NCBI RefSeq assembly: GCF_002214545.1
Contig: NZ_CP015105.1
Span: forward strand, 62,001 to 126,000
DNA length: 64,000 nucleotides
DNA from: Thermococcus thioreducens
GTDB taxonomy: Archaea; Methanobacteriota_B; Thermococci; Thermococcales; Thermococcaceae
Direction of reading: 5' to 3'
Position numbers and translations under genes: made by a program. Every line of letters begins with the position of its first letter. The first letter of the stretch is position 1. A model generated the notes under the pieces. That model was not told the DNA's origin. It searched no databases and worked only from the letters and a program-made list of their open reading frames with translations. Below, piece after piece: positions 1 to 64,000 of the stretch.

Positions 1-303
1 AGCGTCCAGCTGAACAAGCTCTACAAGTACGATCCCGCGAAGGACGAGCTCATCCCCACTGGAGTCCCGAGTAAGACCCTTAACACCCTTGCTCACCACA
101 CCGGGATGAGTGTATCGGAGCTTGAGTTCGAAAAGGAGAAGCGTAAGATAATCCTCGACTGGATGATAGAGCGGGGTATACGAAGCATTGAGAAGGTTGG
201 GTACTACATAAGGCAGTTTTACATAGATGAGGAGGCACTGTTCAGGAGGATTCAGGCTGAAAGTGGCATCGAGACCAGTAGACAGATTAAGAATCTGGTC
301 TAA
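1..303 (+). CDS. Secretion/pilus assembly ATPase, C-terminal end (start lies outside window)
   Basis: The first frame is open from base 1 to the TAA at 301 and gives the last 100 residues of a larger protein. The tail is rich in charged helices. Ten bases later two membrane proteins of the T2SSF fold begin, the usual partners of GspE/FlaI/TadA-type ATPases that power archaeal type IV pilus-like machines from the cytoplasmic face. The Walker boxes lie upstream of the window, so the family call rests on the tail and on the neighbours. The three genes 1-2286 look like one operon. Confidence 0.75.
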   Translation, partial: SVQLNKLYKYDPAKDELIPTGVPSKTLNTLAHHTGMSVSELEFEKEKRKIILDWMIERGIRSIEKVGYYIRQFYIDEEALFRRIQAESGIETSRQIKNLV

Positions 304-313
304 GGTGATAATC

Positions 314-1378
314 GTGGGCGTCGTTAAAGTCATCACAGACTTTTTGGAACGTCTGGGTGGGAAGACTGTTGAAGTAGCTGAGAAACCTATAAGGAGAATT
401 CCTCAGGGCAAGAGCGTCCAGGAGAGGCTTAGGGCACTTAAAGAGCTACAGAAAGAAATTCAAAAAGAGAAAACTGAAGCAGAAAAAGAGAAGGAACTCG
501 AAGAAATACTTGAATGGCGAAAAAAAGAGATGCAGAGGCCATTTTCTGAGAGACTCGCCGACACTGTGCTACGCTACTTTAAAGGGCCTGTGGAGGCGCT
601 CACAAACTCACTGAGAGGATTGGACCAGGATCTTTACCGTGCAAGCATACTGATGCCCCAAGAAAAGTATGTTGCCCTGATGCTTGCAGTTGCAATTTTT
701 GCGGGCATTTTTGGGTTTCTCTTTGCATATCTCCTGTACGTCCCGGTTGATATGTCCGCTCTGGTGGGGTTCCTGGGTTTTGTGGGCGGCTTCATGTACA
801 TGAGGTACTACCCAAGGATGGTCTGGAAGCGCAGGGTCGTTGAGGTGGAAAGGGCCATGCCCTATGCCCTGAGGCACATGGCGTCTCTCCTGAGTGCGGG
901 CGTTGGTATTTCAGAGGCCCTTCTCTCCGTTGCCCGTGCGGATTACGGTGTCATCTCTGAGGAGTTTGAGCTCATCCTGAGGGACATGAGGACGGGTTCG
1001 TCCTTTGAGGATGCCCTTACAAAGTTTGACGAGAAGATGGGTTCGGAAAACGTCAGCCGTGTCGTCAAGCAGATACTCAGGGCAATGAAGTTCGGTGGAA
1101 ACCTCTCCGAGATCCTTTACAAGATGGCAGAAGACTTCGCCTTTGAATACAGAATGAAACTGGTGGAGTATGTCCAGAGGGTCAACGGTATAGCCTTCAT
1201 CTACATGTTCCTGACAATAGTCATGCCCACCATGTTCGTCGTTGGAATACTGGCTGGTTCGGTTATGGCTCAACAACTTATAATGCCCCCCGAAACCCTT
1301 GCAGTAATACTGCTCTTCGCCTTCCCGGCGCTGTCGTTCATAGTGGTCAACATGATTAAGAAGGGAGAGCCGAGGTGA
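314..1378 (+). CDS. T2SSF-domain pilus assembly platform protein (FlaJ/TadB-like)
   Basis: 354 residues. A GTG start at 314 is chosen because GGTGAT ends five bases before it; the longer open frame from 227 would overlap the ATPase gene. The first 110 residues are cytoplasmic and very charged, with a Lys/Glu-rich coiled stretch. Hydrophobic segments follow at about 119-165. Residues 180-300 form the T2SSF helical domain (RAMPYALRHMASLLSAGVGI, then MRTGSSFEDALTKF and MKFGGNLSEIL), and two more membrane segments end the protein. Such proteins form the inner-membrane platform on which the ATPase acts to polymerise pilins. No pilin gene is visible here. Confidence 0.85.
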   Translation: MGVVKVITDFLERLGGKTVEVAEKPIRRIPQGKSVQERLRALKELQKEIQKEKTEAEKEKELEEILEWRKKEMQRPFSERLADTVLRYFKGPVEALTNSLRGLDQDLYRASILMPQEKYVALMLAVAIFAGIFGFLFAYLLYVPVDMSALVGFLGFVGGFMYMRYYPRMVWKRRVVEVERAMPYALRHMASLLSAGVGISEALLSVARADYGVISEEFELILRDMRTGSSFEDALTKFDEKMGSENVSRVVKQILRAMKFGGNLSEILYKMAEDFAFEYRMKLVEYVQRVNGIAFIYMFLTIVMPTMFVVGILAGSVMAQQLIMPPETLAVILLFAFPALSFIVVNMIKKGEPR

Positions 1379-1383
1379 CAGTG

Positions 1384-2286
1384 ATGGCCGGTGGATTGTC
1401 TTCAGCGTTGATAAAAATCGTCGAGAGAATAGTTCCCAAGCGCTGGATGAGGCGTTACGAGGTTTTCATGTACTCTTCCGGCATAAACTTCCTCGCCGCC
1501 GAGTACCTTATAGTGTCCCTGCTGATTGGGATAATCGGAGGTCTTGTTGCTGAGCTGTTCCTTCATCCAGTGTATGCCGTTGCAACGTTCGTAGCACTTT
1601 TTGCGGCAATGGCTTTTGGTTATCCCTACTGGAAAATCACCAAGCGCATAGAGGATATGGAGAAAATGTTGCCGGATGCGTTCTTTTATTTGGCCAGTTC
1701 CCTTAGGGCAGGGATCTCTTTCTCGGAGGCGCTGGAGGAGCTAACGACGACTAAATTTGGTGCACTTACGGAAGAATTCAGGAGGACTGTCGCCGAAATA
1801 AAGAAAGGTCGTCCAACATCTGAGGCACTTCGTGCCTTTGCGATAAGGAACATGAAATCCCCCGTCATTTATCGTTCCATGATGATAATTATTGAGGCCC
1901 TTGAGAGGGGCGCACCTATGAGCGATGTGCTAGTCTACGTTGGAAACGATGTGAGGGAAATACTCAGGATAAAGCAGGAGAGAAAAGCCTCGACCGGCAT
2001 GCAGGTTATGTTCTTCATAATAACCAGCGGATTTATCGGACCCCTGATATTAGGAATAGTCGCTCAGGTCATGTTCGCAATGAGTACTGGGAACGTGACT
2101 TTTCCGGTTGGCACTATACGGACGATACTTTTGGCCTTTGTTGCTCTCCAGGCCATAGTTTCGGGTTTGGGGATTGGTGTCATAAGAGAAGGAAAATACT
2201 CAGCAGGCATCAAATATAGCCTGCTGCTAATGGTGATGGGTATTGTGGTCTTCCAGGGGACTTCAGGCCTCAATATTGGAATCTGA
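1384..2286 (+). CDS. Second T2SSF-domain platform protein (TadC-like)
   Basis: 300 residues. GAGGTGA, which contains the stop codon of the gene before, lies five bases before the ATG at 1384; GTG codons at 1375 and 1381 are possible alternatives. The protein has a membrane pair near residues 30-80, a T2SSF domain at about 95-210 (LPDAFFYLASSLRAGISFSEAL, IKKGRPTSEALRAFA) and several hydrophobic segments at the C terminus. Paired platform proteins of this kind accompany one ATPase in archaeal and Tad pili. Its last 24 bases overlap the convergent FKBP gene. Confidence 0.85.
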   Translation: MAGGLSSALIKIVERIVPKRWMRRYEVFMYSSGINFLAAEYLIVSLLIGIIGGLVAELFLHPVYAVATFVALFAAMAFGYPYWKITKRIEDMEKMLPDAFFYLASSLRAGISFSEALEELTTTKFGALTEEFRRTVAEIKKGRPTSEALRAFAIRNMKSPVIYRSMMIIIEALERGAPMSDVLVYVGNDVREILRIKQERKASTGMQVMFFIITSGFIGPLILGIVAQVMFAMSTGNVTFPVGTIRTILLAFVALQAIVSGLGIGVIREGKYSAGIKYSLLLMVMGIVVFQGTSGLNIGI

Positions 2287-2757
2287 GGCCTCTTCTTTAG
2301 CTTTCTGGACGTCCACTATTTCTACCTCAAAGATGAGGGTCTTCCCTGCGAGCGGGTGGTTGAAGTCGAGGGTGACGCTCTCCTCACCAACCTTGGCTAT
2401 CTTGGCTATCCCTGAGTCCGTCATGACGTACATCCCTTCAACCGGCTCCAGGCCCGCACTGGTAAACTCGGAGATTGGAACATCTATAACGAGCTCCGGG
2501 TTCGGCATGCCGTAGGCCTTCTCGGGGGGTATGGTGATGGTTTTCTTCTCCCCAAGCTCCATACCAATAAGGGCCTCGTCAAGACCGGGGATTATCTCGC
2601 CAACCCCGACGTTGACGCCGAGGGGGCCGTATTCCCTCTCCTCCACGTATATCTCGTTTTCCCTAGCGATGTCCTCGTAACTGGTATCAAAAACTTCACC
2701 GTTCTCAAATCTGCCCACGTAGTGGAACACCACAAAATCTCCAGCTTCAATCTTCAT
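2263..2757 (-). CDS. FKBP-type peptidyl-prolyl cis-trans isomerase (SlyD-like)
   Basis: 164 residues from the ATG at 2757, which is chosen because family members begin MKIE.GD.V. An ATG at 2784 is less likely. The FKBP half contains GDFVVFHYVGRFENGEVFDTS and PGLDEALIGMELGEKKTITI, followed by PPEKAYGMP. The insert-in-flap domain lies at about residues 85-130, and the fold closes with DFNHPLAGKTLIFEVEIV. These cytosolic proteins isomerise X-Pro bonds and act as chaperones. A TATA-like TTATAA at 2804-2809 fits a short leader. The 3' end overlaps the platform gene by 24 bases. Confidence 0.93.
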   Translation of the reverse strand: MKIEAGDFVVFHYVGRFENGEVFDTSYEDIARENEIYVEEREYGPLGVNVGVGEIIPGLDEALIGMELGEKKTITIPPEKAYGMPNPELVIDVPISEFTSAGLEPVEGMYVMTDSGIAKIAKVGEESVTLDFNHPLAGKTLIFEVEIVDVQKAKEEASDSNIEA

Positions 2758-2803
2758 TTCCTTCAACTCCAAAAGTCTCTTCATGGGGGCTTGACCCGGC
2801 GCC

Positions 2804-2859
2804 TTATAACGGTTTTGGTGTTTTCCACTTTGAACGATAAACACGGCAACTATATAAGG
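2804..2859. promoter_or_regulatory. Divergent TATA boxes between the FKBP gene and the 2890 gene
   Basis: TTATAA at 2804-2809 is suitably placed for the minus-strand FKBP gene. TATATAAGG at 2851-2859 lies about 30 bases before the ATG at 2890 of the plus-strand gene. Transcription start points are inferred from the usual 25-base spacing. Confidence 0.5.
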
Positions 2860-2889
2860 AACGTCACACCATTTAAAAGGGGTGATATT

Positions 2890-3183
2890 ATGGGGTACCT
2901 ATCCGAAACCCTCATGAAGGAGTACGGCGACCTCACCGTTAGGGACGTGTATTCCACGAAGCTGGGGGACACCGATGTTGAGATAATCGAGGTCTCAAAG
3001 GACGGCAAGAAGTTCATAGCCATGTTCCAGAGCCGTAAAGTGAAGGAAAACCTGTTCAGGTGGTCGCTGATAATAACAAGCGCCAGGCACACCAGAACCC
3101 TCAAGGGCATGGATCCCCTCGACGGAATAACCCTGGCCCTCAAGTCCAGCATAGATGCGATGATAGCCGGAATGGAAGAATGA
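2890..3183 (+). CDS. Conserved small protein of unknown function
   Basis: 97 residues, with GGGGTGAT directly before the ATG. It is soluble and has no signal peptide or membrane segment. Its mixed alpha/beta pattern (two or three strands around VEIIEVSKDGKKFIAMFQSR, then two helices) gives no recognisable motif. I do not recognise a function. It has its own TATA box and is divergent from the FKBP gene and convergent with the DUF2118 gene. The start and the codon pattern make it a convincing gene. Confidence 0.8.
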   Translation: MGYLSETLMKEYGDLTVRDVYSTKLGDTDVEIIEVSKDGKKFIAMFQSRKVKENLFRWSLIITSARHTRTLKGMDPLDGITLALKSSIDAMIAGMEE

Positions 3184-3191
3184 AGAGAGCC

Positions 3192-3692
3192 CTACTCCTC
3201 CGGAAGGATGTAGTAAACGTAGTGCGGCCTGTTCGTTACCTCGTCTATGAACACAACCGTCCCGGTCTTCGGGGGCTTGAGGTAGTGAACTTCGCCTTTT
3301 CTCGTGGTTACCGCCGCGAAGGCGTCGCCCGTTCTTACCCTGTTCCCCACGTTTGCTATCAGGGTCTTTGTGTATCCCTCCACGGGGAGCAGGAGCAGTT
3401 CGTCGCCCTTTTTCAGGTATATTCTTGTCCTTCCGTCGGGGAGCACCAGAACCGCATCTGCGAGCAGCTTTCCCTCAATTCTGTCAACGTAGAGGTAGAA
3501 CCTATCGTAAACTTCCTTCGCGAGGAACTTGGAGCCATCCACCTCAACGAAGCCGGGAACGGTTTCGCCCTCCCTCAACCATACTTCAACGTTTCCGCTG
3601 ATGATCACGCAGTCTTTTATCGCCTTTCCCCCCTCAATGCACTCCCCCGGAGGGGCCTCAACGTAAAGCCTTGGAACCCTCTCCACCGTCAT
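3192..3692 (-). CDS. DUF2118 family protein (biotinyl/lipoyl-like fold)
   Basis: 166 residues from the ATG at 3692; GTG codons at 3695 and 3686 are close alternatives. The C-terminal half (about 105-166: GYTKTLIANVGNRVRTGDAF, then VTTRKGEVHYLKPPKTGTV) resembles the barrel-sandwich hybrid fold of biotinyl carriers, which is why DUF2118 proteins are compared with them. There is no MKM-type biotin lysine. The N-terminal half is a separate beta domain. The role is unknown. A TTTAAAAG element near 3716-3726 is a probable TATA box. Confidence 0.75.
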   Translation of the reverse strand: MTVERVPRLYVEAPPGECIEGGKAIKDCVIISGNVEVWLREGETVPGFVEVDGSKFLAKEVYDRFYLYVDRIEGKLLADAVLVLPDGRTRIYLKKGDELLLLPVEGYTKTLIANVGNRVRTGDAFAAVTTRKGEVHYLKPPKTGTVVFIDEVTNRPHYVYYILPEE

Positions 3693-3755
3693 CACCTGAC
3701 CTTTACCTATGGGTAAAAGCTTTTAAACCTGCCCTCTCTACACTTCCCGATAAAA

Positions 3756-4601
3756 ATGTCCACCAGGGTAAAATTCTTGGCCCTCTCTGGACTGCTGTTT
3801 TCACTGATGACGCTCATGATTAATTACAGCGCAACCACATCGAGCGCACCCAGGGGCAGTTCCGCACCCTGGACCGGCGTCCTTCTTATCGTTCTCGCGA
3901 TAGTTGGCCTGTTCGTTATCATCGGCGTCCTTCTGGGGTGGAGGGATCCCTTCAGGCGGGATGAGGGCGGCGGCTTTGGTTTCCTGACTTACATTGCCAT
4001 TGTGTTTGGTGGCATCGTGGGGGGCGTTGTTTTCCGAATGATGAAAAAGCGTCCCCTGGGTTTTCCAGCCAACGATACTTCTGTGAACGGCTCGGTGAAC
4101 GGTTCACTTCCCCTTCAGTCCACCACCCAATCTCCCACCTACCACAACGTCTCTTTGACGCCTGCAAGGGAAGCGTTGTCTTCCCAGTACCTTCTCTATG
4201 CCCTCCTTGTGGTTGTAATAGTGGTCTTTGCATACCTTGCCGTGATTCAGTACCGCGAATACCTGCAGAAGAAGGAGCGTAAAGAGATGAAGCTCCGTGC
4301 CGAGCTGTTCGATAAGAAGCTTGATGAGCTCGGACTTGAGATGTTCGAGAACCCCAGGGAGGCCATCGTTGGTGTTTATAAAAACGCCGTTCTCTGGCTC
4401 AACTACCTGGGAATTCCCTACGAGGAGAGCTGGACGCACTGGGAACACGCAGAGCATGTGAGGTACATGCACGATGCCTTTGTCGAGCTGACACGGCTCT
4501 TCGAAAAGGCCAAATACGCTCCCGAGAAAATAACATGGGATGATGCTAGGAGGGCCCTTAGGGTCTATCGGGAGATGAGGAGGGGTGTGGATGAGGTTTA
4601 A
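3756..4601 (+). CDS. Membrane protein with C-terminal DUF4129 domain
   Basis: 281 residues and first gene of a five-gene operon. It has an N-terminal membrane helix at about 8-25, two more near 40-60 and 75-95, a Ser/Thr/Asn-rich outer loop (residues 105-145) with several N-X-S/T sites, and a fourth helix near 150-170. The cytoplasmic C-terminal part (185-275) is DUF4129-like: ENPREAIVGVYKNAVLWLNY followed by a helix with TRLFEKAKYAPE. DUF4129 proteins usually stand next to transglutaminase/DUF58/MoxR genes and are thought to serve cell-envelope assembly or maturation. That role is inferred from context. Confidence 0.8.
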   Translation: MSTRVKFLALSGLLFSLMTLMINYSATTSSAPRGSSAPWTGVLLIVLAIVGLFVIIGVLLGWRDPFRRDEGGGFGFLTYIAIVFGGIVGGVVFRMMKKRPLGFPANDTSVNGSVNGSLPLQSTTQSPTYHNVSLTPAREALSSQYLLYALLVVVIVVFAYLAVIQYREYLQKKERKEMKLRAELFDKKLDELGLEMFENPREAIVGVYKNAVLWLNYLGIPYEESWTHWEHAEHVRYMHDAFVELTRLFEKAKYAPEKITWDDARRALRVYREMRRGVDEV

Positions 4602-5040
4602 TTATGCCCTCGCGATAGCCGTGATCCCCCTGATCATCGCCATGATTGCCGGCTCATACCTGGTTAGATGGCTCGCCGTTCTGGTGTTGGGTGCCCTTTT
4701 GGCGTTCATCCTCTTTGGATTTGAAATACACGTTCCTCTTCCCAAGCGGGAAAGGCTGGGGAAGGTCGAGAGAAAAACCGACGTTGAGAGGATAGTGACG
4801 CTCATAGAGCGCGCCAAGAATGGGAAGGTCGCCCGCTCCCTTCTCGAGGAGAAGATAGCGGGAATATACGCCACGCTCTCCGACGATTATAACAAGGCTT
4901 TTCATTCCCTTGCCTCCGAACCCAACGAGGCAATCAAAGCCCTCCGTTCGGAGGGGGATTTTCTCGATAACCTTGAAAGGGCTCTAAAAATCCTGGAGGA
5001 GGATCTATATGAAGATAGGAGAGGTAAGCTCCAAAGGTAA
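4591..5040 (+). CDS. Two-helix membrane protein of the MoxR/DUF58 operon
   Basis: 149 residues from the ATG at 4591, which follows AGGAGGGG; a GTG at 4585 is possible. It overlaps the stop of the gene before. Two membrane helices (residues 4-24 and 26-46) are followed by a charged cytoplasmic domain made mainly of helices (VERIVTLIERAKNGKVARSL). I do not recognise a named family. Tight coupling on both sides, with 32 bases of overlap into the MoxR gene, suggests it acts with the ATPase. Confidence 0.8.
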   Translation: MRFNYALAIAVIPLIIAMIAGSYLVRWLAVLVLGALLAFILFGFEIHVPLPKRERLGKVERKTDVERIVTLIERAKNGKVARSLLEEKIAGIYATLSDDYNKAFHSLASEPNEAIKALRSEGDFLDNLERALKILEEDLYEDRRGKLQR

Positions 5041-5962
5041 TGCCGTCCTTGAGGAGGTCAGAAAGGCGATAGTCGGAAAGGACGAGGTGCTGAAGCTCAT
5101 ACTGACGACGATTCTGGCCGATGGGCACATACTCCTGGAAGACCTGCCCGGTTTAGCAAAGACGCTCATGGCGAAGAGCTTTGCAGCTGCCCTGGGGGTC
5201 AGGTTCAAGCGCGTCCAGTTCACACCGGACTTACTCCCCAGCGATATCCTGGGCGTCAGCGTTTTCAACCAGAAGACCCTTGAGTTCGAGTTTAAGAGGG
5301 GCCCAATCTTCACGAACATACTCCTTGCCGACGAGATAAACCGTGCCCCGCCAAAGACCCAGTCCGCTTTACTTGAGGCCATGCAGGAGAGGCAGGTCAC
5401 CATTGAGGGGAGCACATACGAGCTGGAGAGGCCTTTCATAGTCATTGCCACCCAGAACCCGATAGAGCAGGAGGGAACCTATCCGCTCCCGGAGGCCCAG
5501 CTGGACAGGTTCCTCGTCAGGCTCCGCGTTGGTTATCCTAGCAGGGGAGAGGAGATAGAGATACTTCGGAGGAGGATGGCCAGGAAGAAGGAGGAGGTCG
5601 ATATAACGCCAATCCTGACCCCCGAGGAAGTCGTTGAGATGCAGAGGGCGATAGAGGACGTTTACGTCAGCGACGCGATCCTGGAGTACATAACCGACAT
5701 AGTCTTGGCGACGAGGGAGGACAAGAAGGAGGTAGAGGTTGGGGCCTCGCCCAGGGGAAGCCTTGCCCTGCTCAAGCTCTCCAGGGCCTATGCCGCACTG
5801 GAGGGCAGGGACTACGTCATCCCCGACGATGTAAAGGCCGTCGCCGTTCCAGCGCTGAGCCACAGGCTCATCCTCAAGAGGGAGCTGTGGTACACGAAGG
5901 TCAGCCAGGAGAGCATAATGGAGAAGCTCCTTGAGCGCGTTCCGGTCCCCAAGTTTGAGTGA
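5009..5962 (+). CDS. MoxR-family AAA ATPase
   Basis: 317 residues; the ATG follows GGAGGAGGATCTAT. The AAA core is complete. Walker A is of the MoxR type near residues 46-54 (EDLPGLAKT), Walker B with sensor is near 105-112 (LADEINRAPPKTQSALLEAM), sensor 1 is IATQNP near 147, and an arginine finger is in LDRFLVRLRVGYP. The C-terminal helical lid carries SPRGSLALLKLSRAYA. MoxR ATPases act as chaperones that insert cofactors or remodel DUF58 or vWA partners; the DUF58 gene follows after nine bases. Confidence 0.95.
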   Translation: MKIGEVSSKGNAVLEEVRKAIVGKDEVLKLILTTILADGHILLEDLPGLAKTLMAKSFAAALGVRFKRVQFTPDLLPSDILGVSVFNQKTLEFEFKRGPIFTNILLADEINRAPPKTQSALLEAMQERQVTIEGSTYELERPFIVIATQNPIEQEGTYPLPEAQLDRFLVRLRVGYPSRGEEIEILRRRMARKKEEVDITPILTPEEVVEMQRAIEDVYVSDAILEYITDIVLATREDKKEVEVGASPRGSLALLKLSRAYAALEGRDYVIPDDVKAVAVPALSHRLILKRELWYTKVSQESIMEKLLERVPVPKFE

Positions 5963-5971
5963 GGTGAAAAG

Positions 5972-7267
5972 GTGCAGGCCCAGCCCCCGCTATACGGCAC
6001 CGCTCACGTTGAGGAGAGGGAGGAGGCGCCCACCGACGAGATGCTCCCGACGGAGAAGGCAGAGGAGATTCTCATCGCCCTCTGGCTAATCGTTATGTTC
6101 GCCTTCCTCCTCCTGCGCTGGGAGATGGTGTATCTGACGCTCCCGGCAATATGGCTTCTGTTTATAGCCGTGTTCTTCTTCAAGCCGCGCCTCAACGTCG
6201 AGATTGAGCGGATAATACCCCACAACCGCTTCCTTGAGGGGACTGAGATCGAGATAGTCCTCAGGATCAAGTCCCATGAGAGGATACCCACGTTGAAAAT
6301 CACAGAGGACATACCTCCCGGCTTGGAGCTGGTGGAGGGGCAGAGGGAGCACGTCCTCTCCCTCCGGCCGGGAGAGGAGAGGGAGATAAGGTACAGGGTT
6401 CGCGTTAAGCGCGGAATCCACGAGTTCAACTGGGTAAGACTGCGCTACCTCGACCCGTTTGGCTTCTTCAGGGTCGACAGGAAGGTTGACGTCTACAGCG
6501 AGATAGTGGGCGTTCCGATAATTACTGACGTCCCAACGCCCTACTCTACCAGGGGAACCAAGATAACCGTCGGTCCGCTCCCTTCGCCGAGGGTCGGTGA
6601 GGGGGTTGAGTTCCACGCGATCAGGGATTACCAGCCGGGAGACCCTCTCAAGATAATCAACTGGAAGGCCACCGCGAGGACGGGCAGGATAATGGCCAAC
6701 GAGTACGAGAGCGAGAGAAAAGTAGACGTCGTCTTCATCGTCGATGCCTCCTACACCGGCACTCTCGTCTTTGACCATCTGATTAGAGCAACCGCTTCCC
6801 TCATGCTCAACGCCCTCAACAACGGGACCAGTTTTGGCCTTCTCCTGGCCGAAGACGTTCCGCTCTGGATCCGCGTTGACTACGGCAAAAGGCACTTCTT
6901 CAAGTGCATAGACTTCCTGAGCACGGCGAAACCCGATAAGAACAACATGATCGCCTACCAGGTCGAGCACCTGATAAAGGCGCGCTTCCCCCCTAAAGCC
7001 CAGCTGTTATATTTCTCCCCCCTCCTCACAGAGGAGAGCAGGGAGGCGCTTAAAATAATGGCCCGGTACGGCTACAACGTTGTGGTCATAAGTCCCAATC
7101 CCTACACGGCGGTTGAGCCAAAGAGCCGCGAGGAGGAGCTGGCGGTGAAGCTCCTTACCCTCCAGAGGAAGGCGGTGCTGATGAATATGTCCGCCTACGG
7201 CATCATCATAGACTGGGACGTCAGAAAGCCCCTTGAGGCCGCTATCGCGGAGGTGGTTGGGCTATGA
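5972..7267 (+). CDS. DUF58 domain protein, MoxR partner
   Basis: 431 residues from a GTG with GAGGTGA five bases before it. Two adjoining membrane helices lie at about 30-70, then a beta-rich segment with an Ig-like look (70-190). The DUF58 signature at about 205-240 contains GVEFHAIRDYQPGDPLKIINWKATART after GRVGEG-type residues. The following vWA-like region (VDVVFIVDASYTG) has the beginning of a MIDAS-like site. DUF58 proteins are membrane-bound partners of MoxR ATPases. Here transglutaminase and classical vWA genes are missing from the operon. Confidence 0.92.
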   Translation: MQAQPPLYGTAHVEEREEAPTDEMLPTEKAEEILIALWLIVMFAFLLLRWEMVYLTLPAIWLLFIAVFFFKPRLNVEIERIIPHNRFLEGTEIEIVLRIKSHERIPTLKITEDIPPGLELVEGQREHVLSLRPGEEREIRYRVRVKRGIHEFNWVRLRYLDPFGFFRVDRKVDVYSEIVGVPIITDVPTPYSTRGTKITVGPLPSPRVGEGVEFHAIRDYQPGDPLKIINWKATARTGRIMANEYESERKVDVVFIVDASYTGTLVFDHLIRATASLMLNALNNGTSFGLLLAEDVPLWIRVDYGKRHFFKCIDFLSTAKPDKNNMIAYQVEHLIKARFPPKAQLLYFSPLLTEESREALKIMARYGYNVVVISPNPYTAVEPKSREEELAVKLLTLQRKAVLMNMSAYGIIIDWDVRKPLEAAIAEVVGL

Positions 7268-7686
7268 AGATTAGGAGAAGGCTGTACTCCATCATCCCAT
7301 TGATTCCCCTCTTCGTACTCCTTGGGACGCGTGACATCAGAACACTCCTCCTGGTGCCGCTGGCACTAATGGCCGTCCAGTGGTACTTTATGGGTGTACT
7401 TTTCCTGCTGGCGACGGCGGCCTTTCTCATCTACACGAAAACGGGCGGTCTCTACGGTCTGAGCGTAATGGCGCTGACGGTTCTTGCCCTTGAGATGGGC
7501 TACCTGGACAGGGAGCGTGCTCCGAGGGACCACTACCTCATCCTCCTTGCGGCGGTTGCGATGTCCTTCCCGACCTACCTGCTGATGTCGATGCTCTCCC
7601 CCGCACTCCCGAGGTTTGAGGTAACTGCACTGGCCGCACTGCTCCTTGTGGTGCTGTACCTCTTTGCCCGGTTTGTGGCCTCTTAG
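7264..7686 (+). CDS. Polytopic membrane protein closing the MoxR/DUF58 operon
   Basis: 140 residues; its ATGA start overlaps the stop of the DUF58 gene. Five to six hydrophobic segments fill almost the whole protein, with a short basic N terminus (MKIRRRLYS). No known motif is seen. Coupled translation with DUF58 argues for a common membrane complex. The 3' end overlaps the convergent kinase gene by four bases. Confidence 0.8.
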   Translation: MKIRRRLYSIIPLIPLFVLLGTRDIRTLLLVPLALMAVQWYFMGVLFLLATAAFLIYTKTGGLYGLSVMALTVLALEMGYLDRERAPRDHYLILLAAVAMSFPTYLLMSMLSPALPRFEVTALAALLLVVLYLFARFVAS

Positions 7687-8516
7687 ATGCTCCAGCTCCC
7701 CGTTTTTTTCAGAACCTCCCTGGCCCTCTCCAGTCCTTTTTTAACGCAGTCCTCAACGGCTGCGCCCCTGGAGTACATCGCCAGAAAGCCGCCCGCGAAG
7801 GCATCCCCGGCACCAGTGGGGTCAACGATTTCTTCAGGGCTTATGGGGAGTGCCGAAAACTCCCTGAAGGTTCCATCGTAGACGAGAACCCCCCTCTCAC
7901 CGCGCGTTATCACAACCAGCCCTGCCCCCCACCTGTGCAGTATTTTGGCGGCCTCTTCCACGGTTCTGGCCTTTGTTATCGTCAACGCTTCCCTCTCATT
8001 GGGGAATACGACCTCGACCCTTGATATTATCTCCCTCATAAGCCCGGTCTTCTTCTCGTAGTCCCTAATGTAGGTCGGGTTGAAATCAAGGCTTACTCTC
8101 TTGCCTTCCAGCCTTTTTAGTGCCTTGAGCTGTTCCTCCGGTGGAATAGGGGCTATGTGGAACAGGCCCGCGTCCATATACTCCTCGGGGATTGGGGTCT
8201 CGCCCATTTTCTGAGCGACTCCCATATCAACAGGGGCATCAACGCTTCCGTCCTCGTGGTAAATCATGTATATGTGAATCGTCCTGCCGGGCAGGATTTG
8301 AACGCCCCTAACGTCGAGAACCAATGAGAGCTTTTCGAGCCATTCCTTCGGAAAGTCCTCCCCAACTTTGGTTATCAAACCAACACTCGCACCGGCCAGC
8401 GCCGCCGAAGTGGCAACCGCCGCGGCCGCACCACCGGGGTATACTATCTCCTCCCTTCCCGGAAACCGTATGTGGTCTATTGAGACGTGGCCGAGCACCG
8501 CCAGGTCGAGCTTCAT
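7683..8516 (-). CDS. PfkB-family sugar or nucleoside kinase
   Basis: 277 residues from the ATG at 8516; GGTGATGATC lies just upstream, so the longer frame to 8561 is not used. Family signs are the N-terminal GHVSIDHI and a di-glycine PGGAAAAVAT segment near 27-36, and the C-terminal PfkB signature DPTGAGDAFAGG with the catalytic base Asp238. Ribokinase-type enzymes phosphorylate sugars or nucleosides with ATP or ADP. The substrate cannot be fixed from sequence: cytidine, ribose-phosphate or another sugar are all possible in Thermococcales. It is monocistronic. Confidence 0.85.
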   Translation of the reverse strand: MKLDLAVLGHVSIDHIRFPGREEIVYPGGAAAAVATSAALAGASVGLITKVGEDFPKEWLEKLSLVLDVRGVQILPGRTIHIYMIYHEDGSVDAPVDMGVAQKMGETPIPEEYMDAGLFHIAPIPPEEQLKALKRLEGKRVSLDFNPTYIRDYEKKTGLMREIISRVEVVFPNEREALTITKARTVEEAAKILHRWGAGLVVITRGERGVLVYDGTFREFSALPISPEEIVDPTGAGDAFAGGFLAMYSRGAAVEDCVKKGLERAREVLKKTGSWSI

Positions 8517-8673
8517 GATCATCACCAACACCCACTTTTTCAGGGACTTGTGCTTATCCATTTAAGCGATTTCCGGTTGAGTAATAGATTTCTACCCTTC
8601 CGTTTAGATGTCCATCGAAAAGATTAAAAGAGCCTGGGAGAAGAGTTTACCAAAGAAAAATGAGGTGGTTCCC

Positions 8674-10170
8674 ATGGAAAGCGTCTTCCAGAACGAGACC
8701 GTCAGGGAGATACTTACGAGATACCGCCGCATCTGGGCGATAGGCCACGCCCAGAGCGTCCTCGGCTGGGACATGGAGGTCAACATGCCGAAGGAGGGGA
8801 TCCTTGAGCGCTCCGTTGCCCAGGGCGAGCTCTCCGTGCTTTCCCAGGAGTTTCTCCTCAAGCCGGAGTTCGTCGAGCTGGTGGAGAAGGCCAAGTCCAT
8901 AGAGGGCCTCAACGAGTACGAGAGGGGCGTTGTCAGGGTTCTCGACCGCTCGATAAGAATAAGCCGCTCGTTCCCGCCGGAGTTCCTGAGGGAGATGAGC
9001 GAGGTGACCAGCCAGGCCACCAAGGCCTGGGAGGAGGCCAAAAAGAGCGATGACTTCTCCAAGTTCGAGCCCTGGTTGGACAGGATTATAGATCTCGCAA
9101 AGCGCGCCGCAGACTACCTTGGCTACGAAGACGAGCCCTATGACGCTCTCCTCGACATGTTCGAGGAGGGCCTCACAACCAGGGAAGTCGAGAGGATGTT
9201 CAGCAAGCTTGAGAAGGAGCTCAAGCCGCTCCTTGAGAGGATAATGGAAGAAGGTAAAGTCCCGCAGAGCCACCCGCTTGAGAAGGAGCGCTATGAGAGG
9301 GAGTGGATGGAGAAGGTCAACCTCTGGATACTCCAGAAGTTCGGCTACCCGCTCGGCATCCGCGCGAGGCTCGACGTCTCGGCTCATCCGTTCACCACCG
9401 AGTTCGGTATCCGTGATGTCAGGATAACCACGCGCTACGAGGGCTACGACTTCAGGAGGACTATACTGAGTACGGTTCACGAGTTTGGCCACGCACTCTA
9501 CGAGCTCCAGCAGGATGAACGCTTTATGTTCAGCCCGATTGCTGGCGGTGTTTCCCTTGGAATCCACGAGAGCCAGAGCAGGTTCTGGGAGAACATCGTC
9601 GGCCGCTCCAGGGAGTTTGCAGAGCTCATTCACCCTGTCCTGGGGGAGAACCTGCCCTTCATGGCGGACTACACTCCGGAGGACGTCTACCTCTACTTCA
9701 ACATGGTCAGGCCTGACTTCATCAGGACTGAATCCGACGTCGTCACCTACAACTTCCACATTCTGCTCCGCTTCAAGCTTGAGAGGATGATGCTCAACGA
9801 GGGTGTTAAGGCAAAAGACCTCCCGGAGCTCTGGAACGACGAGATGGAGAACCTCCTCGGCATAAGGCCCAAGAGCTACGTCGAGGGAATCCTCCAGGAC
9901 ATCCACTGGGCCCACGGAACGGTCGGCTACTTCCCGACCTACAGCATCGGAACGCTCTTGGCGGCGCAGTTCTACTACCACATGAAGAGGGACCTCAACG
10001 TGGAAGAGCACATCGCCAATGCGGACTTCGGGCCGATAAAGGCCTGGCTCCGCGAGAAGGTTCACAGGTACGGCTCAATATCCCCGCCGAAGGAGCTGCT
10101 TAAGAAGTCCATCGGCGAGGAGCTGAACCCTGACTACTTCATCAGGTGGGTGAAGGAGAGGTATCTGTGA
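8674..10170 (+). CDS. Thermostable carboxypeptidase, family M32
   Basis: 498 residues. The start ATG at 8674 follows GAGGTGG with five bases between; the open frame from 8608 would add 22 residues that the Pyrococcus enzyme lacks. The zinc motif HEFGH is at 269-273, and the third ligand Glu is in GIHESQSRFWEN near 299, the numbering known for the P. furiosus enzyme. DVSAHPFTT and RITTRYEG are the other family blocks. The enzyme is a cytosolic metallocarboxypeptidase with broad specificity that is active as a dimer and usually needs Co or Zn. A T-rich tract follows the gene. Confidence 0.96.
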   Translation: MESVFQNETVREILTRYRRIWAIGHAQSVLGWDMEVNMPKEGILERSVAQGELSVLSQEFLLKPEFVELVEKAKSIEGLNEYERGVVRVLDRSIRISRSFPPEFLREMSEVTSQATKAWEEAKKSDDFSKFEPWLDRIIDLAKRAADYLGYEDEPYDALLDMFEEGLTTREVERMFSKLEKELKPLLERIMEEGKVPQSHPLEKERYEREWMEKVNLWILQKFGYPLGIRARLDVSAHPFTTEFGIRDVRITTRYEGYDFRRTILSTVHEFGHALYELQQDERFMFSPIAGGVSLGIHESQSRFWENIVGRSREFAELIHPVLGENLPFMADYTPEDVYLYFNMVRPDFIRTESDVVTYNFHILLRFKLERMMLNEGVKAKDLPELWNDEMENLLGIRPKSYVEGILQDIHWAHGTVGYFPTYSIGTLLAAQFYYHMKRDLNVEEHIANADFGPIKAWLREKVHRYGSISPPKELLKKSIGEELNPDYFIRWVKERYL

Positions 10171-10171
10171 G

Positions 10172-10194
10172 ATTTGTTTTTTGCTTTTATTTCC
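10172..10194 (+). terminator. T-rich terminator after the carboxypeptidase gene
   Basis: Directly after the TGA a T-rich tract (TTTGTTTTTTGCTTTTATTT) occurs on the non-template strand, the intrinsic termination signal of archaeal RNA polymerase. No stem precedes it. Confidence 0.5.
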
Positions 10195-10237
10195 TTCCCA
10201 GTTTTATGCCAACTAGACCCCCGACTAGGAGCCCTAT

Positions 10238-11692
10238 TCAAAAAACCGCCGGCAGGCTCCATGAAATCTCTGGTCGGGCCTTTGACTCACTCTCCACCGG
10301 TTCAGGTCTGCTGCTTTCCCACTTCCCTCCGTACAGGCTCAGGGCTATCAGCGCGTAGGCATCGCCGTCGAGGGTCATGCTATTCCTTGGGCTTGCGAGC
10401 TCAAGGAATCTCAACGCCTCGTCTACATTCCCTCCCTTCGCACCGGCCATGTGGAGCCATATCAGCGCTATCGCCGTGGAGTAGACGTCGTGGTTCCAGG
10501 AGCCGTCGAGGTTGGGGGGCTCTATTACGGCGTAGTCCTCTCCATCCCTGAACCGGAAAACCGTCCTTTTGGCATACCCGCTCCCAATTAGGGGTATATA
10601 GTTTTTTGGAAATTCCGGATAGAGCCTCATTTTTCCCTTGAAGAAGCCGGATTCGTTTTCAAGGAGGGCTCTCCCCGAGCGTATCAGGAAGATGCTTCCC
10701 CGGTCCGGGATCCCCAGGGTGACGTTTATCTCGGCCCTTCTTCCGGTTCCGCCCCATGTTCTGAGGGTTTCCCAGCCGTTTGCGGTATAAATCCTCTCTT
10801 CAACCGTGTAGTTGGTAATCCCCCTAAAGCTCAGCCTCAGCGTTGCGTTTCCAATGTACTGCGTCCTTTCGAGAAGAGAGGATATAAAATCAAGCGTCTC
10901 CTTCGGAAGGCTCACCTTCTCTTCCTTCAGAAAGAGCAGCGGCAGGACTATACTCTCGTACGCTCCCCTCATATCGCGGTAGGGCATGGGGAAGACAAAG
11001 CCCATGAAGAAGTTGTCCAGATACGGGCCCACGAGCCTCTCCGGCATCAGCCTTTCCTCCAGCCATCTCCACTCTTCCGAGACGTTGTGGCCGAGCCTTG
11101 AGAGGGCAGCGATTGCATAGGCAGTTGCAACGATGCTTGGCGACTCGTTGACCCTGTTGAGCCCCGTCTGTTCCCAGAACAGGTAAACCGTGCTCCCCCA
11201 GTGGTTCCCGCTCTCGTTCCTCAGAAGGAACTGGGCAGCCTTTTGTATTTCCATGGAATTGGGGTTTTCTCCTGCCTCAAGGAGGGCTAAAATCGCCAGT
11301 CCGGTTCCAGCCGATCTGGAGAGTTCCCAGTAGAACCACTCCGAGTCCGGCTCTGGATAGTCGTCGGTTATTATTGCCGGAAAGGAACCGTCCTTGCTCT
11401 GCTTTGACTTTATCCATTCAACGAGTTGCCGGAACTCCGTGGAGTTCCTCGGGTAGCCGCTCCTTGCGAGGGCTATAACTTTGAGGCATGTGAGGTAGAA
11501 CGTCTCGTTTCCCCTGAATGCCTCCCATCCGGAGACGCTTCTGGTGTTCCAAACACCGTTCAGGGTTCGGAGTTGATACTCGTTTATGTAGTGCTCCGCA
11601 CCTCTGCCAATTAATGAACTGGCTCCGGCTGGCGGCAATATGAAACCGGGGATGAAAACCAGAAGAAGAATGATGGGGAGCTTCTCTCTCAT
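10238..11692 (-). CDS. Secreted alpha/alpha-toroid protein (prenyltransferase/squalene-oxidase repeat type)
   Basis: 484 residues from the ATG at 11692 (an ATG at 11704 is possible). A signal peptide of about 24 residues (basic MREK, hydrophobic core, PPAGASS) marks export. Residues 60-260 and 400-470 contain helix pairs such as GTGLAILALLEAG, TAYAIAALSRLG and STAIALIWLHMAG with DGSF/DGSW turns, the pattern of terpene-cyclase-like toroids. A beta region with many N-X-S/T sites separates the two. A catalytic DXDD motif is not evident, so it may bind or cleave an outer-surface substrate. Function unknown. Confidence 0.7.
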   Translation of the reverse strand: MREKLPIILLLVFIPGFILPPAGASSLIGRGAEHYINEYQLRTLNGVWNTRSVSGWEAFRGNETFYLTCLKVIALARSGYPRNSTEFRQLVEWIKSKQSKDGSFPAIITDDYPEPDSEWFYWELSRSAGTGLAILALLEAGENPNSMEIQKAAQFLLRNESGNHWGSTVYLFWEQTGLNRVNESPSIVATAYAIAALSRLGHNVSEEWRWLEERLMPERLVGPYLDNFFMGFVFPMPYRDMRGAYESIVLPLLFLKEEKVSLPKETLDFISSLLERTQYIGNATLRLSFRGITNYTVEERIYTANGWETLRTWGGTGRRAEINVTLGIPDRGSIFLIRSGRALLENESGFFKGKMRLYPEFPKNYIPLIGSGYAKRTVFRFRDGEDYAVIEPPNLDGSWNHDVYSTAIALIWLHMAGAKGGNVDEALRFLELASPRNSMTLDGDAYALIALSLYGGKWESSRPEPVESESKARPEISWSLPAVF

Positions 11693-11725
11693 ACCGCACA
11701 CCATGTTAAAATAGCAAAGGAGACT

Positions 11726-12091
11726 TTAACTTTTTGGGACCTCACTTAACGGCTCCCCGATCCACCCCACCGGTTCAACTTCTATCGCCGCAACTCCGTA
11801 CTTCCTCTCCTTCTCCTCGGAGTAGAAGCGGCGGTAGATCTTTACGCCCTCTTCGATGCTCTCGACGCCAGGGAGGACGTTCTCCAGTCCTTCTTTCTCC
11901 AGCATCTCCCTGAAGGAGGAGTAGACCCTGATATCTTTCACCACGCACATCAGCCTGTTCTCGAAGATTATCGTGTCTCCTGGCTTAATCCCCTGCCTCT
12001 TCTCGTCGTATAATCTGCCCTCGACCTTTTTCCTGCCCTCGGCTATGGCCTTTAGATACTCCCCCTGGAGGCCCATTCTCCACGTCGTCAT
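11726..12091 (-). CDS. ASCH domain protein
   Basis: 121 residues. The fold is that of ASCH/PUA-like domains: an N-terminal LQGEYLKAIAEGRKKVEGRL segment carrying the conserved G-R-K-x-x-E-x-R core, then GIKPGDTIIFEN and a C-terminal strand. ASCH proteins bind RNA or modified nucleosides; some bacterial members hydrolyse N4-acetylcytidine. The role here is not known. It lies nine bases after the reductase gene and is probably co-transcribed with it. Confidence 0.85.
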   Translation of the reverse strand: MTTWRMGLQGEYLKAIAEGRKKVEGRLYDEKRQGIKPGDTIIFENRLMCVVKDIRVYSSFREMLEKEGLENVLPGVESIEEGVKIYRRFYSEEKERKYGVAAIEVEPVGWIGEPLSEVPKS

Positions 12092-12100
12092 GGGACCACC

Positions 12101-13213
12101 TCACAGGAGGTTTCTGACGATGGCGGGACTTATCTTTATCAGCCTTGCGAGGAGCTTCGGCCTCTTAAGGATTGCCTTCGCGGTTCTCACGTGGTCATCG
12201 AAATCTGCCTGTCCCTCTATGACCTCTCTCGCTTCGGGACTTCCGAGGACCTCAAAGACCCTCTCAATATCGTCCTGGCTCATGCCTTTGAAGATCCTTC
12301 TGAACCTCAGGCCGAAGCTGATCTGCTTTTTCACGAAGAAGCATCCCTTCTCGTAATCCCCGAGCCTTCCGTCGAGGAGGGCCCTCCTCAGCGCATGGGC
12401 GCAGTACATCCCGTAGACTATTCCTCCGGCGGTGGTTGGCTTTATCTGGAGCGCCGCATCTCCAACGAGTGCAACGTTGCCCCTGACCCAGGGCTTCCTC
12501 ACACCGAAGGCAACCGAGCCCGCTTTAAACTCAACTATCGAGGTTGGCTTCAGCATCCTTATCTTCAGGAACCTGTGAAAAGCATCGAGGCTCCCGAAGG
12601 TTCCGACCCTGGCGACTCTCTCGCTCACCGGTGCCACCCAGAAGAAGAACTCCGGGTTTATATCCTTGTTCACCCAGACCTCGACGAAGTCAGGATTGAA
12701 ATTCCCAACCACCTCCGCCTCATAGCCGCTCAGGAATTCACCTTTTGTCTGGGCCCCTATCGCCTTGGCTACGGTGCTGTTCACACCGTCGGCCCCGATG
12801 TAGAAGTCCGCCTCGATCTCAATCCTCTCCCCAAACCTCTGAAGGACGGCCTTTCCGTTTTTGAATCCCTGAAAGGCCGCCGCCATATAGTAGTCCACGC
12901 CCTTCCCCACGGCCCTCTCTGCCAGCCACCTCTCAAGAGCCTTTCTGTCCACGAGGTAAGCCTGCGGCGATTTTCTCTCTATCTCAAAGCTCTGTATTCG
13001 CGAGTAGAAAACCGCCCCGCGGAGCTTGTTCAAAACGGCACTCTCCGGAAGACCGAGCCTCTCATAGTTCTCGGCCCCTATTATGCCAGTGCATGCTTTC
13101 CCCCCTAAGGAGCCCTTCCTCTCAACAACAGCGACCTTGAAGTCCCTCGCGAGCAGGTTGGCAAGGTAGTTGCCAACCGGCCCAGCGCCAATGATAAGGA
13201 CGTCGTACCTCAT
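12101..13213 (-). CDS. FAD-dependent geranylgeranyl-reductase-like flavoprotein
   Basis: 370 residues; the ATG at 13213 follows GGTGGGTGGGA. An N-terminal Rossmann dinucleotide fold contains VLIIGAGPVGNYLANLLA (residues 5-22), a Cys-containing GGKACTG segment near 40, GADGVNSTVAKAIG near 150 and the second FAD motif VALVGDAALQIKPTTAGGI near 265. In archaea such proteins saturate the double bonds of isoprenoid lipid chains or of quinones and dolichols. The substrate cannot be told apart here. The gene leads a two-gene operon with the ASCH gene. Confidence 0.88.
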   Translation of the reverse strand: MRYDVLIIGAGPVGNYLANLLARDFKVAVVERKGSLGGKACTGIIGAENYERLGLPESAVLNKLRGAVFYSRIQSFEIERKSPQAYLVDRKALERWLAERAVGKGVDYYMAAAFQGFKNGKAVLQRFGERIEIEADFYIGADGVNSTVAKAIGAQTKGEFLSGYEAEVVGNFNPDFVEVWVNKDINPEFFFWVAPVSERVARVGTFGSLDAFHRFLKIRMLKPTSIVEFKAGSVAFGVRKPWVRGNVALVGDAALQIKPTTAGGIVYGMYCAHALRRALLDGRLGDYEKGCFFVKKQISFGLRFRRIFKGMSQDDIERVFEVLGSPEAREVIEGQADFDDHVRTAKAILKRPKLLARLIKISPAIVRNLL

Positions 13214-13273
13214 TCCCACCCACCGAGGGGAGTGCGTTTTAAAACCTAAAAACCTAACTTTTTCGGTGGTATC

Positions 13274-13876
13274 ATGAAAGTGCTCGTGACGGGATTCGAG
13301 CCCTTCGGCGGCGAGGAGATAAACCCTTCCTGGGAGGCCGTTTCGGGGCTTCCGGATGAGATTGGTGGGGCAGAGATAATAAAGCGACAGCTCCCGGTGA
13401 CCTTCAACGGCGTCAGAAAGATTCTTCCAAGGCTGATTGTCGAGGAGAGGCCGGACGTTGTAATCCTGACCGGCCAGGCCGGCGGGAGGCCGAACATAAC
13501 CGTCGAGCGCGTTGCGATAAACGTCATGGACAGCACGATGCCCGACAATGACGGCTTTGCTCCAGAAGATGAGCCAGTCTTTGAGGGCGCCCCGGCGGCA
13601 TACTTCGCAACACTCCCTATAAAGGCCATCGTGAGGGCTTTGAGGGGAGAGAAGATTCCCGCGGGGATTTCAAACACCGCCGGGACCTACGTCTGCAATA
13701 CCACAATGTTCACGGCGCTCCACACGATAGCCGTTGCGGGAATGGAAACTAAGGCCGGCTTCATACATGTCCCCTTCAGCCACGAACAGGCCTTGGAAAA
13801 GCCGAGGCCCTCAATGGCCGTTGAAACGATAAGGAAGGCCTTAGAGGTCGCCATCAGAACCTCCCTGAGGGGCTGA
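13274..13876 (+). CDS. pcp: Pyroglutamyl-peptidase I (pyrrolidone-carboxylate peptidase)
   Basis: 200 residues. The cysteine peptidase C15 triad is complete: Glu78 in TVERVAINV, Cys141 in GTYVCNT and His165 in GFIHVPF. The N-terminal LVTGFEPFGG is the family hallmark. The enzyme removes N-terminal pyroglutamate from peptides in the cytosol and is a tetramer in Thermococcales. The start at 13274 follows GGTGGTATC. Upstream CTAAAAACC elements serve as a likely TATA region. It is monocistronic and divergent from the reductase operon. Confidence 0.97.
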   Translation: MKVLVTGFEPFGGEEINPSWEAVSGLPDEIGGAEIIKRQLPVTFNGVRKILPRLIVEERPDVVILTGQAGGRPNITVERVAINVMDSTMPDNDGFAPEDEPVFEGAPAAYFATLPIKAIVRALRGEKIPAGISNTAGTYVCNTTMFTALHTIAVAGMETKAGFIHVPFSHEQALEKPRPSMAVETIRKALEVAIRTSLRG

Positions 13877-13924
13877 TAAGCTTTTTAAACCGCCCCTCCA
13901 ACCTTTCCACAGAACCCTTAGAGG

Positions 13925-15916
13925 GTGAGGCCTATTCTAATCCTCGGAGTGGACATAATAAGCGAGAACCCCAAGAGGTTTGCCGTCGTGAGCTGGTTCA
14001 ACGGCAGGCTTGAGAGAAAGGGCGAGTTCACCCTCTACCGCCTTATCCGATTCATCCAGTCCAAAAGGCCGGATATAGTGGCCATGGACAGCGTCACCGA
14101 GCTCGGCGACGACCTCAGGAAGTTCCTCCGCTCCCTTCCCGGGGGCACGAAGCTCGTCCAGGTGACCGGCCGTCCGGGCGAGCAGAGGAGCCTTCAGAGT
14201 TTAGCCAGGGAACACGGGATAAGGGTAACCGACAGGTTCGACCCCTATGAGGAGGCCAAGCTTTCCGCCCTGCTGGCCAGTAAAGGAGTCGGCTATGAGG
14301 TTCTTGCCTTCGAGGATGAGGTGATAATCAAAGTTACGAGGGGCAGGAGCCACGGGAAGGGTGGCTGGAGCCAGGACAGGTACAGGAAGCGCGTTCACAA
14401 CCTCGTCCGCGACAAGGTGAGGGAGATAGAAGAGAGGCTCCGGAGGGCGGACATACCCTTTGACCTGGAGGTTGAGGAGAAGGACTACGGCCTGGCCAAG
14501 GGGGAGTTCAAAGTCTACGCGGGCAGGGAAGAGCTCGCGGGGCTGATAAAGCCCACCCGCGGCGGGGACGTCGAGGTGAGAATCCAGCCGGTTGAGAGGG
14601 CTGAACTCGGCTTCGCTCCGCTCAGGGGCGAGGAGGCGGTACGCGAGAGGAGGAGCATCATAGTGGGCATAGACCCGGGGATAACGGTCGGTATAGCGGC
14701 CATAGATTTGAACGGAAGGGTGATTGCCCTCCACAGCGAGAGGAACATGCCGGTCGGCGAGGTCTTTCGGTTCATAAGCAACGTCGGCCATCCGGTCATC
14801 GTTGCTACCGATGTGAACCCCGCCCCAGGATTCGTTGAAAAAATTGCCCGCTCCTTCAAGGCCAACCTTTTCGTTCCCAGGGAGAGCCTCCGCGTTGAGG
14901 AGAAGAACGAACTCCTGAGGAACCTGGGTATAAGCGTTGACGACGACCACCAGCGGGATGCCCTGGCGGCGGCCTACAAGGCCTACCTCCGCATGAAGCC
15001 CAAGCTGGAGCACGTGGATGCAAAACTCCGTGAGGCGGGACTTACGAGGAAGGCCGACGAGATCAAAGCTCTGGTAATTCAGGGCTACAACCTCGGGGAG
15101 GCCATGCAGCGGGTTACACTGCGCGAAAGACCCAGGGAAGAAGCGCCGGAGGAGAAGCCGGGCATCGATGTTACGCCGTACATAAAGCGCATCCGCGAGC
15201 TGGAGAGGAGGATAGAGTTCCTTGAGAGGGAGAACGCCGAGCTGAGGGAGATAATAAAGGAGCAGCGGAAGACGATAGGCAGACTTGAGAGAAGAATAGC
15301 GGACTACGACGAGGAAGTCAGGAGGAAGGTTCTCCGCGAGAGGGAGCTTGAGGCGAAGGTGAAGCGCATAGAGATCCTTGAGAAGCAGCTCCGCGAAGCA
15401 AAGGCCGTAATAGAAAGGTTGAGCAGGGACCTCGTTCAGGTAAAGAGGATGAACGTGGTTGAGATTCGAGGCTCCGCCATCCCCTTGAAGGTTATGAACG
15501 TCCTCAGCTGGCGCGAGCTCGAAAGACTGGAGCGCGAGATAGGTGTAAAGCGGGGCGATGTCCTGTTCGTGGTGAACCCGGCCGGTGCAGGAAGGGCCAT
15601 AGCGGAGGAGCTGGTGGAGAAGGGAATCCGGGCGCTGATAACCGAGAAACCCCTTCCGGAGCCGGTCAGGGAGGTTTTCAGGGAGGCGCACCTTCCCTTC
15701 TTCACGGGCGATGAGCTCGACGTCAAGCGCGTTGATGAGTTCGCTGTAGTCGAGCGGGAGACCCTCGAAAAGGCTATTGAAGACCTGCTCGCCAGATGGG
15801 AAGAGGAGGATAAAGAGAAGGAGGCAGAGAGACTCCTCCGCCTCGTGGAGGAGTACAGAATAGAGCGCATAAAAGAGCTGCGGAGAAAGGCTGAAGAGGA
15901 AGTCCGGAAGCACTGA
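13925..15916 (+). CDS. DUF460 protein: RuvC/RNase H-like nuclease fold with coiled coil
   Basis: 663 residues from a GTG at 13925, about 40 bases after a CTTTTTAAA element. The N-terminal part (1-235) holds a first RNase H-like half (LILGVDIISENP) and a basic region. A second RNase H-like domain begins near 242 with IVGIDPGITVGIAAIDLNG, continues with VATDVNPAP and ends with DDDHQRDALAAAYKAY, giving acidic residues placed like those of RuvC/YqgF nucleases. Residues 400-500 form a long charged coiled coil, and the C-terminal region is alpha/beta. The family is conserved in archaea but has no assigned role; a nucleic-acid nuclease is inferred. Confidence 0.85.
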   Translation: MRPILILGVDIISENPKRFAVVSWFNGRLERKGEFTLYRLIRFIQSKRPDIVAMDSVTELGDDLRKFLRSLPGGTKLVQVTGRPGEQRSLQSLAREHGIRVTDRFDPYEEAKLSALLASKGVGYEVLAFEDEVIIKVTRGRSHGKGGWSQDRYRKRVHNLVRDKVREIEERLRRADIPFDLEVEEKDYGLAKGEFKVYAGREELAGLIKPTRGGDVEVRIQPVERAELGFAPLRGEEAVRERRSIIVGIDPGITVGIAAIDLNGRVIALHSERNMPVGEVFRFISNVGHPVIVATDVNPAPGFVEKIARSFKANLFVPRESLRVEEKNELLRNLGISVDDDHQRDALAAAYKAYLRMKPKLEHVDAKLREAGLTRKADEIKALVIQGYNLGEAMQRVTLRERPREEAPEEKPGIDVTPYIKRIRELERRIEFLERENAELREIIKEQRKTIGRLERRIADYDEEVRRKVLRERELEAKVKRIEILEKQLREAKAVIERLSRDLVQVKRMNVVEIRGSAIPLKVMNVLSWRELERLEREIGVKRGDVLFVVNPAGAGRAIAEELVEKGIRALITEKPLPEPVREVFREAHLPFFTGDELDVKRVDEFAVVERETLEKAIEDLLARWEEEDKEKEAERLLRLVEEYRIERIKELRRKAEEEVRKH

Positions 15917-15944
15917 AATTTCCGGGTTCGGAAGAATTGGTATA

Positions 15945-16241
15945 TTAAACGCCCTCCAGAGCGGCTCTCAATGTCCGGAGGTATCTTGCCGTTTCTTTGG
16001 CCCCTTTCTCAGTTATCCTCACGGCCGTTCTCGGCCTGTCGGCAAAGACCTTGTAGGTCTCGATATAACCTGCCTTTTCTAGAGCTTTCAGGTGTGAGTC
16101 CAGGTTTCCGGGCGTTACCTCCAGAACCTCCAGGAGCTCCTTGAATAGAACCCTCTCCCTCGGCAGGAGGTAGAGCATGACGCCTAACCTTATGGGGTTT
16201 CCCAGGGTGTGGTTCCTGCTCAGCTCTCTGAGAGCCTCCAT
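15945..16241 (-). CDS. Winged-helix DNA-binding regulator (HTH_34/ArsR-like)
   Basis: 98 residues. The winged helix fills the protein: NHTLGNPIRLGVMLYLL, then ELLEVLEVTPGNLDSHLKAL as recognition helix, and a wing with TAVRITEKG. This form (PF13601 type) controls neighbouring membrane-protein genes in many archaea. It starts four bases after the stop of the membrane protein gene, so the pair is one operon. Autoregulation is likely but no operator was identified with certainty. Confidence 0.9.
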   Translation of the reverse strand: MEALRELSRNHTLGNPIRLGVMLYLLPRERVLFKELLEVLEVTPGNLDSHLKALEKAGYIETYKVFADRPRTAVRITEKGAKETARYLRTLRAALEGV

Positions 16242-16245
16242 GCTA

Positions 16246-16860
16246 TCACCGCTCTATCGCCCTGAAGGCCGAGTAGATGTAAGCCACCACCGCCAGCGAG
16301 AACCCCAGTCCCACGAGAAAGCCTGCCCATGCCATAGCGCCCGTTTCCATCCTCATTGCAACAGGTATTCCAGTGGCCGGGATGAGGAACGCCGGGATTA
16401 TCTCGCGCTCAACTCCGCCGTACTTGGCAAAGACCAGCCACATAGCGAAGACCGAGAAGGCTATGAAGCTCAGGAATCCAACGGCCATGCTCGCCTCCGC
16501 GTTGACTCCTGGGCTCATGCGGGGTATGATTCCCCACCCCAAGATTATTCCAGTGATCCAGGAGAGGGCTATCAGAATCCCGCCCTTTCCTGAGACCTCC
16601 GCTTCTCTGCCCGTGACCCGTCCAAGCTTCTGAAGCCGCTTCCATGCCCTCCCGGTAAAACCCATAGCAACGATGAAGGCAACGGGCCAGTAAACGAGGT
16701 TGAACTGCCATGGTATGTCTGCCACTCCGATGATGACGTAGTAGAACAGCATCACAGAGAGCCAGGCCCCGAAGTTCATGGCCCCGTACAGCTTTCCCGC
16801 CGCTATGAGCTTGCCCTCGACTCTCTCAAGAACATCCTTTAGTTCCCTGACTTCCTCCAT
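16246..16860 (-). CDS. Membrane protein paired with winged-helix regulator
   Basis: 204 residues; the ATG at 16860 has GGTGA five bases upstream. An amphipathic N-terminal segment with coiled-coil character (ELKDVLERVEGKLIAAG) is followed by about five membrane helices between residues 25 and 195. No motif is known to me. The gene leads the operon; TATA-like GTATTTATA at 16891-16899 lies upstream. Such HTH/membrane pairs often answer envelope or drug stress, which is an inference here. Confidence 0.8.
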   Translation of the reverse strand: MEEVRELKDVLERVEGKLIAAGKLYGAMNFGAWLSVMLFYYVIIGVADIPWQFNLVYWPVAFIVAMGFTGRAWKRLQKLGRVTGREAEVSGKGGILIALSWITGIILGWGIIPRMSPGVNAEASMAVGFLSFIAFSVFAMWLVFAKYGGVEREIIPAFLIPATGIPVAMRMETGAMAWAGFLVGLGFSLAVVAYIYSAFRAIER

Positions 16861-17008
16861 AATTCTCACCGATTTATGTTGGGCCTTCCTGTATTTATAC
16901 CCTCAAGTTTCTCTGAATCCCAGAGATAGTGCAGTTTAGGGAATATGGTTAAATACCTCATTTGCGAACACATTTTAAGGAGCATTCATCGAATATGGGT
17001 GGTGCACC

Positions 17009-17755
17009 ATGGAGATTCTGAGCACTGGGATACCTCCCCTCGATGAAGCCCTGGGAGGGGGGCTCACGGAAGACAGCAACCTCCTCATAGTCTACGATAG
17101 GTACTCAAAGGGGTGGGCACTGGCCTTTGAAATGCTAAAAAACCGCATGGAGCTCGGGGACTTTGGGGTCATAATCGATTCGGTTCTCCCCTTTTCGGCA
17201 CTGGCCACGGAACTGAAGGCGGTCAATTTTGACGTGGAAGCTCTGGGACAGGAAGGGAATCTTGCCATTATAGACCTGTTCTCTTCGTTCTATGGGGTGG
17301 AGTACTCCCGGGAGTTTATTTACACCGCTGACATAGACCCCGGGACGTTCCTTCCAAAGTATGAACGGGTGTACCGTAGAATCCTGAGGGAGCGCATTGG
17401 GAACAGGCGGCCCGTTGGTATTGACGTCACCATTGATGGGCTTGCTTTCCTGCTCGGCACCGAGAACTTCATCTCGATATTTCAGAGGCTCATGGCGGAG
17501 AAGGAGAGGGCGAGGATAACCGAAAAAAGAAAGAGGCCACTCAATATCTTTCTCCTGAACAAGGGGAGGGCCTCCGAAAAACTGGTCTCGTGGGTATCGC
17601 TGTACAGCCAGTATGTAATCGAGTTCGTTTCCCCCAACGCGCCCTTTGAGGAGACGATGGTGATAAGAAAGTCCCCCCTGCCTGACTTCAACCCGCTGAA
17701 GAGCCAGTACAGGTTCAGGCTTTCAGGGGGGCGTGTGGAGCTCATGCCCCTTTGA
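17009..17755 (+). CDS. KaiC/RadA-like protein with degenerate P-loop
   Basis: 248 residues. The opening (STGIPPLDEALGGGLTEDSNLLIVY) is that of KaiC/RAD55-type RecA-fold ATPases, but the Walker A loop that should follow reads YDRYSKGWALAF and lacks the G-x-x-x-x-G-K-T/S pattern. A strand with GVIIDSVLPF and a LAIIDLFSSFYG Walker B-like strand remain. The layout recalls DUF257 proteins, four of which including this one lie in the window. It probably binds a partner rather than hydrolysing ATP. The 3' end overlaps the thiolase gene by 33 bases. Confidence 0.75.
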   Translation: MEILSTGIPPLDEALGGGLTEDSNLLIVYDRYSKGWALAFEMLKNRMELGDFGVIIDSVLPFSALATELKAVNFDVEALGQEGNLAIIDLFSSFYGVEYSREFIYTADIDPGTFLPKYERVYRRILRERIGNRRPVGIDVTIDGLAFLLGTENFISIFQRLMAEKERARITEKRKRPLNIFLLNKGRASEKLVSWVSLYSQYVIEFVSPNAPFEETMVIRKSPLPDFNPLKSQYRFRLSGGRVELMPL

Positions 17756-18691
17756 CTTTTCTTCTACTTGAATTCTGAATGAGCATGCCTTGCAGATTTC
17801 ACCCGTCGTCGGCTGACCGCAGATTTTGCACCTGTTGAGTTCGCTGGTTCTCTTTGTGTAGGTCTTCGCTATCAGCGGGAAGAGCTTGTCGTAGCTCCTC
17901 AGTATCTGGTATTTGGTGCCGGGGTGCCTCTCCTCCATCTCGTTTATCCAGTCCCTTATCTCGGCCCTGAAAGCTTCCACCGCGTAGGGGCACTCGCTGA
18001 AGTCCACTTCTATGCCGTTGAGGATCGCGTAGAGCACGATCTCCTTCTCTGGGATTTCCCTGAGGGGCTTTATCCTTGGAACCAGCTCCGGGTGGATTTC
18101 CTCGTAATAGGGGCCCGTTCTTCCTAACCTCGCTATGTCCCCCCTCATGATGTTCATCATGAACATCTGGACTTCGTCGTCCAAGTTGTGGCCGACGGCC
18201 AGTTTATCCGCCCCCACATCTTTGGCCGCATAGTTGAGAAGCCAGCGCCTCCAGACGCCGCAGTAGGAGCACGCCCCAACGCGCTCGCCTTTCTCGAAGC
18301 TCCCCATTATCTCGACCGTCTCGTCGAGGGTGAAGCCTATGTGGTTCTTGAAGGAGTAGATGCGATGCTCTATCCCCAGCTTCTCGGCGTTTCGCCTGGC
18401 TATCCCGACGCTTGGCGGGCGGTAGCCTGCTATCCCCTCATCGATCGTTATTGCGACCAGCTCGAAGGGGAACTTCTCGCGGAGTTTGGCAAGCAGGTGC
18501 ATGAGAACGACACTGTCCTTCCCGCCGCTCACCCCGACGGCTATCCTTTCCCCCTTCGCGATGAGGCGGTATTTCTTGACGGTCTCCTTGAACTTCTTTT
18601 CCACCATCTCGTTGAAGTGTTTCCTGCAGTAGTACCTACCCGTGTAGCGTGCGTGGTATACAGCTTCACGGCCGCACTTTGAGCACTTCAT
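17723..18691 (-). CDS. tRNA 2-thiolation enzyme, TtuA/NcsA (TtcA) family
   Basis: 322 residues. An N-terminal zinc ribbon (CSKCG near 3-7, CRKHF near 22-26) is followed by the PP-loop GVSGGKDSVVLMHLL at about 53-67. The [4Fe-4S] cysteines are CSYC near 142-145 plus ECPYA near 232. GHNLDDEVQMFMMN is the family block after them, and a second zinc site CKICGQ..CKAC closes the protein. The enzyme adenylates a tRNA uridine and replaces its oxygen with sulfur. A paralogue lies at 45626-46549; which of the two makes s2U34 and which s2T54 cannot be settled here. Confidence 0.92.
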   Translation of the reverse strand: MKCSKCGREAVYHARYTGRYYCRKHFNEMVEKKFKETVKKYRLIAKGERIAVGVSGGKDSVVLMHLLAKLREKFPFELVAITIDEGIAGYRPPSVGIARRNAEKLGIEHRIYSFKNHIGFTLDETVEIMGSFEKGERVGACSYCGVWRRWLLNYAAKDVGADKLAVGHNLDDEVQMFMMNIMRGDIARLGRTGPYYEEIHPELVPRIKPLREIPEKEIVLYAILNGIEVDFSECPYAVEAFRAEIRDWINEMEERHPGTKYQILRSYDKLFPLIAKTYTKRTSELNRCKICGQPTTGEICKACSFRIQVEEKSKGHELHTPP

Positions 18692-18738
18692 TCGCTCACC
18701 TATTTAGGCCGGAAACGGAGGGGTTAAAAAAGTTGGGC

Positions 18739-19872
18739 TCAGCCCACCAAGTTTGTCAGTGCAGGCCACAGGTTCAGTGCCAGAAGGGAGAGCCCGACAC
18801 CTATTGTGAAGTACCTTACAGGCTTGGCGACCTTCTCGGGCAGGTAGGTTCTGACGACGTCATCGAGCATTCTGCCCCCATCGAGAGGCACCAGCGGGAA
18901 CAGGTTCATCAGGCCTATCCCCAGGTTGAGCACGTAGATCCAGTAGAGCGTGAAGAACAGGGGCAGTATTATGTTCTCGTAGCCTATCTTGGATACAACG
19001 TGCTGGGCAGGGTAGATGCCGATGTAGCCCTTTTCGGGGTTCTCGGGGTGGGCTCCAAGTTTCAGCTGGAGGGTTATCTCCTCACCATCCCTGAGCACCG
19101 TGAGCGTTACGAGCTGTCCTGGCTTGGTCGTGTTCATGAAGTTTATGAAGCTCTCCATGTCGGTTATCTTTTCCCCGTCCATGGCGATTATGACGTCACC
19201 CTGCTGGAGGACTCCAAAGGCCGGGCCGTCCTCAAGAACGCCTGAGACGAGTATTCCTGCGGGCTGAAGGACGGGGGTTATTGCAAGGTTTATTATGATA
19301 AGCGCGAGGATGGCCGTTACAACGTTTGCCAGCGAGCCTGCTCCATAAACGCGGAGCCTTGACCGGAGTGGGGCTTTTTCAAGCTCCTCCTCATCCGGTT
19401 CGACGAATGCCCCTGGTATTACGGCGAGGAGAACCAGACCAACTGACTTCAGGGGCAGGTTTTCTGCCCTCGCAACAATCCCGTGGCTGAGCTCGTGGAC
19501 GACCATGACGACGGCGAGGCCAATGAGGCCGTACCATAGGGGTATGGTAACGCGGGGAATGACGAGCTGAACCCCCGCCTGCTCACCGCCCGTTTGGATG
19601 GTCTGCAGGGCGGTTCTAAGAAGAGCGTAGAAGACGTAGGCCATGCCCATGAAGCCGAGGGCTATCCCGACATCGGAATAAACCTTCCAGAAGCGTCTGT
19701 TTTTGCCTGCAACCCTGTCTATAAAGCCTAGAAGCTTTTTGGTTCTCCACATGGCGACGAACATGTCAACTGCCAGGCCCTCTTCCTTCTCCTCTTTCCT
19801 TCCGAAGAGGGCGTAGAGGATTATCCAGAAGGCAGCGATTCCGATGATTACTGTGATGAGGGTGCTGTTCAT
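18739..19872 (-). CDS. Site-2 protease family membrane metalloprotease (M50) with PDZ domain
   Basis: 377 residues; the ATG at 19872 follows GGTGGCCCAA. Six to seven membrane helices frame the zinc motif VVHELSHGIVA near residues 122-132 and the third ligand in LFPLVPLDGGRML near 330. Between them sits a PDZ domain at about 205-285 (GVLEDGPAFGVLQQGDVIIAM). Enzymes of this family cut membrane-anchored regulators or signal-peptide remnants inside the lipid bilayer. It is monocistronic. Confidence 0.95.
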   Translation of the reverse strand: MNSTLITVIIGIAAFWIILYALFGRKEEKEEGLAVDMFVAMWRTKKLLGFIDRVAGKNRRFWKVYSDVGIALGFMGMAYVFYALLRTALQTIQTGGEQAGVQLVIPRVTIPLWYGLIGLAVVMVVHELSHGIVARAENLPLKSVGLVLLAVIPGAFVEPDEEELEKAPLRSRLRVYGAGSLANVVTAILALIIINLAITPVLQPAGILVSGVLEDGPAFGVLQQGDVIIAMDGEKITDMESFINFMNTTKPGQLVTLTVLRDGEEITLQLKLGAHPENPEKGYIGIYPAQHVVSKIGYENIILPLFFTLYWIYVLNLGIGLMNLFPLVPLDGGRMLDDVVRTYLPEKVAKPVRYFTIGVGLSLLALNLWPALTNLVG

Positions 19873-19972
19873 TTGGGCCACCTAATAAAGCCTTTCAGGT
19901 GGGGGTTTAAAAATGTAGTGTGATGCCGTTGTGTATCAAAATGGGGAAGATAGGGAGCGGAGATAGTCTCAA

Positions 19973-21316
19973 TTATGATCCTCCCACTCTTAGGTACACG
20001 AACCCATGTTTTTGGGCTTCCTCAGGCTTTAAGATGTTTCTTCCATCGACTATGATTCTTGTCCTCATTTCTTCCGCGAGCTTTTTGAGGTCGAGTTCCT
20101 TGAACTCCCTGTGGTCTGCGGTAATGACTATTGCGTCAACCTCCTTAAAGTCCTCTTTCCACTCTGCACCAAACCGCTCCGCGTCCTCTGGAGTGCACAG
20201 GGGATCGTAAGCGTAAACGTTGGCACCCCACTCCTTAAGTTCTTGAATTATTGGTTTCGCAGCGGCCTTCATGAACTCCCTAACACCACCCCTGAAGGTC
20301 AAACCGAGAACTAAGATATTACTCCCCTTCAAAGGCCTCCCAGCCTCATTGAGCGCTTTAACCGTAAGCTCAACAACATGGTGGGGCATCGAATCGTTTA
20401 TTTCCCTGGCTGTCTTTATCAGGCGTGGATTCGTCCTCTTAGCGAGATTAATGACGAACCAGGGGTACACTGGGATGCAGTGCCCGCCAACGCCCGCTCC
20501 CGGCATGTGGAGGTGACAGTAGGGTTGAGTGTTGGCAGCCTGAAAGACCTCAAGCGCGTCCAGCCCGTGCTCCTCACACCATAATGCTAACTCGTTTGCC
20601 AGGGCAATGTTCACGTCCCTGTAAACGCCCTCGAAGACCTTGACGGCCTCCGCCGCCTTGATGGAACTCATTAGGATTACACCCTTTTTGTTGATGGTCT
20701 CGTAGATCCCGATAACCGCTTCGAGGGTTCTCTCATCACTTGCTCCTACAATTTTGGGGTACTGGCCGGTTATGTCTCTGATGGCAGTTCCAGTCATGGT
20801 CCTCTCTGGAGCGTGGGCCAAGCCGAACTCTCCGAGTTTCAAGCCGGACTTTTCGAGGATTGGAATCAGGCTTTCAGTTGTCCCAGGGGGCATGGTGGCT
20901 TCGGTGATGACTATATCACCCTTCTCAAGCCCTTGGGAGATCTTCTCAGCAACGTCATAAACCGGATCGAGCTTTATGTTGCCCCTCTCGTCTGTCAGGG
21001 TGGGCACGAGGATTATCATCACGTCGGCCTCTTTTGCAGCTTTAACGCCGTCGGTTGTTGCCCTTAAGCGGCCGGCCTCAACGTTCCTCCTCACGAGCTC
21101 GTCCAGCCCGGGCTCCTCCCTGACGTGGTTTTCGCCGCGGTTTATCATCTCCACAATGCGCTCATTGATGTCAACACCTATGACATTGGCCCCGTGGTCA
21201 GCGAAAACCGCGGCCAGAGGCAACCCCATCTTGCCCATGCCGTAGACGGATATAGTAACGTCCCCGTTTTTGAGGGCTGAGTTGACCTCTTCCCTCTTCA
21301 GCCCGATGAGCTTCAT
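19973..21316 (-). CDS. UDP-N-acetylhexosamine 6-dehydrogenase (WecC/WbpA-like)
   Basis: 447 residues. Rossmann motif VYGMGKMGLPLAAVFADHG at about 24-42; catalytic cysteine in GVGGHCIPVYPWF near 273; a C-terminal UDP-binding domain with LGLTFRGGVREFM near 335. The enzyme oxidises C6 of UDP-GlcNAc or UDP-ManNAc twice with NAD to a uronic acid. It is the last gene of a five-gene minus-strand operon together with WbpB-, WbpE- and WbpD-like genes, so UDP-GlcNAc (WbpA role) is the likelier substrate. It overlaps the stop of the gene before by one base. Confidence 0.9.
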   Translation of the reverse strand: MKLIGLKREEVNSALKNGDVTISVYGMGKMGLPLAAVFADHGANVIGVDINERIVEMINRGENHVREEPGLDELVRRNVEAGRLRATTDGVKAAKEADVMIILVPTLTDERGNIKLDPVYDVAEKISQGLEKGDIVITEATMPPGTTESLIPILEKSGLKLGEFGLAHAPERTMTGTAIRDITGQYPKIVGASDERTLEAVIGIYETINKKGVILMSSIKAAEAVKVFEGVYRDVNIALANELALWCEEHGLDALEVFQAANTQPYCHLHMPGAGVGGHCIPVYPWFVINLAKRTNPRLIKTAREINDSMPHHVVELTVKALNEAGRPLKGSNILVLGLTFRGGVREFMKAAAKPIIQELKEWGANVYAYDPLCTPEDAERFGAEWKEDFKEVDAIVITADHREFKELDLKKLAEEMRTRIIVDGRNILKPEEAQKHGFVYLRVGGS

Positions 21317-22263
21317 TATTCCACCTCCAGAACCTGACCAGTCCTTGCGCTCTCCAACGCCTTAATCGCCACTTTAAGTGCATGGAGGCCGGCTTTTCCG
21401 TCGGTTATGGGCTTCTTTTCATACTCTATACATTCGATGAAGTGTTCAATCTCGTTTCTGAGGGGTTCTCTCCTCTCGATCTTAGCCTCACGAATCCATT
21501 CATGGTTGTATATTTTGAGCGTCTGGTCAATATAATCAACGTAGGCTATGCCCTCTGTGCCCACCACCGTCAGGGTTCTCGTCTTATGTGGAGTGAGCCA
21601 GTTGGTCTCCACAATTCCGCTTCCGTCATTGAAGCCCAGGGTTATGAGTGCGTGATCCTCGACTCCTGCAGGGTGAATAACGTTTCCCGCTCTGGCATAC
21701 ACTGTCCTTACAGGCTCTCCAAAAAGATAGCTTATAACGTCAATATCATGAACACCGAGGTCTATAATTATCCCCACATCACGGATACGGGCTGCCATTG
21801 GGCCAACACGTTTGGCGCTTATTGTGACAATTTTTCCTAGAAGCCCCTCGTCTATTTTCTCTTTGAGCTTTAAGACTGCAGGATTAAAGCGTTCAATGTG
21901 TCCGATCATCAGGATGACTTCGTTCTCCTCCGCCGCGTTTATTATCGCCTGAGCATTTTCAATACTATCGGCTATCGGCTTTTCCACGAGAACGTTCGTC
22001 CCTACTTTAATGAACTCCAAAGCCACATCTTTGTGGAGGGAGGTCGGGACGGCTATGCTTACCGCGTCAAGCTTTTCCTTGACCAGCCCTCTGTAATCCG
22101 AGTAAGGGACAGTGTTAAATTTCCTCGCCAGTTCCCTAGCCCTTTCAAAATTGGCATCGGCAATGCCAACAAGCTCTACTTTTCCCTCTCTTGCCAGTTC
22201 CGAGTAAACCCTCACATGGTGCTGTCCCATCATCCCAACACCAACAACCCCAACGCGGAGCAT
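21316..22263 (-). CDS. Gfo/Idh/MocA-type NAD oxidoreductase (WbpB-like)
   Basis: 315 residues; ATG at 22263 with GGTGATGAG before it. The N-terminal Rossmann motif is VGVVGVGMMGQHHVRVY. The family EKP motif sits in NVLVEKPIAD near residue 94-103, and the C-terminal alpha/beta domain has VGPMAARIRDVGIIIDLGVHD. WbpB-type enzymes oxidise C3 of UDP-GlcNAc uronate and hand the 3-keto sugar to the aminotransferase encoded next to it. The operon order fits this role, but simple sequence reading does not exclude another sugar. Confidence 0.88.
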   Translation of the reverse strand: MLRVGVVGVGMMGQHHVRVYSELAREGKVELVGIADANFERARELARKFNTVPYSDYRGLVKEKLDAVSIAVPTSLHKDVALEFIKVGTNVLVEKPIADSIENAQAIINAAEENEVILMIGHIERFNPAVLKLKEKIDEGLLGKIVTISAKRVGPMAARIRDVGIIIDLGVHDIDVISYLFGEPVRTVYARAGNVIHPAGVEDHALITLGFNDGSGIVETNWLTPHKTRTLTVVGTEGIAYVDYIDQTLKIYNHEWIREAKIERREPLRNEIEHFIECIEYEKKPITDGKAGLHALKVAIKALESARTGQVLEVE

Positions 22264-22286
22264 TCTCATCACCGGAATAAATGGGA

Positions 22287-23390
22287 TTAAGAGGCGAGCT
22301 CTTTGAGGGTTTCCAGTATATACGCGATGTCTTCATCACTCACTGCAGGGTGTACTGGTAAGCTGAGGACTCTCTTGCTAGCCTCAATCGCGTTCGGACA
22401 GCAGTCTTTCTCGTAGCCGAGCTTCTGGAAGAGGGGCTGGTGGTGAACCGGCATCGGGTAGTGGACGGCCGTGCCGATTCCCCGCTCGCGGAGTTTTGCC
22501 ATCAGTTCATCCCTGCCCATCGGGAAGTCATCCTCAACGCGGATGACGTACTGGTGGAAGACGTGATACACCCTAGGATCAACGTAGGGCGGAACCAGCC
22601 CGCTGATCTTCTTAATGCCCTCGCTCAATCTTGCCGCGTTCTCGTTCCTGGTTCTGTTCCACTCATCTAGCTTCCTCAGCTGAACCCTGCCGAGTGCTCC
22701 GGCCATGTTGGTCATCCTCAGGTTGTAACCGAGCTCAACATGATAGTATTTTTCAGCCTGCCCGTGGCTCCTGATGAGCTTGGCTCTTTTCGCGAGCTCA
22801 TCATCGTTGGTAACTACCATCCCGCCTTCTCCAGTCGTCATGTTCTTCGTCGGGTAGAAGCTGAAGGCTGCAATGTGACCAAAAGTTCCCACTTTCCGCC
22901 CTCCGAACTCCGCTCCATGCGCCTGGGCGCAGTCCTCGATGAGGTAGAGGTTGTAATCCTCGGCTATTTCTTGGAAGGATTTAATGTCCGCAGGCTGGCC
23001 GTAGAGGTGGACGACGAGTATCGCCTTTGTCTTGTTCGTTATCTTTTCTAGGACCTCATTTGGATCGAGATTGTAAGTTTTCGGGTCAATGTCGGCGAAG
23101 ATGGGCCTTGCGCCCTGGAAGAGGATTGAGGTGGCTGAGGCTATGAACGTGAATGGAGTTGTTATCACCTCATCGCCAGGGCCTATTTTGAGGGCTTTCA
23201 AGGCAACATCCAACGCGGCAGTCCCGTTGGCGACGGCGATGCCGTGCTTGGCGCCGAGGTAGTCGGCGAATTCCTTCTCAAAGGCCTCAACTTCTTTTCC
23301 GTGGGCCAGCATTCCACTCTTCAAGACTTCAACGACGGCGTTTATCTCCTCATCCCCGATGAGGGGCTTGGCGATTGGGATGTTCCTCAT
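22287..23390 (-). CDS. DegT/DnrJ/EryC1-type sugar aminotransferase (WbpE-like)
   Basis: 367 residues from the ATG at 23390 (a GTG six bases earlier is possible). PLP fold type I: VANGTAALDVALKAL, TTPFTFIASATSI, ADIDPKTYNLDP, YLIEDCAQAHGAE, and the Schiff-base lysine in SFYPTKNMTTGEGGM near residue 185. Enzymes of this group transfer an amino group from glutamate to a 3-keto or 4-keto nucleotide sugar. Position between the WbpD-like and WbpB-like genes points to 3-amination of a UDP-hexosamine uronate. Confidence 0.9.
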   Translation of the reverse strand: MRNIPIAKPLIGDEEINAVVEVLKSGMLAHGKEVEAFEKEFADYLGAKHGIAVANGTAALDVALKALKIGPGDEVITTPFTFIASATSILFQGARPIFADIDPKTYNLDPNEVLEKITNKTKAILVVHLYGQPADIKSFQEIAEDYNLYLIEDCAQAHGAEFGGRKVGTFGHIAAFSFYPTKNMTTGEGGMVVTNDDELAKRAKLIRSHGQAEKYYHVELGYNLRMTNMAGALGRVQLRKLDEWNRTRNENAARLSEGIKKISGLVPPYVDPRVYHVFHQYVIRVEDDFPMGRDELMAKLRERGIGTAVHYPMPVHHQPLFQKLGYEKDCCPNAIEASKRVLSLPVHPAVSDEDIAYILETLKELAS

Positions 23391-23400
23391 TTTCACCGCC

Positions 23401-24015
23401 TCATAATTCTTTTTCCTTTAAATAACGCTCATAGTCTTCTTTTCTTATTTTAACTTCCCTCCCACAGTGGGAGCATCTGAAGATAACGTGTTCCTCTTCC
23501 TCACATATTTTTTCCTCAAGCTTTCTCCCGCAGTAGCAGACGAAGCCTTTTAAGCGGGCTGGATTGCCGTAGACGAGGCCAAAGGGAGGGACGTCCTTTG
23601 TAACGACTGCTCCAGCGCCGACCATTGCGTACTCGCCTATGGTGACGCCGCAGACTATTGTGGCGTGGGCTCCTATGGAAGCTCCCTTCTTCACGAGGGT
23701 TGGCACGACTTTCCAGTCCTGGTTGAATGCTCTTGGGTATAAGTCGTTGGTGAAGGTCATGTGCGGGCCGAGGAAGACGTCGTCCTCGACTTTAACACCG
23801 TGATAGACGCTTACTCCGTTCTGGATTTTAACGTTGTTGCCGATTTGAACGTCTACGTCGATGTAAACGTCTTTTCCGAGGTTGCAGTTTTTTCCGATTT
23901 TGGCGCCCTTTCGGACGTGGGCAAAGTGCCAGATTCTGGTTCCTTCCCCAATTTCGGCTCCTTCCTCAACAACAGCCAAAGGATGAACGAAATATTTTTT
24001 AGATCCCTCAGGCAC
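23401..24015 (-). CDS. Left-handed beta-helix N-acetyltransferase (WbpD-like) with C-terminal zinc ribbon
   Basis: 204 residues if the GTG at 24015 (GGTGAT six bases upstream) starts the protein; GTG at 24024 is an alternative. Hexapeptide repeats run from about 15 to 155 ([49 protein letters not shown]). [16 protein letters not shown] ends the acetyltransferase. A cysteine-rich tail with CYC and CSHC pairs (residues 160-195) suggests an added zinc ribbon. WbpD-type enzymes acetylate the 3-amino group of UDP-GlcNAc3NA; substrate inferred from context. Confidence 0.9.
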
Positions 24016-24080
24016 TCTGATCACCGTGTATACAGAGGGAACATAATCATATAAGGATTATGTAAGAACGAACGCAGCGA

Positions 24081-24965
24081 TTATATTCTTTTCAAGAATT
24101 TCATTAGGTATATCCTTGTTCTGATGTCAAATAGTGAATTGACAATATTCCCTATATTATCTTTCATGAACGGGTTCAGCTGGAATGCCTTTTTGAGGTC
24201 AACTATCCCTTTTTTATCGCCACTTATGATCCGAAGAGTTCCAATTTGAAGTAAGTGGTAGCTTAGAACCCTCGGATTGTGTTTTATATCTCCATGAGTC
24301 TCTATCATTTTGTACCTTCCAAGTAGATACTTGGAAAATGAAAACTGACCTTTATGTATTGAGTAATTCACTAGGGGCTCGTTTATTGAAGCAAATAGAT
24401 AGAATTTTGCCATTCTCAACCACATGTCCCAGTCCTCACAGGTTATAAATTCCTCACGAAATAATCCCGCTCTTCTAAAACACTTTTTCCTGACCAATAT
24501 TGTTGAAGTTCCTGTGATATTATCTAGAAGAAGGTGGCGATATACATTTCCTTGGGCTTTCGGTTTTTTAACGCCTATGATTTTTTGGTTAGGTAGATAC
24601 AGATAATTGAACGCTGTATATATTACCCCGTAACTTTCAGGAAGATTTTTCAGTTCTTGAATTTGGCGTTCAAGCTTTTCTGGCTCCCATGAATCATCAT
24701 CGTCCAGGAACGCGATTAATTTTCCTTTAGCTTTTTTAACTCCAATATTCCGGGCGTTTGCAATGCCTTCCCCTCTTTGAGATATGTACCGTAGTCTTCC
24801 ATCCCCAAAGGACCTAACGAGGTCTTCTGTATCTTTCCTTCTGGCACCATCCACTATGAGGATTTCAAAATTATCGAAAGTCTGATTGAGCACACTATTT
24901 ATTGCTCTCTCTAAAAGTTTCTCTCTGTTGTATGTTGGAATGATAATAGATACCAACGGTTCCAT
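24081..24965 (-). CDS. Family 2 glycosyltransferase
   Basis: 294 residues and first gene of the minus-strand operon. GT-A fold: VSIIIPTYNREKLLERAI at the N terminus, then FEILIVDGARRKDT and the metal-binding acidic cluster AFLDDDDSWEPEKLERQ near residues 88-105, with CEDWDMWLRMA near 180. It transfers a sugar from a nucleotide donor onto a lipid-linked or protein-linked glycan at the cytoplasmic face. Codon use is AT-rich, unlike the flanking core genes. Only about 60 bases separate it from the divergent glycosyltransferase gene. Confidence 0.9.
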   Translation of the reverse strand: MEPLVSIIIPTYNREKLLERAINSVLNQTFDNFEILIVDGARRKDTEDLVRSFGDGRLRYISQRGEGIANARNIGVKKAKGKLIAFLDDDDSWEPEKLERQIQELKNLPESYGVIYTAFNYLYLPNQKIIGVKKPKAQGNVYRHLLLDNITGTSTILVRKKCFRRAGLFREEFITCEDWDMWLRMAKFYLFASINEPLVNYSIHKGQFSFSKYLLGRYKMIETHGDIKHNPRVLSYHLLQIGTLRIISGDKKGIVDLKKAFQLNPFMKDNIGNIVNSLFDIRTRIYLMKFLKRI

Positions 24966-25024
24966 ACAAATTCTTGGGTATAGAAAACTCTTATAAATAT
25001 TGTGAAGATTGAGTTTTGAATGTC

Positions 25025-26101
25025 ATGAAGGTGCTCATGGTTGTTTCAAACTCATTTAACCCGGACCCGAGGGTGTATAAAGAAGCAAAAAGTTTATTGG
25101 ATAGAGGGTATCTTGTTCGTGTTGTTGCATGGAATCGAGATGGAACTCATCCTCCTTTTGAGGTTATTGACGGGCTTGAAGTAGAGAGAATAGGTGTTCC
25201 TGCGAGATATGGAGTTCTCGTGGAATTTCTTCTAAAATTACCGGTTTTTTATGTCATCTTTCTTTGGAAGTATCTCCGAAAAGGTCGAGAATTTGATGTA
25301 ATCCATACTCATGACTTTGATACTGCTTTGTTAGGTTTTCTTCTTAAACTTGTCACGGGAATTCATTGGGTTTATGACGTTCATGATCTTTACGATAGTC
25401 TCGTCAGCAATAAGACACTAGGTATGTTAATAACACTTTTTGATTCATTATTCCTCCGGACTGCTGATGCTGTTATTACGGTTAATCATGAGATGACACG
25501 AATACTCATTAAGCGTTCTCGTCCAAGGCATGTAGTTGTTGTAATGAACACTATGAATCCATTTAATGTTTGCAGAGAAAAATGGTCGAGTTTCACAATT
25601 TTTTATGGAGGTGTTCTATCCAATGATCGCTTTATAGAGGAAATGATTGAAATTGCCTACTCTTTAGGAGTTAATATGAGGATTGCGGGTCTTGGAATTC
25701 TGGAAGACAAAATAAAGCATGCTCCTGTGGATTTCTTAGGATATATATCTCACAAACAGGCCGTTATGGAACTCTCCAAGGCACACCTTACATTTATTCT
25801 TTACGATCCCGCAGTTCCCAACAATAGGATAGCGTCTCCTAACAAACTTTTTGAGGCAATGTGGGTTGGTACGCCTGTTATTGTTGTCAAGGGGACACTT
25901 CCTGAAAAACTTGCTAGCAAGTTCGTTGTTCCGGCCCAGTATTCTCGTGAGGATGTCAAGAATCTCCTTTTGGAACTCAAGTTAAATCCCAAAATCCTCA
26001 GAAAGAAAGCACGGTTTGGGAGAAGGATTTTTCTGGCTAAGTACACTTGGGACATCATGGAAAGTAAGTTGATGACTCTCTACTTGGAGGTGCTGAAATG
26101 A
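25025..26101 (+). CDS. Family 4-type glycosyltransferase
   Basis: 358 residues from the ATG at 25025; TATA-like TTATAAATATT at 24991-25001 suggests a short or absent leader, and a TTG at 25016 is less likely. GT-B fold: N-terminal VLMVVSNSFNPDPRVYKEA, DVIHTHDFDTA near 95, WVYDVHDLYDS near 120, and the donor-binding C-terminal part with NRIASPNKLFEAMWVGTPVIV near 270-290. The acceptor and donor sugars are unknown. It starts the plus-strand arm of the glycan locus. Confidence 0.88.
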   Translation: MKVLMVVSNSFNPDPRVYKEAKSLLDRGYLVRVVAWNRDGTHPPFEVIDGLEVERIGVPARYGVLVEFLLKLPVFYVIFLWKYLRKGREFDVIHTHDFDTALLGFLLKLVTGIHWVYDVHDLYDSLVSNKTLGMLITLFDSLFLRTADAVITVNHEMTRILIKRSRPRHVVVVMNTMNPFNVCREKWSSFTIFYGGVLSNDRFIEEMIEIAYSLGVNMRIAGLGILEDKIKHAPVDFLGYISHKQAVMELSKAHLTFILYDPAVPNNRIASPNKLFEAMWVGTPVIVVKGTLPEKLASKFVVPAQYSREDVKNLLLELKLNPKILRKKARFGRRIFLAKYTWDIMESKLMTLYLEVLK

Positions 26102-27180
26102 AAATAGCAACGATTGTTGGTGCGCGGCCGCAATTTATTAAAATGGCTCCGGTTTCGAGGGAGTTTGAAAAGGCTGGTATTGATGAGGTTATTGTTCACA
26201 CGGGCCAGCATTATGATTATGAGATGAATAGGGTCTTTTTTGAACAGTTGAACATTCGGGAGCCGGATTATTATCTTGGTGTTGGCTCTGGTACTCATGG
26301 TTATCAGACTGGTGAAATGCTGAAGAGGATTGAGGAAGTTTTGACAAGGGAAAAGTCTGACTTGGTTCTTGTTTATGGAGATACTAATTCTACCCTTGCA
26401 GGGGCTTTAGCGGCAGTGAAGCTTCACATTAAAGTTGCCCACGTTGAAGCAGGCTTAAGGAGTTTTGATAAGAGAATGCCTGAGGAGATCAACAGGGTTT
26501 TAACCGATCACGTGAGTGACTACCTCTTTGCACCGACGGAAACTGCGGTTAAAAACCTGCACAATGAGGGGATTAAGAAGGGAGTCTACTTAACTGGTGA
26601 CGTCATGTACGATGCCCTCCTCCACAACATTAAGATTGCCAGAAGGAACTCGAAGATTTTGGAGAAATTAAGTTTAAAACCCAAGGAATATCTTCTTGCT
26701 ACTGTTCACAGGGCCGAGAATACTGACAATAGAAGGAATCTTGAGAGAATCGTTGAAGCGTTTGTTGAGAGTGGGGAGTTCATTGTTTTTCCAGCCCACC
26801 CGAGGACTCAGAAGTACTTGAAGGCTTACGGGTTGATAGGGAAGATTAAATCGGTGGGGAATGTAATGCTAATACCTCCCGTTGGTTATCTTGACATGCT
26901 CGTCCTTGAGGAGAATGCCGGGAAGATTTTGACTGATTCTGGTGGGGTTCAGAAGGAGGCTTACTTTTTAAAAGTCCCGTGCATTACTTTGAGGGAAAAA
27001 ACAGAGTGGGTTGAGACCGTTGAGGATGGGTGGAATATATTAGTTGGAGCCGATAAGGAGGAAATCCTAAAAGCAATTAAAGAATTTGAACCTAATGGTG
27101 AGACCTACACTTATAAATTCGGAGACGGAAAAGCGAGTGAGAAAATAGTCAAGATATTAGGTGAAGATTATGCACTTTAA
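26098..27180 (+). CDS. Non-hydrolysing UDP-GlcNAc 2-epimerase (WecB/WbpI-like)
   Basis: 360 residues; ATGA overlap with the gene before. Typical blocks are IVGARPQFIKMAPVSR (5-20), HTGQHYDYEMN, VYGDTNSTLAGALAA, HVEAGLRSFDKRMPEEINR, TVHRAENTDN and DSGGVQKEAYFL. The enzyme inverts C2 of UDP-GlcNAc or of the related diacetamido uronate to the manno form. Because WbpA-, B-, E- and D-like enzymes are encoded next door, a WbpI role giving UDP-ManNAc3NAcA is likely. A simple WecB role feeding the dehydrogenase is the alternative. Confidence 0.93.
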   Translation: MKIATIVGARPQFIKMAPVSREFEKAGIDEVIVHTGQHYDYEMNRVFFEQLNIREPDYYLGVGSGTHGYQTGEMLKRIEEVLTREKSDLVLVYGDTNSTLAGALAAVKLHIKVAHVEAGLRSFDKRMPEEINRVLTDHVSDYLFAPTETAVKNLHNEGIKKGVYLTGDVMYDALLHNIKIARRNSKILEKLSLKPKEYLLATVHRAENTDNRRNLERIVEAFVESGEFIVFPAHPRTQKYLKAYGLIGKIKSVGNVMLIPPVGYLDMLVLEENAGKILTDSGGVQKEAYFLKVPCITLREKTEWVETVEDGWNILVGADKEEILKAIKEFEPNGETYTYKFGDGKASEKIVKILGEDYAL

Positions 27181-27493
27181 AGATAAGAAACTGCTGATAA
27201 TCACGAACTCGTATCCAAATGAGGATAACTCCCACCATGGGGGAATATTTGTTAAGGAGCAAGTTAGTTATCTGAAGGATTATTTTGATGAAGTTTATGT
27301 TATCTCTCCCCAGCCATGGGGAGTAAACAGGAATCTTCAGGATTATGTGCATGATAACGTAAGTGTGTTCTTTCCAAGGTTTTTCCATTTGCCTGTTGGG
27401 TTTTACAGAAAACAACTTGGAGACAACTTCTTTAAAGCTGCTTTGAAGGTTATCACCGGTGAAAACCTGTTAAATCTATTTATTGTAGTATAG
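27170..27493 (+). pseudogene. Truncated glycosyltransferase, N-terminal part only
   Basis: 107 residues with a proper GGTGA-type start that overlaps the end of the epimerase gene. It has the opening of a GT-B glycosyltransferase (LLIITNSYPNEDNSHHGGIF, then FVKEQVSYLKDYFDEVYVISP), but the frame ends after about a quarter of the usual length. The bases up to 27641 show no continuation in any frame, and they carry two hairpins instead. It is most simply a gene cut by a deletion or insertion; a short functional protein is unlikely. Confidence 0.7.
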
Positions 27494-27548
27494 TTTCCGT
27501 TTAATAGTAAAACGAGTCGAAACTAAAAACTCCCATGGAAGGGGTTTT
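27493..27548. repeat. Two adjacent hairpins after the truncated glycosyltransferase
   Basis: The first hairpin spans 27493-27523: GTTTC and CGTTT arms pair with AAACG and GAAAC around the loop AATAGTA, with AGTC bulged. The second spans 27526-27548: AAAACTCC pairs with GGGGTTTT around a seven-base loop. The rest of 27549-27641 is AT-rich and holds only the leader of the next gene. The hairpins may be a scar of a mobile element or a terminator; neither is proven. Confidence 0.45.
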
Positions 27549-27641
27549 ATAATCTATACTCTGTATGTGATCACAAAAAATAATAACTATTAAGTGAGCT
27601 ATATCTCTAAGCATATAATGATTATGGTAAGGGGTGGAGCT

Positions 27642-28769
27642 ATGCCGGAAAATAGAAAAATACGAATATGCATGTGGGGTACAAAGGGTCCTTTTTTTGA
27701 TAATCATATAAGACTTCTCGAATCCATTGAAAGCATTACCATCCTTTCAATTGGCTCGTGGCATCGTACAAAGTCATATGATATAATAGCATTTAATAAC
27801 GCTGAGTCTCCAATAGAAAAAATATTTGAAATCCTTAAAAGGCCTTTCCGTGTTATACTGCTCTTTTCAAAGTTGGATAAATGGTGTGATGTTCACATTG
27901 TCCATTACATGAATTTATGGTACCTGTTATCGTTGTTTGTGGTTCCTCTTAAAAAACCTGTGATTTATATTCCTTATGGGACTGACTGGAGGTATGGAAA
28001 CAAAAATAGGGGACGTATTAATTATATTCGCAAATTGATATTTAAGTATGTAGTCCATAAAAAAATTGATCTAGTTGTTCTTGAATTCCATTTTAATTTG
28101 CGACGATTTGCCGAGATACTTGAATTAAGGGATATTGAAAAACTTTCCTTGTACACTATATTCCCCGTTCGGAATTCATTTTATAAACCTACAGATTATC
28201 CAATAAAAAAAAGCTCCAGTTGCTTTTTAATATTCTCTCCCCGGGCATTGCGTCCTTTTTACAATCACGATATTCTCATAGATATAATCAGCATGTCTAA
28301 ATTCAGGAATAGCATTGTTCTGTTGTTTATTAATTCGTTCGGGCATAATAATAAATATGTTGAAAATATTGCGTCCAAGGCAAAAAATCTAAATATCAAA
28401 GTTTCAATCATAAACCGATTTCTGTCTGCAGATGAAATGGCAAGGCTCTTTTCTATATCAGAGTTCAACGTTAATATTCCAGTTGATGATCAATTCGGTA
28501 TGTCTATCATGGAAGGTGCACTGCTTTGTAGTATCCCTATACTCAACAAGCATGTCAAATCTTATCGTGAACTTATGGGGCAAAAAAACGCTATATTTAT
28601 TGATCCGTATTCTATTGAAGAAGCCTCAAAACTAATTGATAGTATACTTGCAAATAGAAAATTGCATAAGAAAATGTGCAGAATTAATAGGAAGATTTTT
28701 AGAAATCGCAAAGAATCAAATGTAGTGGAGAACCTCACCGAGGTTATATTTAAGGTGATTGAGAGGTGA
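27642..28769 (+). CDS. Glycosyltransferase (GT-B fold, family 4-like)
   Basis: 375 residues from the ATG at 27642, which follows GGGGTGGAGCT. Very AT-rich codon use. The N-terminal part is divergent (IRICMWGTKGPFFDNHIRLL, VHIVHYMNLWYLLSL, IYIPYGTDWRYGN). The C-terminal part has a GT4-like donor site with FSISEFNVNIPVDDQFGMSIMEGALL near 290-310 followed by IPILNKHVKSYRE. The sugars used are unknown. It follows the truncated glycosyltransferase and precedes an acetyltransferase gene by four bases. Confidence 0.8.
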   Translation: MPENRKIRICMWGTKGPFFDNHIRLLESIESITILSIGSWHRTKSYDIIAFNNAESPIEKIFEILKRPFRVILLFSKLDKWCDVHIVHYMNLWYLLSLFVVPLKKPVIYIPYGTDWRYGNKNRGRINYIRKLIFKYVVHKKIDLVVLEFHFNLRRFAEILELRDIEKLSLYTIFPVRNSFYKPTDYPIKKSSSCFLIFSPRALRPFYNHDILIDIISMSKFRNSIVLLFINSFGHNNKYVENIASKAKNLNIKVSIINRFLSADEMARLFSISEFNVNIPVDDQFGMSIMEGALLCSIPILNKHVKSYRELMGQKNAIFIDPYSIEEASKLIDSILANRKLHKKMCRINRKIFRNRKESNVVENLTEVIFKVIER

Positions 28770-28773
28770 TTTT

Positions 28774-29208
28774 ATGTCTCGATTTGAACACTGGGAGTCC
28801 CCTAAGATTGAGCATGGTAAGCTAACCAAGTGGAATTGGATGGTGCAGTACCCAGAAGGTCTCAAGCTTGGTAAGTACACTGACATTGGTGCGTTCACTT
28901 ACATAAACGCAAAGTATGGTGTAGTAATAGAAGATTATGTCCAAATTGGATCCCACTGTTCAATATATTCGGAATCCACAATAGACGGTAAAAAAGGGAA
29001 AGTTGTTATCAAAAAGAATGCAAGGATTGGAAGTCATAGTGTGGTAATGCCCGGAGTAACAATTGGAGAGAACTCGATTATCGGTGCATTCAGCTTTGTT
29101 AACAAAGACATACCAGACAACGTTATAGCCTTTGGAGTGCCCGTGAGAATCCACAGGCGCTTAACCGAAGGAGAAATCAAAAAACTGCTGGAGGAGATTG
29201 AAGAATGA
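28774..29208 (+). CDS. Left-handed beta-helix sugar O/N-acyltransferase
   Basis: 144 residues with AGGTGAT four bases before the ATG. Hexapeptide repeats run from about 35 to 125 (LGKYTDIGAFTYINAKYGVVI, VQIGSHCSIYSES, ARIGSHSVVMPGVTIGENSIIGAFSFV), then the usual VIAFGVPVRIH end. It probably acetylates the amino group formed by the aminotransferase gene that overlaps its stop. It could also decorate a finished glycan. Confidence 0.85.
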   Translation: MSRFEHWESPKIEHGKLTKWNWMVQYPEGLKLGKYTDIGAFTYINAKYGVVIEDYVQIGSHCSIYSESTIDGKKGKVVIKKNARIGSHSVVMPGVTIGENSIIGAFSFVNKDIPDNVIAFGVPVRIHRRLTEGEIKKLLEEIEE

Positions 29209-30359
29209 ACATACCACTATTCAAAATTTACTGGGATGAGGACGATATAAAAGCCGTTGAAGAAGTTATTCGCTCTGGGATGCACTGGTGCATTGGAAGA
29301 CAAATCGAAGAATTTGAAAAAGGCATTTGCGAGTACCTTGGAACCAAGCACTGTGTGGCCTTTAATTCCGGCGGTTCAGCACTACATGCGCTAATGCTGG
29401 CTTATGGCTTTAAACCCGGCGATGAGATTATCGTGCCCTCTTTCACATTCATAGCAACAGCTTACGCTCCATTATACATTGGAGCAAAGCCAATTTTTGC
29501 AGATATTGAAGAAGAAACTCTTGGACTGGATCCGGAGGATGTTAAAGAAAAAATTACTCCAAAAACCAAGGCAATAATCGCGGTTCATTATGGTGGAATG
29601 CCATGCAAAGTTAGAGAGCTGAAGGAGATCGCCGAGGATTATGGTTTAATTCTAATAGAGGACGCTGCTGAAGCTTTTGGGGCAAAAGTCGGGGGGAGAT
29701 ACGTTGGAACTTTCGGGGACTCAGCAATTTTCAGCTTTTGCCAGAATAAAATATTCACCACTAGCGAAGGGGGCGCAGTTGTTACGGAGAATGAAGAAAT
29801 ACACAGACGGCTGAAATTATTAGTCTCATATGGTAGGGTAACGGAAGGGAATTATTTCACTTCTGGAGCTAGGAGCGATTATGTTGAAATTGGATATAAC
29901 TGGAGGCTCTCTACGATTCTGGCGGCACTAGGCTTGTCTCAATTGAAAAAAGTTGACCGTTTAATTGAAATGCGGAGAAAGAACGCGCACTTCATGAATA
30001 CCACTCTAAAAAGAGTAAATGGGATCAAAGTTATGGAAGAACCAAGAGATTACTTTGCAGTCTACCAGCTTTACACGATAAGAGTTTTGGAAGGAGAGAA
30101 AACAAGGAACAAGTTAATGGATTATCTCGCTCAAAAAGGCATTTCCACGAAGATTTATTTTGAGCCGGTGCATAAATATACTGTGTTTAGAAATTTGGGA
30201 TACTCTCAGCTCAATTTACCAGTAACTGAAAGTATATCTTCCCAAGTCCTGACTTTGCCGTTGTACCCGCACATGACTGTTAAGGAGTTGGAGTATGTTG
30301 CATCGTCGGTTAAAGAGTTCATGATGAGGGGTGATACTCATGAAACCGGATATTTTTAA
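29205..30359 (+). CDS. DegT/DnrJ/EryC1-type sugar aminotransferase, second copy
   Basis: 384 residues, ATGA overlap with the acyltransferase gene. PLP fold signs are VAFNSGGSALHALMLAYGF, VPSFTFIATAYAPLY, ADIEEETLGLDPEDV, LIEDAAEAFGAKVGG and the lysine in IFSFCQNKIFTTSEGGAV near 185. It is clearly divergent from the paralogue at 22287. With the 4,6-dehydratase encoded next, it likely aminates C4 of a UDP-4-keto-6-deoxy sugar. Confidence 0.9.
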   Translation: MNIPLFKIYWDEDDIKAVEEVIRSGMHWCIGRQIEEFEKGICEYLGTKHCVAFNSGGSALHALMLAYGFKPGDEIIVPSFTFIATAYAPLYIGAKPIFADIEEETLGLDPEDVKEKITPKTKAIIAVHYGGMPCKVRELKEIAEDYGLILIEDAAEAFGAKVGGRYVGTFGDSAIFSFCQNKIFTTSEGGAVVTENEEIHRRLKLLVSYGRVTEGNYFTSGARSDYVEIGYNWRLSTILAALGLSQLKKVDRLIEMRRKNAHFMNTTLKRVNGIKVMEEPRDYFAVYQLYTIRVLEGEKTRNKLMDYLAQKGISTKIYFEPVHKYTVFRNLGYSQLNLPVTESISSQVLTLPLYPHMTVKELEYVASSVKEFMMRGDTHETGYF

Positions 30360-31356
30360 GAACAAGAACGTCCTCGTTACGGGTGGTACAGGAAGTATTG
30401 GTCGGGAAATTGTTAGGCAACTCTTGGAGACTGATGTTAATAGGGTTATTGTAATGAGCAGGGATGAGATAAAGCATTTTGTCATGAGGAAGGAGTTTTC
30501 TGATGAGCGTTTGGAGTTTGTTGTAGGGGACGTCCGGGATTTTCAGAGTGCGAGTAATGTTTTCAAGCTGTATAACGTGGATATTGTATTCCACGCCGCT
30601 GCAATGAAGCATGTTGTTATCTCAGAAGAGTTTCCTTTTGAGGCCGTGAAGACTAACATAATTGGGACTCAGAATTTAGTTGATTTAGCTCTTCATCATG
30701 GTGTGGAGAAATTTGTGACTATAAGTACTGACAAGGCGGCTAATCCGACTACTGTTATGGGGGCGACAAAATTCATTGCGGAGAGGATAACGCTTAATGC
30801 CAATCGTTTGACTGGTGGTGATAGTTCTTTTGTGGTTGTTAGGTTTGGAAATGTTGCGAACTCAAGAGGATCAGTAATTCCTGTTTTTATAACCACAATG
30901 TTGAAGAAGCGAAAGCTTTTCGTCTCCGATCCAGAAGTTACGAGATTCATCATGCGTATTTCGGATGCCGTTAAGTTAGTCTTTAAAGCTACCGAGATTG
31001 GAGCTGGGGGTGAGCTGTTTATATTGAAAATGCCTGCGTTTAGGCTTGGGGATTTGGTTGATGTGATGGTTCATGATATTGCTCCGTTACTGGGTATTGA
31101 TTCTGAAGATATCCTGGTGGAATTAATTGGTCTCTCGCCGGGTGAAAAACTCCATGAGGATTTGATAAGTGAGGTAGAGAGTTATTATGTAGATGACTTG
31201 GGTGATATGTACAGAGTAACCATTGGAGGAGTTAAGAAAGCCGTTGGGTCTGTTTGGATTAGATATACCTCTAAAGATGCGCCAAGGGTATCCAAAGAGG
31301 ATCTCAAAAATCTCGTGCTTGAATATCTTGGGAAAACTAATAGGAGGGAAAAATAA
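30340..31356 (+). CDS. UDP-GlcNAc 4,6-dehydratase, inverting type (PseB/CapD-like)
   Basis: 338 residues; the ATG at 30340 follows GGGGTGAT inside the end of the aminotransferase gene. SDR fold: VLVTGGTGSIGREIVRQLL, FHAAAMKHVVISEEFP, and the STDKAANPTTVMGATKFIAE block with the active-site residues, as in PseB/FlaA1 proteins. The reaction makes UDP-2-acetamido-2,6-dideoxy-4-keto-L-arabino-hexose. Together with the aminotransferase and acyltransferase before it, it forms a second amino-sugar pathway. Confidence 0.92.
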   Translation: MKPDIFKNKNVLVTGGTGSIGREIVRQLLETDVNRVIVMSRDEIKHFVMRKEFSDERLEFVVGDVRDFQSASNVFKLYNVDIVFHAAAMKHVVISEEFPFEAVKTNIIGTQNLVDLALHHGVEKFVTISTDKAANPTTVMGATKFIAERITLNANRLTGGDSSFVVVRFGNVANSRGSVIPVFITTMLKKRKLFVSDPEVTRFIMRISDAVKLVFKATEIGAGGELFILKMPAFRLGDLVDVMVHDIAPLLGIDSEDILVELIGLSPGEKLHEDLISEVESYYVDDLGDMYRVTIGGVKKAVGSVWIRYTSKDAPRVSKEDLKNLVLEYLGKTNRREK

Positions 31357-32293
31357 TGGAGCATGATACTCTGCCCAACTTATTCATTGTCGGTGAACCA
31401 AGAAGCGGGACAACATCCCTCTACCACTACCTCAACCAGCATCCGGAGATTTTTATGTCCCCCATAAAGGAGCCAAATCATTTCTGTACAGACCTCCATA
31501 GAGAAACGTTGGAATTTTTAAAAACATTGAGAAAGAACTTTTGGTGCATCTAGAGCTTTTTAGAGGAGCACGAGGTTACAGAATTGTTGGTGAATCTTCG
31601 GTTATTTATCTGTACTCTAAAGAGGCAGCGAAGAATATTTATGGATTCAATCCAGATGCAAAGATAATAGCACTCTTTAGAGAGCCCGTTAGTTTTTTAT
31701 ATTCTCTTCATAGTGTCTTCCTTAGGGAGTTGCACGAGAATGTTGAAGATTTTAAGAAAGCCCTGGAACTGGAACCCCTCAGAAGGCAGTGGAAGCAGAT
31801 TCCCAAATATGTTTTATTCCCATCAATGCTGTATTATTCAGGATGGATAAAATATGCTGAACACTTGAAAAGATATTACAAGCATTTTGATGAATCTCAA
31901 GTGAAGGTGATAATATTTGATGACCTAAAGGCCGATCCCGAAAAAGTATATCGTGAGATTCTCCAGTTCTTAGGTGTCCAAAATGTGGACTTTACCCCTT
32001 AATTTCGAGGTGTACAATAGGGCTTCCACCTATAGAGTGCCCCTCATAAAAAGATTGTATTCGAAATATCTAAGACCCCCTTAGGGAATATCATGCCACC
32101 AAGACTTAGAAAAGCCATCTGGAACCACGTTATAGTCCCTATAATCAGACTAAATACAAGACCAATTCAACGCAAGTCTCTTCCAAATGACCTTAAAAAA
32201 GAACTTATGAAGCGCTTTAAGCCTGAGGTTGTAAAACTCTCGGATCTAATAGGCAGAGATTTGGAAGTTTTATGGGGATACGAAAATGTGTAA
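31356..32293 (+). pseudogene. Sulfotransferase gene broken by three frameshifts
   Basis: The reading frame moves three times. The N-terminal piece (31356-31553) has the PAPS-binding EPRSGTTSLYHYLNQHPE loop. The middle (from about 31541 to 32002) has FREPVSFLYSLHSVF and a C-terminal IIFDDLKADPEKVYREIL. The rest passes through a second frame (32001-32090) and returns near 32093. Each shift fits one lost or gained base, at AAAGAAC (one lost), ACCCC (one gained) and ACCCCC (one lost). An intact form would be about 310 residues and would sulfate a glycan. Sequencing error is possible but three indels in 900 bases make decay likelier. Confidence 0.85.
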
Positions 32294-32298
32294 TCTGA

Positions 32299-33528
32299 TT
32301 ACCTGTCCAATAGTTTTAAATTAACTAAACTTGCTACCCCTTGACTCACCACCGTAGCCACCGCCGCACCGGTAGCCCCGTAGTGGAGTATGAGGGTATA
32401 GTTAAGAGTGACATTGAGAAAAGCGGTAAAGCCGGTTATCTTGGTAAAGGTAAGCTCCCTTCCTGTGGCGTTCATGTAGCTCCCGAAGAGCGAGTTCAGG
32501 AACATGAATGGAATAGCAAAGGCCAGAATCCTGAGCACGGGGACGCTCTCCTTGAACTTCTCCCCAAATACGAAGAGGATTCCGAGCTTTGCGAAAAGGT
32601 AATATCCCGCGGTGCCGGCAAGGCCAAGGAAAAGTAAGGTCTGGAAGCTCTTTTTAAAGAGGGCCTCAAGCGTTTTCCTATTTTCCTTGTGGAGCCTTGC
32701 CATGGAGGGTAGTGTTGTGGGTATCACAACGTTGGGAACAAGCATCGCAACCTGAATCCACATGTACGCCGCCCTGTAAATCCCCGTTTCATAATCTCCC
32801 CTGAGAAGGTTCAGCATCACCATGTCCGTGCGGTAGTAAATCAGGGTGAAGAGCCCAATCAGCCAGAAGGGGTAGGACTTCCTGAGGAGGTTTGCCCATT
32901 CCGCTGGACGGAACCTAACCACAATCTTTCCTGGAACGAAGCTGAGACCCCACCTTATCCTGAGGAGTTCCCTTATTGTGTATCCAACTAAGAGAACTGC
33001 CACGAACGGGAAGAGCTCCTTGAAATGCCACAGGACTGCACCACCAATAAAGAAGGCCCAGAACCTCTCGACGGTTCTCGCTATGGCCTCGTACTTTGTG
33101 ATTTCAAATGCATACGTCATTCTGACAAACACAAGTGAGACCCAGGTTAGCATTGCCTCAGCTCCAGCTAAAACTATTAGGAGCTTCATCCATTCCGGCT
33201 TCGGGAGGAAGAGTGTTATAAGGACTATTATCCCGAAGTTGAGGATTGCCAGGACTATCTTGAAGCCGAGGACATCGGGGAGCAGTTCTTTAAGTTTGTC
33301 CCTGTCCCTCGCAACTTCCCTCATGAAGTAGAAGCTCACCCCGAGGTCTGAAAATATTCCGAGGAGGCCAATGTAGTAGAATATAAACGAGTACTGCCCG
33401 AGCCCGTCTGGGCCGAGCGTTCTGCTCAAGATGACTATTATTCCATAGGCTAGGAGTTTTGAGAATATCTCCGCCCCAAAGAGCCAGCCGGCGTTTTTTA
33501 TCAGCCTCAGTTTCAGGCTCTCCGACAT
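32299..33528 (-). CDS. Polysaccharide/lipid-linked oligosaccharide flippase (PST/MATE-like, Wzx type)
   Basis: 409 residues from the ATG at 33528; a TTG at 33555 is the alternative. About 12-14 membrane helices cover the protein, beginning with LIKNAGWLFGAEIFSKLLAYGIIV and SRTLGPDGLGQYSFIFY, the typical opening of Wzx-type flippases. It moves lipid-linked sugars across the membrane for glycosylation of the surface. Base composition is closer to the core genome than that of the glycosyltransferases. A shared GTTTTAAG element near 33573-33580 may drive both this gene and the sRNA to its right. Confidence 0.92.
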   Translation of the reverse strand: MSESLKLRLIKNAGWLFGAEIFSKLLAYGIIVILSRTLGPDGLGQYSFIFYYIGLLGIFSDLGVSFYFMREVARDRDKLKELLPDVLGFKIVLAILNFGIIVLITLFLPKPEWMKLLIVLAGAEAMLTWVSLVFVRMTYAFEITKYEAIARTVERFWAFFIGGAVLWHFKELFPFVAVLLVGYTIRELLRIRWGLSFVPGKIVVRFRPAEWANLLRKSYPFWLIGLFTLIYYRTDMVMLNLLRGDYETGIYRAAYMWIQVAMLVPNVVIPTTLPSMARLHKENRKTLEALFKKSFQTLLFLGLAGTAGYYLFAKLGILFVFGEKFKESVPVLRILAFAIPFMFLNSLFGSYMNATGRELTFTKITGFTAFLNVTLNYTLILHYGATGAAVATVVSQGVASLVNLKLLDR

Positions 33529-33600
33529 CGAGTGTAGAATGCCTTTGGGATACAAAAACCTTTGGGCAACCGTTTTAAGCCCCTGCGAGAACTCCAGAAC

Positions 33601-33656
33601 GCGATGATGATTGATGGGCGAACCGAGTGGTGAGGAGGGAAAGGTGATCGCTGAGC
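33601..33656 (+). ncRNA. C/D box sRNA A
   Basis: C box ATGATGA 33604-33610, 12-base guide 33611-33622, D' box CCGA 33623-33626, three-base spacer, C' box GTGAGGA 33630-33636, 14-base guide, D box CTGA 33651-33654; GC and GC flanks can pair. The D' guide TTGATGGGCGAA complements the conserved archaeal 23S segment UUCGCCCAUUAA with one G-U pair, placing the methylation near C2558 (E. coli numbering, from memory). The second guide has no target I recognise. Confidence 0.75.
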
Positions 33657-33687
33657 AACCCTTTTAAGGCCCATCTCCAACCTTTTT

Positions 33688-33745
33688 CGGGATGATGATT
33701 TCAGCCTTGTCTGAGGCTCGTGATGATGGAGTGACGGACTGACCG
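33688..33745 (+). ncRNA. C/D box sRNA B, guides matching 16S rRNA
   Basis: C box ATGATGA 33692-33698, 12-base guide, D' box CTGA 33711-33714, five-base spacer, C' box GTGATGA 33720-33726, 12-base guide, D box CTGA 33739-33742, and a CGG/CCG terminal stem. TTTTAAGG at 33662-33669 lies about 25 bases upstream as TATA box. The D' guide complements archaeal 16S CAAGGCUGAAA (target near G902) and the D guide complements CCGUCACUCCA (target near U1406, E. coli numbering, from memory). Confidence 0.88.
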
Positions 33746-33770
33746 TCGGCTTATTTTTATGTTCCTTGAA

Positions 33771-33789
33771 TTAGATTAGCCTAACAAAA
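33771..33789. promoter_or_regulatory. DtxR/IdeR-like metal-responsive operator
   Basis: The 19 bases TTAGATTAGCCTAACAAAA match the bacterial iron-box consensus TTAGGTTAGGCTAACCTAA at 15 positions. The site lies about 45 bases before the TATA box of a cation-efflux gene. DtxR-family regulators (MDR1) are known in Thermococcales. Binding here is inferred. Confidence 0.55.
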
Positions 33790-33845
33790 TTGGAAAACCT
33801 AATAAAGTTAAATATCCGAATGGGAATGGCAAAGTTTAAATATTG

Positions 33846-33859
33846 TGTGCATATGCACA
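33846..33859. promoter_or_regulatory. Palindromic operator in the efflux gene promoter
   Basis: TGTGCATATGCACA is a perfect 14-base palindrome. It begins two bases after the AAGTTTAAATATT TATA element (33832-33844) and lies 17 bases before the ATG at 33877, so a bound protein would block initiation. The binding protein is unknown. Confidence 0.55.
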
Positions 33860-33876
33860 AAAATTGTGGTGGTACC

Positions 33877-34737
33877 ATGGAAGAAATTTACAGGCCGATA
33901 TGGCTCAGCATCGTTGGCAACGTCCTACTTTCCCTGTTCAAGCTGGTTGTTGGCTTCATGTATTCGAGCATAGCCCTCATCTCGGACGGAGTGCACTCCC
34001 TGAGTGATGTGATAACAAGCATCATAGGCTACGCGGGGATAAGGATATCCTCCAAGCCCCCCGACAGGGATCATCCCTTTGGGCATTCCCGCTTTGAACC
34101 CCTGGTGGCGTTCCTGATCGGAGAGGCGCTCCTCATAGTCGCCTACGAGATAGGCAGGGACGCAGTTTATCGCATCCTCCACGGGGGTACCATCCAGGTC
34201 AATTCCCTGATGCTCGGCGTCACGATTCTGTCCATTCTCTCCAAGGAGGCCATGTTCCGCTATTCGGTTTACGTTGGCAGAAAGCTCAACAGCCAGATAC
34301 TCGTAGCCGACGCCTACCACCACAGGAGCGACGCGCTGAGCAGCGTCGCGGTGCTCGTTGGTCTCGGTGCTCAGAAGTTAGGTTTCCAGTACGGTGATTC
34401 CCTTGCCGGTCTGGTGGTGGCCGCGTTTCTTGTAAAGGTCTCGATAAGCATTATCCTTGAAAACGTCCGTTACCTGACAGGCCAGGCCCCGCCCTTCGAG
34501 GTCTGCGAGAGGATAAAGGAAACTGCCCTGAGCATCCCCAACGTCCTCGGTGTCCATGATTTAAGGGCCCATTACGTTGGAAGCAAGCTCCACGTCGAGC
34601 TACACATTGAAGTGCCCCCAGAACTCACACTGAAAGAGGCTCACGATATCAGTGAGGAGGTTAAGAAGAGAATAGAGGAAATCCCCGAGGTGGAGGTCGC
34701 CTTTGTCCACGTGGACATAAAGGGGGTTACTAAGTGA
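33877..34737 (+). CDS. Cation diffusion facilitator (CDF) metal efflux transporter
   Basis: 286 residues; the ATG at 33877 follows GGTGGTACC, and the 29 residues upstream in frame contain promoter elements. Six membrane helices cover residues 5-200. The metal sites show as LISDGVHSLSDVITS near 38-52 and DAYHHRSDALSSVAVL near 145-160. DHPFGHSRFEP lies between them, as in FieF/MamM-like transporters. The cytoplasmic C-terminal domain has VHDLRAHYVGSKLHVELHIEV. It exchanges Fe, Zn or Mn for protons. The upstream DtxR-like box points to iron or manganese. Confidence 0.93.
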   Translation: MEEIYRPIWLSIVGNVLLSLFKLVVGFMYSSIALISDGVHSLSDVITSIIGYAGIRISSKPPDRDHPFGHSRFEPLVAFLIGEALLIVAYEIGRDAVYRILHGGTIQVNSLMLGVTILSILSKEAMFRYSVYVGRKLNSQILVADAYHHRSDALSSVAVLVGLGAQKLGFQYGDSLAGLVVAAFLVKVSISIILENVRYLTGQAPPFEVCERIKETALSIPNVLGVHDLRAHYVGSKLHVELHIEVPPELTLKEAHDISEEVKKRIEEIPEVEVAFVHVDIKGVTK

Positions 34738-35887
34738 TGTACCTCATGATCCCCCCCAAATCCACCAAAAACGCCTCCAGGTGCTCTTTCCTCACATGGG
34801 GCATCATGACTATCCTGATGTAGCCGCGGTGGGCGCTTATGCCCCAGCCCCGTTTCTTTAGTTCTTCCTCGACCTCCTCAAGGTTCCCGGTTCCAAAGGA
34901 CACTATGTTGAGAACAGGCTCGCGGATGAGGTAAACTCCGGGGATTTTTTTCAGTTCCTCCGCGAACCACCTGCTCAGCTCCATCGCCTTCTTCACGACC
35001 TTCTTGTAGCCTTCGAAGCCAAGGTGCTTTATCATCGCCCAGACAGCTAAAGCGCTCGCTCCAGGCCGGGTTCCCGTTATGGTGGCCTGCCAGACCTTGC
35101 CCCCTGCGAGGTACGGTGCGGGGACGCTTATTGCCTCAAGGAACTTCTTTTCCCTGAATATTATCCCCCCGGCAGGAATGGGCACCATGCCCATCTTGTG
35201 GGGGTCTATGGTTATGCTCTCCACGCCCTTCAGCCGGAAGTCAAAGTCTGGAATCTCGTAGCCGAGCTCCTTTGCGAAGGGTATCACGAAGCCGCCGAAG
35301 GCCGCATCAACGTGGAGAGGAAGGCCATAGTCAAGGGCAAGGTCGCTCAGAGCGGGAATGTCGTCTACCACACCCAGCCCGGTGGTTCCGGCGATGCCGA
35401 CGATTCCTATGGTGTTGTCCGTGATTTTAGCCTCGACGTCCTTAACGTCGACCGAGTAATCTTTCTTCAGCTTTGCCCAGACGAGTTTAACCTTCAGCAT
35501 CTCGCTCGCCTTCAGGAAGGAGAAGTGGGCGCTTTCAGGGAGGATCAGCTCTGGCCTTTCGACCTCTGCGATGTTCCGGAAGGCCCGCACCGCCAGAATA
35601 TTGGCCTCGGTTCCACCGGAGACTATGTGCCCATAACCTCTTTTTAGGCCCAGAAGGTTTGAGAGCATTTCGACGGCCTCTTCTTCCACCCTCTGGCTGC
35701 CCACATGCAAACCGGGATCGCCGAGGTTCCTGTCTATGTACCTCCTAACGACCTCAACGGCAAAGGGATGGGGATAAGTGCACATCGAGCCGAGTATCCT
35801 TCCTGAATCGAAGGTCAGATCTGAGGATGTTTTCTCCTCAAGCTCCCCCAGAACCTCTTTCTCGCCCGCGCCTTTTCTCGGAAACAT
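34730..35887 (-). CDS. mfnA: L-aspartate/L-tyrosine decarboxylase, PLP group II (MfnA)
   Basis: 385 residues. PLP decarboxylase blocks are SGGTEANILAVRAFRN near 98, PESAHFSFLKASEML, VGIAGTTGLGVVDDI, LHVDAAFGGFVIPF with the aspartate that holds PLP, and the Schiff-base lysine in TIDPHKMGMVPIPAGGI. In methanogens MfnA makes tyramine for methanofuran. Thermococcales lack that cofactor, and there the homologue decarboxylates aspartate to beta-alanine for coenzyme A. That role is likely here. Eight bases overlap the CDF gene. Confidence 0.93.
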   Translation of the reverse strand: MFPRKGAGEKEVLGELEEKTSSDLTFDSGRILGSMCTYPHPFAVEVVRRYIDRNLGDPGLHVGSQRVEEEAVEMLSNLLGLKRGYGHIVSGGTEANILAVRAFRNIAEVERPELILPESAHFSFLKASEMLKVKLVWAKLKKDYSVDVKDVEAKITDNTIGIVGIAGTTGLGVVDDIPALSDLALDYGLPLHVDAAFGGFVIPFAKELGYEIPDFDFRLKGVESITIDPHKMGMVPIPAGGIIFREKKFLEAISVPAPYLAGGKVWQATITGTRPGASALAVWAMIKHLGFEGYKKVVKKAMELSRWFAEELKKIPGVYLIREPVLNIVSFGTGNLEEVEEELKKRGWGISAHRGYIRIVMMPHVRKEHLEAFLVDLGGIMRYIT

Positions 35888-35924
35888 CCTCTCACCAGCC
35901 TGACACTACTCATCGGGGAGGGAT

Positions 35925-37100
35925 TTAAGCTTTTGCCCTCTGGATATAGGCCTTGAAGAACATTGGCGTCGTCAGCGCGGTAAGCATCGAGACCGCTATG
36001 AAGCTGGCAAAGAGAACCTGGTCTATCAGTCCCGCTGAAAGGCCAAAGGTCAGTATGGCCAGCTCCAAACTGCCCCTACCGCCCATGCCTATGCCGACCA
36101 GTATTGAATCCCTCCAGCTGAGGCCGAAGAGCTTGCTCCCAAGGCCGCACCCTAAGAGCTTCCCGAGAACTGCGGACAGGTAAAGGGCCCCTATGAGTGT
36201 AAGGCTCATTCCGGCCGTTGGAGGGTTAAACATGAGCCCGACGTAGATGAAGAACAGGGGTATGAAGAACTCGGTGAGGACCACCTGCAGGTCTTCTATG
36301 AGCTCGTTCAGCTTTATCCGGGTGACCACAAGGGGGTCCTTCCTTTCCCTCAGCCGGCTTATTGTGAGACCGGCCAGGTAGGCACCGATTATCTGGTTGA
36401 GGCCGGCTTTCTCGGCTATAATTGCGAGTGCAAAGGTCAGAATGAGGGTGAATGTGAAGAAGACGTTCAGGTTCCTGACGATTGAGTAGAACCACCTTGC
36501 CCTCTTGAAGACGTACTCGGAGATGAGGAGTGTGACCGCTATGAACGTGAATATCTTGACGGTCAAAATTCCAAAGGAGACTAGGTCAAGGCCCCCTCCG
36601 GCGAGGGCCGTTATGATGCCTATTAGGTAGACCGCCATTATGTCGTCGGCGAACGCTGCACCCATGATTATTGACGAGACTTCCCTCTTGACGCGCTCCT
36701 TGGCCAGAACACCGCTCGTCACCTCTATCGCCGTGTTTCCAAGGGTTATCCCTATGAATATTGCCGCAGTCGTGCCCTTGCCGAAGTACATCACCGTGAT
36801 AAACCCCAAAACGAACGAGAACGCGACTCCGAGACCGGCAACTACAACGGCCTTCTTGGTGTTCTGTGCTATCGCCGAGAAGTTGCTGGTGAGCCCCATA
36901 TAGAGCATCATCATTATCAGCCCAAACTCCGCCAGGACTCCGAGCTCTTCCGTCGGTTCGATGACGCCCAGCACGAAGGGCCCCAGCATGACACCGGTCA
37001 GGACGTGGGCTATTATCGGGTGTATCCCCACCCTCTCAAAGAGCCATTCAATGCTCTTTGCAACGACCAGGAGAATCGCCAGCGCGGGCAGAAAGTCCAC
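35925..37100 (-). CDS. CPA2-type cation:proton antiporter
   Basis: 391 residues from a GTG at 37100 behind GAGGGGATGAC. Twelve or so membrane helices. Family signs are GIHPIIAHVLTGVMLGPFVLG near residues 25-45, ITLGNTAIEVTSGVL, the double-aspartate-region segment GAAFADDIMAVYLIG near 150-160, and LIGAYLAGLTISRL. No Rossmann (TrkA-N) domain is attached. It exchanges Na+ or K+ for protons across the membrane. It forms an operon with the DUF131 gene before it. A second member is encoded at 50081. Confidence 0.92.
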   Translation of the reverse strand: MDFLPALAILLVVAKSIEWLFERVGIHPIIAHVLTGVMLGPFVLGVIEPTEELGVLAEFGLIMMMLYMGLTSNFSAIAQNTKKAVVVAGLGVAFSFVLGFITVMYFGKGTTAAIFIGITLGNTAIEVTSGVLAKERVKREVSSIIMGAAFADDIMAVYLIGIITALAGGGLDLVSFGILTVKIFTFIAVTLLISEYVFKRARWFYSIVRNLNVFFTFTLILTFALAIIAEKAGLNQIIGAYLAGLTISRLRERKDPLVVTRIKLNELIEDLQVVLTEFFIPLFFIYVGLMFNPPTAGMSLTLIGALYLSAVLGKLLGCGLGSKLFGLSWRDSILVGIGMGGRGSLELAILTFGLSAGLIDQVLFASFIAVSMLTALTTPMFFKAYIQRAKA

Positions 37101-37101
37101 G

Positions 37102-37350
37102 TCATCCCCTCCTCGCGAGCAGAGCCCCTATTATCCAGAGTGCCATCAGTATTATCGCGAGTATCGCTGCAATGCCTGCCCCCCTGCCCGTCCCGAAGAC
37201 TATTGGTATTGGGCCTATCATTATTACTCCGCCGCCTTCCACCTCGCCCTCGCCGCCCAGAGCAGAAATTGCGGTTCCAATAAAGACTAGCAAGAATCCG
37301 AGCAGTATCATTCCCATGCCGGCCAGGATGAGCAGGCCCCCCTTGTCCAT
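37102..37350 (-). CDS. DUF131/TIGR00304-type small membrane protein
   Basis: 82 residues with two membrane helices (5-28 and 58-78). Between them is GGGVIMIGPIPIVFGTGRG, the family signature. The function is unknown. The gene starts the antiporter operon, so it may be an accessory subunit, although the family also occurs alone. Confidence 0.85.
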   Translation of the reverse strand: MDKGGLLILAGMGMILLGFLLVFIGTAISALGGEGEVEGGGVIMIGPIPIVFGTGRGAGIAAILAIILMALWIIGALLARRG

Positions 37351-37424
37351 ACATTAAGGCCTTCTCGCTAGCCTTTTAAAACTTACCCAAAGGGTTTAAA
37401 TGCCCGGGAATCAAATTCTCCAAC

Positions 37425-38123
37425 ATGCTTGTGCTCGTTGACCTGGACGATACCCTCTGCAACACGTGGGAGGCCGGAAAGTACACGATACTCCGTCTCA
37501 TCCCTTTCCTTCTGAAAAGGAGAAAGTTTAAGGCGTTCTTCTACATACTCACAGCCCGCTACCGCGAGCTTGAGCAGTCCAGGGAGCTCCACATGATGGA
37601 CCTCGATAAAATCGTCGAGAGGCTCCTCCGGAAGATATACGTTGGCATCTCGCCTGGGGAGCTCGATGAGATCCAGGAGCTCGTGGACAGGGTATTCTTC
37701 TCAAATCTGAAGCTGTTCCCGGACACGGTTCCTTTCCTTGAGGGGCTCAGGGGGATGGGTGCCCGGATAGTGCTCGTAACGGACTCCTCGACCAGGTGGC
37801 AGAGGAAGAAGCTCGAATACCTCGGCATAAAGGACTACTTTGATGCCCTTATCATAAGCGGCGAGACGGGGCACAGCAAGCTCGACCCCCACAACTTTCG
37901 CCTGGCTAGGCAGCTCTTTCCCCACGAGGACGAGGTCTACATGGTCGGCGACAGGGACGACACTGACATGAGGGGCGGGAAGGAGATAGGGGCCGTTACA
38001 ATACTCGTCAGCAGGGGGTATTTCAAGGGGAGACTCGCAAAGCACGCCGATTACGTGGTCAAAGACCTCATGGAGGCCCTGGAGGTGATAAGGCGTGAGC
38101 ATGAAAAACGAGCTGAAGCGTAA
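37425..38123 (+). CDS. HAD-superfamily phosphatase
   Basis: 232 residues. HAD motif I is LVDLDDTLCNTW (5-16) with both aspartates. The cap domain covers about 20-95, motif II is VLVTDSSTRWQ near 118, motif III lysine is in TGHSKLDPHNF near 145, and motif IV is YMVGDRDDTDMRGGKEIG near 170. These cytosolic enzymes remove phosphate from small metabolites. The substrate is unknown. The next gene overlaps by 29 bases and encodes a lipid kinase, so a link to polyprenol phosphate metabolism is possible. Confidence 0.92.
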   Translation: MLVLVDLDDTLCNTWEAGKYTILRLIPFLLKRRKFKAFFYILTARYRELEQSRELHMMDLDKIVERLLRKIYVGISPGELDEIQELVDRVFFSNLKLFPDTVPFLEGLRGMGARIVLVTDSSTRWQRKKLEYLGIKDYFDALIISGETGHSKLDPHNFRLARQLFPHEDEVYMVGDRDDTDMRGGKEIGAVTILVSRGYFKGRLAKHADYVVKDLMEALEVIRREHEKRAEA

Positions 38124-38748
38124 GTCCCTTCACCTCACCGGCCTTCTTGTTCCAGTCTCGTACCTGCTCTTTGGGAGGGAGGTCACCCTCACCCTCATAG
38201 GCGTGGCCTTTTTCCTCTTCGTCGTGCTCGAACCCTTCAGGATAATCGAGGAGCTCAGGGACAGCATCAAGAGGAGGCTTAAGATATACGTTGACAACGA
38301 CGTCTTCGAGCGCGTTGAGGTTTTGGAGAAGCAGATACGGGAGATAACGAGGGAGCACGAACGCTATCGCGTGGCGGCCCACATATACTTTGCCGCGGCG
38401 GCGTTCATCATTGTCTACTTCTTTCCCATGGAGATAGCGATAGGGGCCATCACGGTTGCAACCGTGGGGGATGCCCTGGCGGCTATAGTCGGCAAATCCC
38501 TGGGCAGGCACCGCTTCAAAAACGGCAAGAGCCTTGAGGGCAGTGCCGCGTATTTCTTCTCTGGACTTCTGACGCTCTGGCCCCTTGTAGGGCCCCTTTT
38601 GGCGGTTCTTGGCTCCTTTACTGGGATGCTGGTGGAATTCTACGGTTTCCCGCCAGGGAAAGATCCGGGGGAACAGCTGGATGACAACTTTTCAAACCAG
38701 CTGGCGATAGCGGTTGTGCTGTATATCGCGGGGATTTTCCTGGCCTGA
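38095..38748 (+). CDS. Dolichol/diacylglycerol kinase family membrane protein (SEC59/DGK1-like)
   Basis: 217 residues; GTG at 38095 lies five bases after GAGGTGAT (ATG at 38101 possible). Seven or so membrane helices. The N-terminal KRKSLHLTGLLVPV and the catalytic block VGDALAAIVGKSLGRHRFKN with GKSLEGSAAYFFSG are shared with dolichol kinase, VTE5 and Dgk1, enzymes that mostly use CTP. Residues 60-85 form a charged helix with KQIREITREHER. It may phosphorylate the dolichol carrier of the glycans built in the nearby locus; that link is inference. Confidence 0.9.
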   Translation: MSMKNELKRKSLHLTGLLVPVSYLLFGREVTLTLIGVAFFLFVVLEPFRIIEELRDSIKRRLKIYVDNDVFERVEVLEKQIREITREHERYRVAAHIYFAAAAFIIVYFFPMEIAIGAITVATVGDALAAIVGKSLGRHRFKNGKSLEGSAAYFFSGLLTLWPLVGPLLAVLGSFTGMLVEFYGFPPGKDPGEQLDDNFSNQLAIAVVLYIAGIFLA

Positions 38749-38818
38749 TTTTCGTTCCACGTTCTCAATGCACATCAATGAGACCAGATAAAAATGGTTA
38801 GAAAAGAGTGGATGGAGG

Positions 38819-41800
38819 TCACTCTATGGTGACCGTGGCGAACTTGGTGAACGTGTCCTCGTCGCCCCACTCTTCGCCGGGCGCTTTGTCCCTGACAGCA
38901 TCCTGGAGCGGCAGGCTGTCAACGGCAGAATCGCCGGCGCCCTGTCCCGTTACATATGCCACCATACTGAGCTTCTCCGGCTTTCCTCCAAGGGCCTCCC
39001 ATGGGATGGCTATCTCAAGGGTCTGAAGTCCGTTCTCCGCTCCCCCGGTGTAGGCGTAGAATCCAACCCATTTGAGCTCCTCGTACTTCCATGCCGAACC
39101 GTCCCATACGACAAACTGTGCGCTGGTTATGTTGCTGGTTCCCTTGTCCCCGAAGAACTCACCGTTCCAGAAGAAGTACAACTGCGCGTCTATTCCCTTG
39201 TCAAAGCTCACCTTCCTGCCCCATGCATCGGTGCCGGTGGTGTAGCCCCCGTCCTTGTAGTCCATCGCTATGCCGTAGGCAACCCTCCACGATGCCTTGT
39301 TCTCCGTCGTGAGGGCTATGTAAAGGAACTGGTCGTCGTAGTCAACGTAGAGGGCCTTGAGGTTCGCACCGTCCTGCCCGTAGCCGGTATCATCAACGGC
39401 TATGGGCTGGACGTTCCAGTCGTCGAGGTTGCCGTCTATAGTCTTGGTCAGGTTCTTGGCGAGCTCCTGCATGTGTTTTTCCCTTTCCAGCTCGCCGCTC
39501 TGGGCCTTTTCGACCATTGACTCCATTTCTCTGACTATTTTTTTCATTCCGGTGTAGGCCCGGTATATCTTGAGTGAGGCACCGAACGCATAGTTCGGGC
39601 TGTCTATCAGCTCTTTGCCCTCGTTGTAGAGCTTCAGGAGATCCATGACCTTATTTCTGAGCTCGTTGAGCCTGTCCTTCATGTCGTCAGTGAGCGGCAT
39701 GCCGTTGAGCTTCTCTAAGAGGTCGCTATAGGCGGCATAGTCCCTCTCAAAGTGCCGTATACCGTAGAACCTGTTGAGCATGACAAAGGAGTTCTGGTAC
39801 TGGATTAGCCTCTGCATTTTGACACTAACCAGAGTGGCACTCTCAACGATGTTGTCCATCCTGATCCTGATGTAGTAGTCGGGGATATTGTCGGAGAGCT
39901 CCTCTGTGGTGCTCGGCTCCTTGGTTATGGTGTCAACTATGTCGCTTATTCCATCGTTCGCGAACGGGTCTCCGAAGTTCCATACGGCCGGGCCGTAGCT
40001 GAAGCCTGTTGCAACCTGGAAGCTGAACTCCTTGGCTCCTCCAAAGACGCTCAGCGGGATTCTAACCTCAACGGTGTTCTTGTGGAGGTTAACTCCAACG
40101 AGAGCGCCGCTGACCTGCACGATGTTTCCGGCGGGGTCTACAAAGTACAGCAGGGAGGTCTTGCCCGTTCCGGAGGAGACTACGGCCGAGGTTTGGCCCG
40201 TGTACTGGCTTCCGCCGAGGTTTATGGCCATCTGGATGTCCCACTGAAGGACCCCGTTGGTGTCCATTTCACCTGCGAACCACGTAGCTCCACCGTCCTT
40301 ATAGTCTATCGGAACGGCTATGAACGTGGCACCGTTGTCCCCGATTTTTATGTTGCTCATGTTGGCGAACCTGAAGAGGAAGTACACGTAGCGGTCGTCC
40401 TTGGTGACGCCAACCTCCGTCAGGTCGGCGTGGGCTGAAGTCCCCCCTGGCAGCCACTGATCCTTGTCGTGCTTCTGGTCGTTCGTAGCGTCGCTCCAGA
40501 TGAAGACGCCGTTCTGGACAGTGTATGAGTTCGGGGCGATGCTAACCGCCGGCCAGTCGTCGGGGTTCCCGTCGACGTCTATGCTGCCCACCCAGACAAC
40601 CTGGACGTCCATGGTGAACTCGTTGTTGTTCTCGTTGGCCTCGGGGATGGCGTTTTCCTCGTCAACGACCGCCCTTATGGTGTACGTTCCTGTGGCGTTC
40701 GGGCTCCAGTTGAAAAGGAACCACTTGCTCTCTCCTGCGTTCAGGTTGACCGTCCAGTTCGTATAGAGGTTACCACCAAGGTACACCCTAACACTAGCGT
40801 TGCTGACCGGTAACGAACCCTCATTTTTGACGGTCACGTTGTAAACACCAAGCCTGTTAATGCCAACAACGCCGGGCCCGGTTACGCTTACGGTGAGGTC
40901 AGGCATTAAGAACCATTCACCGACAAGCATGTTGGTGAAGGTGTCGGTGTCTCCCCATTCTGCGCCTATGTTGGTGTAGTCTATGGCAGGGTCAACCGGT
41001 AAACTGTCCACTGCGGAACCACCGCCTCCAGTCACCCAGGACATAACGGCAAATCTGGAGTGCTTTCCTCCGAGGGCGCTCCAAGGAATGGCTATCTCAA
41101 GGGTCTGGAGACCGGTTGAAGTGTCTCCTGTGTAGGCAAATTTGGCTCCAACGTCGGCAAGGCTCTTGTAGTTCCAGCCACTTCCGGTCCAGGTGTTGAA
41201 GTTGTCGGTTCCCATTCCGCTGTTCCAGCCCCACCAGAAGTAGAGCTCGTAATCAAGGGCGAATCCGCCGGAGAATTCAACGCTCCGTCCCCAGGAATCA
41301 GTCCCGGTTGTGTAACCGTTGCCTGTTCCCGGATCAATGTCTATTCCTATCCCGTAGGCAACGTCCCAGCTTCCGGTGTTGTTGGTTTTGATGGCTATGT
41401 ATAGATACTGATCGTCCCAGGAAACGTACATCCTGTCGAGGTTTGCCCCTGCCTGCCCGTTGTCCCTTCCTGCCACCAGAAGGTCGGCGTTGCTCCAGTC
41501 GCTCAGGTTTCCGTCTATGGTCTTGGGGGCGACGTAGATGACCGCCATGTTGGTGAAGGTGTCGGTGTCTCCCCATTCTGCGCCTATGTTGGTGTAGTCT
41601 ATGGCAGGGTCAACCGGTAAACTGTCCACTGCGGAACCACCGCCTCCAGTCACCCACGCCATCACAGCTATCCTCTCGGGCTTTCCTCCCAGGGCACTCC
41701 ACGGTATCTTTATCTCGACCGTCTGCAGGCCGGTTGAAGTGTCTCCGGTGTAGGCGAAGCTACCGCCAACGCTGGAGATGCTGTTGTAGTTCCAGCCACT

Positions 41801-42232
41801 TCCGGTCCAGGTGTTGAAGTTGTCGGTTCCCATTCCGCTGTTCCAGCCCCACCAGAAGTAAATCTCATAGTCGAGAGCAAAGCCATTTGAGAACTCAATG
41901 CTCCTGCCCCATGAGTCTCCACCGGAAACGTAACCGTTGCCGGTTCCCGGGTCAACGTCTATTCCTATTCCGTAAGCCACGTCCCAGCTCTGTGTGTTGC
42001 TGGTCTTTATCGCAATATACAAATACTGATCGTCCCAGGAGACGTACATTTTGTCGAGATTCGCACCGGCCTGTCCATTGTCCTGTCCCACCGCTATCAG
42101 ATCAGAGACTGTCCAGTCGCTCAGGTTTCCGTCTATGATCTTGGTTCCATAGAGGGCACTTGCAAACCTGCCAAAGGGCCCCAGGCTGAGAACGAGAACC
42201 GCCATCAATACCAGCGCTACCTTTTTCTTCAA
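38819..42232 (-). CDS. Large secreted multidomain protein with three glucodextranase-C/DOMON-like modules
   Basis: 1137 residues from a TTG at 42232, chosen because GGAGGTG lies six bases upstream; it then begins MKKKVALVLMAVL and has a clear signal peptide ending near FASA. Modules 1 (about 30-235) and 2 (240-445) are near repeats opening IDGNLSDW. A CARDB-like Ig domain follows (450-545, VYNVTVKNEGSLPVSNASV). Next come a DOMON-like module (550-770), a helical region (780-925) and a last IDGNLDDW module (930-1137). There is no visible catalytic motif or membrane anchor. The divergent glucanotransferase suggests starch or maltodextrin binding. Confidence 0.8.
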   Translation of the reverse strand: MKKKVALVLMAVLVLSLGPFGRFASALYGTKIIDGNLSDWTVSDLIAVGQDNGQAGANLDKMYVSWDDQYLYIAIKTSNTQSWDVAYGIGIDVDPGTGNGYVSGGDSWGRSIEFSNGFALDYEIYFWWGWNSGMGTDNFNTWTGSGWNYNSISSVGGSFAYTGDTSTGLQTVEIKIPWSALGGKPERIAVMAWVTGGGGSAVDSLPVDPAIDYTNIGAEWGDTDTFTNMAVIYVAPKTIDGNLSDWSNADLLVAGRDNGQAGANLDRMYVSWDDQYLYIAIKTNNTGSWDVAYGIGIDIDPGTGNGYTTGTDSWGRSVEFSGGFALDYELYFWWGWNSGMGTDNFNTWTGSGWNYKSLADVGAKFAYTGDTSTGLQTLEIAIPWSALGGKHSRFAVMSWVTGGGGSAVDSLPVDPAIDYTNIGAEWGDTDTFTNMLVGEWFLMPDLTVSVTGPGVVGINRLGVYNVTVKNEGSLPVSNASVRVYLGGNLYTNWTVNLNAGESKWFLFNWSPNATGTYTIRAVVDEENAIPEANENNNEFTMDVQVVWVGSIDVDGNPDDWPAVSIAPNSYTVQNGVFIWSDATNDQKHDKDQWLPGGTSAHADLTEVGVTKDDRYVYFLFRFANMSNIKIGDNGATFIAVPIDYKDGGATWFAGEMDTNGVLQWDIQMAINLGGSQYTGQTSAVVSSGTGKTSLLYFVDPAGNIVQVSGALVGVNLHKNTVEVRIPLSVFGGAKEFSFQVATGFSYGPAVWNFGDPFANDGISDIVDTITKEPSTTEELSDNIPDYYIRIRMDNIVESATLVSVKMQRLIQYQNSFVMLNRFYGIRHFERDYAAYSDLLEKLNGMPLTDDMKDRLNELRNKVMDLLKLYNEGKELIDSPNYAFGASLKIYRAYTGMKKIVREMESMVEKAQSGELEREKHMQELAKNLTKTIDGNLDDWNVQPIAVDDTGYGQDGANLKALYVDYDDQFLYIALTTENKASWRVAYGIAMDYKDGGYTTGTDAWGRKVSFDKGIDAQLYFFWNGEFFGDKGTSNITSAQFVVWDGSAWKYEELKWVGFYAYTGGAENGLQTLEIAIPWEALGGKPEKLSMVAYVTGQGAGDSAVDSLPLQDAVRDKAPGEEWGDEDTFTKFATVTIE
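40928..41038. repeat. Internal direct repeat, copy in module 2
   Basis: These 111 bases are identical, base for base, to 41546-41656; the offset of 618 bases equals 206 codons, the length of one module. Further long identical runs occur near 41169-41245 and 41787-41863. The identity points to recent duplication or gene conversion. Confidence 0.85.
41546..41656. repeat. Internal direct repeat, copy in module 1
   Basis: Identical partner of 40928-41038. Both copies code for the end of a module (VTGGGGSAVDSLPVDPAIDY). Confidence 0.85.
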
Positions 42233-42275
42233 TCTGCACACCTCCAGTGGTGCATAATCCCCAAGGGTGTACGGT

Positions 42276-42292
42276 AGTCACCGTTAGTGAAT
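42276..42292. promoter_or_regulatory. Degenerate TGM-like site near the secreted-protein promoter
   Basis: TCAC, five bases, GTGA (42278-42290) keep the inner half-sites of the TGM consensus TATCAC-N5-GTGATA. The site overlaps the AATATTTGG region that could be the TATA box of the minus-strand gene. It may give joint control with the perfect site on the other side. Confidence 0.4.
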
Positions 42293-42327
42293 ATTTGGAG
42301 AAAAAGGTTTATATGCTTTTCTTTCCA

Positions 42328-42344
42328 TATCACTGGTAGTGATA
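42328..42344. promoter_or_regulatory. TGM operator (TrmBL1/Tgr site)
   Basis: TATCAC-TGGTA-GTGATA is an exact match to the Thermococcales glycolytic motif. It lies after the TTTATATGC TATA box (42308-42316) and 15 bases before the ATG at 42360. In Thermococcales a TGM downstream of the TATA box means repression by TrmBL1/Tgr without maltodextrins. Confidence 0.85.
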
Positions 42345-42359
42345 ACAGGGGTGGTTGCC

Positions 42360-44318
42360 ATGGTGAACTTCATATTCGGGATCCATAACCATCAGCCTCT
42401 CGGTAACTTCGGTTGGGTCTTGGAGAGTGCCTACGAGCGTTCCTACCGGCCGTTCATGGAGATACTTGAAGACTACCCGAACATGAAGGTCGCGGTTCAC
42501 ATAAGCGGCCCCCTCCTTGAGTGGCTGGAGGAGAACCGTCCCGAGTATATTGGCCTTCTCCGTTCCCTTGTCCGGAAAGGGCAGCTTGAGATAGTCGTCG
42601 CCGGCTTCTATGAGCCTGTCCTGGCGGCGATTCCAAAAGAGGACAGGATAGAGCAGATAAGACTTCTGAAGGACTTTGCCAAGAAGCTCGGCTACGATGC
42701 CAAGGGCGTCTGGCTGACCGAGCGTGTGTGGCAGCCGGAGCTCGTAAAGAGCCTCCGCCAGGCTGGTATAGAGTACGTCATTGTTGACGATTACCACTTC
42801 ATGAGCGCCGGTCTGAGCAAGGAGGAACTCTTCTGGCCGTACTACACGGAGGACGGCGGGGAAGTAATAGCGGTCTTCCCGATAGACGAGAAGCTGAGAT
42901 ATTTGATACCCTTCCGTCCGGTTGAGAAGACTGTGGAGTACCTCCATTCCCTCGACGACGGCGATGAGAGCAAGGTTGCTGTCTTCCACGACGACGGTGA
43001 AAAGTTCGGGGTCTGGCCCGGAACATATGAGTGGGTGTATGAAAAGGGCTGGCTCAGGGAGTTCTTTGATAGCGTTTCAAGCGATGAGAGGGTAAACCTT
43101 ATGCTGTACTCCGAGTACCTAACCCACTTTAAGCCGAGGGGCATAGTGTACCTCCCGATAGCCTCGTACTTCGAGATGAGCGAGTGGAGCCTTCCGGCAG
43201 AGCAGGCAAAGCTCTTCGTTGAATTCGTGGAGACACTGAAGAAGCACGGGAAGTTTGAGAAATACAGGGTTTTCGTCCGCGGTGGAATCTGGAAGAACTT
43301 CTTCTTCAAGTACCCCGAGAGCAACTACATGCACAAGAGAATGCTGATGGTGAGCAAGCTGGTGAGGGAAAACCCCGAGGCGAGAAAGTTCATCCTCAAG
43401 GCCCAGTGCAACGACGCCTACTGGCACGGCGTCTTCGGCGGCGTCTACCTCCCCCACCTCAGGAGGGCGGTCTGGGAGAACATCATCCGGGCGAATAGCC
43501 ATGTGAAGGTTGGAACTTTCGTGAGGGACATAGACTTCGACGGCCACGATGAGGTCTTTCTGGAGAACGAGAGCTTCTACGCGGTGTTTAAACCCTCCTA
43601 CGGCGGAGCGCTGTTCGAGCTAAGCTCAAAGAAACGGGCGGTCAACTACAACGACGTTCTCGCTAGGCGGTGGGAGCACTACCACGAAGTCCCTGAGGCG
43701 GCCACCCCTGAAGAGGGGGGCGATGAGGGGGTTGCGAGCATACACGAGCTTGGCAAGCAGATTCCAGAGGAAATACGGCGGGAACTTGCCTACGACAACC
43801 ACCTCAGGGCGCTCCTTCAGGATCACTTCCTCGACCCGGAAACGGCTATAGATGAGTACCGCCTTGCTAGATACCTGGAGCTCGGTGACTTCGTGAAGGG
43901 GACATACGACTACAGCACCTCCGATGGGGGCATCACCCTCTGGCGCAACGGGACTGTCTCGGGAAGGGCTGCGAGGGTTGAGAAGTCTTTCAGGTTGAAG
44001 GAGGACGGCTTTGTCGTTGACTATGCAGTAAAGAGTGACGCCAAGGCCCTCTTCGGCGTTGAGCTGAACTTGGCCGTTCACAGCGTCATGGAGAAGCCCG
44101 AGGAGTTCGGGGCGAAAAGCTTTGAGGTGAACGACCCTTACGGCATCGGAAGGGTGGGAGTGGAGCTTGACAGGGAGGCGAAGGTCTGGAAGTATCCGAT
44201 AAAGACCCTTAGCCAGAGCGAAGCTGGATGGGACTTCATCCAGCAGGGCGTCAGCTACACCCTGCTGTTCCCAGTGGAGGGGGAGCTGAGGTTCCGGATT
44301 AAATTCCGGGAGCTATGA
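42360..44318 (+). CDS. 4-alpha-glucanotransferase, glycoside hydrolase family 57
   Basis: 652 residues; the ATG at 42360 follows GGGGTGGTTGCC. Family GH57 blocks are present: IFGIHNHQPLGNFGWVLE, EIVVAGFYEPVLAAIP, the nucleophile Glu121 in VWLTERVWQPELVKS, and the acid/base aspartate in KVAVFHDDGEKFGVWPGT near 212. The protein matches the T. litoralis enzyme over its whole length, including the C-terminal beta domain (SEAGWDFIQQGVSYTLLFP). It moves maltooligosaccharides between chains in the cytosol and makes cycloamyloses in vitro. The upstream TGM puts it in the maltodextrin regulon. Confidence 0.96.
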   Translation: MVNFIFGIHNHQPLGNFGWVLESAYERSYRPFMEILEDYPNMKVAVHISGPLLEWLEENRPEYIGLLRSLVRKGQLEIVVAGFYEPVLAAIPKEDRIEQIRLLKDFAKKLGYDAKGVWLTERVWQPELVKSLRQAGIEYVIVDDYHFMSAGLSKEELFWPYYTEDGGEVIAVFPIDEKLRYLIPFRPVEKTVEYLHSLDDGDESKVAVFHDDGEKFGVWPGTYEWVYEKGWLREFFDSVSSDERVNLMLYSEYLTHFKPRGIVYLPIASYFEMSEWSLPAEQAKLFVEFVETLKKHGKFEKYRVFVRGGIWKNFFFKYPESNYMHKRMLMVSKLVRENPEARKFILKAQCNDAYWHGVFGGVYLPHLRRAVWENIIRANSHVKVGTFVRDIDFDGHDEVFLENESFYAVFKPSYGGALFELSSKKRAVNYNDVLARRWEHYHEVPEAATPEEGGDEGVASIHELGKQIPEEIRRELAYDNHLRALLQDHFLDPETAIDEYRLARYLELGDFVKGTYDYSTSDGGITLWRNGTVSGRAARVEKSFRLKEDGFVVDYAVKSDAKALFGVELNLAVHSVMEKPEEFGAKSFEVNDPYGIGRVGVELDREAKVWKYPIKTLSQSEAGWDFIQQGVSYTLLFPVEGELRFRIKFREL

Positions 44319-44391
44319 GTTTTTAACTTTCTGTTCTCACAATTTTCCAAAATATTTTTAAGTCTGACTTTCTACTTCAAATGGTGATACA

Positions 44392-44880
44392 ATGATAGAG
44401 GATGCCGCGAGGAACGCCGTCATAGGTCAGGTTGTGCTGATACTGGCAGGACTTGCTGGGGGCTTTCTGGGCTTCCTAGTCTCGCTCTTTGGGTTCGGAG
44501 CGTACGCCCTCGGGATGAACGGATTTGCGGAGGTCTTCGGGGATAGCAGGATATTCAGATTCGTCGTGTTTGCGGTTGTAACATCGCTGGCCGCTGCCCT
44601 GATTCTTCTGGCTGGTTCCGCCAAGGCGGGCCTGGTTCTCTTGGCGGTGGCGTACCTCTTCGAGATACTGGCCAACTACTACCTGTACCGTGCCTCGGGT
44701 GTCCCCGCTGTGATATGGGGGTACGGCCTCATCCTGCTCGGACTCCCGCTCCTCCTGGTCTACATCGGGGTGCTCCTCATCATAGCGGGCAGGGTCATGG
44801 TGATATACGGCTACTATTCGATTCCAGAGATGTACAGAATAAAGAGAAAAGCGAGAAGGCACATGGGGATGGCCCTTTAA
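44392..44880 (+). CDS. Hydrophobic membrane protein of unknown function (DUF996-like)
   Basis: 162 residues with four to five membrane helices between residues 10 and 150 and a basic C-terminal end (KRKARRHMGM). GGTGATAC precedes the ATG. The spacing of helices recalls DUF996 proteins, but no clear signature is visible. It has its own promoter region (AATATTTTTAAG at 44349-44360) and overlaps the convergent DUF257 gene by four bases. Confidence 0.7.
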   Translation: MIEDAARNAVIGQVVLILAGLAGGFLGFLVSLFGFGAYALGMNGFAEVFGDSRIFRFVVFAVVTSLAAALILLAGSAKAGLVLLAVAYLFEILANYYLYRASGVPAVIWGYGLILLGLPLLLVYIGVLLIIAGRVMVIYGYYSIPEMYRIKRKARRHMGMAL

Positions 44881-45533
44881 ACCCTGATTGTTAGTCCCTC
44901 CAGGCTCTTGTTTATTGATTTTATGACGTAAAACTCAGTAACCTTGTCTTTCCTCGAAACCCTTATCACTGTGGTGGCAATATCCTCCAGGATGTCCACA
45001 ACAGACCTCCTTGATGAGTCAATTACCTTGGCCTTCAGAAACTGTATTGAAAGCCGCCTTTCGTCCCCAACATATCTCGATATGGCGGTTATTATGGCCT
45101 GAATGTTCCTTGGGTAGAATTCTGAGGTCACAAAGAGCTTTTCAAGCCCCACGACCACGGTCAGTAAGGGGGCTTCTGAATTTAGGACTTCCTCGTAAGT
45201 TTCCTCAAACTTCTTTGCCAGTATGACGGGTTCGGAGGTGTCCCGTATCCATCCCAGTACGTCTCCTGTTTCGATTTTGCCCCCTATTTTAATCGCTTTG
45301 ACTTTATCAAAAACTTCGTCGCTTATTCCCGCCAGCTTCGCCTTTGCTTTTAGGAGGTAAAGCGAGTCAAAAATGTCCACAACCACCACTGTGTACCCCT
45401 TTTCATTTCCCCACCGTATTAACTGGGATAGCCCAAAGTACTGGTCCCCACTGTCTGTCCTTTCTATCAGGACTATCTCTCCCCTTTTGAGGGATTCCCA
45501 AAGCGTATCCATGAGGCCGTCTGGGACACTCAC
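44877..45533 (-). CDS. DUF257 family protein (RecA/KaiC-like fold)
   Basis: 218 residues from a GTG at 45533; ATG at 45512 is a strong alternative. The pattern ESLKRGEIVLIERTDSGDQYFGL, then YTVVVVDIFDSLYLLKAKAKLAG and LTVVVGLEKLFV, is that of DUF257, a family found in Thermococcales. The strands match a RecA-like core but no Walker A loop exists. The function is unknown. ACCTTATTAAGG near 45571-45582 is a possible TATA box. Confidence 0.82.
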   Translation of the reverse strand: MSVPDGLMDTLWESLKRGEIVLIERTDSGDQYFGLSQLIRWGNEKGYTVVVVDIFDSLYLLKAKAKLAGISDEVFDKVKAIKIGGKIETGDVLGWIRDTSEPVILAKKFEETYEEVLNSEAPLLTVVVGLEKLFVTSEFYPRNIQAIITAISRYVGDERRLSIQFLKAKVIDSSRRSVVDILEDIATTVIRVSRKDKVTEFYVIKSINKSLEGLTIRV

Positions 45534-45625
45534 CGCGGGTCGCCTATACCTATTGGGTTTGATATCCTTAATAAGGTATGCTATTGTGGATGAAGATCGA
45601 ACGTTTAAGCGTGCTTCGGGATGGA

Positions 45626-46549
45626 TTACTTCCTTCTGAGGCTGAAATCAAGCGCTTTCTCCATGCGCCAGAACCTGCAGAAGGAACACACCTCCCCGCT
45701 CGACGGCATCCCGCAGACCTCGCACTCCCTCAGCTCCTTCTCCTGGAGCTCGGCCTCGAAGAGGTGCTTCTTCCTCAGGTAGCCCTTCACGAAGTTTATC
45801 TTGGTCCCGGGCCTCTTCTCCTCCATGTCGTTGAGTATGCCCTTGTACTCTATGGTTGTAGCTCCTACGGCGTGGGGGCATTCTTCGATGTGGTACTCTA
45901 TGCCGTTCGCCAGGGCGTACGCCACGACCTCCCTCTCGGTCAGCTCGTAGAGCGGTTTTATCTTCTTCACGAGCTTTCCGTTGAACTGTTCCGGAGTTAC
46001 CGGCCCCTGCTTTGCCAGGTACTGCGTGTTCCAGTTCATCAGGTTGGCGAAGATGAAGCTCGCCTCGTCGTCGAGGTTGTGGCCGGTAGCGACTGCATCA
46101 AATCCGTTGTCGTAGGCGAACTTGTTGAAGATGTAGCGCTTGGTTAGGCCGCAGTAGGAGCATGTGGGCCGTCTCGTCCTCACTTCGCCGATTCCATGGC
46201 CCAAAAGCTCCTTAACCCTGACGATGTGGAGGGGAACTCCCAAAGCCTCGCACTGCCTCTTTGCATATTCTTCGCTCTTCTCCGAGTACTCTCCGATGCC
46301 CAGGTTGATGTGGAGGCACTCGATGTCGTAGCCGAGCTTTTTCAGCACGTGGGCGGTAACCGCTGAATCCTTCCCGCCGCTCACAACAACCAGAATCCTC
46401 TCGCCCGGCCCGATAAGCTTGTAGCGCTCTATCGTCCTCTTCACCTTCCTCTCGAAGTACTCCGTGAAGTGCTCGGGGCAGAGGTACATTCTTGGGTAGT
46501 GGAGCTTAATGAAAGCTGGTTTCTCGCAGAACCTGCACCTCATGGACAT
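45626..46549 (-). CDS. tRNA 2-thiolation enzyme, TtuA family, second copy
   Basis: 307 residues; the ATG at 46549 has GGTGA five bases before it. N-terminal zinc ribbon (CRFCEK, CPEHF), PP-loop VVVSGGKDSAVTAHVL near 53-68, iron-sulfur cysteines in PTCSYCGLTKR and EECPHAVGA, GHNLDDEASFIFANL, and a C-terminal ribbon (CEVCGMPSSGEVCSFC). The family thiolates U54 or U34 of tRNA, which stabilises tRNA at high temperature. This copy is enclosed by DUF257 genes. It differs strongly from the paralogue at 17723. Confidence 0.9.
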   Translation of the reverse strand: MSMRCRFCEKPAFIKLHYPRMYLCPEHFTEYFERKVKRTIERYKLIGPGERILVVVSGGKDSAVTAHVLKKLGYDIECLHINLGIGEYSEKSEEYAKRQCEALGVPLHIVRVKELLGHGIGEVRTRRPTCSYCGLTKRYIFNKFAYDNGFDAVATGHNLDDEASFIFANLMNWNTQYLAKQGPVTPEQFNGKLVKKIKPLYELTEREVVAYALANGIEYHIEECPHAVGATTIEYKGILNDMEEKRPGTKINFVKGYLRKKHLFEAELQEKELRECEVCGMPSSGEVCSFCRFWRMEKALDFSLRRK

Positions 46550-46605
46550 TTCTCTCACCGAAAATAGAGGAGGTGGTGGCCTTTTAATCTTAATCCCCAA
46601 CGCGG

Positions 46606-47217
46606 TTATATCTCCAGGCTCATGCCCTCCTCTTCCAGATGGGGGGACTTGGCTATTAGAACCCTCCCCTCATTTTTGACGATGAGGACGCGTGTAAACG
46701 CCTCCTCAAGAAGGGCCAGATACATCCTTTCAACCATCTCGTAGTTAACAAAATAAAACGTCGTTCTCGTGGAATTCCCAAGGAACGCTGATGCTAGGTT
46801 AGCCAGGGACAGGATGAAGCGCCTGTTGTTGCCCTGGAGGGGTATCATCCTCTCGGGATTCAGTATTACCGTTACCGTTCCGGGGTTTTTTAAGTAGTAT
46901 TCCTTTAGCTTCTGGGTAAACTTGCTCAGGAATATCCCCGGGTCTTTGTGTGGGTCGCCCTCAAGGAGCAGCCTGCCCCACTTGGAAACCCCCCCCGCCT
47001 TTACCCGGGGTGTGTCCTTTGGAACTTGAAGCCCAGAGAGTCTCAGCCACCGCAGTATGGGCAGAACCGAATCAATTACATCCACGATCAACACTCGATT
47101 CCATCCGCAGGTCTCGCCGATGGCGTAGAACAGCAGTGGATGTTTGGAAAGGGAAGTGTGCTCTATGAGCACGCTCTCCCCTGGCTGTATAGTTTTGATG
47201 TACTCTTTAAATTTCAT
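46606..47217 (-). CDS. DUF257 family protein
   Basis: 203 residues. Opening KTIQPGESVLIEHTSLSKHPL, then NRVLIVDVIDSVLPILRWLRLSG and VTVILNPERMIP match the other DUF257 members in strand order. No P-loop, signal peptide or membrane helix is seen. The start overlaps the stop of the next DUF257 gene upstream (47207) by 11 bases, so the two are translated together. Function unknown. Confidence 0.82.
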   Translation of the reverse strand: MKFKEYIKTIQPGESVLIEHTSLSKHPLLFYAIGETCGWNRVLIVDVIDSVLPILRWLRLSGLQVPKDTPRVKAGGVSKWGRLLLEGDPHKDPGIFLSKFTQKLKEYYLKNPGTVTVILNPERMIPLQGNNRRFILSLANLASAFLGNSTRTTFYFVNYEMVERMYLALLEEAFTRVLIVKNEGRVLIAKSPHLEEEGMSLEI

Positions 47218-47812
47218 TTTCTCCCACCCCGGGATGCTTGATGAGCTTAACTGTCCTTCCTGAGACCCTTAAAACATAATCAGAGTCCTGTTCCAGGCCT
47301 TTTGTCAGGTATTCCGAAGCTATGCTTGTGTTCAGGAACAGGAAGTTCATCTTACCCTCAATAGGTAAGTATCTCCGGGTTACGGTCTCAAAGTACCTTT
47401 CGAGCTTTGCTGGATTGTCGAGAAAGGTGAATGAAAACTTCTCCATGCCCAGAACTATGGTGTGGTTCCTGCTTCTCTCGGGAACGTTCTTTGCAACCTG
47501 CCCGTATATTGCAAGATGGTGTTCAAAGTCCTCTATAATATCAACCCTACCAAGCACATTGCCCCTCATAACTATACCCTTCTCTTTTATCACCGGAACT
47601 TCGCCAATTTCGAGCTCAATGCCCGCAAATCTGAGGTTCTGGATGAATATGTGCAGGGTGTCCCATATGTCCACTATCAGGGGCTCAATCCCCATGTCTT
47701 TCCAGCCCTTTACTATTTCATAAAATATCAGCTCCGGATGGTCCTTTGCTTCGTACTCCACGAGCGCAATGCCATCTTGAGTGGAGAGAAGTTTCTTTAT
47801 GACGTCTCTCAT
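47207..47812 (-). CDS. DUF257 family protein
   Basis: 201 residues from the ATG at 47812 behind AGTGAGAGCC; a GTG at 47821 is possible. It has the family pattern LLSTQDGIALVEYEAKDHPELI, EPLIVDIWDTLHIFIQNLRFAG, HTIVLGMEKFSF. The three adjacent DUF257 proteins share little identity outside these strands, so they are old duplicates. It is the first gene of a likely operon 47812-45626 that includes the thiolase gene. Confidence 0.82.
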   Translation of the reverse strand: MRDVIKKLLSTQDGIALVEYEAKDHPELIFYEIVKGWKDMGIEPLIVDIWDTLHIFIQNLRFAGIELEIGEVPVIKEKGIVMRGNVLGRVDIIEDFEHHLAIYGQVAKNVPERSRNHTIVLGMEKFSFTFLDNPAKLERYFETVTRRYLPIEGKMNFLFLNTSIASEYLTKGLEQDSDYVLRVSGRTVKLIKHPGVGENEI

Positions 47813-47904
47813 GGCTCTCACTAGGTGGATATATGAACTTCGAACCTAATATGCTTTTTGTATCATATGGTTGTTGGGGTGCATCTTTGTAGGGAAATAA
47901 TGGG

Positions 47905-49356
47905 TCAGACGAGGCTCTCTATCTTCGCCTTCCAGTTACCCGGTTCCCTGAAGTCCTTCTCCGTGTAGAGGCCCTCCTTCTTGAGTATGCCCCTCGCGGC
48001 GAGCAATCCTGTCGCCGCTGCGTTCACTATGTCCCGGCTCAAACCTGCCCCGTCGCCGGCGGCGAAGATGCCCTCGATGCTCGTCTCAAGGTTCTCATCA
48101 ACCTCGACCTTCATGGCGTAGTACTTGATCTCGGGCGCGTAGAGCAGGGTGTGGCCGCTGGCGACTCCGGGCAGAACTTTATCGAGCTTCTCCAGACCCT
48201 CCAGGATGTTGGTGACAACGCGATGCGGCAGGGCCATCGCTATGTCTCCTGGAGTAACGTGCTTCAGCGTCGGCTCGACGTCGCTCCTCCTTATGCGCGC
48301 CCATGTGCTCCTCCTCCCGCGCCTCAGGTCGCCGAGCCTCTGGAGTATGGGCTTTCCGCCACCTATCGTCGTCGCCAGCTGGGCTATGCTCCTCCCGTAG
48401 GCGGTGGTGTCCTCGACCGGTTCGGTGAGCTCTATCCTCGTCAGGAATGCGAAGTTGGTGTTGTTGCTCTTCTTCTCGTGCATTGAGTGTCCGTTTACTC
48501 CAACGTAGCCGTCGTAGCGCTCCTCAACCACGAAGCCGTTCGGGTTGGTGCAGAAGGTTCTCACGAAGTCGTCGTAGGTGTCGGTGTATATGTGGAACTT
48601 GGGGTCATGGTTTATGCTCGTTATGGGCTCCATGATTATCGCGGGCACCTCAACACGAACGCCGACGTCGATCGGCCCGTGCCTTGCTCTGAGGGCTATC
48701 CTCCCTGCCACCTCGTGGAACCAGTCCGCCCCTCCCCGTCCGGGGGCGACGATTATGTAGCGGGTGTTTATGTCGAAGATGTCCTTTCCCCTCTTTACCT
48801 TCACCCGTCCCTGCCTGAATTCCAGGGCCTTCGTCCAGAGGAGGAACTCAACGCCCTTGCCTTCGAGGTGGCGCTTTATGTCCGAGATAACCCCGGGCGT
48901 CCTGTCCGAGCCTATGTGCCTCTGGATTATCGGGATGAACTTTACTCCGGCCTGTGCCGCCCTCTGCTCCCAATACCTGACCTGGTCGGGGTTGCCCTTG
49001 AAGAGGTTCTTCGGCGCTTTGTGCCTGAGGAAAATCCTGTCTACCTCCCAGACGAGCTGCCAGGCGTAGTTCTCGTCCCCAGTAAGTTCGCTTAAGTCAC
49101 CGCCGATGTCCGGGCGGAGGTTTATCGTGCCGTCGCTTAGGCCGCCTGCCCCGCCGACACCGCTCATTATATGGCAGGGCTGGCAGCCTATGCAGTAGCC
49201 GAGCTCGTACATTGGGCATATCCTCTGGTCGATGTCTCCACCCTCGTCGATTACCAAAACCTTAAAATCGCTCCTTTCCGCCAGCTCGTAGGCCGCAAAA
49301 AGTCCCGCCGGGCCGGCGCCGATTACCACGACATCGTAGGTTTTCCCAGAAACCAT
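47905..49356 (-). CDS. FAD-dependent oxidoreductase of the COG2509 type
   Basis: 483 residues; the ATG at 49356 lies about 12 bases inside the transcript predicted from CTTTTTAAGG near 49389-49398. The N-terminal FAD motif is VVVIGAGPAGLFAAYELAER. A cysteine-rich segment CIGCQPCHIMSGVGGAGGLSDG at about 60-85 and a C-terminal GIFAAGDGAGLSRDIVNAAATG block follow. Related proteins are annotated as FAD dehydrogenases with geranylgeranyl-reductase-like folds. The physiological substrate is unknown. Confidence 0.88.
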   Translation of the reverse strand: MVSGKTYDVVVIGAGPAGLFAAYELAERSDFKVLVIDEGGDIDQRICPMYELGYCIGCQPCHIMSGVGGAGGLSDGTINLRPDIGGDLSELTGDENYAWQLVWEVDRIFLRHKAPKNLFKGNPDQVRYWEQRAAQAGVKFIPIIQRHIGSDRTPGVISDIKRHLEGKGVEFLLWTKALEFRQGRVKVKRGKDIFDINTRYIIVAPGRGGADWFHEVAGRIALRARHGPIDVGVRVEVPAIIMEPITSINHDPKFHIYTDTYDDFVRTFCTNPNGFVVEERYDGYVGVNGHSMHEKKSNNTNFAFLTRIELTEPVEDTTAYGRSIAQLATTIGGGKPILQRLGDLRRGRRSTWARIRRSDVEPTLKHVTPGDIAMALPHRVVTNILEGLEKLDKVLPGVASGHTLLYAPEIKYYAMKVEVDENLETSIEGIFAAGDGAGLSRDIVNAAATGLLAARGILKKEGLYTEKDFREPGNWKAKIESLV

Positions 49357-49512
49357 ATTTCCCTTGCCGGGGTTTATGGGCAATCCCTTAAAAACTTTTT
49401 GGCAAGTTTTTGGTTAATTTACTCTTTTTATGTGCCAAATTTCGACAGAAATATGGTAATCACTCCCCGAAACCTTTAAACAGAATTGGGCACTACGGTT
49501 TTCAGTGGGATC

Positions 49513-50058
49513 ATGCCGGGGGAGAAATCTAAAAACGCCAAGGCGAAGAAGATAAAGATAATCCACAGCAAGAGGAGGCTCCTCCAGCTTAAGAGGAAGG
49601 AAGAACTGAGCCACAACATCAGGTACATCTCGAAGGTTCCCGTCAGTGTCGTCATGGACAGGGATTTCCTGAAGGTTAAACCCAGCGACTCCCTCATCGC
49701 CCTTATAGAGGGCATGGGTGATGAGGAGAGCTCCGCTGTGGTCGTTGATGACTCGGGATACCTCATTGGTTTTGTAACGATGAAGGACGTGCTCCATTTC
49801 TTTGACGTCCCAAGGAGGCATTCAATAGTGGGATTCGGCCTCCTCAAAAAGTATTCAGTCACGAGGGCGACCTACGTCAGGGACATCATGGTGACGAAGC
49901 CCATAACCATAAGCATCAATGATAACCTGGGCCATGCCATAAGGATTATGCTCGAAACGGGGAAGCACCACCTCCCGGTGGTTGATGAAAAGGGCCGCGT
50001 TCATGGGCTGCTTGAGGTGAAGGACATAATCCGGCTCATCCGCATAGTCTCGCTTTGA
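49513..50058 (+). CDS. CBS-domain protein
   Basis: 181 residues from the ATG at 49513. A very basic N-terminal tail (KSKNAKAKKIKIIHSKRR, residues 5-30) is followed by two CBS domains, about 45-110 (VSVVMDRDFLKVKPSDSL, GYLIGFVTMKDVLHFF) and 120-181 (VRDIMVTKPITISINDNLGHAI, GLLEVKDIIRLI). CBS pairs bind adenosyl nucleotides and act as energy or redox sensors. The basic tail could contact nucleic acid. The antiporter gene follows after 22 bases, so a regulatory link is possible. Confidence 0.9.
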   Translation: MPGEKSKNAKAKKIKIIHSKRRLLQLKRKEELSHNIRYISKVPVSVVMDRDFLKVKPSDSLIALIEGMGDEESSAVVVDDSGYLIGFVTMKDVLHFFDVPRRHSIVGFGLLKKYSVTRATYVRDIMVTKPITISINDNLGHAIRIMLETGKHHLPVVDEKGRVHGLLEVKDIIRLIRIVSL

Positions 50059-50080
50059 CAACCTCCAATCAGGTGGGAGC

Positions 50081-51223
50081 ATGGACGTCTTCCTGGAGCT
50101 TGCGGTGATACTGGTGACGGCCAAGCTGGGGGGATACATAAGCAGCAGGCTGGGCTTTCCGGCTGCTCTTGGCCAGATAGTGGGGGGAATCCTTCTCGGC
50201 CCTAGCCTCCTGGATTTTGTCAAATACGGGGAAGGTGTAAGGCTTATATCCGACCTCGGCGTCATAATGCTGCTCTTTCTGGCAGGCCTCGAAACCGACA
50301 TGGAGGAGTTCAGGCGTGTCGGACTTCCCGCCTTTGTTATCGCTTCCCTCGGGGTTGCCCTCCCCTTTGTCTTCGGTTACCTTGTGGCCATTGGATGGGG
50401 CTATCCGAGGATGGAGGCCCTTTTCCTCGGCGGCGTCATGACGGCCACGAGCGTCAGCCTGACCGCCAGCGTCCTCATGGAGATGAAGCGTCTCAGAACG
50501 CGCGTTGGGGCGGCGATTCTGGCGGCGGCCGTTGTCGACGATATACTGGGCATAATCATACTCACGATACTCGTTGGAATGAACACCAAAGGAACTGTCT
50601 ACACCCAGGACATAGCCATACTCCTCGTTGAGATAGCCGCGTTTTTCTTCTTCAGCTATCTCCTCGGTAGGGGGATTGTTAAGAGGGTTCTCCGGGGCTC
50701 CCATAGAATAAACCTGCCCGAAACGGTTACCACCGTTGCCCTTGTCGTCATGCTGGTCTTTGCTTACCTAGCGGAGTACTTCCAGATAGCGGCAATAACC
50801 GGAGCCTACCTGGCGGGTATCCTCGTTGCTGGGAGTGAGGACGCCAGAAAGATAACCGACAAGGTGGTTACCCTCGGCTATGCCTTCTTCATACCCGTCT
50901 TTCTGGTCGGAGTCGGCGCCGAAACTGACGCCCATGTCGTCTTTGCCGCTGGAACATTTGCGTTCATATACTCCCTCCTGGCGATAGCCGGCAAGGTCAT
51001 CGGCTGTGGGATCGGCGGAATCCTCTCGAAGTTTAACCCCCATGAGTCCCTCCAGATAGGTGTTGGAATGATTCCAAGAATGGAGGTTGGCCTGATAATG
51101 GCCAACATAGGCCTGGCTGAGGGGGTTCTTAGCCAGCAGAGCTTCTCCATAGCGATAGCGATGGTAATGGCGACGACGCTCGTGACGCCTCCCCTCTTGA
51201 AGGTCGTCTTCTCAAAGGGTTAG
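50081..51223 (+). CDS. CPA2-type cation:proton antiporter, second copy
   Basis: 380 residues with AGGTGGGAGC before the ATG. About twelve membrane helices; GGYISSRLGFPAALGQIVGGILLGPS near 17-42, LGVIMLLFLAGLETDMEEF, GAAILAAAVVDDILGIIIL near 145-163 with the double aspartate, and ITGAYLAGILVAGS. It lacks a Rossmann domain, so the CBS protein encoded just upstream may supply control. It exchanges Na+ or K+ for protons. Confidence 0.93.
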   Translation: MDVFLELAVILVTAKLGGYISSRLGFPAALGQIVGGILLGPSLLDFVKYGEGVRLISDLGVIMLLFLAGLETDMEEFRRVGLPAFVIASLGVALPFVFGYLVAIGWGYPRMEALFLGGVMTATSVSLTASVLMEMKRLRTRVGAAILAAAVVDDILGIIILTILVGMNTKGTVYTQDIAILLVEIAAFFFFSYLLGRGIVKRVLRGSHRINLPETVTTVALVVMLVFAYLAEYFQIAAITGAYLAGILVAGSEDARKITDKVVTLGYAFFIPVFLVGVGAETDAHVVFAAGTFAFIYSLLAIAGKVIGCGIGGILSKFNPHESLQIGVGMIPRMEVGLIMANIGLAEGVLSQQSFSIAIAMVMATTLVTPPLLKVVFSKG

Positions 51224-51278
51224 CTCGGCCAACCGAGTGCTCATCACGGCTCAGGCAGTGCCGGTCTCGTCATCGCTA
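51221..51278 (-). ncRNA. C/D box sRNA C (antisense to the antiporter/MarC gap)
   Basis: On the minus strand: C box ATGACGA (51273-51267), 12-base guide, D' box CTGA (51254-51251), three-base spacer, C' box GTGATGA (51247-51241), 12-base guide, D box CCGA (51228-51225). Flanking TAGC and GCTA pair as terminal stem. C and D are one-base variants of the consensus. The geometry (12-3-12) is ideal. A TATA box lies 20 bases upstream. Targets were not recognised. Confidence 0.75.
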
Positions 51279-51297
51279 TGCACACTTTAGGGCATAG

Positions 51298-51307
51298 GTT
51301 TATAAAC
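51298..51307. promoter_or_regulatory. Palindromic TATA box serving both sRNA C and MarC
   Basis: GTTTATAAAC is a perfect palindrome. Its edges lie 20 bases from the 5' end of the minus-strand sRNA and 20 bases from the ATG of the plus-strand marC-like gene, so it can drive both. Direction of use would depend on the BRE elements on each side. Confidence 0.6.
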
Positions 51308-51327
51308 GCCTCACCGCAGTGGCGAAC

Positions 51328-51942
51328 ATGAGTGAGGTGCTCTCGATACTCAGTTCGGCGCTCTTCATGCTCATCATGATAGACCCGAGCGATAAGATAC
51401 TCCTGGTCAGCCTCCTGAGGGAGGACTTCCATATAGAGGACATAAGAACCCTTATCGTGAGGGCCAACCTCATAGGCTTTCTCCTGCTGTTCCTCTTCGC
51501 GGTTTCTGGACAGATAATCCTCCAGCAGATATTCCACATCGACATAAACGCCCTCCGCGTCGCCGGCGGCTTCGTGCTCTTCAAGATCGGCCTTGAGGCC
51601 CTTGAGAGCGGGGGCATGATGACCCTCAAAAAGGAGAAGAACATACTCGCTCTTGCGGCAGTTCCTGTTGCGACACCGCTTATAGCGGGCCCAGCTGCTA
51701 TAACAACCGCCATAACCCTGACGGCTGAGAAGGGTCTCTACCACGCGACTGCCGCGATATTCATCGCCATACTCCTCACGGCGCTCACCATGTTCATAAC
51801 CCTTTACGTCATCAAGAACGTCAGCAAGACAACCCTTGGTGTCTTCATAAGGATAATAGGTATGTTCACGATGGCGATTGGGGCGCAGATGATGGTGCAG
51901 GGCGTCGTTGGAATATACCTGCTCATGACGTCTGCTGGATAA
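51328..51942 (+). CDS. MarC/YchE-family membrane protein
   Basis: 204 residues; ATG at 51328 (GTG at 51319 possible) with a very short leader after the TATA box. Six membrane helices with [17 protein letters not shown] near 15-30, [19 protein letters not shown], and [20 protein letters not shown] near 112-130, the family signature. MarC proteins are conserved membrane proteins once linked to antibiotic resistance; the present role is unknown. Confidence 0.92.
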
Positions 51943-52008
51943 ACGTCAAAAACTCCTGGGCTAACCTTTTAACCCCTTCCGCTTTTCCCAGGAAAAGGAG
52001 GGTTGAAG

Positions 52009-53322
52009 ATGAAAGTCAGACTTGAGAGGGTCAAAGGAACGCGAGATCTCCTCCCGGAGGAAATGGCCAGGAGGAGATGGGTGTTTGAGAGAATCCGCGA
52101 GGTCTTCGAACGCTATAACTTTCATGAGGTTCTCACGCCGACCTTTGAGTACACCACGCTCTTTCAGCTGAGGAGCGGGGAAGAAGTTGTGGAACAGCTC
52201 TACGCCTTTGACGACAAGGGTGGCAGGAACATCTCACTCCGCCCGGACATGACGTCGAGCGTGGCCCGGCTCTACGTCAACTCCTTCCAGAACGCGCCCA
52301 AGCCGATAAAGTGGTACTACATGGCCAACATGTTCAGGTATGAGGAACCCCAGAGCGGCCGCTATAGGGAGTTCTGGCAGGCGGGCGTTGAGCTCCTCGG
52401 AAGCGATAAGGTGGAGGCCGATGCTGAAGTGATAGCGCTCTTCGTTGAGAGCTACCTCGCCACAGGCCTTGAGGACTTCACGGTCAACATAGGCGACCGC
52501 GTTCTCCTCGACGAGTTCGCCAGGATGCTCGGCGTCGAGGACGATGTAGGTTTGATGAGGCTCATAGACAAGAAGGACAAGATGAGCAGGGAGGACTTCG
52601 TTGGGGCATTGAAGGAGTTTGGGCTTGACGATGATGGGGTTGAGAAGGTTCTCTCGCTGATCGAGATCAAAGGGAAACCTGATGATGTGCTCCCCAAGGC
52701 AGAGGAGCTCTTTACGAGTGAAGGGGCAAAGGCAGAAATCAAGAGGCTCTACGAGCTGGTCGACCTCCTCGATGCATACGGCGTGAAGGAGAAGATCCTC
52801 ATAGACCTCGGCATAGCGAGGGGCTTTGACTACTACACGAGCATAGTCTTCGAGGCCATCGCTCCCAACGACCTCGGCATAGGCTCGATAGGCGGCGGTG
52901 GGAGGTACGACAACCTCATCGAGGTCTTTGGAGGCAAGCCGACTCCAGCAACGGGCTTTGCCATAGGCATCGAAAGGCTCATCCCGATCCTCGAGTGGAA
53001 GGGCCTCATTCCGGAGCCAAAGCTAAGGCCCGACGTCTACGTGATTCCAATCGGAAAGGAGCCGGAGCTCAAAAGGGCTGCCATCGAGATAACGTCCTCC
53101 CTCAGAAGGGCCCGAGTTAAGGCCGACTACGAGCTGACCGGAAGGAAGCTGAGGAAGGCCCTGGACTACGCCGGAAGGCTGGGCGTCCCCTACGTCGTCC
53201 TCGTCGGAAGGAAAGACCTCGCGGAGGGCAAGGTAACAATAAGGGACATGGAGAGCGGCGAGCAGAGGGCTGTGGAAAAGGAGAAGGTTGTGGATGTCCT
53301 CGCAGGGATGTTGAGGGGTTGA
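52009..53322 (+). CDS. hisS: Histidine--tRNA ligase
   Basis: 437 residues; the ATG at 52009 follows GGAGGGTTGAAG. Class II motifs: GTRDLLPEEMARRRWV at the N terminus, motif 2 FRYEEPQSGRYREFWQAGVELLG near 105-127, the histidine-A motif GIARGFDYYTSIVFEA near 257-272, motif 3 GGGRYDNLIEVFGG, and GFAIGIERLIPIL. The C-terminal anticodon-binding domain is at about 340-437. A CCTTTTAACC TATA box lies near 51965. Cytosolic enzyme that charges tRNA-His. Confidence 0.97.
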   Translation: MKVRLERVKGTRDLLPEEMARRRWVFERIREVFERYNFHEVLTPTFEYTTLFQLRSGEEVVEQLYAFDDKGGRNISLRPDMTSSVARLYVNSFQNAPKPIKWYYMANMFRYEEPQSGRYREFWQAGVELLGSDKVEADAEVIALFVESYLATGLEDFTVNIGDRVLLDEFARMLGVEDDVGLMRLIDKKDKMSREDFVGALKEFGLDDDGVEKVLSLIEIKGKPDDVLPKAEELFTSEGAKAEIKRLYELVDLLDAYGVKEKILIDLGIARGFDYYTSIVFEAIAPNDLGIGSIGGGGRYDNLIEVFGGKPTPATGFAIGIERLIPILEWKGLIPEPKLRPDVYVIPIGKEPELKRAAIEITSSLRRARVKADYELTGRKLRKALDYAGRLGVPYVVLVGRKDLAEGKVTIRDMESGEQRAVEKEKVVDVLAGMLRG

Positions 53323-53445
53323 TTACCTTTTCACCTCCACCCTGAACTCCCTTGCCTTTCTCCTCATTCTCCATTCCTCGATTTTCCTCACGAACGGACA
53401 GCGGGAGCGCCATTTCCAGTAGGCTCTTTTCAGCGACTCGAACAT
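53323..53445 (-). CDS. Small very basic protein, 40 residues, beside the IS derivative
   Basis: Starts with an ATG at 53445 and ends with a TAA that abuts the stop of hisS. The protein (MFESLKRAYWKWRSRCPF at the N terminus) is rich in Arg, Lys and Trp and has one Cys. No ribosome binding site is at proper distance, and the frame stays open upstream up to the end of the mobile element. It may thus be the tail of a longer gene cut by that insertion. I do not recognise it. Confidence 0.45.
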   Translation of the reverse strand: MFESLKRAYWKWRSRCPFVRKIEEWRMRRKAREFRVEVKR

Positions 53446-53482
53446 CTCTGGCCCCAGGCTGACCTCTCCCCCGCCGTGAAGG

Positions 53483-53850
53483 GGGTTCAACCCTCGCCGT
53501 TGGCGGTTCGGTTCGCGGGCCCATCACTTACTCGGGTCGCCCCTTTCAGTTCAGCCCGCAGGCCCGGTCTTGGGCCCGTTACCCCTACCGGCAAAGCGGA
53601 TCAGGGTTATCGCTTCAAAGCCCCTCCCAAACTCTAACTGCCCAAGAGGGCAGTTTTCGAAGGACGCCTGCCAGCGTCCTCCCCTGCTTTTGCAGGGGAC
53701 ACGGTGAAAGCCCTCTAAGAGGACTACCCGTCAAAGGACTCTTTCAGAGTCCTTACCACTCCAAAACTTAAAAGGCTTTCGGTAATTTGAATGGCTGACT
53801 CAAGAATACTGCATCCCCTCCGTGAACGGCGAGGCTTTCAAAAGAAAAAT
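53483..53850 (-). mobile_element. Non-autonomous IS200/IS605-type element (MITE) with omegaRNA-like right end
   Basis: On the minus strand the segment has a left end like that of the TnpB element at 57109 (GAAAGCCTCGCCGTTCACGG versus CAAGCCTCGCCCTTCAGGG) preceded by TTAC. Its right end repeats the TnpB 3' region: GGTAGGGGTAAC, then CCGCCA..GGCGAGGG and TT(A/G)AACCC. Translated, the right part still shows a broken TnpB tail (AGRGNGPKTGPAG). No transposase frame remains. Five hairpins lie inside. A CTTTTAAGTTTT box (53764-53775) could start transcription of the hairpin part. Boundaries are estimates. Confidence 0.75.
53636..53754. repeat. Cluster of five hairpins inside the IS derivative
   Basis: Perfect stems: 53636-53655 (8 bp, AACTGCCC/GGGCAGTT), 53661-53680 (7 bp, AGGACGC/GCGTCCT), 53681-53698 (7 bp, CCCCTGC/GCAGGGG), 53712-53722 (4 bp, CCTC/GAGG) and 53733-53754 (9 bp, AAGGACTCT/AGAGTCCTT). 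They follow one another almost without gaps. This looks like a structured RNA made from the minus strand. Confidence 0.8.
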
Positions 53851-53916
53851 GTAATATCTGAAACACAGCTTAAAGGGTTAGCGGATGAAGAAATATTAAA
53901 AAGAGCCATGGGGCAC

Positions 53917-55299
53917 TCAATGCCACGTCACGACCCTGTGGGTGACTTTTCCCGCCAGTGCGTCTTTCAGGGCCTCTTCCATTATCTCAAGGCCCCTCTC
54001 AGCCAGCTCCCTGGTTATCACCAGCGGCGGCGTTATCCTGACAACGTTTCCGAACATTCCGTAGCTCGGCAGGATGAGGCCCAGCTCGAAGGCGCGCCAG
54101 CATATCTTTCCTGTCAGCTCCGGGTCCGGCTTTCCGTCAGGCTTGACTATCTCCGCCCCTATCATAAGCCCCCTTCCGCGGACGTCGCCTATTACATCGT
54201 AATCCTCCTGCATCTCCCTCAGGCGTTTCTGAATGAACGTGCCCACTTCCAGAGCGTTTTCGAGGAGCCTCTCCTCTTCAATTATTCTCAGCGTGGCGTA
54301 TGCGGCCGCAGAGATGACGGGATTGGCTGCCGGCGTGAGGAGTGCCGAGCCGCTCGTAAGCCCTTCCATCAGTTCCCCTCTCCCGATGACGCCGCTGAGT
54401 CCCATACCGCTGGCAACGCCCTTGCCAAACGCGAGCAGGTCTGGCTCAACCCCGAACCACTCGCTCGCGAACCACTTCCCTGTCCTTCCGATTCCCGTCT
54501 GCACCTCGTCCATGGCGAGCAGGATTCCATGCTCATCGAGGAGTTTCCTGAGCTCAATGAAGAAGTTCTCCGGGGGCACGACTATTCCGGCATCCCCCTG
54601 TATCGGTTCGGCTATGAGAACGGCCGTCTCATCTGGGGGAACCACATGGGCAAAGATGTAGCTTTCAAGGTAGTCGAGGAAGCGGTTTATCAGCTCGTCG
54701 GGCTCTTCGTAGCCGTCTACCCCCCAGACGTTCCGGTAGGGGTTGGGATAGGGCACCCAGACTACGTTGGGAATCAGGGGTGACAGTCTTCTCTTCTGGG
54801 AGCTCTGAAATGCCGCTATCGATGTTGCCCCATAGGTCTGCCCGTGGTAGGCGCCGATGAAGGATATTATCCAAGGTTTTTTCGTTGCAAACCTCGCCGT
54901 CTGCATGGTTAAATCCATCGCGTCGCTCCCGCTCAGTCCGAACAGAATCAGGGAGTTCTCAATTGGGGCCTTTTCAGCCAGCATCTCGGCCACTTCGATT
55001 GCCCTCCTGCTGTAGGTGTAGCCTATCATTGAGTGCTGTATCCTGGAGACCTGTTCCTGGACTTCTCTCACAAGCCGTGGATGTGCGTAGCCGGTCGATG
55101 CAGCGGCCGCTCCGGCTAGGAAGTCTATGAACACGTTGCCGTCGACGTCCTCTATCAGTGCCCCGTAGCCCCTCTCCGGGACAACGGGGAAGAGCTTAAC
55201 GCCGAGGCCCGGCGAGATGACTCTCTTTTCCCTCTCTATCAGCTTTCTGGCCTTTGGGCCTGGAGGAGTGACAATTATTCTCGGATGCTCAGAAGACAT
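53917..55299 (-). CDS. Class III PLP aminotransferase or broad amino-acid racemase
   Basis: 460 residues. Typical class III blocks: DVDGNVFIDFLAGAAAASTGYAHP, LFGLSGSDAMDLTMQTAR, GAYHGQTYGATSIAAF, AVLIAEPIQGDAGIVVPP, LAMDEVQTGIGRTGKWFASE and the Schiff-base lysine in LLAFGKGVASGMGLSG near 290-300. The family includes 4-aminobutyrate and ornithine aminotransferases as well as the broad amino-acid racemases of Pyrococcus. The next gene encodes an alanine symporter, which fits amino-acid use. Exact reaction unknown. Confidence 0.88.
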   Translation of the reverse strand: MSSEHPRIIVTPPGPKARKLIEREKRVISPGLGVKLFPVVPERGYGALIEDVDGNVFIDFLAGAAAASTGYAHPRLVREVQEQVSRIQHSMIGYTYSRRAIEVAEMLAEKAPIENSLILFGLSGSDAMDLTMQTARFATKKPWIISFIGAYHGQTYGATSIAAFQSSQKRRLSPLIPNVVWVPYPNPYRNVWGVDGYEEPDELINRFLDYLESYIFAHVVPPDETAVLIAEPIQGDAGIVVPPENFFIELRKLLDEHGILLAMDEVQTGIGRTGKWFASEWFGVEPDLLAFGKGVASGMGLSGVIGRGELMEGLTSGSALLTPAANPVISAAAYATLRIIEEERLLENALEVGTFIQKRLREMQEDYDVIGDVRGRGLMIGAEIVKPDGKPDPELTGKICWRAFELGLILPSYGMFGNVVRITPPLVITRELAERGLEIMEEALKDALAGKVTHRVVTWH

Positions 55300-55338
55300 A
55301 ACTACCGCCCCGAAATGTTAAAGGGAAAAACGAAAAGG

Positions 55339-56892
55339 TCACGGGTTGGCCGCAACGAACTCGTCGGTCTTTTCTCTGACGAACCAGAACAGCACGAGCA
55401 GGCCTATGAGGTTGGGTATTGCCATCAGTCCGTTCATCATGTCGGAGAACGTCCAGACAGTCTCCAGCTTTGTTACGGCACCGACGTAGATGAAGACAAC
55501 GAAGAGCAGGTTGTAGACGAGGTGAAGCCTCGGATAGAGCCTTGCGAACTTCTCCGGGTCCTGCTCAAGCCACTTTGCGAGGTACATGACGTTCTGCCTG
55601 CCGTAGAACGACCAGGCAAGTATCGTAGAGTAGGCGAAGAGTACGATGCCTATTGCAACCATTATTTCTCCAGCATGCCCGAAAGCCGCTGCGAAGGCAG
55701 CCTGGGTGAGCGGTGCGCCGTTGAGGTCGGGGTACAGGCTGTAGGCCTCCGTAACGACTATGGAGACGCCGGTGAGGGTACAGATTATCAGGGTGTCGAT
55801 GAAGGGGCCAAGCATTGCAACGTGTGCCTGCCTTGATGGATGGTCCGTCTTTGCTGCCGCGTGTGCGAGCGTTGCGGTACCCAATCCAGCTTCGTTGGAG
55901 AACAGCCCCCTCTTGACGCCCCAAAGGATTACCTGGCCTATCGCGCCGCCTGCCACTGCTCTCCCTGTGAACGCATCCTGGAATATCAAAGCAAACGCAC
56001 TTGGGAGCTTTCCTGCAAATTTAACCCAGACGCCTATGGCGAAGAGGAAGTAGACTATTGCCATGAAGGGCACGAGCATCTCGGCAACTTCACCGATCCT
56101 CTTGATACCGCCTATAACGACTATGAAAGTCAGGATCGCCAGTATTGCTCCGGATACCCACGTTGGGACGTTGAATGCGGTGTTGACGGCATCTGCGACC
56201 GAGTTGGACTAGGTCATGTTTCCGATACCGAAGGCCGCTATGGCCGCGAAGAGCGCGAAGAGTATCGCCAGCACCTTCCCGAGAGTCGGGTAGGCGTCGT
56301 CCTTGAGGAGGAACAGTCCGAGTATCGCAAAGAGGACTGCAACTATTATTGCTCCTACCTGGAGCGCCCCTGTGAAGCTCATTGCAGACTTTCCAACGAA
56401 GAGCGCAAACAGCAGGGTAAATATCGATGCAAGATACTTGCCGGTCTTGGGAATGTTCTCCATGGCGAAGCCCTTCTCCAGGAAGTTGAAGGTTCCGCCT
56501 ATCATGGTGCCGTCTGGCAGTTTGTCCCTGAAGGCGACACCGAGGAGGCCCTCCGAGTACCTGGTGGCCATTCCCACGAGCGCCGTGACCCACATCCAGA
56601 ACAGCGCACCTGGGCCACCGTAGTGGATGGCCGTTGCGACACCGGCGATGTTCCCGATACCGACGGTTCCGGAGATCGTTGCCATCAGAGCCTGGAACGG
56701 TGTAATGTCACCTTCGCCGGTCTTTTTCCTGCCCTCAAAGAGGGTGAACCTTATGGACCACCCGAGGCGGCGGAACTGAATCGCCTTCAGTATTATTGTC
56801 AGGAAGAGCCCGGTGCCCACCAGCAGTACTATCATCGGCAGGCCCCAGACTTCTCCGTCCAGCCAGTTGATAAAGTCCACCAACATGCCCAT
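55339..56892 (-). pseudogene. Sodium:alanine symporter (AGCS), interrupted by one TAG codon
   Basis: From the ATG at 56892 (GGGGGTG five bases upstream) the frame runs 518 codons to 55339 but carries TAG at codon 228 (56211-56209). The reading before and after is continuous AGCS sequence: ISGTVGIGNIAGVATAIHYGGPGALFWMW, then FGIGNMT-stop-SNSVADAV, and later KRGLFSNEAGLGTATLAHAAA. In family members a Gln usually stands there, so one C-to-T change of CAG explains it. The transporter would have about ten membrane helices. It is either a recent nonsense allele or a sequence error; both pieces are otherwise intact. Confidence 0.88.
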
Positions 56893-56952
56893 TGAAGCAC
56901 CCCCATATAAGTTCATTCTAGTGCATGTAGATGCCTTATGCCACGTTTACTG

Positions 56953-56972
56953 ACGTTAGTGTACTTTAACGT
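56953..56972. promoter_or_regulatory. Inverted repeat upstream of the symporter gene
   Basis: ACGTTA, eight bases, TAACGT lie about 60 bases before the symporter start. The stretch 56893-57108 has no gene; it holds this site, AT-rich promoter sequence and the flank of the TnpB element. The binding protein is unknown; Lrp-type regulators of amino-acid genes are one possibility. Confidence 0.4.
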
Positions 56973-57124
56973 TAATGGTTATGAACATCATAGGTTTTAA
57001 GGTTTGTGAAATATAATTGGATAAAATGTCATGTATTTGGCGCACTTTCAATTGTGTTTGTAAAATTGGAATGACTGCAGTGGAGGGCATCCGGTGGGGG
57101 CTCTTGACTTTTCTCTTTTTCAAG

Positions 57125-57144
57125 CCTCGCCCTTCAGGGCGGGG
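57125..57144 (+). repeat. Left-end hairpin of the TnpB element
   Basis: CCTCGCCC (57125-57132), loop TTCA, GGGCGGGG (57137-57144): eight pairs with one G-T. The same hairpin in imperfect form lies at 53816-53834 in the derivative. TnpA of this family recognises such hairpins. Confidence 0.8.
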
Positions 57145-57221
57145 TACGGTGTCATGCAAATTAATCATTAAGCAGGAAAGCAACACTCTTTTAAAGTATA
57201 AAACGCATACTATACCTTAGA

Positions 57222-58535
57222 ATGAAGCGGGCAGTAGCGGTCAAACTCCAGCCCTCGAAGGAACAAAAGAAAATCCTTTTTGAATTAGCTTACGCTTCAG
57301 CAATAATCTGGAACAAACTCAACTACCGGAGGCTCAAACAATTCAAAGAATTCGGCAAAATAGACTTTTCAACAACTGAAAAAGAAGCCTACCACGAGTT
57401 CAAAAACTGGATTGGTGGCTCAACAGTTCAACAACTGGCCAGAAAGAACGCTGAAGCGTGGCGTTCTTTCTTCTCCCTCAACAGGAAGAAAAAGAAGGGT
57501 GAACTGCCCGAATGGTTTAAACCGAAACCACCAAAATTCGTCAAGGAAAAGAATGGTAAAAAACTCTTTGTAATCCCCCTTAGGAACGACCAGTATCAGA
57601 TTGATGGGAACGTTATTGAATTGAGACGTCTCGGCAAGTTTGGGAAACTCAAAATCCAGTTCAAGGGCAGAATACACTTGAAGGGCAAGCAAGGACGCTT
57701 AGAAATCGCCTATGATGACGTTAGGCGGAAGTGGTATGCCCACATTAGCTTTACGGTAGAGGAGAAGCTTGAAAGTGGGGAATGGGTAAGCGTTCCGAGA
57801 AAGCCAAGGGGAAACCTCTCTGCCGGAATTGACTTGGGAGTGAACAATTTGATGGCCGTTTATGTTGAAAACGGTGAGAGTTTTCTGGTTAATGGAAGGC
57901 CACTCAAAAGCATTGATTTTTACTGGCGGAGGAAGATTGCTGAGTATCAGTCAAAACTTAACAAGTCAGGAGCTAAAACGAGCAGGAAGCTCAAGAGAAT
58001 ACACGAGAGGGCTAAACTCCAAGCGAGGCATTACATCAATACCGCAGTTAGGCAAACTGTTAGAAGGCTTTATGAGCTCGGCGTTTCAAGAATTGTAGTT
58101 GGTTACCCGAAGGGTATTGCAAGGAACTCTGATAAGGGCAAAAGGCAGAATTTCATTCTCTCTCACGTTTGGCGGTTTAATTACGTCATCAAACGCTTAA
58201 CTGAGGTTGCTGAGGAGTATGGTATTCAGGTTTTGGTTGTTGATGAGGCTTTCACTTCTCAATCCTGCCCTCTCTGTGGCCAGCGCAATTCTAACGGGAG
58301 AATTTTCAGGGGTTTGTTTAAGTGCCACAGGGTGGGCGCTGTTATGAACGCTGACCTTGTGGGAGCTTTTAATATTTTGAAGAAGGTGGTGAAACTCATA
58401 ACCCCGAGCCTTCCTGCTCTTATGGGGGGTAGGGGTAACTGGCCGGAGACCCGGCCAGAGGGGTTCGAAGAACCCGTTCTAACGGGTTCCCTAATGAGAA
58501 CCCCTCAAACCTCCCCGCCAGTGGCGAGGGGTTAA
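57222..58535 (+). CDS. tnpB: TnpB, RNA-guided RuvC nuclease of an IS605-type element
   Basis: 437 residues. N-terminal helical DNA/RNA-binding part (LQPSKEQKKILFELAYASAI), a beta WED-like region, then the RuvC triad: Asp204 in SAGIDLGVNNLM, Glu342 in VVDEAFTSQSCPLCG and Asp378 in VMNADLVGAFNI. The zinc finger has CPLC, then FKCHRV where CxxC is expected: the fourth cysteine is Val371. The last 50 residues overlap the right end and the predicted omegaRNA. TnpB cuts DNA next to a target motif with the omegaRNA guide and helps keep the element in place. A CTTTTAAAGTATAAAA promoter precedes it. Confidence 0.93.
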   Translation: MKRAVAVKLQPSKEQKKILFELAYASAIIWNKLNYRRLKQFKEFGKIDFSTTEKEAYHEFKNWIGGSTVQQLARKNAEAWRSFFSLNRKKKKGELPEWFKPKPPKFVKEKNGKKLFVIPLRNDQYQIDGNVIELRRLGKFGKLKIQFKGRIHLKGKQGRLEIAYDDVRRKWYAHISFTVEEKLESGEWVSVPRKPRGNLSAGIDLGVNNLMAVYVENGESFLVNGRPLKSIDFYWRRKIAEYQSKLNKSGAKTSRKLKRIHERAKLQARHYINTAVRQTVRRLYELGVSRIVVGYPKGIARNSDKGKRQNFILSHVWRFNYVIKRLTEVAEEYGIQVLVVDEAFTSQSCPLCGQRNSNGRIFRGLFKCHRVGAVMNADLVGAFNILKKVVKLITPSLPALMGGRGNWPETRPEGFEEPVLTGSLMRTPQTSPPVARG

Positions 58536-58538
58536 CCC
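58390..58538 (+). ncRNA. Predicted omegaRNA (reRNA) scaffold at the TnpB 3' end
   Basis: By family rule the omegaRNA covers the end of tnpB and the right end; the guide is the DNA just outside. Visible structure: ACTGGCCGG..CCGGCCAG (58439-58458), AACCCGTT/AACGGGTT (58471-58486) and CCCCGCC/GGCGAGGGG. The guide would begin at about 58539 with GTTGGAACCCTCGCCCTCAG. The 5' end is an estimate. Confidence 0.6.
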
Positions 58539-58612
58539 GTTGGAACCCTCGCCCTCAGCCGGGAGGAGGTCAGTCTGGATAACGTTATTAACCTCCAATG
58601 GCTAACCTCTGC

Positions 58613-58668
58613 AGGGATGATGAGTCTGGAGCCCCCTGATCGGTGAGGAGGTTTCGCGGGGCTGACCG
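58613..58668 (+). ncRNA. C/D box sRNA D; D' guide fits the tRNA-Trp anticodon arm
   Basis: C box ATGATGA 58617-58623, 12-base guide, D' box CTGA 58636-58639, three-base spacer, C' box GTGAGGA 58643-58649, 12-base guide, D box CTGA 58662-58665, GG/CC flanks. The D' guide is the complement of GGGGCUCCAGAC, which reads as anticodon stem and loop CUCCAGA of tRNA-Trp(CCA); the fifth base points to C32. The second guide target is unknown. Confidence 0.85.
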
Positions 58669-58670
58669 CA

Positions 58671-58934
58671 ATGATAAGGGAGCACCTCTGCCGTGAGTAT
58701 CTGGAGGAGATTGAACGTCTCGAACGTTCAATTCGGGAGCTGGAGGAAGAGATAATCGAACTCCGCATGCAACTCAACCTGAAGGTTGATGAGGCCAACA
58801 GACTCGCCATAGAGAACGCCAGTTTGAGACACAAGCTTGAGGTTCAAAGGAGGACCTACAGGAGAATGGTCGAACTGCTGAAGAAGGCCAAGTTCCCAAT
58901 AATCCTCCTTGACGAGGATGACCCTGAAAAGTGA
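58671..58934 (+). CDS. Small coiled-coil protein of unknown function
   Basis: 87 residues. The ATG at 58671 lies six bases after the D box of sRNA D, and no ribosome binding site is in position, so either the transcript is shared or translation starts differently. Residues 8-65 are a heptad-like coiled coil (EEIERLERSIRELEEEIIEL, then RLAIENASLRHKLEVQRR). The tail is acidic (LDEDDPEK). It may bind a partner as a dimer. No family was recognised. Confidence 0.7.
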   Translation: MIREHLCREYLEEIERLERSIRELEEEIIELRMQLNLKVDEANRLAIENASLRHKLEVQRRTYRRMVELLKKAKFPIILLDEDDPEK

Positions 58935-59285
58935 TGACTGGCGTTATCCAATTTTGCCCCATGTTAGCACCACTGTAATTCATTGGAATAACTACAAAGT
59001 CCCATCCGAGCTAAGGGAATATTGTTTAGTTATCTAGTTACAGTATTGCCGTTTTTGTAATACAAGATGCAAGTTAAGCTATGTTGGGGAGTTGCTGTTA
59101 TATTTTCCACAATATGTATATTCATTTGGAATGTACTTAGCTGGAAAACACTCAAATCGTTACAATATACGCAAAGCTTAAATAATATAATAAATTAATC
59201 TAAACGGTTCAACAATGATGGTACAATCTGTTTTGTGTCTAATCTGGGATTGGAATCTTATCTCAACTGTGTTGAGGTGATTGCT
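58935..59285. other. AT-rich gap without a gene
   Basis: I see no credible gene, tRNA or C/D sRNA here. The stretch is AT-rich and ends with the AAATAATATAATAAATTAA tract (59182-59200), likely the promoter region of the winged-helix gene. GAGGTGA at 59274-59280 is the ribosome binding site of that gene. Confidence 0.6.
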
Positions 59286-59561
59286 GTGAGGAGGTCAAAG
59301 GTCGAAATAATAGCTGATATACTGCGCTCTGCTAATGGCACCGGTGCAACCAAAACCCAGATAGTCTACAGGGCAAACCTGAACTTTAAGCTGGCGAGTG
59401 GCTACATAAGGTATCTCCTTCGGAAGGGCTACCTCGTGGAGGTTGTTGAGAACAACAGGAAGATTTACAGGGCTACTGAAAAGGGCCAGGAATTTCTGAG
59501 GGAATTTGTTGTTATTGCCAGGGAGTTAGATGAGCTGTTCCGCCTGGAAAGTGTCCTCTGA
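59286..59561 (+). CDS. Winged-helix regulator (HTH_45-like) before the TasA operon
   Basis: 91 residues from a GTG at 59286, five bases after GAGGTGA; the open frame from 59235 is longer but lacks such a site. The fold is a winged helix: VEIIADILRSANGTGATKTQIVYRANLNF as HTH, YIRYLLRKGYLVEVVE as wing entry and YRATEKGQEFL. It lies 152 bases before the first TasA-like gene, which has its own promoter region with a direct repeat, so it is a candidate regulator of the operon. Confidence 0.88.
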   Translation: MRRSKVEIIADILRSANGTGATKTQIVYRANLNFKLASGYIRYLLRKGYLVEVVENNRKIYRATEKGQEFLREFVVIARELDELFRLESVL

Positions 59562-59593
59562 CTTAAATTAACTCTTCAAATCAACTTAATCAT

Positions 59594-59615
59594 GTTCCGT
59601 AACATCGTTCCGTAA
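59594..59615. promoter_or_regulatory. Direct repeat operator before the TasA operon
   Basis: GTTCCGTAA occurs at 59594-59602 and again at 59607-59615, 13 bases apart. It lies about 30 bases before the CTTAAATAC TATA box (59644-59652). The winged-helix protein encoded at 59286 could bind it. This is inference. Confidence 0.45.
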
Positions 59616-59674
59616 TTTCACTACGAAAAAACGTTTCTTCTTCCTTAAATACGTGAAAATAGATAGCCACTAAT

Positions 59675-59706
59675 GCCCCTGGCATAATGGGGCTCCTCTG
59701 GAGGTG
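59675..59706 (+). promoter_or_regulatory. Leader hairpins next to the TasA ribosome binding site
   Basis: GCCCC (59675-59679) can pair with GGGGC (59689-59693), and CTCC just after it can pair with the GGAG of the Shine-Dalgarno GGAGGTG (59700-59706). The ATG is at 59714. This may control translation of the highly made subunit. Confidence 0.4.
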
Positions 59707-59713
59707 TTCGGAA

Positions 59714-60286
59714 ATGAAGGGTGCTCTGCTGAGCTTGGTTTTGGTGGGAATGGTACTGATGGGAGCCGGAGCAGGAACCTGGGCCTACTTCAGCGACACC
59801 GAGACCAGCACCGGCAACTACATCGCGGCTGGAACGCTCGACCTTAAGCTTGGAGATGGAGCAAGCACGTGGTATGATGATCCTAGCATACCCAGCTACA
59901 CTGTCACGAATGTTTACCCTGGATGGGGTGACTGGCTTGACTTCTACGCCAAGAACTTTGGAACTATTGATGGGGATCTCTACATGAAAGTAACCTACAC
60001 AGAAAGCGGAGGGGACAACCCAGAGGCCGAAGGATCCCCTGATGATGCAGTTTTGGACGACAACCTCTACGTTGCGGTTTATGTTGATGGAACTCTCTTA
60101 GACAACCAGACACTTTCATGGTGGGCAAGCCAGGGTTACTACTCTCTTGGGAGCTTGACCGCGGGCAGTATGGCCCACATAAAGATCGAAGTATACATAC
60201 CAACGACAGTGGGGAATGAGATTCAGGGCGACGAGGTTACTATTGATGTAGAGTTCAAGCTAATGCAGAGCGGTTACTCTCCGTGA
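59714..60286 (+). CDS. TasA/camelysin-like secreted fibre subunit 1
   Basis: 190 residues; the ATG at 59714 has GGAGGTG six bases upstream. A signal peptide ends near GAGTWA (residues 19-24), followed by YFSDTETSTGNYIAAGTLDL, the hallmark of SipW-dependent TasA/CalY proteins. The mature part is a beta domain (about 165 residues) without cysteines. TasA homologues polymerise by donor-strand exchange into fibres; in Pyrobaculum they make bundling pili. The signal peptidase gene follows in the same operon. Confidence 0.88.
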   Translation: MKGALLSLVLVGMVLMGAGAGTWAYFSDTETSTGNYIAAGTLDLKLGDGASTWYDDPSIPSYTVTNVYPGWGDWLDFYAKNFGTIDGDLYMKVTYTESGGDNPEAEGSPDDAVLDDNLYVAVYVDGTLLDNQTLSWWASQGYYSLGSLTAGSMAHIKIEVYIPTTVGNEIQGDEVTIDVEFKLMQSGYSP

Positions 60287-60316
60287 CCGGTTTAATTCTT
60301 TAAAGGGGTGACAGTG

Positions 60317-61072
60317 ATGCGGAGCTTTGCAGTGGCTTTACTCCTCATCGGCCTTGTGTTGACAGGGACCGGCTACGGCACGTGGGCGGTCTATCAGGAC
60401 ACCGAGACCAGCACGGGAAATTCTGTACAGGCGGGTACTTTCGACTTGTATCTGACTGATACCACCACAAGTGCAGATGCCCAGTGGACCCTTTACAACG
60501 CTTACCCCGGGATCAATGTCCAAGAAGAGGGAGATATTAGGATATACAACAATGGGAGCGTTGAGGCCGATCACATTGAAATCGTATTTGAACTTAAGTG
60601 TTACGAGGACAACAACGGTAACCTCGTCGATGGCCAGATTGCAGGGCCGGAGTCAGATACCAACCTGACGGGAATAGGGGAGTGGCTGAAGGAGATACTG
60701 GTACTTTCAATGAAGTACAGCGAGAGCCCCTCCAACTCAAACCCCACCCTCAACCTTGTTTACATCGACCTCAGTGGATACCACTACGATGGCACATACC
60801 TCACAGACATTGATGGCGATGGGTACATTACCCTCTATGATCTATCTAAACAGGTCATCAGAGGTCTTTACGCACCTCCCGCTTTGAACGGTGGTGCTCC
60901 TGATGGCACACACTACACGACTTTCCAAATGGCACTTCAGGTCAGGGAAATGGGCTATCCCCAGAACGACTGGCAGGGGGATGTCTGCGAGCTTATAGTG
61001 CACGTTGGAATGGCTCAAGACTCGTCTCAGACAGTCCTCAGTCCCGGAGGAGTTCAGGTAATACTCCCCTGA
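60317..61072 (+). CDS. TasA/camelysin-like secreted fibre subunit 2
   Basis: 251 residues; the ATG at 60317 follows GGGGTGACAGTG. GYGTWAVYQDTETSTGN sits at the same positions (19-35) as in subunit 1, so both use the same processing site. The mature domain is larger, with an insert containing DIDGDGYITLYDLSKQV near 155-175, which resembles a dockerin or EF-hand calcium loop. One subunit may build the fibre and the other cap or bundle it. Confidence 0.87.
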   Translation: MRSFAVALLLIGLVLTGTGYGTWAVYQDTETSTGNSVQAGTFDLYLTDTTTSADAQWTLYNAYPGINVQEEGDIRIYNNGSVEADHIEIVFELKCYEDNNGNLVDGQIAGPESDTNLTGIGEWLKEILVLSMKYSESPSNSNPTLNLVYIDLSGYHYDGTYLTDIDGDGYITLYDLSKQVIRGLYAPPALNGGAPDGTHYTTFQMALQVREMGYPQNDWQGDVCELIVHVGMAQDSSQTVLSPGGVQVILP

Positions 61073-61086
61073 GAGGTTGAAGGCCG

Positions 61087-61440
61087 ATGAGGTCGCTCTC
61101 CATCATCTTTCTTTTTGTTCTCATGGGGTTCCTGGTGTACACAACGATGATGTATGGGGCCAGCCATGTTACGGATTCCAACCCAATCCTTCTTATAGAT
61201 GGGGAGACCCGAACGCCCGCACCTTTGAATACCAGTACGGCTTCCGTTGATATACCCCTGATAGATGTTTCAAACAACTCTGTGGTAAACTCGGCAAGTG
61301 TCCTGTTGAATCGCTTGGCTTCGACCCAGGTATCGTACTCGCAGATTCTCAGCGGGGTCGAACTGGTGAGTAAGCTGTCACTTATTGCGGTGATCGTTGC
61401 GGTGTCACTTTTACTGCTGTCAGACATGGTGGTGAGGTAA
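61087..61440 (+). CDS. Envelope protein with N- and C-terminal membrane helices
   Basis: 117 residues with a signal-anchor helix at 5-22 and a second helix at about 90-112. The region between is Ser/Thr/Asn-rich and probably outside the cell. It starts 14 bases after the stop of subunit 2. No family recognised; its position in the operon suggests an accessory role such as anchoring the fibre. Confidence 0.78.
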   Translation: MRSLSIIFLFVLMGFLVYTTMMYGASHVTDSNPILLIDGETRTPAPLNTSTASVDIPLIDVSNNSVVNSASVLLNRLASTQVSYSQILSGVELVSKLSLIAVIVAVSLLLLSDMVVR

Positions 61441-61441
61441 A

Positions 61442-62044
61442 ATGAAGAGGCTCATGCTTATTCCCTTTGCTGTAGCACTTTTTTCTCTCTACATTCCCCA
61501 GGCATCTTTTTCCTTTTTCCCAGACACAGAGCCCATCCCCGCCGAACTGGCCGCCGCTATCCCGCCCTCCAGCGTCGCCGTCTTTTATGAAAATGCGACG
61601 CTCACCTTTCTTTGCCACGCCCCCTGCTGTCATCACGGCGGCAGTTCGGATGTCTCTGAGGTGGGTGGAGTAATATCCACCGCAAAAAACGATCCTAGTA
61701 TCTTGGAGCATGCTCCCCAGTGCTTCAGAAGAATATGCAGTGAGGCAGTTCTCAGCGGGATATACATTGACAACAAAGGTAGGGACGTCGTTCTTAAGGG
61801 AGTCGTCGTGAAATGGTGGGGTGGCGGAAGGCTTAACTACTTGAAGATAGATAACATGACGTTTAATGTTAACTCCACCTCCCCCGCCCGGATCGGGATT
61901 GGGGTGACGCTGGGGGGCGGGATTCATACTCTTGAGCTTGAGTTTGGCTCGATAGTCTCGGCCGCCTTTGAGATAACCTTTGTCCTTAACGACCACGTCG
62001 AGGAAACCTATTTCGTCCCGTCCATTGAGTTTAAGTGGGTGTAG
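61442..62044 (+). CDS. Exported cysteine-containing protein of the TasA operon
   Basis: 200 residues with a signal peptide (MKRLMLIPFAVALFSLYIPQ) and then FSFFPDTEPIPAE, which faintly recalls the YFSDTE motif of TasA. Six cysteines, four of them in CHAPCCHHGG and CFRRIC, could form disulfides or bind metal. The rest is beta-rich. It starts one base after the stop of the gene before. I do not know a family; it may be a divergent subunit or cap. Confidence 0.78.
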   Translation: MKRLMLIPFAVALFSLYIPQASFSFFPDTEPIPAELAAAIPPSSVAVFYENATLTFLCHAPCCHHGGSSDVSEVGGVISTAKNDPSILEHAPQCFRRICSEAVLSGIYIDNKGRDVVLKGVVVKWWGGGRLNYLKIDNMTFNVNSTSPARIGIGVTLGGGIHTLELEFGSIVSAAFEITFVLNDHVEETYFVPSIEFKWV

Positions 62045-62048
62045 CCCC

Positions 62049-62978
62049 ATGAGGGTAAAATATCTCATACTGTTGGTTTTCCTTGTACCAGCCCTTATCC
62101 TCCTTCCCGCTTTGGGGAATCTTGACCTTCTCGTTGTTCTCAGCGGAAGCATGCAACCCCTCTTCAACCCGGGAGACATGGTTGTAATTGAAATAGTTGA
62201 TCCCAGCACAGTGGGAATCGGAGACGTCATAGCGTTCCACCCCCCTGATGCCAAAGACGAAAAAACACTGGTCACACACAGGGTCGTTGATGTGGTCACG
62301 AACGGGAGCCACAGATACTTTCAGACCAAGGGTGACAACAACGAGGATCTCGATCCATTCCTGGTTCCCCCTGAGAATGTCGTTGGGAGGGCTGTCTTCT
62401 CGATTCCCTATCTGGGATACCTTACAAGGCACAATCCCAACAGGACAGTCAAACTCGCGGTGTATTTCCTTCTCATAGTCTTCCCCGGGCTCATAGTCCT
62501 GTACAGCGAGCTCTCGTACCTTAGGGGATACTCTCCAAAAATGGAGAGAAGGGAAGAGAAGCTGAAACTCTGGAGGTCGAGGACTGTAGAGGAGGTGCTG
62601 CCTCTGCGGGCCGTTGGGATATTCTTTATCTCCATGGCTGTGCTTACTATGATGCTCCACCCAGCGATAGAGGCAACACCCCGGGGTGTCGTTAATACGG
62701 GCACGCTTCCGGTTCTCCTGCTCAGAAACGGCGTACCCGACTACGTCTATCTGCCTCCCGGTAAAACGTACGCCGGGGACTACGAACTTGCCGTTAACTC
62801 AGTCCTCCCCGTAATGTGGCTGGTCAAGGCATACGAGGTTAATCCTTTTATACTTAAATCGCTGAACGTTATAATATCCCTCCTGCTGACGCTCGTAACG
62901 TTCCCTCTGTGGGTGAGGGAGTTCCCGGATATAAAAAGCCGGGTAAGGAGGCGGCACCATGAAACTCTGGGAATATAA
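62049..62978 (+). CDS. Signal peptidase I of SipW (Ser-His) type with extra membrane domain
   Basis: 309 residues. After a membrane helix (5-22) comes the catalytic serine Ser34 in VLSGSMQPLFNPGDMVVI and His77 in VTHRVVDV; a histidine in place of lysine is typical of SipW and ER signal peptidases. YFQTKGDNNEDLDPFLVP is the third box. A helix near 145-165 follows, then a C-terminal region (200-300) with two more helices not found in usual SipW proteins. It likely cleaves the two TasA-like proteins of the operon. Confidence 0.92.
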   Translation: MRVKYLILLVFLVPALILLPALGNLDLLVVLSGSMQPLFNPGDMVVIEIVDPSTVGIGDVIAFHPPDAKDEKTLVTHRVVDVVTNGSHRYFQTKGDNNEDLDPFLVPPENVVGRAVFSIPYLGYLTRHNPNRTVKLAVYFLLIVFPGLIVLYSELSYLRGYSPKMERREEKLKLWRSRTVEEVLPLRAVGIFFISMAVLTMMLHPAIEATPRGVVNTGTLPVLLLRNGVPDYVYLPPGKTYAGDYELAVNSVLPVMWLVKAYEVNPFILKSLNVIISLLLTLVTFPLWVREFPDIKSRVRRRHHETLGI

Positions 62979-63993
62979 CCTGCTCTCCCGGATAAAACGG
63001 TACTGGGTGCCTCTAACCGTAATCTTTCTGCTTCTGGCGGCGGTTTTTGGTTATGCGTACATCACGACTCCGACAACGGTTACCAAGGAGATTACGGTCA
63101 CCAGAACCCTGTACCTCTGGTCTGGCGGGATTGAAGGGATGGGCGTTGTAGTTCAACCCAACCCTATATGGGACGTTGGAAGAAAAGTTGTACTGCCGAT
63201 ATACCCCCTGTCCATAATGCCCACAGCAGAGGTGGAACTTCACTTTAACATGAGTGGAGATAACGTCAACGTCGAATTCGAGAGGGAGCTGAAGGTTGTT
63301 TACTATCTCTCCTATGACAAGGAGAGGGTTGTGGAGGAGACGTACCGGGCGGTCTCCAACACTTCAACGGGTAGTTCCTTCGCGGACAGCCTGTCCCTAA
63401 ACATCAGTGATATCTTTAACCGGATAGAGCTCACCCGAAACATCCTGAAACTTCCAAAGGAGAGCGTTGGGGTTGAGCTCGTTGGCAGGATAAGGTACTC
63501 CGGCACCGTTAACGGCAGACCCGTGGAGGGTACCCAGGAGTTCCGGGGGAGCATAAGCTTCCCCTATGATGGATTTTACAGCATCGCGAGTGACCTGAAA
63601 AACGGCACTCAGGCGTTTACCGAGACTGTTACAGAAAACCGAACCGTAAACCAGGGAAAGCGTGTCATGTTCCTGGCACTCTCGGCTCTCTCTGCGGTTC
63701 TCGCGGGGATTGCAGTGGCCGTGGGTTGGAGGTTCAACCCGGCGGCATACAACGTTAACGAGATGGAGCTTGAGAGGGAGAAGAAAAAGCTCGCCAAGTG
63801 GGTAAGCTCTGGGAGGCTTCCTGAGCGTCTGTCCACTGAGAGGGTGGAGCTCGCTTCGCTTGCTGACCTCGTTGAAGCTGCCATAGACATGAACAAACGC
63901 GTGATCCACGACCCCAGCGAAGGTGTCTACTTCTTCTTGGACGGGGGGATGCTTTACTACTTCAGGGAAAGGATTACCAAAGGGGAGAAATGA
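62959..63993 (+). CDS. DUF5305 membrane protein
   Basis: 344 residues; the start overlaps the signal peptidase gene. Membrane helices are at 15-35 and near 230-250; between them is a large outer beta domain with many N-X-S/T sites and a TVTKEITVTRTLYLWSGG opening. The cytoplasmic tail (about 255-344) has YNVNEMELEREKKKLAKWVSSG and a folded end. DUF5305 proteins are found next to SipW/TasA genes in archaea. A role in fibre export or anchoring is inferred. Confidence 0.85.
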   Translation: MKLWEYNLLSRIKRYWVPLTVIFLLLAAVFGYAYITTPTTVTKEITVTRTLYLWSGGIEGMGVVVQPNPIWDVGRKVVLPIYPLSIMPTAEVELHFNMSGDNVNVEFERELKVVYYLSYDKERVVEETYRAVSNTSTGSSFADSLSLNISDIFNRIELTRNILKLPKESVGVELVGRIRYSGTVNGRPVEGTQEFRGSISFPYDGFYSIASDLKNGTQAFTETVTENRTVNQGKRVMFLALSALSAVLAGIAVAVGWRFNPAAYNVNEMELEREKKKLAKWVSSGRLPERLSTERVELASLADLVEAAIDMNKRVIHDPSEGVYFFLDGGMLYYFRERITKGEK

Positions 63994-64000
63994 AGTTCAA
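63990..64000 (+). CDS. Probable start of the next gene (cut by window end)
   Basis: ATG at 63990 overlaps the TGA of the DUF5305 gene and has GGGGA five bases before it. Only three codons (MKF) are inside the window, so nothing more can be said. Confidence 0.4.

Follow-up and report, generated by a model that had tools for sequence, protein, structure and literature searches.

Does a bacterial or archaeal TnpB acting in trans maintain elements that lack tnpB? Eukaryotes are known to have orphan omegaRNAs and there are hints of them in archaea; a locus of Thermococcus thioreducens raises this question. In the window analysed here (64,000 nucleotides of contig NZ_CP015105.1, positions 62,001 to 126,000), an initial annotation made from the letters alone had read positions 53483-53850 as a compact IS605-type derivative that retains hairpins and an omegaRNA-like right end.

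The segment is a complete tnpB-less IS200/IS605 element of the PATE type, with a length of 392 bp (53459-53850, minus strand) and with neither tnpA nor tnpB. Empty-site alignments and comparison of copies define its extent. Specifically, the flanks are contiguous, with no element between them, in L191 (91% identity), L193 (80%), L194 and L196, and the layout is TTAC | ATTTTTC ... GAGAGGTCAG | CCTGGGG. The terminal G (53459) is assigned to the element because there is a one-base gap at the join in L191 and L193. Across 83 copies the element ends in ..GTCAG followed by random flank, the G after GTCA being present in 81 of the 83. The right end, which the initial annotation had set at 53483, thus lies at 53459. 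It comprises a terminal hairpin, CCCCCTTCACGGCGGGGG, and the terminal GAGAGGTCAG (53459-53485, minus strand), with the stem-loop at 53485-53468. On the other side, the target tetranucleotide TTAC, the would-be TAM, occupies 53851-53854 (minus strand); near the left boundary, TTAC is present in 50 of 68 copies and TGAC in 6.

As the initial annotation had noticed, both ends are similar to the ends of a TnpB element 3.4 kb away (57.1-58.6 kb), with which they form inverted repeats I1 (38 nt, 82%) and I2 (35 nt, 83%). The left-end palindrome GCCTCGCCGTTCACGGAGGGG (53815-53835, minus strand) is common to the two, and the left end is 91-95% identical to the left ends of further TnpB elements in the same genome. 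The features that define PATEs are all present: the ends are homologous to those of a tnpB-bearing IS605 element and contain near-terminal palindromes, no transposase gene lies between them, and insertion is 3' of TTAC with no target duplication, as the unoccupied sites of L191 and L193 and the exact right junction against L184-L186 show. The sole coding remnant is a TnpB-like tail of 15 residues (60% identical, E 0.004). The broken TnpB tail described initially corresponds to this match, and RNA conservation accounts for it, since the stretch lies in the part of the RNA core that overlaps with the 3' end of tnpB.

The copies and empty sites that had been proposed as a check both exist. By DNA similarity, the family occurs in 24 of 61 Thermococcus genomes, with up to 11 matches per genome, and 67 near-complete copies were extracted. 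The T. thioreducens genome has full copies at three places and a truncated copy at a fourth. The second full copy (C1:1772573; L002:1493-1877, G000 C1:1772565-1772949) splits a PIN-domain (VapC-like) gene that is whole in three relatives (L184-L186). In these the target is uninterrupted (TTTTAC|TCC) and places the right boundary identically; this copy has lost about 32 bp of left-flanking DNA. In a remnant of some 60 bp that consists of the termini alone (L007:1500-1550, G000 C1:1225013), the left and right ends are fused, reminiscent of PATE core deletions, and L004 is a truncated, decayed copy. The number of sites and species with copies implies past mobility, for which TnpA acting in trans is the putative agent.

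The interior of the element begins with a promoter-like box on the minus strand, which the initial annotation had pointed out. This BRE/TATA promoter, CGAAAGCCTTTTAAG (53781-53767), is conserved in all copies: a box of the form CGAAACCCTTTTAAA is found at a similar position within 5 mismatches in 59 of 59 non-redundant copies, and within 2 in 43 of them, while the best match in shuffled sequence averages 6.7 mismatches. A scan of the element with sigma-70 and intrinsic-terminator models, which are unsuited to archaea, returned nothing.

Downstream of the promoter are the five tight hairpins that the initial annotation had seen, all on the minus strand and covarying across copies. Hairpin 1, GGACTCT(GAA)AGAGTCC, is at 53736-53752 and hairpin 2 at 53709-53725. 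The arms of hairpin 3 (53680-53699) covary strongly across copies, with double changes in 7 of 7 pairs. Hairpin 4 (53662-53679), GGACGC..GCGTCC, is the most conserved in sequence, and hairpin 5 (53636-53655) also covaries. The usual archaeal TATA spacing would have transcription begin at about 53745, within the hairpin 1 loop; this hairpin may therefore be a DNA palindrome at the initiation site and be left out of the RNA.

The hairpins are retained among copies whose arms differ, with 4.6 hairpins per copy between promoter and core versus 1.9 in shuffles. When 56 copies were aligned with structure taken into account, both partners had changed in a compensatory way at 23 of the 31 array pairs, and G-U pairs were frequent among the changes. 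Covariation of the array in this alignment, which was fitted to the structure and is biased towards it, is 0.308 versus 0.180 ± 0.007 in shuffles; none of 500 shuffles reaches the observed value, and the same holds for every measure. In a plain, structure-blind alignment, covariation (0.214 versus 0.171) is still above all shuffles, while the counts of double-change pairs and of pair types are not. RNAalifold recovered few array pairs from the plain all-copy alignment because the arms shift register, which the structure-aware alignment resolved.

A covariance model of the array (R2), built from 36 copies including the one in the window, matches 53612-53754 (minus strand) with 77 bits (E 3e-23). 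R2 finds the array in 55 of 94 Thermococcaceae genomes and in five of six genera, including genome G064, which we take to be Pyrococcus abyssi. As a negative control, the 21 genomes outside Thermococcaceae in a phylum-wide set of 115 gave no match, and the same 55 genomes matched. The element is widespread as a family and its array forms a conserved unit that covaries in its own right, neither of which was in the initial annotation. In the other genera, the array abuts the core at 25 of 33 loci. L143 and L257, from two genera, are natural chimeras in which the five hairpins are joined to an omegaRNA core of TnpB type (113 bits with the core model R1 described below). Six loci of the Pyrococcus-like genus g3 (L252, L263, L264, L266, L267 and L270) match the array model but lack a recognisable omegaRNA core, which is either decayed or of a different kind. 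A coding role for the array was considered and rejected: the 29 forward ATG frames longer than 30 aa in the 67 copies show no sign of a common frame. A probable role of the array is to protect, fold or process the RNA or to attract a helper.

The core that follows the array (53510-53610, minus strand) is of the omegaRNA type, with three helices. The covariance model R1, built from 34 TnpB right ends with no copy of the tnpB-less element included, matches it with 55.2 bits (E 1e-14), so that the proposed covariance comparison with TnpB omegaRNAs bears out the annotated omegaRNA-like right end. No Rfam family matches the element at gathering level. R1 also matches the core at each of the 37 further element loci of a first test and, weakly, at one more, and R1 cores are present in 71 of 94 Thermococcaceae genomes. 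Another R1 match in the window (13796-13903, E 0.016) overlaps the apparent 3' end of a coding region and is taken as chance. Two base pairs are fixed differently in TnpB and element cores yet remain paired, A-U to C-G (26/28) and G-C to C-G (24/28), and the near-invariant unpaired bases (AUA, GUAA, AAG.CC, AAACC) are the same at 15 of 21 positions; the distal stem differs. The omegaRNA-like reading holds because a TnpB-only model finds the core, compensatory changes are fixed and the unpaired bases are the same. Such a pattern is expected if the cores descend from a common ancestor and have been selected for one fold and one binding partner.

In an omegaRNA, the conserved core is followed by the element boundary and by a guide from the flank. 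The empty site provides the geometry for such an arrangement: the predicted guide would match the emptied target adjacent to the TAM. Its first 16 nt would be CCTGGGGCCAGAGATG (53443-53458, minus strand). The guide proposed initially, CCCTTCACGGCGGGGG, sits within the terminal hairpin (53485-53468) and is replaced by CCTGGGGCCAGAGATG, for which no second site within 2 mismatches was found genome-wide. An omegaRNA of TnpB overlaps or follows tnpB and matures out of the tnpB mRNA; the element departs from this in containing no tnpB and having its own promoter instead.

One candidate partner in trans, the one named in the initial annotation, is the TnpB encoded at 57222-58535 on the plus strand (OrfB_IS605, Cas12f1-like TNB; Pfam PF01385 and PF07282). 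The omegaRNA core of this TnpB element (58398-58511, plus strand) overlaps the tnpB 3' end and scores 120.3 bits with R1, in whose training set it is included. Some 40 bp beyond the right end of this TnpB element is a C/D box RNA, sR23 (58615-58667, 74.8 bits), so the element was inserted beside a snoRNA-like gene. The same TnpB and its relatives (L055-L061, L146-L174) have Gly-Tyr-Pro where the canonical Glu of RuvC-II would be expected. In this family a conserved Glu occurs further on, in V(D/N/G)EAFTS, and the second zinc-finger CxxC looks lost; its active site is possibly rearranged.

Eight TnpB copies are present in the genome, some with one in-frame stop. Over 61 genomes, those with more TnpB copies tend to hold more copies of the element (Spearman 0.73, Fisher P 0.0012, uncorrected for phylogeny). 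A close TnpB is lacking in three element-bearing genomes, G051, G017 and G039, the last of which is incomplete. TnpA is present in 15 of 61 Thermococcus genomes, and no Y1 TnpA was found in the T. thioreducens genome; because no Y1 transposase is left, the cycle of excision and retention may be stalled in this species.

The simplest reading of these observations is that a non-autonomous IS200/IS605 element carries an RNA gene as cargo. The archaeal promoter would drive a minus-strand RNA of about 300 nt, comprising in order the hairpin array, the omegaRNA scaffold, the right end and a guide from flanking DNA (CCTGGGGCCAGAGATG..). A TnpB encoded elsewhere in the genome would take up this scaffold, a use in trans that we predict as likely, and would cut the vacated site (TTAC plus the guide sequence) after excision. 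Repair from the sister copy would then restore the element, as has already been proposed for TnpB acting in cis. The whole mechanism taken together is in our judgement rather probable. Fanzor ghost loci (PMC10432273), the P. abyssi orphan RNAs (PMC3124441) and HgcC4 (PMC4247193) count in its favour as precedents. Counting against it, excision, which is the purpose of the guide, may have ceased in T. thioreducens with the loss of Y1 TnpA; three genomes have the element and no close TnpB; the predicted start site falls inside hairpin 1; and the distal stem differs from that of TnpB cores.

The same evidence bears on three other explanations. The RNA could be made and conserved independently of TnpB, binding L7Ae or another host protein or regulating tnpB, with the core as inherited scaffolding. 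Conservation of the array structure beyond the needs of a spacer, the Pyrococcus-type loci that hold an array and no recognisable core, and the binding of L7Ae by kindred P. abyssi RNAs through K-turns (PMC3124441) speak for this. However, the core retains the unpaired bases that are invariant in TnpB omegaRNAs, array and core are nearly always fused, and the end and the guide junction are retained, so we consider it unlikely.

The other two explanations dispense with a functional RNA. IS200/IS605 ends function as single-stranded DNA hairpins, and the terminal hairpins are retained here; the array and core might likewise act in single-stranded DNA during TnpA transposition, the element being selfish DNA only. 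This we give a very slim chance, as the internal array is missing from TnpB elements with the same ends, the conserved BRE/TATA box directly upstream has no role in single-stranded transposition, and G-U pairs are frequent among the changes. Alternatively, the segment might be a deleted tnpB element that drifts without function. Absence of TnpA from the genome and the decay of copies such as L004 and L007 fit such a relic, but the interior is mostly not recognisable tnpB, is common to five genera and keeps its pairing by compensatory changes, and the copy in the window has promoter, hairpins, core and ends intact; a relic is thus quite improbable. Beyond the trans-TnpB mechanism that we favour, it is conceivable, at somewhat less than even chances, that the array represents a hitherto undescribed RNA module, found throughout Thermococcaceae and serving a separate function, and that the elements are RNA-only parasites of TnpB persisting by means of a borrowed nuclease. 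That function may be loading, processing or stabilising the orphan guide RNA at 80-100 °C, or choosing which TnpB uses it.

With well over a hundred natural examples, clear ends, guides and empty sites, and a genetically tractable relative in T. kodakarensis, the question of maintenance in trans is directly testable. The natural 5' extension may matter for the design of TnpB guides. The family also supplies a context for the long-known HgcC RNAs. At a permissive level, Rfam gave only chance-level matches in the element. HgcC (RF00062) and sot0042 (RF02656) give sub-gathering matches both to TnpB right ends and to copies of the element; for HgcC (gathering 50 bits), the copy in the window scores 12.4 bits (E 3, left end only) and L136 scores 36.6 bits. 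L136 is a 5'-truncated copy of the family in the 5' part of a small ORF in genome G012, which we take to be T. kodakarensis. HgcC was found as a northern-positive RNA (PMC4247193). In T. kodakarensis, HgcC1-3 have their starts inside three transposase genes (TK0298, TK0495 and TK0850); transcription of HgcC4, to which no transposase gene is linked, begins at the TK1679 start site (PMC4247193). The positions of the three TnpB genes in G012 fit TK0298, TK0495 and TK0850, and L136 is at the extrapolated position of TK1679. HgcC4 is thus probably the truncated copy L136, an assignment based on anatomy and on positions extrapolated from three TnpB genes. The anatomy of L136 fits a transcribed HgcC without a transposase gene (PMC4247193); unlike the element in the window, it is missing its own promoter, and that of the host gene would serve.

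Intergenic RNAs of P. abyssi related to OrfB 3' ends bind L7Ae via K-turns (PMC3124441). Like the Thermococcus element, sRk48, sRk52, sRkB and sRkC are repetitive intergenic Thermococcales RNAs with kinship to OrfB 3' ends and with BRE/TATA promoters, whereas they are described without element ends or a guide (PMC3124441). We rejected sRkB and sRkC as the same RNA, since their printed positions (PMC3124441) differ from the R2 array matches in G064. The right-end position of the core is identical to that of TnpB omegaRNAs and right-end RNAs, and R1 matches both; unlike them, the element has no upstream tnpB, its own promoter, a five-hairpin 5' extension and a different distal stem. Neither Rfam nor the mostly open-access papers searched contained a hairpin array linked to an orphan omegaRNA and preceded by a promoter of its own.

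PATEs of Haloquadratum (PMC3119063) and a PATE-like sequence of Halanaerobium (PMC7290912) define the type of element. Like them, the Thermococcus element lacks a transposase gene, has IS605-like near-terminal palindromes, has neither terminal inverted repeats nor target duplication, and exists in terminal-only versions. Its interior, by contrast, is a conserved promoter and RNA gene found in five genera with a covarying array, an RNA that does not appear in the consulted passages of those reports. A functional parallel is eukaryotic: Fanzor 'ghost' omegaRNAs of Spizellomyces punctatus, which in human cells proved functional with the nuclease supplied in trans (PMC10432273). The ghost loci belong to inverted-repeat elements, and the excerpts of that report describe no conserved hairpin array; like the Thermococcus element, they combine transposon ends and an omegaRNA in the absence of the nuclease gene.
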